From the NCBI GenBank assembly GCA_028706165.1, contig JAQWBY010000003.1, positions 1 to 42,107 on the forward strand: a DNA stretch of 42,107 nt, given 5' to 3'. The notes under the pieces are model-generated. The model was given only the letters and a program-made list of their open reading frames with translations, did not search any database and was not told the DNA's origin. The DNA is from Lentisphaeria bacterium (GTDB lineage Bacteria > Verrucomicrobiota > Lentisphaeria > Oligosphaerales > Oligosphaeraceae). The translations under genes were made by a program, and so were the position numbers. Positions 1 through 42,107 of the stretch are shown here, piece by piece (positions within the stretch are counted from its first letter, which is position 1; each line of letters opens with the position of its first letter).

Positions 1-2
1 CA

Positions 3-419
3 GACGACGCGCTGCGCCTGACGCCATACGCGCAGGGGCTGTTCCTGCGACGCAGCTACGAGAACAAACAGCTGCGGACTTACGAGTCGGGCTTTCCGGA
101 CTGGAGCGGCCGCATGGGCCTGCGTGCTGATAGCGACGACCAGCGGCCTTTCAGTTGGGGCATCGATCTCTACGCCCGGATGGCGACGGAGGCCGATTCG
201 CTCAGTCTCATCACCGGCGACATGGAACGTTATGCGGGGTGGACGACCTACAACGTCGAGATGTCTTGCCGCTGGCTGCCGCGACCGGAAAAGCCCCGGC
301 AGGTCGTCCGCCTTGGCGCCGGGGTGGAAAACATCGGCGACAAGACCTACAGCTACGCCCGGGAGTGGCTCTATGCTCCGGGCAGGAATTATTTTGTGCG
401 CCTGGCCATGAGTTTCTAA
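3..419 (+). CDS. TonB-dependent receptor-like outer membrane beta-barrel protein, C-terminal fragment (5' truncated at contig edge)
   Basis: Frame 3 is open from base 3 to the TAA at 417-419. The translation ends ...YSYAREWLYAPGRNYFVRLAMSF, an aromatic-rich barrel strand with terminal Phe typical of TonB receptors. Confidence 0.75.
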   Translation, partial: DDALRLTPYAQGLFLRRSYENKQLRTYESGFPDWSGRMGLRADSDDQRPFSWGIDLYARMATEADSLSLITGDMERYAGWTTYNVEMSCRWLPRPEKPRQVVRLGAGVENIGDKTYSYAREWLYAPGRNYFVRLAMSF

Positions 420-480
420 ACGCGGGCTGGACGGCGCAAGCGCCTTCAACCCCGGGAACGCAAGGAGAAAGGACCTGATC

Positions 481-3400
481 ATGGGTAAGACACTTCGTTG
501 TTGGTTGGTGGCGGTGCTGCTGGCGTTGTCTGGTGCAGTGTGGGGCCAGGCCGAGTTCAACAGCAACGGCCATTTTGTCTATCGCTACCACGGCGTGAAT
601 GTGATTGAGGGTGACTCGCTGTTGTTGATGGACGACGAGTATCGCGGTTTTGACACTGCCAAGGGCTATGTCATGTCCATGGTTGACGGCGTGCAGACGG
701 CGCGTTGCGAGACGGAATACATCACTGTAGTCAAGACCGTGCAGAACCGCAATGGCTTTGCCGAGGCTACGTGGGACATCGACATCAAGGGCACGCCGAG
801 GGGCGGCAAGGTTGAGCTCTGCCTGAGTATTCCGGCGTATGTGCTGGATCACTGGCCGCCGAAACGGCCGTCCATCGCCAGCCACGAGCAGCACGGTATC
901 ATCCACATCGCTAGTTTCTTTGGCGACGTTGAATTCGATGTCAATGGCTCGTCACACAGTTGGTTTTTGGATGACCTGCGGGCAGCGGAGTGGTCCAAGC
1001 GCTTCCGTCTGCGGGTGGCGCCGGACTACAGCAAGGAGGACGGCTGCAAGGTCAAGGCCGTGTTGCGCATCAAAAGTACACCATCCACGCTGAACGCTTT
1101 CCGGACCTACCCGCTGGCAGGTCATGGCAATCGCGGTCTGCGGGACGACGTGGCCGACGACGGGCAAGGCGGCTGGACGGACCAAGGCACCAATGACCTG
1201 AGCTGTTTTACGCCCGGAACCATCAACGCGCAGGGCGTGCCTTTTGCCATTGGCGACAAAGTAATTGCGCTCAAAGGCGAGGCCCGGCCGGCTTTCCCGG
1301 TGGCATCGCCGGTAATTAGCCTGGACGGCGTTCAGGCCGAGCGCCTGGGCTTTGTGCACACGCTGGTGTGGAATGCGGCGTTTCGCGAGACGGTCTTGGA
1401 GTATGAGGTCACCTATGCCGACGGCAAGGTCGTAGAGATACCGGTGCGTTACGGCATGGAAGCCAACGACTGGTGGAACGAGAACGAACCGCTGGTGGCG
1501 CGAATCGCTTGGCGGGGGGATAATTCCCAGCACGCCGTGGCCCTGCAGCACCTGCTGTGGACGAATCCCCGGCCGGCCGTGGCGCTGAAGAGCCTGCGGG
1601 CGCGGTCGCTGGAGACGTCGTCAGTGCCGGTGATCTTGGGGCTGACCGCGCTCAAGCGCGGCGTGCTGACCCAAGGGCAACTGGAGGCGCTGGACAAGAT
1701 GTACAATGACCGGCCGCGGACCGACGTGAGCACTGACGGCTGGTATGAATGTCCCATCGCCTGGCTGGACGGTATTGCGCCTGGCAGTGCCTTGGATGTG
1801 TCCTTCCTCAATGACGCGCCGGCGGGCAAGCACGGCTGGCTCAAGGTCGCCGCCAATGGCCATTTTGTCTTCGCCGACAAGCCCGACGAGGCAGTGAAAT
1901 TTTGGGGGACGAACGCGGCTCTGTACGGGCCTTATCCCGAAAAGGCCGATGCGCCGGGGATTGCGCGTTGCTTGGCGCGACAGGGCGTCAATCTCGTGCG
2001 TCTTCATCTCTACGCGGTGTATCCAGACACGCTGATCGCTGAGGACGGGTCGCTTAATCCCGAGGCGCTGGACAAGATGGAGTTTTTCATTGCCGAGCTG
2101 AAGAAGAACGGCATCTACATTTTCATGGATTGGAATGACGGCATGCTCTTTGAACGCCTGGTGGGCAAGCCGTTGCCGGACGGCGGCAAGGGCGCCAAGT
2201 TTGCGGCGTTGTTCAATCGCGAGCTGATCGCCGCGAGCAAAAAACTGGCCCAGGCGCTGTTTACGCATGTGAATCCCTACACGGTGCTGCGCATGGTTGA
2301 TGATCCGGCGGTGTGCATGTACGAGGTCACCAACGAGAATTCCGTGGTGATGAACTGGGGTGCGCTGCGCGAGCGCGTGGCGGCCGAATGGTGCGACGAA
2401 CTGGAGGCGTTGTGGCTGGACTGGCAGCGCCGGCAGGGCATTGCCGAGCCGCAGCCGCTGCCGAGGGATTTCACGGCTGCCGGGCCGACGGGCATGCGCT
2501 TTGCCGCCGAGCTGCAACGGGCTCACTTGGAGGAGATGAAGGCGTACTACCAGAGCCTGGGCGGCAAGGCGCCGATCAGCGGCACCAATATCACCTTCAC
2601 GCTGGGCGAGCTGTGGTCGAGCACAAATATGGACTACATGAATGACCACGCCTACGCCGACCACCCCAATGTGCGCGCCAAACCGATGACCTACAACAAC
2701 GGCTGCAGCGTGACCCAAGCGGCCTGGCAGTTGAGCATCATCCCTAGCTTCAGCCGGGCGAAGATCGCGGGCAAGCCGGTAGTGGCCAGCGAGTGGAATT
2801 TCTGCTATCCCAACGACACGCGCTGCGAAGGCCTGCCGTTCATGACCGCCTACAGCAGCTTCCAGGATTGGGACGCGCTGCTGTTCTACTGCGCTACGGG
2901 GTCCTTCGACGGTGGCCGCTGGTCGCGTTTTCATGACGCGCCGGGTATTTTGGTGCATTCACAGCAGACCGACCCGGCCACCTGGGGGCTGAGCCAGGCC
3001 AGCGCGCTGGCGTTCCGGCGCGGGGACATCCGGCCGTCGGCGAAAGTCGTGTCTTTGTCTTACGGTCCCGAAGCCGTGTGGGCCAATCAGAGCGTTGCCG
3101 CGCGCATGCCCTTCCTGGCGGCGCTGGCGCGGGTGGAGACGACGTTGACGCCCGCCGAGGTGGACGCGTGGCCAATGAATGTGCCCCGCGAACAGCAGGC
3201 CAAAGACAGCCTGTTGGAAGCTGCCGCGAAGCTCGGTGTTGACGGCGTGTCGCTGGAGCGGGTGACGGGCGATACCGGTGAGGTTGTGCGTTATCCGGCG
3301 GCGGGTCTGTTGGTGGTCGACACGCCGCGCAGCAAGATGGTGACGGGCCGCCTGCATGCCCTGCTGGACTCTGTGCAGCAGCCGCAGGACCTGCAGATCG

Positions 3401-3753
3401 AATCCCCGAGCAGTTTTGCGACCATCACCCTGAGCAGCTTGAGCGACGAGCCTATCCGCAGTGCCAAACGGATGCTCTTGTGCGCGGTGGGCAATGCCCG
3501 CAATGCCGATACCAAAATCGAGGGGCGCTTCATCATGGACATGGGGCGGAAGGGCCCGGTGCTGGCCGAGCCGGTGCTGGCGACTATCGCGATGCCGATC
3601 CTGCCCGGCAATGCGCCGTTGCGGGTGTATCGCCTGGACAGCCTCAGCGGTGAACGCCGGGCGGAGATCGCCGTCAGCCGCGAGAATGGCATGGAACGGT
3701 TCGCGCTGGATAAGGACACCCTGAGTATCTACATCGAACTGGTCCGCGAATGA
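481..3753 (+). CDS. Secreted GH5-like (cellulase-family) glycoside hydrolase, 1090 aa
   Basis: N-terminal signal peptide (MGKTLRCWLVAVLLALSGAVWGQ). Contains FWGTNAALYGPYPE, GVNLVRLHLYAV, acid/base-like MYEVTNEN and nucleophile-like VVASEWNF motifs. Confidence 0.75.
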   Translation: MGKTLRCWLVAVLLALSGAVWGQAEFNSNGHFVYRYHGVNVIEGDSLLLMDDEYRGFDTAKGYVMSMVDGVQTARCETEYITVVKTVQNRNGFAEATWDIDIKGTPRGGKVELCLSIPAYVLDHWPPKRPSIASHEQHGIIHIASFFGDVEFDVNGSSHSWFLDDLRAAEWSKRFRLRVAPDYSKEDGCKVKAVLRIKSTPSTLNAFRTYPLAGHGNRGLRDDVADDGQGGWTDQGTNDLSCFTPGTINAQGVPFAIGDKVIALKGEARPAFPVASPVISLDGVQAERLGFVHTLVWNAAFRETVLEYEVTYADGKVVEIPVRYGMEANDWWNENEPLVARIAWRGDNSQHAVALQHLLWTNPRPAVALKSLRARSLETSSVPVILGLTALKRGVLTQGQLEALDKMYNDRPRTDVSTDGWYECPIAWLDGIAPGSALDVSFLNDAPAGKHGWLKVAANGHFVFADKPDEAVKFWGTNAALYGPYPEKADAPGIARCLARQGVNLVRLHLYAVYPDTLIAEDGSLNPEALDKMEFFIAELKKNGIYIFMDWNDGMLFERLVGKPLPDGGKGAKFAALFNRELIAASKKLAQALFTHVNPYTVLRMVDDPAVCMYEVTNENSVVMNWGALRERVAAEWCDELEALWLDWQRRQGIAEPQPLPRDFTAAGPTGMRFAAELQRAHLEEMKAYYQSLGGKAPISGTNITFTLGELWSSTNMDYMNDHAYADHPNVRAKPMTYNNGCSVTQAAWQLSIIPSFSRAKIAGKPVVASEWNFCYPNDTRCEGLPFMTAYSSFQDWDALLFYCATGSFDGGRWSRFHDAPGILVHSQQTDPATWGLSQASALAFRRGDIRPSAKVVSLSYGPEAVWANQSVAARMPFLAALARVETTLTPAEVDAWPMNVPREQQAKDSLLEAAAKLGVDGVSLERVTGDTGEVVRYPAAGLLVVDTPRSKMVTGRLHALLDSVQQPQDLQIESPSSFATITLSSLSDEPIRSAKRMLLCAVGNARNADTKIEGRFIMDMGRKGPVLAEPVLATIAMPILPGNAPLRVYRLDSLSGERRAEIAVSRENGMERFALDKDTLSIYIELVRE

Positions 3754-3801
3754 ACGTGCGCGGGTGAATGAACTGCAATAACCTGAGCATATGGAGGCTA
3801 T

Positions 3802-4737
3802 ATGGACAGACGCAATTTTCTGAAAAGCAGCGTGGCGACTGCCGCTGCCACAGCGGTACTCGCGGAGTTGACCTCGACGCAAGTTCACGCTCAGGAGGCC
3901 AAGGCGGAGGCTGGCGCTGGGGATGGCCGTGCGGAGGTGGTCGCGGTGCGCAACGGCAGTGCTGTGGCGATGTTCCGCAAGGGCATTGCGGCGCTGGGCG
4001 GGATGACGGCTTTTGTGAAGCCTGGGCAAAAGGTGGTGGTCAAGCCGAACATTGGCTGGGACCGCACGCCGGAGCAGGCTGCAAATACCAATCCCGAACT
4101 GGTCGCCGAAATTGTCCGCCAGGCATTGGCTGCCGGCGCCGCGCAGGTACAGGTATTTGATCACACCTGCAACGAATGGAAGAGCTGCTACCGCAACAGC
4201 GGCATTGAGGCGGCCGTGGTCGCCGCCGGCGGCAAGATGCTTTCCGCTCACGACGAAAAGCTGCACTATGTGGAAAAGAGCTGCCCGCAAGCCATCAGCA
4301 TGAAGACCGCGAAGATTCACCAGGCGATCGTCGATGCCGACGTGTTCATCAATGTGCCGGTACTCAAACACCACGGCGGCGCCAAAATGACCGCCGCCAT
4401 GAAGAACTTCCTGGGAATCTTCTGGGACCGCTCCTTCATGCACAAGAACAACTTGCCGCAGTGTATCGCTGACTGCGCGTTGTATCGCCGGCCGGACTTG
4501 AATGTGGTTGACGCGTACCGCATTGTCGTGGCCAACGGCCCGCGCGGGAAAGTGGCCGAGGACATCCGCGAGCTGCGCTATCAGCTGTTGTCGCGGGACA
4601 TCGTGGCGATTGACGCCATGGCGACGAAAGTCATCGGCTACGAGCTCGCCCAAGTGCCCTACATCGCGCTGGCTGCCAACGCCGGGCTCGGCGTTGCCGA
4701 CTTTTCGCGCATCAGCGTAACCCGTCTGGAGGCCTGA
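3802..4737 (+). CDS. DUF362 domain-containing protein with Tat signal
   Basis: Near-consensus Tat motif MDRRNFLKSSVATAAATAVLA. DUF362-like core KVVVKPNIGW...NPELVAEIVRQAL...KNFLGIFWDRSFMH. The stop overlaps the start of the next gene (TGATG). Confidence 0.8.
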   Translation: MDRRNFLKSSVATAAATAVLAELTSTQVHAQEAKAEAGAGDGRAEVVAVRNGSAVAMFRKGIAALGGMTAFVKPGQKVVVKPNIGWDRTPEQAANTNPELVAEIVRQALAAGAAQVQVFDHTCNEWKSCYRNSGIEAAVVAAGGKMLSAHDEKLHYVEKSCPQAISMKTAKIHQAIVDADVFINVPVLKHHGGAKMTAAMKNFLGIFWDRSFMHKNNLPQCIADCALYRRPDLNVVDAYRIVVANGPRGKVAEDIRELRYQLLSRDIVAIDAMATKVIGYELAQVPYIALAANAGLGVADFSRISVTRLEA

Positions 4738-6374
4738 TGGCGACGTCACGGTTGCGATGGTTGCGCTACGGACGCATCGCGCTGGCGGCATTGAGCATGC
4801 TGATGCTGCTGGCGTTCGTCTGCCACGGTGTTGCAGTCGGCGAATATTGGTTCAACGCCCAGTTTGGGCCGGCTGCTGCGCGCGCGTGGCTGCTGTTGTC
4901 GCCGGCGGCCGCAGGCGTAGTCTTGCTGCTGCTGGTCTTGACGCTGGTGTTCGGGCGGGTGTACTGCAGCGTGCTGTGTCCGTTGGGTATCCTGCAGGAC
5001 GTCATCGGCTGGCTCACGCGACGGCGTTGCCCGGCTCCGGGGAATCATCCGCGTCTGCGCTACGGCATTGCCGTGGTGACGATCGTGCTGGCGCTTTGTG
5101 GGTGGAACCTGGGCTTACGGCTCCTGGACCCGGCGTCGCGCTTTGGCGGTATGGTCGCGACCTTGGTGGCACCATTGCACACGGCGATTTACAACCGTCT
5201 ATATCCCGACGACATGCTGATCGTGCGCCCGCTGGCCTTGCCGACGCTATTCATTTTGGGCGTGCTGCCCCTGCTGCTGCTGACGGCGCTGGTACTGTGG
5301 CGCCGGCGCTGGTTCTGCACAACACTGTGCCCAGTAGGGACGGTGCTGGGGCTGCTGGCCAAATATACGCCTTACCCGCTGCAGCTTACGGATGCCTGCG
5401 TCAAATGCGGCCAATGCCAGAAAATCTGCCCCGCTGGTTGCATCGACCTCGCGGAGGGCAGTCTTGACAACGAGCGCTGTTTGCGCTGCCTGAAATGCCT
5501 GGACGCCTGCCGCTTTCAGGCCGTAGGCTGGGGGCGGCCCGCCGCTCTGACGGCAAATGCCGGCACTGCGACAAGCCAGGCCGAGGTGGGGGCGCCTGTG
5601 GCTACCGCTGACGCAAACAATGTTCAGCCCGCAGAGGCAACGGGTGCTGGTGACGCGGCCGCGGTTGATGCTGCAGCTTCGTCGCGGGTGGACCTGACGC
5701 GCCGGGAGGTCCTGGTCGGCGCGGCGGGTTTGAGTGCGATGGCTTGTGTTGGTGCGGCGCTGCTGCGGCCTGGCGGCGTTTTGCGCGCTGGCGCTGGCGC
5801 TGGGGCGATCTATCCGCCGGGCGCGGGTTCGGCGGCGCGTTTTGCGGCCTTGTGCACGGGCTGTCAGTTGTGCGTGCGGAATTGCCGCGGCAATGTGTTG
5901 CGGGCGCTTGGCGATGGCCGGTCGGGGCTGGTTCACCTGGTTTTTGACCGTGGCATGTGCGAGTTCAACTGCATGCGCTGCAGCTCGATTTGTCCCACGG
6001 GGGCATTGCGCCCGATGACGAAGGCAGCGAAGCAGCGCTGCCGGATTGGCATGGCGCAATTTGACCCGTCGTTGTGCGTAGCGGTTCAGGACGGCGTTGA
6101 CTGTGGGGCTTGCGCGGAGCATTGCCCGACGGGCGCCCTGCAGATGAAGGACGACGGCCCGGGCCGGCGCATACCGTCCTTGAATACCGATTTGTGCATT
6201 GGTTGCGGCAGCTGCGAGTATCCGTGTCCGGTGCGGCCGCTGCGGGCGATGCGGGTGACGCCGGTGGCCATTCAGGTGCAGGCTGACGATCCCGGCGAGT
6301 ACTTCCGCCGGCGGCGGGAACAGGCGCCCCTGCCGAAGCCCGCAGCGACCGGCGATGACGGCTGGCTGTTGTGA
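4737..6374 (+). CDS. NapH-NapG-like membrane polyferredoxin fusion
   Basis: N-terminal TM helices with CSVLCPLG and CTTLCPVG motifs (NapH-like), then CVKCGQCQKICP and CLRCLKCLDAC, an internal TRREVLVGAAGLSAMACVGAALL, then four more Cys clusters (CTGCQLCVRNC, CEFNCMRCSSICP, DCGACAEHCP, CIGCGSCEYPCP). Confidence 0.8.
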   Translation: MATSRLRWLRYGRIALAALSMLMLLAFVCHGVAVGEYWFNAQFGPAAARAWLLLSPAAAGVVLLLLVLTLVFGRVYCSVLCPLGILQDVIGWLTRRRCPAPGNHPRLRYGIAVVTIVLALCGWNLGLRLLDPASRFGGMVATLVAPLHTAIYNRLYPDDMLIVRPLALPTLFILGVLPLLLLTALVLWRRRWFCTTLCPVGTVLGLLAKYTPYPLQLTDACVKCGQCQKICPAGCIDLAEGSLDNERCLRCLKCLDACRFQAVGWGRPAALTANAGTATSQAEVGAPVATADANNVQPAEATGAGDAAAVDAAASSRVDLTRREVLVGAAGLSAMACVGAALLRPGGVLRAGAGAGAIYPPGAGSAARFAALCTGCQLCVRNCRGNVLRALGDGRSGLVHLVFDRGMCEFNCMRCSSICPTGALRPMTKAAKQRCRIGMAQFDPSLCVAVQDGVDCGACAEHCPTGALQMKDDGPGRRIPSLNTDLCIGCGSCEYPCPVRPLRAMRVTPVAIQVQADDPGEYFRRRREQAPLPKPAATGDDGWLL

Positions 6375-6439
6375 TCTGACAGTAAAGCAGTTACAAATAA
6401 ACTGCGAGCGTGCTGAAGGAGAGCAGGAGAGCAGGACCT

Positions 6440-7465
6440 ATGATGATTCATGACAACATTGAATTTCACAACGTCGGCGCCTTGGAGCCGGCAGTGGGCT
6501 TGAACGGCCTTTGCCTGGCGCGGCTGCCGCGGGCGCTGCGTTGGCAGCTCAATCAGCGGGCGCGTAAGACTGGCGCGGAGTCTATCGGTTGCGAGATGCG
6601 TTTTGTCACCGATGCGCCCGAGATTCGGCTCAGCCTGTCTTGTACGCCGCCGGAGTTCGCGACGACGCTGCCGTTGCGCATCTTCCTGGGCAATTTTGAT
6701 TTATCGCCGTTTCAGAGTCCCGTGCTGCAACCTGGCCAGGTGAACACGGTGGTATTGACGCCACCTGCGGAGATGCGGGCCACTTGGGCGCAGGGCGGAT
6801 TGCGTCCGAAGGGCTTTGCGCCGAATGTGTGGCGGGTGCAATGCTGGCGTGGCTCGGCGATGTACTGCGGCATGGACTGCCTTGGCTGGCCGTGGCGGCC
6901 GCCGACGGCAGCGGAAAAGCCTGCGAAGACCTACTTGGCCTACGGCTCGTCGATCACCCATTCTCATTTGGATGGCTATCCCTTGGTGGCGGCGCGTCGT
7001 CTGGGCGTGCAGCTGCTGAACCTGGGTCTGAGCGGCTCCTGTCATGCCGAACAAGAAATGGCCGATTACATGGCGAACATGAACAGCTGGGATTTCGCGA
7101 CCCTGGAGCTGGGCATCAATATGCTCGGCATGCCGGTGGAGACTTTCCGCGAGCGGGTGTTCTACATGGTCGACACCATGACCACCCGGCAGCCCGGCAA
7201 GCCCATCGTGCTGCTGACCATGTTCCCCTTCTCGCGCGATCTCAATCTCCCCGTAGCCGACCCGCAAAATACTGCCACGCATTTTCGCGATGTGGTCCGC
7301 GAAGCCGCGGCAAAATGGCGCGACCGTAAGGTCTTCCTCATTGAAGGCGCGGACATCCTGGACGACTTCACCGGCCTCAACTGGGACTTGTTGCATCCGT
7401 CCATCTACGGTCATGGCCTCATGGGCCAGAATCTGGCCGCGAAACTGGCGGCGATCCTGGGGTGA
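6440..7465 (+). CDS. SGNH/GDSL-type hydrolase
   Basis: AYGSSITHSHLDGYPLVAARRLGVQLLNLGLSGSCHAEQEMADYM and a terminal DLLHPSIYGHGLMGQNLA (DxxH-type block). ATG at 6440 preceded by an aggag-rich region; the ORF track extends to 6410. Confidence 0.75.
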   Translation: MMIHDNIEFHNVGALEPAVGLNGLCLARLPRALRWQLNQRARKTGAESIGCEMRFVTDAPEIRLSLSCTPPEFATTLPLRIFLGNFDLSPFQSPVLQPGQVNTVVLTPPAEMRATWAQGGLRPKGFAPNVWRVQCWRGSAMYCGMDCLGWPWRPPTAAEKPAKTYLAYGSSITHSHLDGYPLVAARRLGVQLLNLGLSGSCHAEQEMADYMANMNSWDFATLELGINMLGMPVETFRERVFYMVDTMTTRQPGKPIVLLTMFPFSRDLNLPVADPQNTATHFRDVVREAAAKWRDRKVFLIEGADILDDFTGLNWDLLHPSIYGHGLMGQNLAAKLAAILG

Positions 7466-7494
7466 GCTTAGTTCGCAAAGCATAGTTGGGTTTT

Positions 7495-7537
7495 GCGAGG
7501 GGGAGGGAAGGAGCATTGCTCCTTCCCTCCCCCTCGC
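7495..7537. terminator. Perfect 21-bp inverted repeat with 1-nt centre
   Basis: gcgagggggagggaaggagca-t-tgctccttccctccccctcgc, read directly. Located 30 nt after the SGNH gene. Confidence 0.6.
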
Positions 7538-7561
7538 GCTCCCCCACCTATCCCTTTTCGT

Positions 7562-7608
7562 CCCAGCGCCCCGCGGCAATCGCTTTGCGACTGCCGCGGG
7601 GCGCTGGG
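7562..7608. terminator. 22-bp hairpin with one mismatch and a ttt loop, between convergent genes
   Basis: cccagcgccccgcggcaatcgc-ttt-gcgactgccgcggggcgctggg. Confidence 0.55.
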
Positions 7609-7704
7609 CGTCAGCAGCTACAGACATGACATTTCTTCGCTGTTTGTGTGGCAGCCATAGGAACAGCGAGTATTAATGTCTGAGTGATTCCATGGCTTGC
7701 ATTG

Positions 7705-9210
7705 TCAGCTGTTTTTCGTGGCGGGCTGCAGATGTTCGAGGAAGAATTGCTCCAGTGCCTTGACGCCGTTTTGCTGATAGGGCAGGGACAGATCGAGGTA
7801 TTCGGCTTTACCATCGGGTTCGAGTGCCTGATTCAGGAGTCTCTTGACGGCCTTGTCGTTGGGTACGGGCGTTAGTGGTGGGAGGACTTCGATCTTGGCG
7901 TTGGGGCAGGTGGCATGGAGGGCTTTGACATTGCGCAGAATCCCTTCGACGACTGAGTCAGGCGACTCTCCGGCGAGGAGGTTTTCGGAGCCGATGTGCA
8001 GGATAATGGTGTGTGGGAAGGTTCCTTCGAGTTCACCGTGGCGGATGCGCCAGAGGAGGTTCTCGTTGCGGTCGCCGATGAATCCCATATTGAGGACGCG
8101 GTGCTGGTTGAAGAAGGGGGTGTCGAGTTCCGGGGGGCGGGGATAGGCGCGGTCCCCGTACCAGTCCAGGGAGCCCCAACGATGGATGATGCCGTCGCCG
8201 GCGATGACGACATCGGGCTTGATGACGAAGGCGTCATTGCGGAGGATCATGGCGTGCCGAAAATGCCAGTCGTAGCCGCGGTCGTTGCCGCCTTCGGCGT
8301 CGAGTCCGTCGGCGATGGTCAGGTGGTCGGGGTAGTCGAGCGGGGTTTCGATCCAGCCTTTGCTGGTGGCGCAGCGTTGGACCTCATCGCCGAAGATGCC
8401 TGATAGCTGGAGATTAGCGACGACGGGGCCGTCGGCGGTGACGGTGACCCAAGTGACGGAGTCCATGATGCCATAGCGAAGGTCATCGCGGATGATGCCG
8501 CGGTCGAAACATCCTCCGGCCGTGCCGACCATGTAATAGTTTTTGCCATGTCGGATGGCTTTGACGTGATTGTGCCAGTCTCCGCAGAAGACGGTGTAGT
8601 TCAGGGAGTTGATGTCACGTTCAAAGGCGAGCCACTTATCGCTGGTCCAATCGATAGGCATGTGCATGAAGATGAAAGTCCAGCGTGCATCCTGATGGTC
8701 ATGGATGGCTTGTCGGGCCCAGGCGTACTGTTTGTCGGAGATGCCTTGGAGGGGGAGACGGCCGTCGCGGCCATCCATGGAATCAAGGCAGATGAAGTGG
8801 CATCCCTTGTAGAGGAAATTGTAGTATGTTCGTATGCCGTGGCGTTGTTGCCAGACGCGTTTGGAGACATCGTGGGCGATGCAGTTTCCTGGCCAGCCGA
8901 GATTGATGTCATGGTTGCCGACGACGTAGTAGAAGCGCATGTCCAGGGTACGAATGAAGGCTTCCAGTTCATCCCATTGTGCCTGCAGACGCTTTTCCGT
9001 CGCTTCTGCGTTGGGGCAGCCGTAGCCGCCTTCGATGAGGTCTCCGACAGCGATGGCGAACTCGGGTCGGAGGCGGTTCAGGGCCTTCATGGCTTCCGCG
9101 AAGGGGCCTTTCCTTTCACCGCCGCTGCGGTCCGGGATGATGGCGAAATGGAAATCGAGGGGATTGTCGAGGTGCGGTTTATCGGTGTAGGGGAGAGCGG
9201 GGGAGGTCAT
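7705..9210 (-). CDS. Calcineurin-like metallophosphoesterase fused to a degenerate SGNH/GDSL-like domain
   Basis: N-terminal IIPDRSGG, VGDLIEGG, VVGNHDI, FMHMP, FCGDWHNH. C-terminal AGDGIIHRWGSLDWYGDRAY...LNMGFIGDRNENLLWRIRHGELEG...ILHIGSENLL resembles PAF-acetylhydrolase-like SGNH domains. Confidence 0.8.
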   Translation of the reverse strand: MTSPALPYTDKPHLDNPLDFHFAIIPDRSGGERKGPFAEAMKALNRLRPEFAIAVGDLIEGGYGCPNAEATEKRLQAQWDELEAFIRTLDMRFYYVVGNHDINLGWPGNCIAHDVSKRVWQQRHGIRTYYNFLYKGCHFICLDSMDGRDGRLPLQGISDKQYAWARQAIHDHQDARWTFIFMHMPIDWTSDKWLAFERDINSLNYTVFCGDWHNHVKAIRHGKNYYMVGTAGGCFDRGIIRDDLRYGIMDSVTWVTVTADGPVVANLQLSGIFGDEVQRCATSKGWIETPLDYPDHLTIADGLDAEGGNDRGYDWHFRHAMILRNDAFVIKPDVVIAGDGIIHRWGSLDWYGDRAYPRPPELDTPFFNQHRVLNMGFIGDRNENLLWRIRHGELEGTFPHTIILHIGSENLLAGESPDSVVEGILRNVKALHATCPNAKIEVLPPLTPVPNDKAVKRLLNQALEPDGKAEYLDLSLPYQQNGVKALEQFFLEHLQPATKNS

Positions 9211-9527
9211 GCTTGCTGTCCTGGGAAAATGGCTGGCTTATTTTGAACTTCAGCGTGATTGGGGGTTGTCACTCTTGCCGGTCATCGTTGGGCGTCAGCA
9301 GCTGAAGGCATGGGCTGGACTTTTCTTCGCCGCTGCGGCGAGCAGGTCTATTTTATAGCTAAAAGAAAGCATGGCGCAAGCGCACACGGTAAACAAAAAT
9401 CGCCGGGGGAGGGGATGATCTCGCGCCAGGGCGTGGAATTATTGAAAAGTAGTGGATTTTGCTTGGTATTTATATTGAAATGTCAATCCAATTTGACGCC
9501 GCGTGCTTCTCCTATTGGCGCGACCGG

Positions 9528-9566
9528 AGCCGCCTGATTATGCGTGTATGCGGCAGTCAGGCGGCT
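9528..9566. terminator. 10-bp stem-loop downstream of the DUF4838 gene
   Basis: agccgcctga ... tcaggcggct. Confidence 0.35.
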
Positions 9567-9640
9567 GATGGCTGCGGCTATTCGAGGATGATATCGCAGA
9601 AGCCCTGCGTGCGATGCCTGGTTGAGCCTACGTGCGGGCG

Positions 9641-11926
9641 CTATTTTACGAGTTGCATCGGGCAGAAGCTGGCGATGGAGTGGCCGGTGCTGTTGAAGAG
9701 GGGATAATAGCGCCGACGGTCGGTTGGTCCTTTGTATAGACGCACGACCGTTCCCCTGAGCGATTTGGTGGAAGTCGGATCATGGCCAAGGGTAGACCAG
9801 GGGATGCTGATGAGTGCGTTCCAGCCGTTTGCGGTGATGGCCGTGCGCGCCTCCCATGGCGCTGTTTCGTCGTTAGCGAAGCGGTTGCCGGCCGGATCAA
9901 CGACGAACTGGACGTAGCCCGGTGCGCCTTTGCTGGTAGTCAAAAAGAATTCGGCGCCTTCGCCGGCCGGGAATTGGTTGCGGCCGTGGAGGTTACGGTC
10001 GTAGGTCATTTGCGTTGGATCCGGGTAGGTGCATTGCAAGGCGATGTAGAGCTTGTCGTCGTCGTACAAAAAGCGCGCCGTGGTGGGATGGGGGACGGGC
10101 TCAGACTTGTTCAGTTCAATGAAGGTGGTATATGTGGGCGCCGCCTGCCAGGCTGGAGTGGAGAAGTCGAGTGACAGGTCTTGTTTTGTTGCACAGCGGC
10201 CAACGCGCAGACTGGGGACATTGTCAGCTATGGCAATCTGCTCGGCGAAGGTGTGTTGCAACGCGTCGAGCATTTTTCTGCTGTTGGGGTGCAGCTGGTG
10301 TTGTGCGGCGCGGGTGAGGGCCTCGCGGCAGGGTTCGATCAGGCCTGGTTCAACGACTGCCAGACGCCAGTTGCCCACGGCGCGGTCGTTCCAGCGCGAT
10401 TTGCCGGGGGTGGCCAGGAAGGCCTTTTCGATCATGGCGTAGAAGGCCTTGACGTCGTCGGCGGCGGGGCCGTAGACGCGGCGGAAGAATTCATCGCGCA
10501 GGCTGTTGACATCGACCTTCGGGTTCCAGTTGGCATTGGCCATGACCCAGAAGTATGGCGCGTTGACATTCCAGCTGGCGACGCCGTCCATGCGTGGGCC
10601 GACGGCGTCGCTGTACATTTCCGAGTAGGTGCGGCGGACACCGTAGCTGTTGACGAGACGCCAGTCGGCGATGGCGATGGCGTCCATGGGGCGTGGGAAG
10701 GGCCCGCAGAGCCCGAAGTATTCGCGCCAGGTCAGCTCGGTGGTGTTTTTCATCCAGCTCAGGAAGCGGCGGTAGTACTGAGCATTGTCGGGATCGTCGA
10801 TAGTGCGTTTGGAGTTCTTGTTGATGGGGCAGAAGGAGATACTGATGTTAGGCTCGACGGTGATGCGAGGCGGCGTTTCGGTGAAGAAGTAGCCGAAGGT
10901 CAGGAGGCGCTTGCCGGGGTAGCGGTTCTGGAAGTGCCGGGCGATCTGGTTGAGCCAGAGGAAGAACTGGGTCGAGCGGAAATCATCATCGGTAGGCGCG
11001 ACGCTGGTGCCGTCGGGGAGGGCGATGGGCTTGCTGCATTCCGGGCATTCGCAGCACTGCATGACGTCTTCGATCATGATGCGGTAGGTGCTGTAGTCGG
11101 GCGACTTGGCCACCTTGTTATCGAGCTCGCTGATGAAGGCGCGAGTCATGTCCGCATTGGTGAAACACAGCTGGGTGCGCATCCGGATCTGGCGTGGATC
11201 CTGACGGGCGCCTTTGAAGAAGGGGAAGAATTCGGGGTGGTCGGCGAAGTACTTGTCGCCGCGGATGTAGAGGCCGGTGAGATTGTGGCCGCCGCCAAAT
11301 TCGCGGACGCAGCCGAAGTGGCTGTTTTTGGGGTTATCGCTCATCGTGCTTGCCGACCAGTTGCTGCCCTGGCGGAACTGCCAGACGTTGCTTTCCATGC
11401 CGGGGCCGATCATCTGCCATCCGCGCAGGATGTATGCAGGCACGTCGATGAAGTCGGTGTCGGTTAGCGTCAGGTCGGCATTGGGGGTAAAGATGGTGCC
11501 GAACTCGGTGTTGGGGCGTGCCCAGATGATGTCGCTGTTGCGGAAGAGCAGCTTGTAGACGCCGGTGAGGACGCCTTTGGGCTGATTGCCCAGCACGGTC
11601 ACGGTTGTCCCCTGCTGGCGCACGGCGAAGCCGTCGCTGTCGCCGATCTGTTCGCGATCGGCGGCGAAGCCCTCTGGTTGCACGGCCAGGACGATGCGGC
11701 CGGCTGCGGGGCCGGGCGCCGGCAGAATCGGCAGCGTCGCGCCGGAGATCAAGGCGACATGCTCCTGCAATTCCTTGGCGGTGTAGGCGAGCACCGGGCC
11801 GGCGTCAGCCGGGCAGATGATCTCGGCGACCGGCTGACCGGACTTAGCCAGGGGCAGTGCGGCGTGGACACATGCCGATGAGAGCAGCGCTGCGGAACAT
11901 AGCAGAGTGGTCTGGAAGAATGACAT
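9641..11926 (-). CDS. DUF4838 domain-containing protein with C-terminal CBM9-like domain
   Basis: Signal peptide MSFFQTTLLCSAALLSSACVHA. AYTAKELQEHVALISGATLPI (GH20b-like N-domain), IMIEDVMQCCECPECSKP, LTFGYFFTETPPRITVEPNISISFCPINKNSKRTIDDPDN. C-terminal RFLYDDDKLYIALQCTYPD...EFFLTTSKGAPGYVQFVVDPAGN is CBM9-like. Confidence 0.75.
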   Translation of the reverse strand: MSFFQTTLLCSAALLSSACVHAALPLAKSGQPVAEIICPADAGPVLAYTAKELQEHVALISGATLPILPAPGPAAGRIVLAVQPEGFAADREQIGDSDGFAVRQQGTTVTVLGNQPKGVLTGVYKLLFRNSDIIWARPNTEFGTIFTPNADLTLTDTDFIDVPAYILRGWQMIGPGMESNVWQFRQGSNWSASTMSDNPKNSHFGCVREFGGGHNLTGLYIRGDKYFADHPEFFPFFKGARQDPRQIRMRTQLCFTNADMTRAFISELDNKVAKSPDYSTYRIMIEDVMQCCECPECSKPIALPDGTSVAPTDDDFRSTQFFLWLNQIARHFQNRYPGKRLLTFGYFFTETPPRITVEPNISISFCPINKNSKRTIDDPDNAQYYRRFLSWMKNTTELTWREYFGLCGPFPRPMDAIAIADWRLVNSYGVRRTYSEMYSDAVGPRMDGVASWNVNAPYFWVMANANWNPKVDVNSLRDEFFRRVYGPAADDVKAFYAMIEKAFLATPGKSRWNDRAVGNWRLAVVEPGLIEPCREALTRAAQHQLHPNSRKMLDALQHTFAEQIAIADNVPSLRVGRCATKQDLSLDFSTPAWQAAPTYTTFIELNKSEPVPHPTTARFLYDDDKLYIALQCTYPDPTQMTYDRNLHGRNQFPAGEGAEFFLTTSKGAPGYVQFVVDPAGNRFANDETAPWEARTAITANGWNALISIPWSTLGHDPTSTKSLRGTVVRLYKGPTDRRRYYPLFNSTGHSIASFCPMQLVK

Positions 11927-12285
11927 GGTTTTTCTCTTTACTGAAGCGGGTGATTGGGGGGGGGCGTGGCTAGCTTGCGACTATTAGGCGGCTGTGTCGG
12001 TGAAACAGGTGAAATGGCGTTGCTGCCCTTGTGGGGGCAGTGGCAGATGCCCAGCAAAGCGTCATCGCGGGATGCCGCATTCGCATGGCTCGAATAACAT
12101 CGTGCTGGCATGTGAAATATCCACGCAGAAAATCGATTTTATGGCGCTCCTGCTATGCAGCCAAGGCGGTCTTGGGGTGATCGCTGGGCTTGAAAACGCA
12201 GCTAGTGCGGGAATGCAGAAAGGCTATAACCGTTCCTGGCTGGAAACGGTGCCGTGCCCGGGTGATGTTAATATGGGTTGTGTGC

Positions 12286-12313
12286 TTGACCTCTCAACTT
12301 ACGTGCATATAAT
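12286..12313 (+). promoter_or_regulatory. Candidate sigma70-type promoter for the LRR protein
   Basis: TTGACC (12286-12291), 16-nt spacer, TATAAT (12308-12313), about 94 nt upstream of the ATG at 12407. Confidence 0.55.
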
Positions 12314-12406
12314 TTGAGTACGGTGCATTTGAGTGCGGCAATGTGGCGTGTTGCAGCAAGATATCCTGGTCAGGCAATGATTGGTGTTTTGTGAAAGGGG
12401 TGTGGT

Positions 12407-15400
12407 ATGAGCAATTATGTGCGTTCCATGTTGTTTGGAGTTGTCTTGCTCGTAGCGATGGGTTCGGCGTGGGCGGGGATTGATGGGACCTGGCGGCATT
12501 TAGCCTATGAAGTGGACACCATGCTGCATTGGTCGTCCTTGATCAATGCGTCGGGTACGCTCAATGGCACAATGAATTACGAGGAAATTCTTTCCGATGA
12601 AGATGGCGACAGTGGCACCGTTCCCTTGACGACGGTTTTTCATGAGCGCGGGGGGGTGACGGTTGATGTTGGCGGGGGCGAGGAAATCTGGAATTTGTAC
12701 CGCAATTTGGCTGAGGACGTCATGGGCGGCATTGGTGTTGATGAGGATGACGAGTTGGTGGCGTTGAAGCTGTTTGTGCAGCCGGCGACCAATCACAGCG
12801 CGGCGGATTTGGGGGGGCGCTGGCATGTCCGGCGTTTGCTTTTTGAGCCGGGTGCGCCGGCTTTTGTCGGCTACGGCAAAGCCGAGGGCAGCCTCAATGG
12901 CGTGATGACATCGCGTTGGGAATACAGCCCGATGGAGACGGCCGAGAAAGAGCTCGTCGTGAGCAGTACGATTACGGCTGCCGGCGTGGTGTCGTTAACG
13001 GTACGGGTGCCGGTGACGGGGGCTCGTGGCGAGCTGGAGGATTTTAGCTACACGGGTTACATGAATGCCAGTCGTGATGTCATCATCAGCACGAGCGCGC
13101 CCAATGCTGCCGAGGCGAACTGGAATTTGCTGGTGTTGGTCAAGCAGGCAGCGGCATACAGTCGGGCGGATCTGGCCGGCACCTGGGCGATGGCGCAGAT
13201 GTGGGTCGGGCCGGATGGCATGGATGATGCTGCTTTAGATCCGGAATACGCCGGCTACTCGCGGGGCATTGGCGCACTCAATGGCCGTTTTAATATTGAA
13301 GAAAGCGGCGATGTTTATTCCGGCTGGCGCGGTGAGCGTGAGATCGTCGGTCTAAAATCTTTTGTGTATAGCGACGGTCAGGTCAAGATGATGTCTATGG
13401 ACGGCGGTCAGCCTCTTTCCGGGCAGATGAACGCCTCAAAGAATGTCATCGTCTGTGCTGATAACTCTGATGGCGATGTCAATTACAGTGTCTTTGTGAA
13501 AGTAAGCGAAGACGGCTTTGGTGATTTCACTTACTCCGTTGCTGGCGGCAAGGCGACGGTGACGGGCTATGACGGCGCCGGCGTGGCGGTGGTGCCGGCG
13601 ACCTACAATGGCGTGCCGGTGACGGCCATTGCCGATGGCGCTTTTGCCAATAACCCGTGGTTGTTCAACGTGGTCATGCCGGCGTCGATAACGCGCATTG
13701 GCGCGGATGCGTTCCGTGGCTGCGTCGGTCTGGAGTGGCTGACAATGCCGGCGGGGCTGCAGAGCATCGGCGCAGGCGCTTTCAACGGCTGTGAGAACCT
13801 TGCGGCGATCTTCTTCAAGGGTGGGCGGCCTACGGCAGATGGCGTACTTGGTTCGTCGGCCATAGGTGGTTTTGCTGAGGGCAATTCCGGCTGGGGAGAC
13901 AGTGCCGGCGAAATGCTTGGCGGCTTGGCCGTGACGCGGATCAATTATGCCCCGGAGAGCGATTTTGAGACGTACGAGATTCCCATTGGCGTGTCGCTGA
14001 CGCGCTACAAGGGCAATGCCGAATATGTGAATGTGCCACCAACGATTGGCGGCAAGTCCGTGATAACTTTGGGTAAAGACCTTTTTGCCTACCGGCCTGA
14101 AATCCGCCTGCTGATTTTGCCGGAGAATTTGCTTGAGATTGGTCAGGGCAGCATGGCGTCCTGTGACAATTTGCGCACCGTGATTTTGCCGTCGACGTTG
14201 CAGAGCATCGGCGAGTACGCGCTGGAGGACAACGAAAGCCTTCTTTTCGTAGACATTCCGGAGGGTGTTGCGCAGCTTGAACCCGAGGTCTTTCTGGACT
14301 GCTCGCAGCTGGTTTCGGTAAGCATGCCGACGACCATGAATTACATTGGCGACTTCGCCTTTTCGGGCTGTTCACTGTTAGGCAGTATGAGCATCCCAGC
14401 GCCGGTAATGTACATTGGCGATGGTGCATTTACGGGCTGTAATTCATTGGTGCGATTCATTGTTGACGCGGAAAATGATTTTTTTGCGTCCACGGCTGAC
14501 GGCGTCTTGTGCGACAAGGCGCTGGCTAGGCTCATCCAATATCCAGCGGGGCGACTAGGTCCCTATGCCATACCGGCTTCGGTGACGGGCATTGCCCCCT
14601 GGGCGTTTCATTCCGCAAGACTGCAAAGTATTGACATAGGTGCCACGATTGTATCGATTGGCGCTGGTGCCTTTGCCTTATGTGACGAACTGCAGGTGAT
14701 CAACGTCGCAGCGACCAATGCGCAGTTCAGCAGTGTGGACGGCGTGCTATTCAGCAAGGACGGCACGGCGCTGTTGCAGTACCCCGGTGGGGTGGCCGGT
14801 GCTTACAGCGTACCCCTTGGCGTGACTAACATCGGTGCCTTTGCCTTTGCGGGTTGCTGGCGCTTGAGCGGCATTGAGTTGGGTAGCGGCGTGCAGACCA
14901 TTGGTGTGTGGGCCTTTGCTGAGTGTATGGCTCTGCGCGAAGTGGCTTTGCCGGCGGGATTGCAGCGTATTGAGGAAAGCACTTTTGAAAGTTGCCATTC
15001 CCTGCAAAACGTGGCCATACCGGGCAGCGTCACCTTCATTGGCGAATCGGCGTTTGAGGACTGTTACAGCCTCCGCCAAATCGTTATTCCGGAAGGTGTG
15101 CTCAGCATTGGTGAAGATGCTTTTGACAACTGCGTGCAGCTGCAGGCGATTGTGGTGCCCGACAGCGTGACTGAGCTTGGCGAAGGCGCTTTTGCCGAGT
15201 GTGAGCGTTTGGAAACGGTGGTGTTGGGACGCGGCGTGACGGTCATTCCCTACGATTGCTTTTATGGTTGTTCATCGCTGCGGGAGGTCACGATCCGTGG
15301 CCCCCTGGCTGAAATCGGCGAGTATGCGTTTATATATTGCGAGTCTCTGCCGAACTTTGTTGTACCGGCGACGGTGACGATGATTGACACCTTTGCCTTT

Positions 15401-16162
15401 TGGGACTGCCCCAGTCTGGCCAGCATCGAGTTCATGGGGGCCGCGCCGCAGATTGGCTGGCAGCCATTCCCGAATACTCTCACCACACTACTTTACTATT
15501 GGAACAGCCAGGATGGCTGGAATCCTCCTGATCAGACTTGGAATCTGTATATCGACCAGCTGCAAGGGCGGGATCGGACCTTCCGGGTGGTGTTTACCAC
15601 CGGTGGCGCGGGCGTGCGTACGGGTGGTGGTGAGCTGGTGCAGGATGTCGTGGAGGGGCAGCAGGCAGTCCCGCCGGACCTGCAGACAGTCGGGCCGGCA
15701 TGGACTTTGCGTGAATGGGAGCCGCAGCCGGGAGTTATTACTGCCGACACCACTTATCGAGCACTGTACGCGTACCACTACGAATTACCTAGTGGCTGGG
15801 ATCTCATTGGTGCTCCGCTACAGCCGCGAGCAGAGCCGGTATATGATAATTTTGGGCAAGGCGTCACTGGCTTTGACGCTGCCGGCAGGCAATATGTTCA
15901 CCCGAACACCATCGCCGTGGGCAAAGCCTACTGGATTTTCACCGAGGCGGATGAGCCCGCTGACTTACTTGGCTATTCGCCGAGCGATAGCGGCCTCAAT
16001 GAGTTGCTGCCCGCTGGCTGGAATTTTGTTAGTCCAGCCTTGCCGGTGGCGGGCCTACCGGAAGGCGTCGAGGCTGCTTGGGAATGGACTGGTCAGACCT
16101 ACCAGATGTGCACTCAGATCGTGCCCGGCCGTGGCTACTGGTTGTATCAGTCGCAACAGTGA
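12407..16162 (+). CDS. Secreted BspA-type leucine-rich-repeat (LRR_5) protein, 1251 aa
   Basis: Signal peptide. Many ~23-aa repeats of the form 'IGxxAFxxCxxLxxIxIPxxVTxIG' (e.g. VTFIGESAFEDCYSLRQIVIPEGVLSIGEDAFDNC), then an InlB-B-like region and a C-terminal W/G-rich domain (PSGWDLIGAPL...GRGYWLY). Confidence 0.85.
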   Translation: MSNYVRSMLFGVVLLVAMGSAWAGIDGTWRHLAYEVDTMLHWSSLINASGTLNGTMNYEEILSDEDGDSGTVPLTTVFHERGGVTVDVGGGEEIWNLYRNLAEDVMGGIGVDEDDELVALKLFVQPATNHSAADLGGRWHVRRLLFEPGAPAFVGYGKAEGSLNGVMTSRWEYSPMETAEKELVVSSTITAAGVVSLTVRVPVTGARGELEDFSYTGYMNASRDVIISTSAPNAAEANWNLLVLVKQAAAYSRADLAGTWAMAQMWVGPDGMDDAALDPEYAGYSRGIGALNGRFNIEESGDVYSGWRGEREIVGLKSFVYSDGQVKMMSMDGGQPLSGQMNASKNVIVCADNSDGDVNYSVFVKVSEDGFGDFTYSVAGGKATVTGYDGAGVAVVPATYNGVPVTAIADGAFANNPWLFNVVMPASITRIGADAFRGCVGLEWLTMPAGLQSIGAGAFNGCENLAAIFFKGGRPTADGVLGSSAIGGFAEGNSGWGDSAGEMLGGLAVTRINYAPESDFETYEIPIGVSLTRYKGNAEYVNVPPTIGGKSVITLGKDLFAYRPEIRLLILPENLLEIGQGSMASCDNLRTVILPSTLQSIGEYALEDNESLLFVDIPEGVAQLEPEVFLDCSQLVSVSMPTTMNYIGDFAFSGCSLLGSMSIPAPVMYIGDGAFTGCNSLVRFIVDAENDFFASTADGVLCDKALARLIQYPAGRLGPYAIPASVTGIAPWAFHSARLQSIDIGATIVSIGAGAFALCDELQVINVAATNAQFSSVDGVLFSKDGTALLQYPGGVAGAYSVPLGVTNIGAFAFAGCWRLSGIELGSGVQTIGVWAFAECMALREVALPAGLQRIEESTFESCHSLQNVAIPGSVTFIGESAFEDCYSLRQIVIPEGVLSIGEDAFDNCVQLQAIVVPDSVTELGEGAFAECERLETVVLGRGVTVIPYDCFYGCSSLREVTIRGPLAEIGEYAFIYCESLPNFVVPATVTMIDTFAFWDCPSLASIEFMGAAPQIGWQPFPNTLTTLLYYWNSQDGWNPPDQTWNLYIDQLQGRDRTFRVVFTTGGAGVRTGGGELVQDVVEGQQAVPPDLQTVGPAWTLREWEPQPGVITADTTYRALYAYHYELPSGWDLIGAPLQPRAEPVYDNFGQGVTGFDAAGRQYVHPNTIAVGKAYWIFTEADEPADLLGYSPSDSGLNELLPAGWNFVSPALPVAGLPEGVEAAWEWTGQTYQMCTQIVPGRGYWLYQSQQ

Positions 16163-16177
16163 TGTGATTGGACGTAA

Positions 16178-16226
16178 AAAACGCACGGCCCCGCTTGGCG
16201 CGATGTCAGGTGGGGCCGTGCGTTTT
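16178..16226. terminator. Bidirectional terminator-like hairpin between convergent genes
   Basis: aaaacgcacggcccc (16178-16192) pairs perfectly with ggggccgtgcgtttt (16212-16226). A/T tracts on both flanks. Lies between stops at 16162(+) and 16259(-). Confidence 0.75.
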
Positions 16227-16258
16227 GTGATGGGAAGGGCAGAGGCGAGAGAGGGCTG

Positions 16259-17041
16259 TTACGCATTGTGGTTCGGCCCGGCGGCCTTCTTGGCCACGAA
16301 GAGATGCGAGTACGACTTGCCGATGGCCATGTCGTCGGGGTAGGCGACCAGGTAGGCGAACTGGCTGATGACGATAGGGTCTTGGAAGAGCGGGTTTTTA
16401 GCGGTACTGAAGTCGATGCGTTTTTTGGTCACCAGCTTGGCTTCGCGGATGGAGAGGATATTGCAGAGGCCCTGGCCGAGGACGCGCTGCAGCGTGAAGC
16501 CGTGGGTGTTCAGCATCGCTTCGACGGCGTCGCGCGCGAAGATGTGCCGGTGATAGGGGTTGGTGGACGCGCCGTCGTCGCCGGTGCGTTCATAGCGCGG
16601 GTTGGGAACCGAGATGAGGAGGGTGCCGGACGGTTTGAGGGCACGGGCCAGCAGGCGCAGCAGGGCGTCTGGATGGTTGACGTGCTCGAGGATCTCGAAG
16701 GCGACGGCGAGGTCGTAGCGGTCGGGTGCGCAGGGGGACTCAGCGGCTGTGTTGTCGGCATCAAAAAGCCGGTAGGCGATATTGCGCGCGTGGTGGTGGG
16801 TTCGGGCATCGGCGAGGTAGTCGGCATTGACATCGAAGGCATCGACCTGCCGTGCGGCCTGAGCGAGGATGGCGCTGCCGTAGCCGTTGGCACAACCGAA
16901 ATCCGCTACCGTGCAGGTACCGTTTTGGATTTTGTTGATCGTGTCCTTGGCGAAGAGATAACGCCCGAGGTGCTCGATTTTGACCCAAAAGCACGGGTCT
17001 TCCTGCATAAACGGATCGATGAATTCGCGGTCAATCCACAT
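16259..17041 (-). CDS. Class I SAM-dependent methyltransferase
   Basis: TVADFGCANGYGSAILAQAARQVDAFDVNADYLADAR (motif I), DRYDLAVAFEILEHVNHPDALLRLLARALKPSGTLLISVPNP. Confidence 0.85.
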   Translation of the reverse strand: MWIDREFIDPFMQEDPCFWVKIEHLGRYLFAKDTINKIQNGTCTVADFGCANGYGSAILAQAARQVDAFDVNADYLADARTHHHARNIAYRLFDADNTAAESPCAPDRYDLAVAFEILEHVNHPDALLRLLARALKPSGTLLISVPNPRYERTGDDGASTNPYHRHIFARDAVEAMLNTHGFTLQRVLGQGLCNILSIREAKLVTKKRIDFSTAKNPLFQDPIVISQFAYLVAYPDDMAIGKSYSHLFVAKKAAGPNHNA

Positions 17042-17133
17042 GTGTGGGTCCTATTTTGGCGCCATTGTGGAGAAGGTCGGTGGGTTGTAGGCGTGTCGTT
17101 TGCCTAAGGTAATGTCGGCGACGGCACATGCCA

Positions 17134-17546
17134 GCGGTATCCCTGGCCGCGAAGCGGCAGAAGCGCTGAAAGCGCGAGACATACCAGGCCCAGGGCAAGC
17201 ACGCTGAAAGCGTGCGCCGCCCTGGGTACAACGGCGACTTTGTTCGTGTTCCTCGGCCCCTTTTGCCCCAGTCGGCGAAGCTGACTGGGACAAAAGGGGC
17301 AATGGAACTCACTTGCTTGCTGCGGCAATTTTGCGCTGTGCCCCTTCGTCGCAGGTCTTTTAGGCCGCCCCTTCAGGGCTCTTTTGGGTTGGGACACCTT
17401 ACCCAGGGCGACGCGCCCTGCGGGCGCTTGCCCTGGGCTATCTTAGGGCGCACCTTCGGTGCTCAAAACCTCGGCGAATGACCTTGTGCATGATTACCAA
17501 TCAACTCATCGCCGGCGATTGCCGCATGCTATGTGAAGAGCATTGC
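17134..17546 (-). repeat. Multi-hairpin intergenic repeat, copy 1 (reverse orientation relative to copy 2)
   Basis: Reverse-complement similarity to 35835-36223, including cccagggc...gccctggg hairpins, the 45-bp hairpin at 17256-17300, cctcggcgaatg and gtgaagagcattg. Confidence 0.75.
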
Positions 17547-17547
17547 T

Positions 17548-17661
17548 CCTATGAAATCCGCTGCCTGGTTGGCCACCCATGTGTAATGGCTGGGCGGCGG
17601 TTCGCCGCCCAGCCATTGGACCTTGCTTTCCGCCGACCTTTGCGGCAGCGGGTTTCATAGG
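17548..17661. repeat. Nested inverted repeat: 18-bp outer arms (one mismatch) enclosing a perfect 15-bp hairpin
   Basis: Outer cctatgaaatccgctgcc (17548-17565) / ggcagcgggtttcatagg (17644-17661). Inner aatggctgggcggcg-gtt-cgccgcccagccatt (17585-17617). Confidence 0.7.
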
Positions 17662-18030
17662 CGCCATTGATACCGTGTGGACCACGGCTAAAGCGCAGCC
17701 CGCTTCGTGCGCGCGACCTTATAGGATGGGGGCCCCCTACGGTGGGGGGGCTGATTTCAAGAACCGCAGGAAAAATAGTCAAAAACTCGCCCTTTGACAA
17801 GTAAAAAAGACACCGAATAACAGCAAATTGTGGATCAGGATGATTTGAGCTGTCTTGTTCGTGTGATTTGGGCATTCATCGTTGTGAGTTCTGGTGAACC
17901 GATCGCGTCGCTCAGATGCCCGCTTTATTGCGGCGGTGAGCGACATTCCACCTTAGTCATGTCCCTCTTGTGCGCAGGTCGGCGGCGCTGGCAATAACGG
18001 CGTCTCAATGACTGTCCGACGACGCGAAAA

Positions 18031-18106
18031 GGTACTCGTTCAGTAACCACCCCGACGGAGAAAACCCCGGGGTTTTTCCCACCGGGGTGGTTACTGAACG
18101 AGTACC
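18031..18106. repeat. Perfect 24-bp inverted repeat with nested 16-bp palindrome
   Basis: ggtactcgttcagtaaccaccccg (18031-18054) ... aaaaccccggggtttt (18061-18076) ... cggggtggttactgaacgagtacc (18083-18106). Confidence 0.85.
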
Positions 18107-18224
18107 GAGGCAGGGGTAATTACGGTTGCGGGGCATTTTGGAAACGGGGTAAAGCCCGTATATTATGCCGCTTGGTTCCGGGTGTCTTTCATGGCGAGTT
18201 CACAATAACGATGAGGTGGCGAAC

Positions 18225-20087
18225 ATGAAGTTAACGGGAGTATTGAGCATGGCGGCGACGATGACCATGAGTGGGCTGGTGGCTTCGGCGGCCAGTTATT
18301 ATGTGGACAGCAGCGGCGGCAATGACGGCAATGACGGCTTGCAGCCGGAAAGCGCTTGGCAGTCGCTGGCGCGGGTCAATGGTGCGGTTCTGGCGCCTGG
18401 TGATGAAGTGCTGTTCAAGCGCGGGGGGCTTTGGCGCGGCGTGCTGGTGCCGCGTTCTGGGGAGCCGGGCAAGCCGGTTCGCTATGCGGAATACGGCGAC
18501 GGGCCGCTGCCAATCCTGCAGGGCTCTGTTGCTGCTGATAATGCGGCCGACTGGCAGGAAGTCAAGCCAGGGATATGGCGGACATTGCCGGCGCGCATGG
18601 CCGATTTTCAAGCCCTTGTCAGCGATGCGGCGACCAAGCCCTGGGCACGGCACCAGGAGGGCGGCGCCGCCGTGGCCATCAGCAACGCCACTAATGACCA
18701 GGGGCTGAATGTGGTGACTCTGCTGGTAGAAAAGAGTGGCGTGAGCAACAACCACGTGCAGCTGTGGGGGCCGGAAATGCCCGAATTTGCCGAATGCATG
18801 GTGCTGCACATGCGCGGGCGCAGCAGCAAGGCGACGCGGCTGGAGAACATCAACATTTGTCAGAATAGCCTGCCGTGGACCCGCTATGCTAATGGCCGCA
18901 CGGATGTGACCTTGGGTGAAGCTTGGCAGGATTTCCAGATTGTCTTTGAGCGGGTGATTGGCGCGGTTCCGACCGTGCGGATATTGCACATGTCGGTGGG
19001 CGGGGTGTTGCCGGCGGAAGCGACGATTGAACTGCAGATTGTGCGGGCGGAAAGCTGCCGGCGGGTGGGGGGCATGGCCTTACCCGTCGATGTGGGCAAT
19101 GTCATTTTTGATCACGGACGGGCCTGTGGTTGGAAGAAGTGGTCTGAGGACGACTTGGTCAATGTTGGCGATTACTACTATTCGCCGCACAGTCAGTGCG
19201 TGTATTTGCGTCATGACGGCAATCCGGCCGTGGCGAACAAGAGCATTGAGCTGGCGCTGCGCACGACCATCATCAGCCAGGGCAGGGCGCATGACGTGCT
19301 CTATGAAAACCTCGCTGTGCGCTACGGCGCGGCCCATGGTTTTGGCGGCGGCGACACCAAGCGCATCGTCATTCGCGGCTGCGATATCTACTACATCGGT
19401 GGCGGTCATCAGTACACCAAGAAGGGCCGGCCCGTGCGTTTTGGCAACGGCATTGAATTTTGGGGCAATGCCGACGAGCACTTGGTGGAAAATAACCGCC
19501 TGTGGGAAATCTATGATGCGGCGCTGACCAATCAGGGGCGCGGCGATGGTGACAAGATCCGCTCCTTCGAGACCAACATCACCTATCGCAACAACGTGAT
19601 CTGGAATGCGGAGTATTCATTCGAATACTGGAACAACGATATTACGGAGAACATCTTCTTTGTCAATAACACCTGTGTGGACGCGGGGACGGTGTGGTCG
19701 CATGCCCAGCGCCCCAATCCCAATGGTGCGCATCTGATGTTCTACAACAACTCGGCCAAGACCAAGAATTTCGTCATCCGCGACAACATCTTCGTGAACA
19801 GCACCGAAGTGTGCATGCGCATTTGGAATGACTGGCAGGAGCCGCCCCTGTTGGACTACAATCTCTGGCATGGCGGCGGGCAGCCGCTGGTGCGTTTTGA
19901 GAAAAAGGGCGTCTTCGGACCGGACACCTTCGCCGCCTACCAGCAGCAATTCGGCTTTGATCGCAACTCGGTGATTGCCGAGCCGGTCTTTGTGGACCCT
20001 GCCCGGCGTGATTATCGCCTGGCGCCAAATTCGCCGGGGCGGCGCGGCGCGTCGGACGGCGGGGCCTTTGGTGCGCGGCTGCCCTGA
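18225..20087 (+). CDS. Secreted right-handed parallel beta-helix protein
   Basis: Signal peptide from the ATG at 18225 (MKLTGVLSMAATMTMSGLVASAAS). YYVDSSGGNDGNDGLQPESAWQSLARVN, LFKRGGLWRG, repeated beta-helix-like ITYRNNVIWN/FFVNNTCVD/FVIRDNIFVN. Confidence 0.8.
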   Translation: MKLTGVLSMAATMTMSGLVASAASYYVDSSGGNDGNDGLQPESAWQSLARVNGAVLAPGDEVLFKRGGLWRGVLVPRSGEPGKPVRYAEYGDGPLPILQGSVAADNAADWQEVKPGIWRTLPARMADFQALVSDAATKPWARHQEGGAAVAISNATNDQGLNVVTLLVEKSGVSNNHVQLWGPEMPEFAECMVLHMRGRSSKATRLENINICQNSLPWTRYANGRTDVTLGEAWQDFQIVFERVIGAVPTVRILHMSVGGVLPAEATIELQIVRAESCRRVGGMALPVDVGNVIFDHGRACGWKKWSEDDLVNVGDYYYSPHSQCVYLRHDGNPAVANKSIELALRTTIISQGRAHDVLYENLAVRYGAAHGFGGGDTKRIVIRGCDIYYIGGGHQYTKKGRPVRFGNGIEFWGNADEHLVENNRLWEIYDAALTNQGRGDGDKIRSFETNITYRNNVIWNAEYSFEYWNNDITENIFFVNNTCVDAGTVWSHAQRPNPNGAHLMFYNNSAKTKNFVIRDNIFVNSTEVCMRIWNDWQEPPLLDYNLWHGGGQPLVRFEKKGVFGPDTFAAYQQQFGFDRNSVIAEPVFVDPARRDYRLAPNSPGRRGASDGGAFGARLP

Positions 20088-20155
20088 GAGGCCTTGCCTG
20101 GTCGCAAGCGATATTGTCGATACCATCATTGAGATGTATGCACGAGGCGGAGCAT

Positions 20156-22741
20156 ATGGCGAGCAACGCGGATTTGAGCATCATTCCTTTTTCGCATCTT
20201 GATCTCTTTTGGGCGGGCACGCGTGAGGAATGTCTGTCTCGCGGCAGCCACATCATACGCGAGGCGCTGGCGCTGCTGGACGCGCATGACGACTTTCGCT
20301 TCATGATTGAGACGACCAACTTTCTTGAACACCATCTGAGCTGTTTTCCCGAGGACTGCGAACGCCTGCGGCGCTATGCGCAGGCGGGTCGTCTGGAGTT
20401 GGTGCCCTTGCGGTCGATCATCTACTCCCATCTGCCCAGTGGCGAGACGACCGTCCGCAATGTGCTGTATGGCCTGGATGAATGCCAGCGACTGCTGGGG
20501 GTGAGTCCAGACATCCTGAGCATGTCGGACATTCCCGGCGCGACGCCGCAGCTACCGCAGCTGACGGCGCAGTTTGGCATGCGGGTGTTGGTGTTGTCTC
20601 GTGGCTGCCCCGTGCATACGGATTTTGCGCGCTGGCATGGTCTGGATGGCACGGTGGTGGACGCGTACTATCCACTGCATTACGGCAGTCTCGCCAACAT
20701 GCTCTCGCCCTTCCCGGATCCCGAGCGGCGCGAGGCCGGCCGCAAGCGTTTCGCGGACTACTGCGCGGCTGTCGACTATCCGCAGATCATGCATTGGGGC
20801 ATGGACCTCTATGCGCCGACCGAGGACATCTATCAGTTCATCAAAAGCTGGAACGCCGAAGGCGTGCGACCTCTGCATTACGCCACCTTCAAGGAGTTCT
20901 TCGCCAAAACGACGCCTTCGGCGGTGAAGGAGCTCTACGGCGAGATTCCCAGTGAATGGCCGAACATCGAAAGCAGCTGGCCGGACTTGTGGCCGCAGGA
21001 CATCGCGGCCGAGATGATGCTCCATGACGCCGAGTGGCTTGCCGCCGTCAATGTCCTCATGGGGCGCGACGATCAGCCTGGAGCGGGCCTGCGGCAGGCA
21101 TGGGACTGGCTGCTGGACGGCATGGACCACAACCAGAATGGCATCGGCGGCGAAGTGGCTGACGAAGACAAACTGCGCCTGAAGACCAGCGCGCGGGACG
21201 TCGCCCGGCAGTGCTTCGAGGCCCTTAGCCGGCGTTTCGCGGCGCGGACGACGGCGCCGCGGCCGCACTCTTTCCCGATCGTCATTTACAACTCATTGTC
21301 CTGGCGTCGCAGCGAGCTGGTGCGGGCGCGCACAGCCGTGTACGGCGATAGCTTCGCCGCCATCCGGACCACGAACGTGCCACATAACGCGGTCAGGCTG
21401 ATCGACGACGCGGGGCGGGAAGTGCCCTACCGGCTGGTGCGCCATCTCAATATGGTCGCCGATACCTTCGAAGTGGAATTTTTCGCGCGGGACATTCCGG
21501 CTTTCGGCGCTCGGGCGTACTACCTCGAAGCGGCGGAGCGTGCGGCTTTGCCGGCGCCGGCGGGCGATATTCATGACGACCGCGATCTTGATCGCCGCTA
21601 TGGCAACCGCCCGGTCGACCGCGACGAGTTCGAGAACGACTTCTTCAAGGTCACCGTTGACCGCATCACTGGCGGCGTATCGATATACGACAAAGTCCAC
21701 GGTCGGCCGCTGGTTACCAACGCGGCGATGGTGGGCGTGGAAGAGCGCCGTGGCAACTACATCAGCAGCATGCCGTTGTCGGGACGGGTGTTGCCGGCGA
21801 TTATTGACAGCGTGGAGTGGCCCGTGCATGACGCACTGAGCACCGTAGTGGAGATCACTGGGCGCATCTACAATCAGCGTTTTACGCAGCGCTTGACGTT
21901 CTGGGCTGACCGGCCCTTGATTGAGCTGGAGAATCGTCTTGAATGGCGCGAGCACCGCTATGTGCGCATTGAGCAGAGCTTTCCGCTGCAGAGCACGGAA
22001 GACGTGCAGTGGCGTTACGGCGTGCCATTTGGGCAAGTGCGCTATCCCGAGAGCATCTACTACCGGAGCAATCCGGCGGAAACGGCCGCGCCCAGTCCGA
22101 CGAGCCAGTTCAAGGCAATGGATGTGACTGACGTGAGTACGATCCGCCTGGCGCGGGAGTGGGTCGATGGCGGCGATTCCGTGAGTGGCGTGACCATCGG
22201 CGCCGACCATCGCATGTGGGTGTTCACGGGCAACACGGCGAACTGCTGCATGCTGCGGGGTATTGGCTGTACCTCTGGCGGCGTGCAGGTCAACGAAGAC
22301 GGCAGCAAGACAAGCGTGCAGCGGCCGCCCTTCGGCGATTACGTCTTTCGGTTCCGGCTGGCGCCCCGTGATGCTGGGGTGCCGGTGTCGGGCCGTTGTG
22401 GCCACGAATTGAATGCGTCGTTGCGCTGCGTTGGCGTGGGCATGTCCCAGCCGGCGGCAGCGGGCACAGCAGTGGGGCTGTCCCTGCCGGGGTTGCCCGA
22501 TTGTAGTGACACGACCGTGGCCGTGTCGTGGGTGAAGACCGCCGAGGGGAAGCCCGGCGCGATCGTGCTGCGTTGCTATGAAAGCGCGGGCGCAGCGGCG
22601 TCCTTGCGCCTGCCGGCGCAAGCGGGCTACGCCTGGCGCTTGGCGGATTTACGGGAACGGCCTTTAGCGGACGAGCCGGGGGCGGCGTTGGCATTCAGGC
22701 CCTATGAGATCAAGACGCTGCTGCTCGTGCCGCAGGCATGA
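20156..22741 (+). CDS. GH38-like alpha-mannosidase family protein
   Basis: N-terminal FSHLDLFWAGTREECLSRG (HxD zinc-site-like), FMIETTNFLEHHL, central YNSLSWRRSELVRA and FENDFFKVTVDRITGGVSIYDKVHGRPLV typical of GH38 C-terminal beta domains. Confidence 0.7.
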   Translation: MASNADLSIIPFSHLDLFWAGTREECLSRGSHIIREALALLDAHDDFRFMIETTNFLEHHLSCFPEDCERLRRYAQAGRLELVPLRSIIYSHLPSGETTVRNVLYGLDECQRLLGVSPDILSMSDIPGATPQLPQLTAQFGMRVLVLSRGCPVHTDFARWHGLDGTVVDAYYPLHYGSLANMLSPFPDPERREAGRKRFADYCAAVDYPQIMHWGMDLYAPTEDIYQFIKSWNAEGVRPLHYATFKEFFAKTTPSAVKELYGEIPSEWPNIESSWPDLWPQDIAAEMMLHDAEWLAAVNVLMGRDDQPGAGLRQAWDWLLDGMDHNQNGIGGEVADEDKLRLKTSARDVARQCFEALSRRFAARTTAPRPHSFPIVIYNSLSWRRSELVRARTAVYGDSFAAIRTTNVPHNAVRLIDDAGREVPYRLVRHLNMVADTFEVEFFARDIPAFGARAYYLEAAERAALPAPAGDIHDDRDLDRRYGNRPVDRDEFENDFFKVTVDRITGGVSIYDKVHGRPLVTNAAMVGVEERRGNYISSMPLSGRVLPAIIDSVEWPVHDALSTVVEITGRIYNQRFTQRLTFWADRPLIELENRLEWREHRYVRIEQSFPLQSTEDVQWRYGVPFGQVRYPESIYYRSNPAETAAPSPTSQFKAMDVTDVSTIRLAREWVDGGDSVSGVTIGADHRMWVFTGNTANCCMLRGIGCTSGGVQVNEDGSKTSVQRPPFGDYVFRFRLAPRDAGVPVSGRCGHELNASLRCVGVGMSQPAAAGTAVGLSLPGLPDCSDTTVAVSWVKTAEGKPGAIVLRCYESAGAAASLRLPAQAGYAWRLADLRERPLADEPGAALAFRPYEIKTLLLVPQA

Positions 22742-22801
22742 CTACTGCCCAGCGACCGATGTGAATCTTTGCCCGCCAAGCGGGCGACGGAAGGAGCTGT
22801 C

Positions 22802-24952
22802 ATGAGAGACGCTGACGTACGTGACTGCAATGGTTGTCCGACCCTCCACATTGATGGTCAGCCGGTGACCGGGTTGATGCACTGGAAATGGAACGTCGAG
22901 GAAGTCGATGCGGCCAATTTTGGCCGCTGCGGTGTGCAGTTGTTTTCGTTCATTGGCCAGTTGTGGTTGGGCGCGGGGCCGGACCCGTCTCAGCCGGTGG
23001 TCTACGGTGATGTGCAGACGCCGTTTCCGGCGATGACGCCCGAGGTGATTGACCGGACGATGCGGACTCTGCTGGCTGGCAATCCCGACGTGTTGGTGCT
23101 GCCGCGCATCCGCATGGTGCCGCCGGAGTGGTGGAAGCAGGCGCACCCCGGCGAACTGATGGTGCATTATTCGGTGGACAAACGCGAGTTTGTGCGTGGG
23201 CCGCTGGCGGCGGTGACGTCGTCGCGCTGGCTGGCCGACGCGACCCGGGCGTTGGTGGCGGCCGTGGAGTACTTCGAGGCGCATTGGGGCGAGCGGGTGA
23301 TCGGCTACCACACGGGGTTTGGGTGCTGCGCAGAACACGCCTATCTCTGGGGCAATGTCGTCAGTGATTACAGCACGCCGCAGCTCAGGGCCTTCCGTGA
23401 GTGGCTGCGTGGCAAGTACGGCAGCGTCGATGCGTTACGTACGGCCTGGGGGCAGCCCACGCTGGATTTCGCCACGGTGGAATTTCCGCCGCCGGCGAGC
23501 GTTTTGGGCGCCGCCACGTCGCAGTCGCCGCTGATGCTCGGTGCGAGCAGTCGCTGGCGGGTGGATTTCCAGCAGTTCACGGCTGAAGCCATGGCCGACT
23601 CGGTGATTCTGCAGGCCAAGACGGTCAAGCGGACGCTGGCCAAGCTGGGACGGCGGAAAGTCTACAGCACCTTCTATGGCTACATGAATCTGGAGGCCAA
23701 TAGTGGGGGGCATTTTGGCGTTGGTCACAACGCCCAGCAGCGGGTACTGAACTCACCGGACGTTGATTTGATCTGCGCGCCCATCAGCTACGCGGCGCGG
23801 CAGCCCGGCGGTTTCAGCACTGCGCAGGTGCTGCCCGGCAGTATTGGCCTGCATGGCAAACTCTACTACGGCGAGGACGACACCGGTACGCACCGGGCCA
23901 GCGCCCACCACGGCTTCGTCGCCAGCGATGCGGACAGTGCGGTCAATAATCTCCGACGCAATTTTCTCGACATCTGGCGTTCGGGTGGGTCGCTGTGGTG
24001 GATGGACCTGCGCGGGCAGGGCTGGTTCTACGACGATGCCTTGCTAGCTGAAATCACGCGTCTGCGGCAATTCGCCGACGAGACGCTGGTGCGGCGGCAA
24101 AGCACGGCCGAGATCGCGGTTTTTGCCAGTGACCGTAGCGAGCACGCCATGCGCGGCTTTCCCCTGCGTTTTGCGGGGCTGTTCATTGAACAGCAGCTGC
24201 ACGAGATTGCGGCGATCGGCGCACCGTACGACATCTTCCGCATTGAGGACCTGCCCGAGCTGGTTAAGCAGGGCCGTCTGCAGCAATACCGCTTCTGCGT
24301 GGTACTCAACGCGTTCATGGTCGACGACGCGTTGTTGCGGCTAATGCGCCAGCGTCTTTGTGCTGAAGGGCGGACCGTGCTGTGGTTTTATGCGCCGGCT
24401 TTGGTCCACGACGGCAACTGCGATGTGGAGCGGGCGAAGGCCCTGACCGGTATGGACTTCGCGCTCATCAACCAGGGCCGTGCGTCCATGCTGACGGAGA
24501 CCTGGCTGGCTGGCCAGCGCGTCGTCTATGGCTACAGCGGCAATCTCTTCCCACGCCTGAGCGGCAAAGACCCTGCGGCCGATAGTCTGGGCTATTATGT
24601 CGAGGGCACGAGCATTGTTGCCCCTGGCACGGGCGATGGCGCCGCGCTGATGGCGAAACGCCTGCCCGATTGGCGGTCCATCTGGAGCAGCTCGCCGGGC
24701 ATGCCGTCGCCTCTGCTGGCGCATTTTGCCGCCGAGGCCGGCGTGCATCTCTATGGTCGCCGCGGCGACCAGATACTCACCGGGCCGGGCTGGCTGGGCG
24801 TGCACGCGAAATGCACCGGGGAACTGACGCTCAGCCTCCCCGTGCCGGCGACGGTGCGCGACGCCTTCAGCGGTGAGGAACTCGGGCAAAACACCCGCTC
24901 CTTCACGGTGACCACGACCCGCGGTGAAACCAGGTTATTTAAGATTGGCTAG
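22802..24952 (+). CDS. GH42-like / beta-galactosidase-type hydrolase
   Basis: GYHTGFGCCAEHAYLWGNVVSDYSTPQLRAFREWLRGKYGSVDALRTAWG, GKLYYGEDDTGTHRAS, C-terminal class-I-GAT-like domain (LVKQGRLQQYRFCVVLNAFMVDDALLRLMRQRLCAEGRTVLWFYAP). Confidence 0.65.
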   Translation: MRDADVRDCNGCPTLHIDGQPVTGLMHWKWNVEEVDAANFGRCGVQLFSFIGQLWLGAGPDPSQPVVYGDVQTPFPAMTPEVIDRTMRTLLAGNPDVLVLPRIRMVPPEWWKQAHPGELMVHYSVDKREFVRGPLAAVTSSRWLADATRALVAAVEYFEAHWGERVIGYHTGFGCCAEHAYLWGNVVSDYSTPQLRAFREWLRGKYGSVDALRTAWGQPTLDFATVEFPPPASVLGAATSQSPLMLGASSRWRVDFQQFTAEAMADSVILQAKTVKRTLAKLGRRKVYSTFYGYMNLEANSGGHFGVGHNAQQRVLNSPDVDLICAPISYAARQPGGFSTAQVLPGSIGLHGKLYYGEDDTGTHRASAHHGFVASDADSAVNNLRRNFLDIWRSGGSLWWMDLRGQGWFYDDALLAEITRLRQFADETLVRRQSTAEIAVFASDRSEHAMRGFPLRFAGLFIEQQLHEIAAIGAPYDIFRIEDLPELVKQGRLQQYRFCVVLNAFMVDDALLRLMRQRLCAEGRTVLWFYAPALVHDGNCDVERAKALTGMDFALINQGRASMLTETWLAGQRVVYGYSGNLFPRLSGKDPAADSLGYYVEGTSIVAPGTGDGAALMAKRLPDWRSIWSSSPGMPSPLLAHFAAEAGVHLYGRRGDQILTGPGWLGVHAKCTGELTLSLPVPATVRDAFSGEELGQNTRSFTVTTTRGETRLFKIG

Positions 24953-24994
24953 AACGGGGCCGCGTAAGGCCGTGATGTCGTATAAGGAACACCG

Positions 24995-26182
24995 ATGTTA
25001 TTGAGTTTGGCCCTGGTGCTGATATTGGGAATTGCCGCGGCGCAGTTGTGTGAGCGGCTGCGCTTACCGGGGTTGCTGGGCATGTTGCTGGTTGGTCTGG
25101 CGCTTGGGCCGCATGCGCTGGGGCTGCTTGACGAGCAGCTCATGGCCATAGCGCCGGATTTGCGGCAGCTGGCACTGGTGGTGATCTTGGCGCGGGTGGG
25201 GCTGTCGCTGCAACTGACTGAACTGCGGCGGGTCGGTCGCCCGGCCTTTCTGATGTGTTGGCTGCCGGCGCTGTTTGAGATCGCCGGCATTATCTGGTTG
25301 GCGCCATGGCTTTTGGGCGTGAGTATTCTTGAGGGGGCGATACTCGGCGCGGTGGTTGCGGCGGTGTCGCCGGCGGTCATTGTCCCGCGCATGTTGTCGC
25401 TGATGGACCGTGGTTATGGCGGTCGTAAAAGCATCCCGCAGCTGTTGGTTGCGGGCGCATCGGTGGACGACATTTTTGTGATCGTGCTGTTTACGTCTTT
25501 TGTGGCGATGGCTGCCGGTACGGGCGTGACGCTGGGTAGCGTCGTTCGCATACCGCTGGCGGTGGCATCGGGCGTGGCGGGTGGGATTGCGTTGGGATTG
25601 GCGTTAGCGGCGTTGTTTCGGCGTTTGGAGCTGCGGGATTCGCTCAAAGTGCTCATTTTTTTGAGTGTTGCCTTTTTCTGCATGGCCTTCGAGCAGCGTG
25701 TAGTCGCGCCTTTTTCGGCATTACTGGCGATTATCTGCATGGGCCTGACGCTGTTGCGGCGCGAGGCGGAGGTGGCGCGGCGTCTGGCGGTGAAATTCAG
25801 CAAAGTGTGGGTGGCTGCTGAGATACTGTTATTTGTGCTGGTTGGCGCGGCGGTTGACCTGCGTTATGCGTTGGCTGCCGGGGTACTGATTGTGCTGCTG
25901 GTGGTGTTGGCGTTGGTGTTCCGCATGGCTGGGGTGTGGTGCAGTCTGTTGGGAACGCCGTTGGCGGCGCCGGAGCGTTTTTTCTGCATGGTGTCGTACA
26001 TTCCCAAGGCGACGGTGCAGGCGGCCATTGGTGCGGTGCCCTTGGGCATGGGCCTGTCCTGTGGGCCGCTGGTGTTGGCGGTAGCCGTGGTGGCCATCTT
26101 GTTGACGGCGCCTTTGGGCGCCCTGGCGGTCGATCTGAGCTACCGGTTCTGCCTGGCGCAGGATCACGTGCCGAAGGGATGA
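24995..26182 (+). CDS. Cation:proton antiporter (CPA-type membrane protein)
   Basis: About 12 hydrophobic segments. GLLGMLLVGLALGPHALGLLDE, VVAAVSPAVIVPRMLSLMDRG, LVAGASVDDIFVIVLFTSF, MVSYIPKATVQAAIGAVPL. Confidence 0.8.
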   Translation: MLLSLALVLILGIAAAQLCERLRLPGLLGMLLVGLALGPHALGLLDEQLMAIAPDLRQLALVVILARVGLSLQLTELRRVGRPAFLMCWLPALFEIAGIIWLAPWLLGVSILEGAILGAVVAAVSPAVIVPRMLSLMDRGYGGRKSIPQLLVAGASVDDIFVIVLFTSFVAMAAGTGVTLGSVVRIPLAVASGVAGGIALGLALAALFRRLELRDSLKVLIFLSVAFFCMAFEQRVVAPFSALLAIICMGLTLLRREAEVARRLAVKFSKVWVAAEILLFVLVGAAVDLRYALAAGVLIVLLVVLALVFRMAGVWCSLLGTPLAAPERFFCMVSYIPKATVQAAIGAVPLGMGLSCGPLVLAVAVVAILLTAPLGALAVDLSYRFCLAQDHVPKG

Positions 26183-26211
26183 GCGCCTAGAAGGGGCGTT
26201 ACACCAGCCAT

Positions 26212-26703
26212 TCAGGCGTCGCTGGCGCTGGCCGCCTCCAGTTCGAGAAGCTGCCGTTTGATGGCCAGACCGGCCCGGAAGCCACCGGGGGCGCCATGGG
26301 CGGCAAGGACGCGATGGCAGGGGATGATGATGGCGATGGGGTTGCGATTGCATGCCTGGCCGACGGCGCGTGCCGCGCCGGGCTTGCCGATGGCTGCGGC
26401 CAGCTCGCCGTAGCTGCGGGTGTCGCCGTAGGGGATTGCACGCATGGCTATCCACACGCTCTGCTGGAAGGGCGTGCCAGCGGGCTGGATGGGCAGGGTG
26501 AAGACGCGGCGGTCGCCGGCGAAGTACTCGTGGAGCTCCGCACACGCCTGGCGCAGCAGGGGGTGGTGGTCGTTACGAACGCCACAGGCGTCGGGGGCGA
26601 CGTCATCGCCGGGCAGGCCGAGTTCGCAGATGGCATTGTTGCTGGCCACAATGCGTAGGGTGCCGATGGTTGATGCAAGGGTAGTGAAGACCTTGTCGCT
26701 CAT
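26212..26703 (-). CDS. ogt: Methylated-DNA--[protein]-cysteine S-methyltransferase
   Basis: Active site IIIPCHRVLAAHGAPGGFRAGLAIKRQLLELE, preceded by IPYGDTRSYGELAAAIGKPGAARAVGQACNRNP. Confidence 0.9.
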   Translation of the reverse strand: MSDKVFTTLASTIGTLRIVASNNAICELGLPGDDVAPDACGVRNDHHPLLRQACAELHEYFAGDRRVFTLPIQPAGTPFQQSVWIAMRAIPYGDTRSYGELAAAIGKPGAARAVGQACNRNPIAIIIPCHRVLAAHGAPGGFRAGLAIKRQLLELEAASASDA

Positions 26704-26718
26704 GCCTGGTGCTCCTGA

Positions 26719-28086
26719 TTATGCGGGACTGATGTCCTGGCCGTCAGCTGGCAGGCGATGGACGAAGCGCCAGGCGACGACCACCGCGATGACGCCGGAG
26801 AGGACGTCGCTGGCCAGCCGCGCCAAGAAGAGCCCGGGGAGACTGCCGAGGACCATGGCCAGCAGCGACAGCGGGATGTGCAGGCCGACAATGCGCATGG
26901 CTTTGAGCCAGGCGTCGGTGTTGGGGCGACCACAGCCCGTGAAGGCGAAGCCCGCGAAGCGGAATATCTCGACCATGAACAGGCCGTAGGGGATAATGCG
27001 CAGGTACGTGATCATGATTTCCTGCACGGACTGTTCGGGCGTGAAGAAGACGACGATCTTCGGAGCGAAGATGATGAAGACGGCGCCCATGGCGATGAGG
27101 AAGAACGCAGCGGCGCCAATGGCGAAGCGGAGGCACTGGCGCACACGGCTGTAGAGTTTGGCACCGTAGTTCTGGGCGATCATGGGCATGAGGGTGATGC
27201 CGACGGCCATGGGGAAGACGAAGGCGACCATCTCCAGACGACTGGCGGCTGAAACGGCGGCGACGGCGGTATCGCCAAAGGACGCGGTGATGCGGGTGGT
27301 GACGGCGTTGCCGATGGGAAAGAGCAACATGCCGAGAATACCCGGGATGGCATAGCGGATGATGGTCCGCCATGCCTCGAACAGCCGGGGCAGGGCGATG
27401 CGGCGGAAATGCAGCAGCTCGGCTTGGCGGAGGATAACGATGATGACCATGGCAGAGACCATCTGTGACAGCACGGTGGCGATGGCGGCGCCGCGGATGC
27501 CCATGCCGGGAACGGGCCCGAAGCCGAAGATGAAGAGGGGGTCGAGGACAATGTTGACGAGCATGCCCAGGATGGTCATACTGCTGGCGCTTTTGGGCTT
27601 GCCGGCGGCAATGAGCGCTTTGTTGCCTTCCATGCTCAGGCCGGCAGTGAAGCAGCCGAAATACCACACGTCCATGTAACGGCGGACTTGTACGAGTGTC
27701 TCGCCTTCGGCCCCGAAGGCCGCAAAAAGCCAGTTGGCGCTGGCGATGCCGATGGCCGCCAGCAGGACGGCGATGATGCTGACTAGGAGCATGCCGGAAC
27801 TCACCAGCAGCGCGGCTTGTTTGCTGTCGTTGCGGCCAAGCGCGTGGGCCATGGTCGCCATGATGCCGCCGCCAGTGCCGTGGAAAATACAGCCAACCAA
27901 CATAACGACGGGAAAGGTGAAGCCCATCGCGGCCAGTGGCGCTTCGCCACCGAGCTGGCCCACAAAAAAGGTGTCGGCAATGTTGTAGCCGGACATGGCC
28001 AACGTGCCGGCCAGCATGGCACAGGCCGTCTTCAGCATGGTCGTGCCAACTGGCCCGTGGGTGTACTCTGCTTTGATGGAACTCAT
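26719..28086 (-). CDS. MATE family efflux transporter
   Basis: 455 aa, 12-TM pattern. MSGYNIADTFFVGQLGGEAPLAAMGFTFPVVML, second-half SFGDTAVAAVSAASRLEMVAF, AGFAFTGCGRPNTD. Confidence 0.88.
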   Translation of the reverse strand: MSSIKAEYTHGPVGTTMLKTACAMLAGTLAMSGYNIADTFFVGQLGGEAPLAAMGFTFPVVMLVGCIFHGTGGGIMATMAHALGRNDSKQAALLVSSGMLLVSIIAVLLAAIGIASANWLFAAFGAEGETLVQVRRYMDVWYFGCFTAGLSMEGNKALIAAGKPKSASSMTILGMLVNIVLDPLFIFGFGPVPGMGIRGAAIATVLSQMVSAMVIIVILRQAELLHFRRIALPRLFEAWRTIIRYAIPGILGMLLFPIGNAVTTRITASFGDTAVAAVSAASRLEMVAFVFPMAVGITLMPMIAQNYGAKLYSRVRQCLRFAIGAAAFFLIAMGAVFIIFAPKIVVFFTPEQSVQEIMITYLRIIPYGLFMVEIFRFAGFAFTGCGRPNTDAWLKAMRIVGLHIPLSLLAMVLGSLPGLFLARLASDVLSGVIAVVVAWRFVHRLPADGQDISPA

Positions 28087-28136
28087 AAAGATTTTGTTCT
28101 TGGACAGGGGGGAAGGGGAACAGGGGGAAAATCGTT

Positions 28137-28253
28137 GATCGGACTGATCAGACCGATGGGACGTACGGGACGTATGGGACGTATAGGTCTCATGCGTCTT
28201 ATACGTCCTATACGTCCTATACGTCCTATACGTCCTATACGTCCTATAGGTCC
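28137..28253. repeat. 9-bp tandem array A, 13 units
   Basis: (gatcggact)(gatcagacc)(gatgggacg)(tacgggacg)(tatgggacg)(tataggtct)(catgcgtct)(tatacgtcc)x5(tataggtcc). Confidence 0.95.
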
Positions 28254-28305
28254 ACCAACAAGCCCGCTGGACAAACCGTCGCTTTGGCGGCGCTGAGAGA
28301 AGACC

Positions 28306-28608
28306 TCAGATATCGCCGGTCATTTTTTCGACGGGTAGTTGGAATGCCTTGATGCCCTCGTGGGTGCCGATTTCGTCGCGGATGGTTTGGATCGTGGCCA
28401 TGATATTGTCTGCCATGGCTTCGTCGGTGACGATCATGAGGGCGGTGTTTGCGCCTGGCCAGACGTTGTCGTCCATCTTGGGGCCGCTGCTGACGCCTTT
28501 GCCGACGAGTCGCGGCCACTGGGTGTAGCAGGTGACGCCGAGTTTATCGATGGCGTCGTGGACTTCTTCCTGGATGGAGATATTAAAGACGATGATGATC
28601 ATTTTCAT
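28306..28608 (-). CDS. Small PII-like (ferredoxin-fold) regulatory protein downstream of RND pump
   Basis: 100 aa. MKMIIIVFNISIQEEVHDAIDKLGVTCYTQWPRLVGKG...NTALMIVTDEAMADNIMATIQTIRDEI...IKAFQLPVEKMTGDI resembles P-II/CutA-like small proteins. Confidence 0.55.
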   Translation of the reverse strand: MKMIIIVFNISIQEEVHDAIDKLGVTCYTQWPRLVGKGVSSGPKMDDNVWPGANTALMIVTDEAMADNIMATIQTIRDEIGTHEGIKAFQLPVEKMTGDI

Positions 28609-28641
28609 GGCGGGTATTTCCTTGCGTTGCCTGGTATTTGG

Positions 28642-31600
28642 TCAGGCCTGGGCGGTGCTGGCGGCGGGTTGTTTGTCTTTGGCGAGAAGACTGTAGAGGG
28701 TCGGGATGAACACCAGGGTGACCAGAGTGGAGATACAGAGACCGCCAATGATGGCGACGCTCAGCGGCGACCACAGTTCGGAGCCGGTGGCTCGCGACAT
28801 GGCCATGGGCAGCATGCCGAAGACGGTGGTGAGGGTGGTCATCAGCACGGGGCGGAGGCGTTGGCGGCCGGCCATGGTGATGGCTTGGCGGACGGGTATT
28901 TTTCGCGCCACGAGGATATTGATGAAGTCGATCAAGACGATGGCGTTGTTGACGACAGTGCCGACCAGCATGATCAGGCCGATGAAGGACATGATATTGA
29001 GGGTCATGCCGGTGAGGGCCAGGGCAAAAATAGCACCGGCAAAGGCGAAGGGGATGGAAAACATGACAATGAAAGGCGCCAGGTAGGACTCGAACTGCGC
29101 GGCCATGATCATGTAGACCAGCAGGACGCCGAGGACGAGCATCAGCGTGAGGTCGCCAAAGGCCTTGCCTTGTTCCTTGATTTGGCCGTCGTAGTCAATG
29201 GCGACGCCGGGGGGCAGGATGATGTGGTCGGCGATGGCCCGTTTGAGGTCGGCGCCGACTTCGCCGAGAGAGCGGCCATAGACATCGAGCTGGAGGTAGA
29301 TCACGCGCTCCTGACCGGTACGGTTGATGGTGACCGGCCCGAGCTCCTCCGTGACCGTCGCGAAGGAATCCAGACGGATGCGATTGCCGTTAACGCTGAT
29401 TTCGCTGTTGAGGATGTCGTTGACCGTGCGGCGCTCGACTTCGCCGAGCTGCACGAAAATCTCGTATTCATCCTCGCCTTCGCGGAACTGACTGGCTTCG
29501 TTGCCATAGAAAAGTGTGCGGATGGACGAGACAATGTTGACGACGTTCACGCCAAGCACGGCGGCGGCTTCGCGGTCAATATTGATGACCAGTTCGCGGT
29601 TGCCGCTATCAAAGGTGATGATCGGGTCTTTGCAGCCAGGGATATCCAGGGCCAGCGAACGGATTTTCTGGGCGATATCCAAGGTGGTGTCCAGATCGTA
29701 GCCGAGGATTTGAACGACAATTGGCTTTTCGTTGTTGCCGCCCATGATGCGGCTCATCAGGCGGTTGGAGGTGGCCAAGGACACCCGGTCGAATTCGGGC
29801 CAGCCACGCAGCTCGCTGAGCACCGCTTCGCCGAGTTCGGCGACGCCGTAGGGGCGTTCTTCCAGTGGCAGGAGTTTGATGTTGACTTGGCCGATGTGGG
29901 AGCCGCGGCCGCCCCAGCCGCTGGAAGCGCGGCCAGCGCGCCAGTTGGTGAAACGCACCGCGCTGTCACGCGACTGGCCGAACTCATCCGGCGGGATGTG
30001 GCCGTTGAGGGCGACGATGAGTTCTTTTTCCTTCTGGTAAATAGTGTCGACGATCTTGCGGCCGGTGTGGGCGGTGAGTTCGGCGCGGGTGGATACGGGC
30101 AGCTGAAAACGGATGGTCATCTCGCCCGTGTCTTGATCGGGGGTGAATTCGGTGCCGACGAAGGGGATGGTCAACACGCCCGCGCCAATCACCAGCGCGG
30201 CAAAAATAACGACGGCGCTGCGATGCGCCAGACTGAGACCGAGGAGATTGCCGTAGGCGCGCTCGAAGGCGAGAAAATAGCCTTCAGTGCGCAGGTAGAG
30301 TCGGCGGTTCCATGATTGCTTTTTGCTGGCTTCGTCGATTTCGCGTTTACTGCGGGGGATGGTTTTGAGCAGTTTTGAGCTCAACATGGGGGTGAGCGTG
30401 AGGGCGCAGGCCAGACTGGCCAGCAGAGTTGCCGTGACCAGGCCGCCGAGCTGTCGGAACATGATGCCGGAGGCGCCTTCGACGAAGACCAGGGGCAGGA
30501 AGACGCAGATGGTGGTTGCCGTCGAGGCCAGCAGGGACAGACTCACCTCCGAGGCAGCGAACATGGACGCCTCGCGCACTTTCACGCCGCGGTTGACCTG
30601 GCTGGTGATGTTCTCCAGGACGACAATGGCGTTATCGACCACCATGCCGATGGCGATGGCTAGGGCCGACAGACTGATCATGTTGATGGTCCAGCCCATG
30701 AAATACATGAAGCAGAAGGCGATGATCAGCGAGAAGGGAATGGTCAGGACAATCACCAGCGAGGTGCGGATGTTGCGCAGGAAGAAAAAGGACACCAGAA
30801 TTACGAACAGGCCGCCCCAGTACACCGTGCCCTTGACGTTGTTGATGGATTGCGTGATGAAGGTGCTGGAGTCGTTGACAATGAAGAATTCGATATCGCG
30901 GGGAACCACGGATTCCAGCCGAGACAGCTCGGCCAGAACGGCTTCGCAGACTTCGACGGTATTGGCGCCGCTGCGTTTCTGGACGATCATGATCATGCCG
31001 TCGCGCCCCATGGTTTCGACGTACTGGGTGATTTCCTCGAAAGAGTCAGTGATCTGGGCGATGTCCTTGAGGCGGACGATGGCGCCATCCTTCTGCAGGA
31101 GTGGAATTTCCTTGATTTGATCGGGGCTGACGTAATCGCCGAGGATGCGGATAGTGTACTCGATGATGCCGATCTTGAGGTTGCCGGCGGGTAGCGTGCG
31201 GTTTTCGTTGGCGATGGCGTTTTCGATGTCGGTCAGAGTCAGGCCGTAGCCCGCGAGGCGTTCACGGGAAAGAGTGACGTTGATCTGGCGTTTCAGGCCA
31301 CCAAAGGCGTCAACCGCGCCGACGCCTTCCAGGCGCTGCAGGGGCTGGAAGACTTCGTCGTCGATGATTTCGTAGAGTTTTTCGATGCTTTCGCGGGCGG
31401 TGACGCCAATCACCATGACGGGCATGGACGCCGAGTCAAATTTGTAGATGGCGGGGTCGTCGACGTCGTCGGGAAGATTGCGTTTGACGGCGTCGATTTT
31501 TGAGCGCACGTCGTTGCTGGCTTCGTCGATGTTGGTACCCCAGGCGAACTGGCAGGAGATAGTCGAGCGGCCCTCGGAGGTCGTGGAGCGGATTTCGTCG

Positions 31601-31830
31601 AGGTTAGCGACGGACCCGAGGCGTTTTTCGAGGACGCGGGTGACTTTTTGTTCCACGTCCTCGCAGGACGCGCCCTGCCAGGTGGTGGCGACGGTGACGC
31701 GCGTGGGCTCGATTTCGGGGGTGAGGTCCACGCCGAGTTTCAGCAGGCAGATGATGCCGAGAGCGAGGACGGCGAGGAAGAGCATGGCGGTGGCAACGGG
31801 GCGGTTAACGCCGAATTCTGGTAGTTTCAT
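28642..31830 (-). CDS. RND (HAE1/AcrB-type) efflux transporter permease
   Basis: 1062 aa. FGVNRPVATAMLFLAVLALGIICL, LSALAIAIGMVVDNAIVVLENI, FVEGASGIMFRQLGGLV, GLIMLVGTVVNNAIVLIDFIN. Confidence 0.93.
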   Translation of the reverse strand: MKLPEFGVNRPVATAMLFLAVLALGIICLLKLGVDLTPEIEPTRVTVATTWQGASCEDVEQKVTRVLEKRLGSVANLDEIRSTTSEGRSTISCQFAWGTNIDEASNDVRSKIDAVKRNLPDDVDDPAIYKFDSASMPVMVIGVTARESIEKLYEIIDDEVFQPLQRLEGVGAVDAFGGLKRQINVTLSRERLAGYGLTLTDIENAIANENRTLPAGNLKIGIIEYTIRILGDYVSPDQIKEIPLLQKDGAIVRLKDIAQITDSFEEITQYVETMGRDGMIMIVQKRSGANTVEVCEAVLAELSRLESVVPRDIEFFIVNDSSTFITQSINNVKGTVYWGGLFVILVSFFFLRNIRTSLVIVLTIPFSLIIAFCFMYFMGWTINMISLSALAIAIGMVVDNAIVVLENITSQVNRGVKVREASMFAASEVSLSLLASTATTICVFLPLVFVEGASGIMFRQLGGLVTATLLASLACALTLTPMLSSKLLKTIPRSKREIDEASKKQSWNRRLYLRTEGYFLAFERAYGNLLGLSLAHRSAVVIFAALVIGAGVLTIPFVGTEFTPDQDTGEMTIRFQLPVSTRAELTAHTGRKIVDTIYQKEKELIVALNGHIPPDEFGQSRDSAVRFTNWRAGRASSGWGGRGSHIGQVNIKLLPLEERPYGVAELGEAVLSELRGWPEFDRVSLATSNRLMSRIMGGNNEKPIVVQILGYDLDTTLDIAQKIRSLALDIPGCKDPIITFDSGNRELVINIDREAAAVLGVNVVNIVSSIRTLFYGNEASQFREGEDEYEIFVQLGEVERRTVNDILNSEISVNGNRIRLDSFATVTEELGPVTINRTGQERVIYLQLDVYGRSLGEVGADLKRAIADHIILPPGVAIDYDGQIKEQGKAFGDLTLMLVLGVLLVYMIMAAQFESYLAPFIVMFSIPFAFAGAIFALALTGMTLNIMSFIGLIMLVGTVVNNAIVLIDFINILVARKIPVRQAITMAGRQRLRPVLMTTLTTVFGMLPMAMSRATGSELWSPLSVAIIGGLCISTLVTLVFIPTLYSLLAKDKQPAASTAQA

Positions 31831-31929
31831 AGGGATGTGGACCGTAATTCTGCTAGTTAATGCTTACAACCACGAATGGACACGAATGAGAACGACGTGG
31901 TACTTGGTGTCCAGGATCGTCGGACGTCA

Positions 31930-33360
31930 TTATTTTTCGCCGGGGAGTTTGAGATTATTGCCTTCGATGCGGCGGATGGCGGCGCCGTCGGTGAGGCGGT
32001 GTTGGCCGACAACGACGACTTCGTCGCCTTCGTTGAGGCCGGCGAGGACTTCGACCTTGTTGGCGAAGCGGATGCCGAGTTTGGCGTCGACGGCGCGGAC
32101 CTTCTCGCCGGCGACGACGTAGACGATATTTTTGTCGAGGTTGCGGATGGGCAGGCCGGTGTCAATGGCGACGACATTGTCGCGGGATTCGATGAGCATA
32201 TCGACGGTGGCGTACATGCCGGGTTTGAGGCGGTAGTTGCCCTTGTCGTCCGGGGCGTTAGCGAGGACGATTTCGACCTGGGCGGTGCGGGTGGCCAGGT
32301 CGATGGCCGGGTAAATTTTGCTGATGATGCAGTCAATGACGTCACCGGGGAGGGATACCGTGCGGAGGCGGGCGCGAGTGCTGCCGGCACGGACTCGCGG
32401 CAGGTGATTCATGGGCACGGAGAGAATGACCTTGACCTGGTCCATGGCCAAAATGGTGACAATGGCCGTGGTGGGTGAGACCATCGCGCCGGGATCGACG
32501 TATTTTTTGCTGACGACGCCGTCCATGGGCGCGTAGAGCTTGGTTTCCGAGAGGTTGATTTCTGCCTGGTGGAGGGTGGCTTCGGCTTGTTGGAGGGCGG
32601 CTTCGGCCTGTTGGACGCTGGCTTTGCTGCGCTCAATGGCTGCTTGTGCCTGTTGGATAGCGGCCTCGGCGGAGCGGACTTGGGCTTCGGCGGCTTTTTC
32701 GGCGGCCTCGACCTTGTCGTAGTCGGCGCGAGCCTGGTCGGCGGCGGTTTCGGCCTGGTCGTAGTTCTGTTGGGTGGTGGCCTGCTTTTCGAGGAGGTTT
32801 TTTTGCCGTGCCAGCTCGCGTTCCTTGTCGGTGCGGGCGGCCTTAGCGGATGCCAGCGCGGCGCTGGCGCTGAGCAGTGCGGCGCGTTGTTGTTCGGTAT
32901 TGGCCTTGGCGTTGCTGAGGCCGGCGTTGCTGCTGAGCACGTCGGCTTCGGCAGCAGCTAGGGACGCTTGGGCGGCGGCCAGGGCGGCCTTGGCATTTGC
33001 CAGTTGCGACTTCCATTCGCGGTCATCGATAGTGGCGATCAGCTGGCCCTTTTTGACGCGGGTGCCTTCGGAAACGAGTACGTCGTTCTCGACGGCGAGG
33101 GTGCTGAGGCGGCCAGAGATTTTTGGTTTGATGTCAACGGCTTGCATGGCTTGGATATCGCCGTTGAACGTGAGCACTTCGTCGATGCGGGCTCTGCCGA
33201 CGCGGTCGGTCTGGACGGCGATGGCGCTGTCCCGGCGGCCGCCCTTGGCCTTTTGCGCTTCATTGTGTTTCTTTTGGACGGCGATCATGCCGTAGATACT
33301 GCCGGCGAGGATGGCGATCACGACCAGGGCGGTCAATACGGGAAGAATGACTTTTTTCAT
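31930..33360 (-). CDS. RND-type periplasmic adaptor (membrane fusion protein)
   Basis: Signal anchor, FNGDIQAMQAVDIKPKISGRLSTLAVENDVLVSEGTRVKKGQLIATID, long alanine/glutamine-rich coiled-coil hairpin, LSETKLYAPMDGVVSKKYVDPGAMVSPTTAIVTI. Confidence 0.92.
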   Translation of the reverse strand: MKKVILPVLTALVVIAILAGSIYGMIAVQKKHNEAQKAKGGRRDSAIAVQTDRVGRARIDEVLTFNGDIQAMQAVDIKPKISGRLSTLAVENDVLVSEGTRVKKGQLIATIDDREWKSQLANAKAALAAAQASLAAAEADVLSSNAGLSNAKANTEQQRAALLSASAALASAKAARTDKERELARQKNLLEKQATTQQNYDQAETAADQARADYDKVEAAEKAAEAQVRSAEAAIQQAQAAIERSKASVQQAEAALQQAEATLHQAEINLSETKLYAPMDGVVSKKYVDPGAMVSPTTAIVTILAMDQVKVILSVPMNHLPRVRAGSTRARLRTVSLPGDVIDCIISKIYPAIDLATRTAQVEIVLANAPDDKGNYRLKPGMYATVDMLIESRDNVVAIDTGLPIRNLDKNIVYVVAGEKVRAVDAKLGIRFANKVEVLAGLNEGDEVVVVGQHRLTDGAAIRRIEGNNLKLPGEK

Positions 33361-33408
33361 ATGCGGGAGCGTCCTTGTGCTGGGAAATGACGATGTATAG
33401 GTGGTGAT

Positions 33409-34851
33409 TTAGTCTTGTTGGTCTTGTGTGGCGGCCGGCGCTTCGCCGAGTTCGCGGAGGTAGTCGGAGTTGAGGATTAGGCCGGTACTGGCGGCGAGTT
33501 GTTCGAGGTTGTTGAGCACTTGCACATAAGAGCGCGAGCGGGCGGCGGCGCTGATAGTGACATCGCTTTGCACCTCATTGAGGCGGGTGATGGTGGTAGT
33601 GCCGCCGAGGTATTCCTGGTAGACCAAGTCGCGGATGCGTGTAGCTGTGGCCAGGATGTTCTCTTGCAGGGCGTGCTGGCGGCGGCTGGAGTCCCAGGCG
33701 AGGATATTCTGGCGGATTTCGGCGTCGATTTCGAGCAGGAGGTCTTGTTTTGCCTGGGTAGCGGCGTCCAGTTCGGCGTAGGCGTAGCTGATGGCGGCGA
33801 GGGTCTTTTTGCCGTTGAAGAGATTCCAGGTGAGATTGACGCCGTAGCTGACATTGCGGTCGAGGTGCGTGTTGAAGTGCAGCGAGTCGTCTCGTTCAAA
33901 GCCGTAGTCGGCGAAGAAGCTGAGGCGGGGATACCAGCCGCTGCGGCCGGCCTGGATGGCGGCGCGGGCGAGGGCGATATTGTTGTCGGCGATGCGTAGG
34001 TCTGGGCGGCGGGCGATGGCGAGGTCCAGCAGTTTGTGCAGCGAAAGTTGGTAGTGCAGGAGCTCGGGTGGCGGTGGAATGAGCTCGACCTTGGTCCAGA
34101 TGTCGTCTTCACTGACGGCCAGCAGTGACGCCAGAATGACGGTGGCTTGGCGCCAAGCGCGTTCGGCGGCAATGTAATCGACTTCGGCATTGCCGACCTG
34201 CAGTTCGAAGTTCAGCACCTCGCTGGGTGGGGCGACGCCGCCGGCGAGGCGTTTGCGGGCGTCTTCGAGGAGCACGCGGTTGAAGTCGGCGTCCTGCCGG
34301 GCGATTTCCATGCTGTCCTGGGCGAGCAGTGCGGCATAGAAGGCGCTGGAGACGGCGTGGAGCAGCAGGCGTTGGACGTCGTGGTGGGTTTCGGTGCTGG
34401 AGTTCAGGCCGTATTTGGCGCTGAGGGTATTGAAGCGACGTTGGAAACCGTCAAAGAGTAGCCAGTCGCTGGCGAGGCCGGCGCGGTAGGTGCTGTTGTT
34501 GTCGTAGTCGCGATTGGGCCTGGTGGCCTTGTCGCGGTTGCGCGTGGCGCTGGCGACGACATCGAGGGTTGGCCAGTAGGCGGCGTTGGCGATATTGACT
34601 TCGGCGACGGCGCGGTCGATGCGAGCCTTGGCCTGGGCGAGGGTGGGGCTGCGCTCCAGAGCGAGTTTTTTGGCCTCGGCGAGGGTCCAGCGGTAGGTTG
34701 CAGGGGGCTTGTCGCCCTGTTGCGCGGCGGCTGCTGGCGCGGCGGTGGACTGCAGGGGAGAGGCCGGCGTTTGACTGTTGCTGCCGGTTTGGGCCAGTAG
34801 GCCGAAGCTACCAAGAAGGGCGAAAGCGAAGACGATGCTGCGGTTATTCAT
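33409..34851 (-). CDS. TolC family outer membrane efflux protein
   Basis: YRWTLAEAKKLALERSPTLAQAKARIDRAVAEVNIANAAYWPTLDVVASATRN, NLTWNLFNGKKTLAAISYAYAELDAATQAKQDLLLEIDAEI. Confidence 0.9.
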   Translation of the reverse strand: MNNRSIVFAFALLGSFGLLAQTGSNSQTPASPLQSTAAPAAAAQQGDKPPATYRWTLAEAKKLALERSPTLAQAKARIDRAVAEVNIANAAYWPTLDVVASATRNRDKATRPNRDYDNNSTYRAGLASDWLLFDGFQRRFNTLSAKYGLNSSTETHHDVQRLLLHAVSSAFYAALLAQDSMEIARQDADFNRVLLEDARKRLAGGVAPPSEVLNFELQVGNAEVDYIAAERAWRQATVILASLLAVSEDDIWTKVELIPPPPELLHYQLSLHKLLDLAIARRPDLRIADNNIALARAAIQAGRSGWYPRLSFFADYGFERDDSLHFNTHLDRNVSYGVNLTWNLFNGKKTLAAISYAYAELDAATQAKQDLLLEIDAEIRQNILAWDSSRRQHALQENILATATRIRDLVYQEYLGGTTTITRLNEVQSDVTISAAARSRSYVQVLNNLEQLAASTGLILNSDYLRELGEAPAATQDQQD

Positions 34852-34864
34852 ATGGATATGGGCC

Positions 34865-35548
34865 TTATGCCTGAGGCAGGGACGTTGTGGTTTCTTGTTT
34901 GGCTTTCATGTCGTCTACCGCGCGGTGGACGATGTCGAGGATGTAATTGGTCAGGAAGGTCTTGTCATGGTTGGCGCTGAGGCTGAAGCGGCCTTTGCCG
35001 TTGAAGAATCGCTGTTCGACCTGGGTCTGAATGGGCAGGAAGAGACAGAGACTGTGGTAGGTATAACGGATTAGGCTGATGTTGGCCTCCGTTGCGGCCG
35101 GGCCGAGCAGTGCCGAGAGCATGCTGGTCATGCGATCTTCGTAGCTTTTGATGAGCTTTTCGCGGTCGGGAATCTGCGGGATGAGATGGTGATTTTGGGT
35201 GTCGACCAGGTCGCGCATGTGCATCCAGTTGATCTGAGACATGGTGCTGTTGTAGGTGTTGTCCAACAAAATGTCAATGTGGATGCGCAGAGCTTGCCAG
35301 GGATCGCGTTCAATGAAGTCCCAGCAGCGTTGCATGCTGTCCCGGCGGACCTGGCGGGCATAGTCGCGCACGGCCTGGTAAAAGCCGGCCTTGTCGCCGA
35401 AATAGTAGTTGATGGCGGCAATGTTGCTGGCGGCTTCTTCACAAATTTCCCGGACGGTTGAGCCGTCGTAGCCCTTGCTGGCGAATACTTTCAAACCAGC
35501 CGCCAACAGACGCTCTTTGACATCGGGCGCTTTGTCCTCTTTGGCCAT
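34865..35548 (-). CDS. TetR/AcrR family transcriptional regulator
   Basis: VKERLLAAGLKVFASKGYDGSTVREICEEAASNIAAINYYFGDKAGFYQAV helix-turn-helix; first gene of the efflux operon. Confidence 0.92.
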   Translation of the reverse strand: MAKEDKAPDVKERLLAAGLKVFASKGYDGSTVREICEEAASNIAAINYYFGDKAGFYQAVRDYARQVRRDSMQRCWDFIERDPWQALRIHIDILLDNTYNSTMSQINWMHMRDLVDTQNHHLIPQIPDREKLIKSYEDRMTSMLSALLGPAATEANISLIRYTYHSLCLFLPIQTQVEQRFFNGKGRFSLSANHDKTFLTNYILDIVHRAVDDMKAKQETTTSLPQA

Positions 35549-35637
35549 GAAACAGTCCTTTCCATCATCACGTGGGCCGAAATGGGCAGTAGAGTGCCCG
35601 GCCGGCAGTCAGCAAGGAAACGCAGGAATGAAACAAA

Positions 35638-35662
35638 TATTTTAAAACAAAAGTTTAAAATA
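35638..35662. promoter_or_regulatory. Candidate TetR-type operator palindrome
   Basis: TATTTTAAA-acaaaag-TTTAAAATA: perfect 9-bp arms, 25 bp total, in an AT-rich island 90 bp upstream of the TetR start. Confidence 0.45.
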
Positions 35663-35702
35663 GCTTTTTTAATGTTTTTTTGCGGGCGGGTGTGTTTTTT
35701 GT

Positions 35703-35834
35703 GGACGCATGGGACGTATGGGACGTATAGCACTGATCAGTTTGATCTTTGGTCTTTTGTCGCGGACGGATCGGACGGATCGGACGGATCGGACGGATCC
35801 GATTGCTGATCGGTCTGATCGGTCTGATCGGTCC
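35703..35834. repeat. 9-bp tandem array B (left part of the interrupted array)
   Basis: ggacgcatg/ggacgtatg/ggacgtata (35703-35729), (ggacggatc)x4 (35764-35799), (gatcggtct)x2 + gatcggtcc (35808-35834). Confidence 0.93.
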
Positions 35835-35835
35835 A

Positions 35836-36284
35836 ATGCTCTTCACTTAGTGTACCGGCAATCCTTGGTGAGGAGTTGATTTGTGACCGTTAGCGTGACC
35901 ATTCGCCGAGGTTTTGAGCGCCGAAGGCGCGACCTAAGATAGCCCAGGGCAAGCGCCCGTAGGGCGCGTCGCCCTGGGTAGGGGCCCTACCAGAAACGAA
36001 GCCCTGTAAGGGCGGCCTAAAAGACCTTTGGCAAGGCGCAACATTTATTTCCATTGCCTCTTTGGCCCCAGTCAGCTTCGCCGACTGGGGCCAAAGAGGC
36101 CGAGGAACACGACCTTGGTTGGCGCTTTACCCAGGGCGGCGCGCGCTTTCAGCGCTGCTTGCCCTGGGCTGGTATGTTTCGCGCTTTCAGCGCTTCTGCC
36201 GCTTCGCGGCAATAAATGCCGCGATCATAACAGGCTGTTTTGCTGAAGCTTAAGGCACTATGAAATTTGTTAAGTGAAGAGCAT
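35836..36284. mobile_element. MITE-like multi-hairpin element with 14-bp terminal inverted repeats (copy 2)
   Basis: ATGCTCTTCACTTA (35836-35849) and TAAGTGAAGAGCAT (36271-36284) are perfect inverted repeats bounding a hairpin-rich, apparently non-coding segment related to 17134-17546. 9-bp array on both sides. Confidence 0.65.
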
Positions 36285-36285
36285 C

Positions 36286-36550
36286 GGTCTGATCGGTCTG
36301 ATCGGTCTGATCGGTCTGATCGGTCTGATCGGTCTGATCTTCTTTCTTGTTGTCGCGGACGGATCGGACGGATCGGACGGATCGGACGGATCGTCGGTCT
36401 GATCGGTCTGATCGGTCTGATCGGTCTGATCTTCTTTCTTGTTGTCGCGGACGGATCGGACGGATCGGACGGATCGGACGGATCGTCGATTTGATCGGTC
36501 TGATCGGTCTGATCGGTCTGATCGGTCTGATCGGTCTGATCGGTCTGATC
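36286..36550. repeat. 9-bp tandem array C with higher-order structure
   Basis: (ggtctgatc)x6, ttctttcttgttgtcgc, (ggacggatc)x4, gtc, (ggtctgatc)x4, ttctttcttgttgtcgc, (ggacggatc)x4, gtcgatttgatc, (ggtctgatc)x6. Confidence 0.96.
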
Positions 36551-36727
36551 GGTGGAGAAAAAAAGGGCGTGGTGTGAGAGCCAAGCGGGAAAGAGACAAT
36601 ATACTAAAGGACGGTCCTGTTCTTGCTTCTGGAATATGGCAAGAAACAGGGCTAGTTGGCCTGTCCGTCGGGTGCCGGAAGCGGGTTAGTCATAAGCGGT
36701 TTGGGTGGTGTTTTTTTGGAGACCTTG

Positions 36728-37894
36728 ATGTTTCCGTATTTGTCTGAGTATTTGCTTGAGATTTGGGGTCCCTTCCGGCTTTTCGGATCATATTTGGTGT
36801 TGTTGAGCCTTGGCGCTTTTGCGGGTGCGGTGGCCAACTGGCTGTTGCTGCCGCGGTTGTGGCGTTATATGCCGCGGGATCAGGGCAAGCCCTTTGTGAA
36901 GAATTCCGAGGAGGCGAAGGGCAAGCCGACGGGAGCGGGCAGCATTGTGGTGGGCATTAGTCTGCTGCTGTGGATCTTTCTGATGCCGGGGACTTGGCGG
37001 ATGTGGGGCATGGCCGTCTGCCTGTTTCTGGTCATGCTTACCGGTTTTGGCGATGACTGTAGCGAAAAGCCTTGGAGCGAAATGAAGAAGGGCCTGCTGG
37101 ACTTCGTTATTTCCTTGGCGGCAGCGGCGATATACTGCCAGTGCGACAGCATGGTCATTTGGTTGCCGCTGATCAAGGGCAGCGCCGCCGGCGGCGGTTT
37201 TTTGGTGCCGGCGTGGCTGTACATTCCCGGCGCGACGGCTCTGCTGTGGCTGAGCATCAACGCGGTCAATTGCAGCGACGGCGTGGATGGCTTGGCGGGC
37301 TCCCTGACCATGCTGGCCCTGTTCACCATGGGCGCGTTTTTGTATGCAGTGACTGGTCACATGGACATCTCCAAGTACCTGCTTTTGCCGCATTACGCTG
37401 ATGGCGCGCGTTGGGCAGTGCTGATCGCTTGCGTGGTGGGCAGTCTGGGCGGCTATCTCTGGCACAACGCCAAGCCCAGTTCGGTGCTCATGGGAGATGC
37501 CGGGTCCCGCTTCCTGGGCTTGTTGCTGGGCATGTCGGCCTTGGCGTCAGGCAACCCCGTTCTCGTGCTGGTGGCCGCGCCGATGCTCCTGATCAATGGC
37601 GGTACTGGCCTGGTCAAGCTGGTCATGCTGCGGACGCTCAAACGCCTGGGCTTCGATGTGCGTCAGCCCTTGCGCAACGTCGTCAATCCCCAGCGGGTGG
37701 AAAATTTTGCTTCGGACGACGACGTGAAGAAGCAGCTTGGGCTGGTTCGGCTGGCGCATCGGGTGCGTTTTCCGTTGCACGACCACTGCCGGAAGAACCG
37801 GAATTGGTCAGACACGCAGGTGCTGGTGCGTTTCATGCTGCTTCAGGGCTTTTTGACGCCCCTCTTGATTCTCCTAATTGTGAAACTGCGATAA
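36728..37894 (+). CDS. MraY/WecA-family (glycosyltransferase family 4) phospho-sugar transferase, MraY-like
   Basis: Multi-TM. GFGDDCSEKPWSEMKKGLLDF, NAVNCSDGVDGLAGSLTML, MGDAGSRFLGLLLG, FPLHDHCRKNRNWSDTQVLVRF in the position of the MraY PxHHHFE-type motif. ATG at 36728; the ORF track extends to 36656. Confidence 0.82.
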   Translation: MFPYLSEYLLEIWGPFRLFGSYLVLLSLGAFAGAVANWLLLPRLWRYMPRDQGKPFVKNSEEAKGKPTGAGSIVVGISLLLWIFLMPGTWRMWGMAVCLFLVMLTGFGDDCSEKPWSEMKKGLLDFVISLAAAAIYCQCDSMVIWLPLIKGSAAGGGFLVPAWLYIPGATALLWLSINAVNCSDGVDGLAGSLTMLALFTMGAFLYAVTGHMDISKYLLLPHYADGARWAVLIACVVGSLGGYLWHNAKPSSVLMGDAGSRFLGLLLGMSALASGNPVLVLVAAPMLLINGGTGLVKLVMLRTLKRLGFDVRQPLRNVVNPQRVENFASDDDVKKQLGLVRLAHRVRFPLHDHCRKNRNWSDTQVLVRFMLLQGFLTPLLILLIVKLR

Positions 37895-37936
37895 ACGGTG
37901 CGCGTGTTGCGGCCCGGTCGCGCTGAAGAAAGAGTG

Positions 37937-40129
37937 ATGACAATGGCAACTATGGACATCAGCCGACTGGTTCGCAGCGACTATGATCGCGTGGTGGCGG
38001 TGGAAACGGACTCGGCCGGCCGGGCGGTGTTGTTCCGTCGTGGCACGGACGACGTGGTGACCCGCGAAATCATGCCCTTTCAGCCGTGGCTGCTGGTGTC
38101 GGGGCCGGAGTTGGCCCGAGCACTCAAGGACACGAGCGAGATCACGCCGCTGCGCGGCGACGGCATGCATCGCGTGCGGGTGTCCTTTCCGTCCTGGAGC
38201 GCCTATGAGGATGCGGTGAAGGATCTCAAGGATCTCACGGGCATGAATCCCAGTGCGCCGCTGGCGCCGTATCGGCTTTTTTCTGACAAGGCGCAGCAGA
38301 TGCTGACCATGCTGCCTGCCCGGCTGTTCCGCGGTATGTCCTTCCAGGATCTGCGCCGCATGCAGCTCGACATCGAGACGCGCACGGCGGATGGTTTTCA
38401 TTTTCCTGACGCGCTGCGCGCGAGCGACGAAGTGCTGCTGGTATCGCTCAAGGACAGCACGGGCTGGGAGTGCTGCCTGTCGGTGGCCCAGGCTGGTGAA
38501 GCCGCCATGCTCAAGCGCATGATTGAGCTGATCCAGGAGCGCGACCCGGACGTCATTGAGGGCCACAATATCTTCAATTTCGACCTCGATTATCTGGAGA
38601 AGCGCTGCAAGCGCCACAAGATCCCCTTTGTTCTCGGGCGCAGCCGGCGACCGACCTTTGCGCGCAGCTCGCGTTTTACGGCGGGTGAGCGCACGGCGAC
38701 CTACCGCCGCTATGACATCTACGGGCGGCATGTGGTGGACACTTGGCACCTCGTGCAGCTGTACGACGTCGCCCATCGCGACATGGACGGGCATGGCCTG
38801 AAGCCTGCCGCCAGGTACTTCGGCGTCGCCGCCGAAAACCGCACCTACGTCGAAGGCAATGACATCACGCGGATATTCGAGGAAGATCCCGAAACGCTGA
38901 TGAAGTACTGCATGGATGACGTCCGGGAGACCGATGCGCTCAGTCGCATTCTGTCTCCGAGTTATTTCTACCAGGCGCAGCTGGTGCCGTACAGCTATCA
39001 GAGCTGCGTCACACGCGGCAATGCCACGCGCATTGACGCCTTGCTCTGCGCAGAGTACATGCAGGCCAACGCCAGTCTGCCCATCCCGCAGCAGCCCCAG
39101 CCCCTGCAGGGCGCGTTGACGGAAGCGCAACACAGCGGCGTGTTTCAGAATGTCTGGCATGTTGACGTGCGCAGCCTGTATCCGTCCATCATTCTGGCGC
39201 GGGGCATGTGTCCGGCTGGGGACAGCGAGCGGGCCTTCGGGCGTATTCTCGGCGAGCTGCGCAATTTCCGCCTGGCGGCGAAGGATGCCATGCGCGAGGC
39301 CAGTGGCCACGAGAAGGAAAACTTCAGCGCTCTGCAGGGCAGTTTCAAGATTTTGATCAATTCGTTTTATGGCTACACGGCCTTTTCGCAGGGCACCTTC
39401 AACGATTACGTCATGGCCAATGCCATCACGCGCGAGGGCCGGGAAATCCTCGGCAGCATGCGCGATTTCCTGCAGGACGCCGCTGCGATCATCGTGGAAA
39501 TGGACACCGACGGCATTTACTTCACGCCGCCGCCGGGCATGACCGATCAGGACGAGATGGAACGGCGGGTGCAGGCCATCCTGCCGCCGGGTATTGAAGT
39601 CGAGCTTGACGCGTCATACCAGGCCATGTACGGCTACAAGAGCAAGAATTACGCCCTGCTGGACTGGGATGGCCGGGTGAGCGTGACCGGCGCCGCGCTC
39701 AAATCCCGGGGCCTTGAGCCCTTCCAGCGTCGCTACATGATGGAGTACCTGACCCTGCTGCTCACGGGGCGCGAGGCGGAATTGCCGGCACTCTATGAGC
39801 GCTATGAAACGGACATCCGGGAGCACAGACTGCCGTTGAAGGACTTCGCCAAGCGCGAAATTCTCTCCATGGCGCCGCGCCTGTACGCCGAAAAACTTGC
39901 GGCGAAAGCCACCAAGCGCAGCGCCGCCTACGAACTGGCGCTGCAGGCCAAAAAGGAATACCTGCAGGGCGATTCCGTCGAATTCTATGTCACCGGCGAC
40001 AAAAAGAACGTGTCCGTCGTCGGTAATGCCCGGCTTCTCGAAGAGGCCGACGAGCAGCAACGGGACGAAAATGTCCCCTATTACCTAGATAAACTGGCGC
40101 AGCTGAAGGCGAAATTTGCCGAAGGTTGA
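37937..40129 (+). CDS. Family B DNA polymerase with 3'-5' exonuclease domain
   Basis: ExoI MQLDIETRT, ExoII EGHNIFNFDLDYL, ExoIII YCMDDVRETD, PolA WHVDVRSLYPSII, PolB KILINSFYGYTAF, PolC VEMDTDGIYF. Exact start uncertain (37937, 37943 or 37952). Confidence 0.9.
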   Translation: MTMATMDISRLVRSDYDRVVAVETDSAGRAVLFRRGTDDVVTREIMPFQPWLLVSGPELARALKDTSEITPLRGDGMHRVRVSFPSWSAYEDAVKDLKDLTGMNPSAPLAPYRLFSDKAQQMLTMLPARLFRGMSFQDLRRMQLDIETRTADGFHFPDALRASDEVLLVSLKDSTGWECCLSVAQAGEAAMLKRMIELIQERDPDVIEGHNIFNFDLDYLEKRCKRHKIPFVLGRSRRPTFARSSRFTAGERTATYRRYDIYGRHVVDTWHLVQLYDVAHRDMDGHGLKPAARYFGVAAENRTYVEGNDITRIFEEDPETLMKYCMDDVRETDALSRILSPSYFYQAQLVPYSYQSCVTRGNATRIDALLCAEYMQANASLPIPQQPQPLQGALTEAQHSGVFQNVWHVDVRSLYPSIILARGMCPAGDSERAFGRILGELRNFRLAAKDAMREASGHEKENFSALQGSFKILINSFYGYTAFSQGTFNDYVMANAITREGREILGSMRDFLQDAAAIIVEMDTDGIYFTPPPGMTDQDEMERRVQAILPPGIEVELDASYQAMYGYKSKNYALLDWDGRVSVTGAALKSRGLEPFQRRYMMEYLTLLLTGREAELPALYERYETDIREHRLPLKDFAKREILSMAPRLYAEKLAAKATKRSAAYELALQAKKEYLQGDSVEFYVTGDKKNVSVVGNARLLEEADEQQRDENVPYYLDKLAQLKAKFAEG

Positions 40130-40190
40130 GCCCTTTGCGAACTGGCCACCAGGTCATGCACGACAAAGAACAGCAAGAAGGAACATAGTC

Positions 40191-41519
40191 ATGTCACAGC
40201 ACATTGAGTATCAGAAGCGCGTTACGGTCCGCCACGATGTCGACGTCTTTATCGCGGGCGGTGGTCCGGCTGGCGTGGCGGCGGCGCTGGTTGCGTCGCG
40301 GCAGGGGCGCAAGGTTTTTTTGGCCGAGGGCCATTCCTGTCTGGGCGGCATGGGCACCGCCGGGCTGGTGCCGGTGTTCATGATGTTCGGTGATGGCGTC
40401 AACTTCCTCGCCGATGGCATTGGCCGCGAGGTCCGCGAAGAGCTGAGCAAGGAGAAGGGGCCGAATTTTCCTGGCGGCGACAACAGCATACCGGCGGAGC
40501 TGCTGAAGCGGGTCTATGACCGGCTGTTGCTGGCGGCGGGTGTCGAGTTCAGTTTTCACACGCAGGTCGTGGACGTGCTCCACGATGGCGCCGTGCTGCA
40601 GGCCGCCATCTGTAATGCCAAGAGCGGCTTTTTCGCGGTCAAGGCGAAAGTCTTCATTGACTGCACGGGCGACGGCGACTTGGCAGCCTGGGCCGGCGCT
40701 CCTTACGAGAAGGGCGACACGGACGGCAGCATGATGCCCGGTACCCTCTGCAGCGTCTGGGCGGATGTTGATGTGGATCGTTTCCGCGAGTCTGGCGTGC
40801 GGGTGCAGGAGACGCTGATGAAGGCTTTTGCCGAAGACAAGCTCTTCACCGTCAACGATCCCCATCACCCGGGGATGTTCCGCGTCGGTGAGCACATCAC
40901 GGGCGGCAATATCGGCCATGCTTTTGGCGTGGATGCCACTGACGAACGCTCGCTGACCAAATTCCTCATTGAGGGCCGGCAGCGCCTGCCTGAGTTCGAG
41001 GCCTTCTACAAGAAGTACATTCCCGGCTACGAGAAGATGGTGTTGGTGCAGACTGGGTCACTGATGGGCATCCGCGAGAGTCGTCGTGTGCTGGGCGACT
41101 ACGTCCTCAATGTGGACGATTTTATTGCCCGTGCGGTGTTTGCTGACGAAATCGGGCGCTACTGCTACCCGGTGGACATCCATCCATCTAAGCCCGACAG
41201 CACCAAATATGCGGAGTTCGAAGAGGAATTCCGCAAGACCCTGCGCTATGGCAAGGGCGAGAGTTATGGCATTCCCTACCGTTGTCTGACACCGCGCGGG
41301 ATGGACAATTTGCTGGTTGCCGGCCGCTGCATCAGCAGCGACCGCAAAATCCAGGGCTCCATCCGGGTGATGCCGGGCTGTTACATCACTGGCCAGGCAG
41401 CTGGCATGGCCGCGGCCATCGCCATTGAACAGCAGACGACCACGCGTGGCTTCGCGGTCGCCGAATTGCAGCGGCGCCTGCTTGCCATGGGCGCGTACCT
41501 GCCCAACGCCGTGGGCTGA
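40191..41519 (+). CDS. FAD-dependent oxidoreductase (FAD_oxidored-like)
   Basis: DVFIAGGGPAGVAAALVASRQGRKVFLAEGHSCLGGMGTAGLVP, VFIDCTGDGDLAAWAGAPYEKGD, DNLLVAGRCISSDRKIQGSIRVMPGCYITGQAAGMAAAIA. SD-like aaggaa upstream. Confidence 0.88.
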   Translation: MSQHIEYQKRVTVRHDVDVFIAGGGPAGVAAALVASRQGRKVFLAEGHSCLGGMGTAGLVPVFMMFGDGVNFLADGIGREVREELSKEKGPNFPGGDNSIPAELLKRVYDRLLLAAGVEFSFHTQVVDVLHDGAVLQAAICNAKSGFFAVKAKVFIDCTGDGDLAAWAGAPYEKGDTDGSMMPGTLCSVWADVDVDRFRESGVRVQETLMKAFAEDKLFTVNDPHHPGMFRVGEHITGGNIGHAFGVDATDERSLTKFLIEGRQRLPEFEAFYKKYIPGYEKMVLVQTGSLMGIRESRRVLGDYVLNVDDFIARAVFADEIGRYCYPVDIHPSKPDSTKYAEFEEEFRKTLRYGKGESYGIPYRCLTPRGMDNLLVAGRCISSDRKIQGSIRVMPGCYITGQAAGMAAAIAIEQQTTTRGFAVAELQRRLLAMGAYLPNAVG

Positions 41520-41624
41520 CGTCCGCGACAGCATGGCAGTTGCGGCAGCTGACGTGCCGGCCGCCAGCGGCGCGGCATTATCCCGGCGACATCCAATCAC
41601 CCATTCAGACGAGGAGAAGACGAG

Positions 41625-42092
41625 ATGATAACGACGACCCGTAGTCTGCTGAGTCTTTGTAGTGCCGTGGCGTTGGCGACGATCGCCGGCGCGGCTGAAT
41701 ACGTGGTATCGCCGCTGGGCGATGACGCGGCAGCGGGCAGTGTCGCTGCGCCGTGGCGCAGCGTTGGCCACGCTGCCACGGTGATGCAGCCCGGTGACCG
41801 CTGCCTGATTCGTGGCGGGACCTACCGCGAGGCCGTGGTGATCAAGGATGTCGCCGGTACGGCTGAGAAGCCTCTGAGCTTTGCGGCCTGGCCGGGCGAA
41901 ACGCCGGTCTTCAGCGGTTGCGACGCGGTGACGGGCTGGCAGCGGGTACAGGGCGATATTTGGAAAGCGCGCTGCGACTGGTCGTTGGGCGATGTCAATC
42001 AGCTGTTGCTTAATGGCCAGCCCGGCGTGGAAGCGCGTTGGCCCAACAAGAGCAATGACGACTTGCTGGATTGGGAAGGCCAGACCTTCCAG
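41625..42092 (+). CDS. Secreted right-handed beta-helix-type protein, N-terminal fragment (truncated at contig end)
   Basis: ATG at 41625 after gaggagaagacgag. MITTTRSLLSLCSAVALATIAGAAEYVVSPLGDDAAAGSVAAPWRSVGHAATVMQPGDRCLIRGGTYREAVVIKD... Open to the contig end. Confidence 0.75.
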
Positions 42093-42107
42093 AGATCGGA
42101 AGAGCAC
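42093..42107 (+). other. Illumina TruSeq adapter remnant at contig end
   Basis: Final 15 bases AGATCGGAAGAGCAC are identical to the start of the standard TruSeq read-through adapter. Confidence 0.93.

Follow-up and report, generated by a model that had tools for sequence, protein, structure and literature searches.

Members of the IS4 subgroup of the IS4 family have ends of the form -AATR--------WTW---- and generate direct repeats of 10–13 bp, and strong target-arm specificity exists in some of them (PMC2266710). Intergenic repeat families can serve as landing sites for insertion sequences, as is the case for ISPa11, ISPpu9 and ISRm22, which target palindromic REP sequences (PMC1525189); within the IS4 family, ISRm22 has been placed in the IS4Sa subgroup (PMC2266710). 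A MITE tied to a short tandem array is known from Porphyromonas gingivalis, namely the intergenic, multicopy BrickBuilt, whose minisatellite sits inside the MITE (PMC4596501). A further published feature is Acido-Lenti-1 (RF01687), which was presented as a probable RNA found in Acidobacteria and Lentisphaerae (PMC2864571).

In this study, we analysed a window of 42,107 bp, contig C184 of an assembly from the genus Oligosphaera (G000; 4.28 Mb in 536 contigs, 85% complete), in which a TIR-bounded element interrupts a 9-bp array. Like BrickBuilt, the element is bacterial, intergenic, multicopy and associated with a short tandem array, but here the MITE sits inside the array. As with the REP-targeting insertion sequences, its landing sites lie in an intergenic repeat family, although the repeat is a 9-bp tandem array that supplies a site once per unit instead of a palindromic REP. 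The resemblance to the IS4 subgroup comprises ends of the form CAATG...TTA, a 12-bp duplication and, beside a matching end in a sister genus, a gene with Nterm_IS4, DDE and YREK; unlike those insertion sequences, this copy is only 453 bp and gene-free, and its cognate enzyme was not found in the same genome. The element body also has a match to Acido-Lenti-1, a family that has Lentisphaerae among its Rfam sources, although here the motif makes up one module of a transposable element, not an independent RNA gene. The element works like, and by the tested criteria belongs to, the MITEs with IS4-subgroup ends. Our reading, which we hold with high confidence, is that 35834–36286 is a MITE of IS4-family (IS4-subgroup) type that was placed by a trans-acting transposase with targeting of the array.

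The element and the array that it interrupts

The features of the locus are as follows, with the evidence for each in brackets.

34865–35548, minus strand: TetR-family regulator (TetR_N, PF00440), left neighbour (Pfam scan, ORF)
35703–35833, no strand: left array part, GACGTATGG, GACGGATCG and GTCTGATCG units, all GWCNNATNN (sequence and TRF)
35822–35833, no strand: left copy of the target-site duplication, GTCTGATCGGTC, 12 bp (flank comparison)
35834–36286, plus strand: non-autonomous element (MITE), 453 bp, no ORF of ≥100 aa (multicopy search, empty site, fold)
35834–35849, plus strand: left TIR, CAATGCTCTTCACTTA (sequence, comparison of copies)
35917–35949, minus strand: second Acido-Lenti-1-like hairpin, in the opposite orientation to the first, 32.8 bits, below threshold (inverted repeats I2 and I3)
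36049–36107, no strand: central hairpin, arms 36049–36076 and 36080–36107 (inverted-repeat search, I4; fold)
36130–36194, plus strand: Acido-Lenti-1 RNA motif (RF01687), 40.3 bits against a gathering score of 37 (covariance-model match)
36271–36286, minus strand: right TIR, read inward CGATGCTCTTCACTTA, its inner 14 bp perfect relative to the left TIR (sequence, copies)
36287–36298, no strand: right copy of the target-site duplication, GTCTGATCGGTC, 12 bp (flank comparison)
36287–36553, no strand: right array part (TRF)
36728–37894, plus strand: MraY/WecA-like glycosyl transferase family 4 (Glycos_transf_4, PF00953), right neighbour (Pfam scan)

The first-pass annotation had described a 9-bp tandem array interrupted by a TIR-bounded segment, and both the array and its interruption are borne out by the sequence. 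The composition of the array differs from the single resuming unit described there, in that its left half mixes GACGTATGG, GACGGATCG and GTCTGATCG, and a 92-bp higher-order repeat was detected by TRF at 36302–36523 within the right half. The unit GWCNNATNN fits every 9-bp array that TRF identified in the window, these being at 28156–28253 and 35703–36553. Array and element had also been said to fill the divergent gap between tetR and the mraY-like gene; they occupy most of its 1.18 kb (35703–36553 only), with a part left over.

Perfect 14-bp inverted repeats (ATGCTCTTCACTTA/TAAGTGAAGAGCAT) are present at 35836–35849 and 36271–36284, exactly where they had been placed. The segment bounded by them, 35836–36284, had been taken as the element, but since the outer CA...TG is common to other copies, the boundary was moved outward by 2 bp on each side, to 35834–36286. 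The termini are accordingly CAATGC...GCATCG, with a TIR of 14 bp that is perfect, or 16 bp when the variable outer pair (CA...CG in this copy) is included. The ORF listing has no ORF of ≥100 aa within 35834–36286, in agreement with the earlier statement that no transposase ORF lies inside. In the computed fold (-241.5 kcal/mol, z -12.9), the whole element forms one long hairpin. Together, the TIRs, the short length without a transposase gene, the multiple copies with target-site duplications and the empty site in a relative are the features by which the element was classed as a MITE.

Copies, empty sites and the target-site duplication

A search of G000 revealed 18 full-length matches to the element, itself included, with lengths of 420–473 bp and identities of 79–100%, along with many partial matches. 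At ≤1 mismatch, the TIR has 75 matches in this genome (41 forward and 34 reverse), whereas the same pattern read backwards, used as a control, has none in either orientation; other copies thus bear the same TIRs. Outside the Oligosphaeraceae, exact TIR matches in a scan of public genomes were at about the level expected by chance for a 16-mer in that collection. In sister genera, the same TIR bounds elements with unrelated bodies (L258, L272, L156 and L178 in G010; L261 and L281 in G022), one of them of 93 bp, and many of these adjoin GWC arrays. Such sharing of a TIR by different bodies would be expected were they all mobilised by a single type of transposase.

The most direct evidence for insertion at this locus comes from Oligosphaera ethanolica DSM 24202 (G002; NZ_JAUSVL010000001.1, a single contig of 5,729,305 bp), which belongs to the same genus as G000. 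Its orthologous locus has flanking stretches with 95% and 94% DNA identity and an uninterrupted array between them, and the element is absent, there being nothing within ≤4 mismatches of the TIR. An array without the element at the equivalent O. ethanolica locus means that the element was inserted here. In G001 and in more distant genera, the intergene is not alignable. The proposal of a non-autonomous, MITE-like insertion is consequently supported by the shared TIRs, the empty site and the 12-bp duplications described below, and the array being older than the insert is likewise supported by GWCNNATNN arrays having an order-wide distribution that includes genomes without such a TIR.

Within the window the duplication cannot be separated from the array by eye, because with a period of 9 bp a 12-bp duplication (9 + 3) looks like one of 3 bp. 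We compared flanks at lengths of 8 to 15 bp for 21 full-length copies. Exact 12-bp duplications were found in 15 of the 21, and the mean flank identity was 0.91 at a length of 12 and ≤0.40 at every other length. A paired test of 12 bp against the self-similarity of the arrays gave p = 0.037, with the in-array copies alone barely separating 12 bp from 3 bp; as arrays are self-similar, this part of the evidence is modest. The distinction rests mainly on copy L015, which lies outside any array and is flanked on both sides by GATCGGCTGGTG. Its counterpart in O. ethanolica has one copy of the 12-mer, GATCGACTGGTG, with one base different, and has neither element nor array. This non-array copy and its empty site prove the 12-bp length, and a first reading of a 3-bp GWC duplication was dropped after it. 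Target-site duplications, which the first-pass annotation had proposed looking for at other copies, are therefore present and are 12 bp in length. Copies L133, L161 and L162 lack a good duplication.

A second subfamily of about 469 bp, with the TIR CAATGCTCTTCACATA, was observed outside arrays in both genomes (O. ethanolica L224 7748, L226 9850 and L238 9626; G000 L061, L070 and L074), where it forms a composite with the constant flank TTTCATAGGAG and with TAACCACCCCGGTGGGG, a module lying upstream. The orientation of this subfamily follows the replichore in 39 of 41 O. ethanolica copies; the GC skew of that genome changes sign near 2.2–2.3 and 5.0 Mb. One O. ethanolica copy (L235 9597–11314) has a passenger-gene-like ORF of 365 aa between its TIRs.

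Array targeting and the probable IS4-type transposase

The insertion targets yielded the consensus GWCNNATNNGWC, a palindromic GWC-NN-AT-NN-GWC. Among 19 targets, G1, C3, A6, G10 and C12 are each present in 18 and T7 in 17. Because the GWCNNATNN unit supplies GWCNNATNNGWC, each unit of an array contains one target site. Copies in period-9 DNA account for 17 of the 21 full-length copies, compared with 1.05% of sampled positions. Matches to arrays of four GWCNNATNN sites number 532 in G000 and 539 in O. ethanolica, and they are also present in genomes of the order without such a TIR match (72 in G016 and 114 in G018). The arrays are thus more widely spread than the element, and the element targets them. 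Backed by the fixed phase of insertion, we infer that the arrays are hot spots through sequence preference, not mere intergenic tolerance.

Across the order, 9-bp arrays occur in many genera with GWC and AT fixed and the other four positions varying between units. The reversed control for the array, CWGNNTANNCWG, is abundant in G026 (58), G028 (44) and G006 (14), where another type of 9-bp array may exist.

The TIR CAATGCTCTTCACTTA fits the ends of the IS4 subgroup, having AATG at positions 2–5 and TTA at 14–16, and the 12-bp duplication falls within the 10–13 bp range of that subgroup. A transposase with a matching TIR-like end, which the first-pass annotation had suggested seeking, was identified in G009:C4, from a sister genus that belongs to the same taxonomic family, where the end CAATACTCTTCACTTA lies 107 bp before the start of the gene. 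The protein has matches to Nterm_IS4 (PF13006), DDE_Tnp_1 (PF01609) and NF033592, and the YREK motif, Y(2)R(3)E(6)K, is visible in its sequence as YHERWEAELLYDEVK. The gene adjoins GTC repeats with a 9-bp period; the contig covers just one end of the G009 element, since its edge cuts off the far end.

Searches of G000, G001 and the complete O. ethanolica genome yielded no transposase of IS4 type with this TIR, and for that reason the enzyme that moved this copy can only be deduced: judging from the G009 sequence, it was probably an IS4 transposase of that type, which G000 probably has or recently had. Multicopy insertion sequences are often missing from incomplete assemblies such as G000. Several candidates were rejected as the source. 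Those PF01609 elements of O. ethanolica whose ends were read have different termini (e.g., ACAGCCGTCCCATA and CCTAAAAGTCGGCTA); a homologue of the G009 transposase in G018 (72%) is without such a TIR and looks like an immobile remnant; the 365-aa ORF within the 1.7-kb TIR pair of O. ethanolica (L235) does not read as a transposase, so that pair was not taken as an autonomous copy; and the TIR-like matches of L227 enclose other genes. A complete IS4-family insertion sequence was observed at L342 955–2844 (G019:C514), with the TIR CAATGTCATTAACTTAAGG, a transposase of 452 aa and ends related to those of the element.

By the mechanism that we propose, a transposase acting in trans would recognise the TIR at both ends of the element and would insert it after staggered cleavage of a target of 12 bp, with a preference for GWC-NN-AT-NN-GWC. 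Every unit of the GWCNNATNN arrays of the host would provide such a site, in intergenic DNA that should tolerate insertions with little harm, and the element would accumulate in the arrays.

Competing readings and the origin of the arrays

The arrays that flank nearly every copy on one or both sides could also be seen as part of one composite unit that spreads together with the element, with no insertion into a pre-existing array, and in the second subfamily, element and constant flank do move together as a composite. We consider this very improbable for the element studied here, as the array units vary between copies (e.g., GTCTGATCG, GACCGATCA, GTCCTATAG and GACGTAGGG), arrays are found in genomes such as G016 and G018 that have no such TIR match, O. 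ethanolica holds the array at this locus without the element, and the empty site of the non-array copy is array-free. IS110/IS1111-type and tyrosine-recombinase elements are known for strict target selection within repeats, and an apparent duplication of just three bases (GWC) at first sight suited an element of such a kind, with sub-terminal repeats and site-specific insertion that leaves no true duplication. That reading is exceedingly improbable given a 12-bp duplication seen directly against an empty site, ends and a duplication length that fit IS4, and a TIR-bearing gene that encodes a DDE transposase.

Another possibility is that the element has been retained for its function, as an RNA gene or as a regulatory element, with its spread being selected and not parasitic. 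The RF01687 match above threshold and the very stable fold are in its favor. However, Acido-Lenti-1 has at least 147 matches in G000 and at least 146 in O. ethanolica, as many as is typical of repeats, the orthologous O. ethanolica intergene lacks the element, and the long hairpin takes in the TIRs, as in many MITEs; selection for an RNA function is therefore unlikely. A good part of the Acido-Lenti-1 matches lie inside TIR elements, and these locations, together with the match counts, suggest that the motif is mainly a repeat in these genomes. An array-targeting MITE of IS4-subgroup type remains our preferred reading of 35834–36286.

The correspondence of the target code to the array unit is the unusual part of this case, and in a short literature search we found no published example of it. 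The 9-bp arrays may themselves have been built or maintained by repeated IS4-type transposition and evolved into landing pads, with the fixation of GWC and AT representing the target code, although we regard this as decidedly unlikely. By one such route, an element would insert and later be lost through the GWC overlap of 3 bp, and the array would thereby gain a single 9-bp unit.

The locus provides a clean bacterial case of a transposon with a tandem array as its target, whose specificity is evident directly from the genome sequence. In addition, our results suggest that, in Lentisphaerota, the Rfam family Acido-Lenti-1 resides for the most part in repeats and mobile elements, a point to be considered when it is annotated as an 'RNA'.
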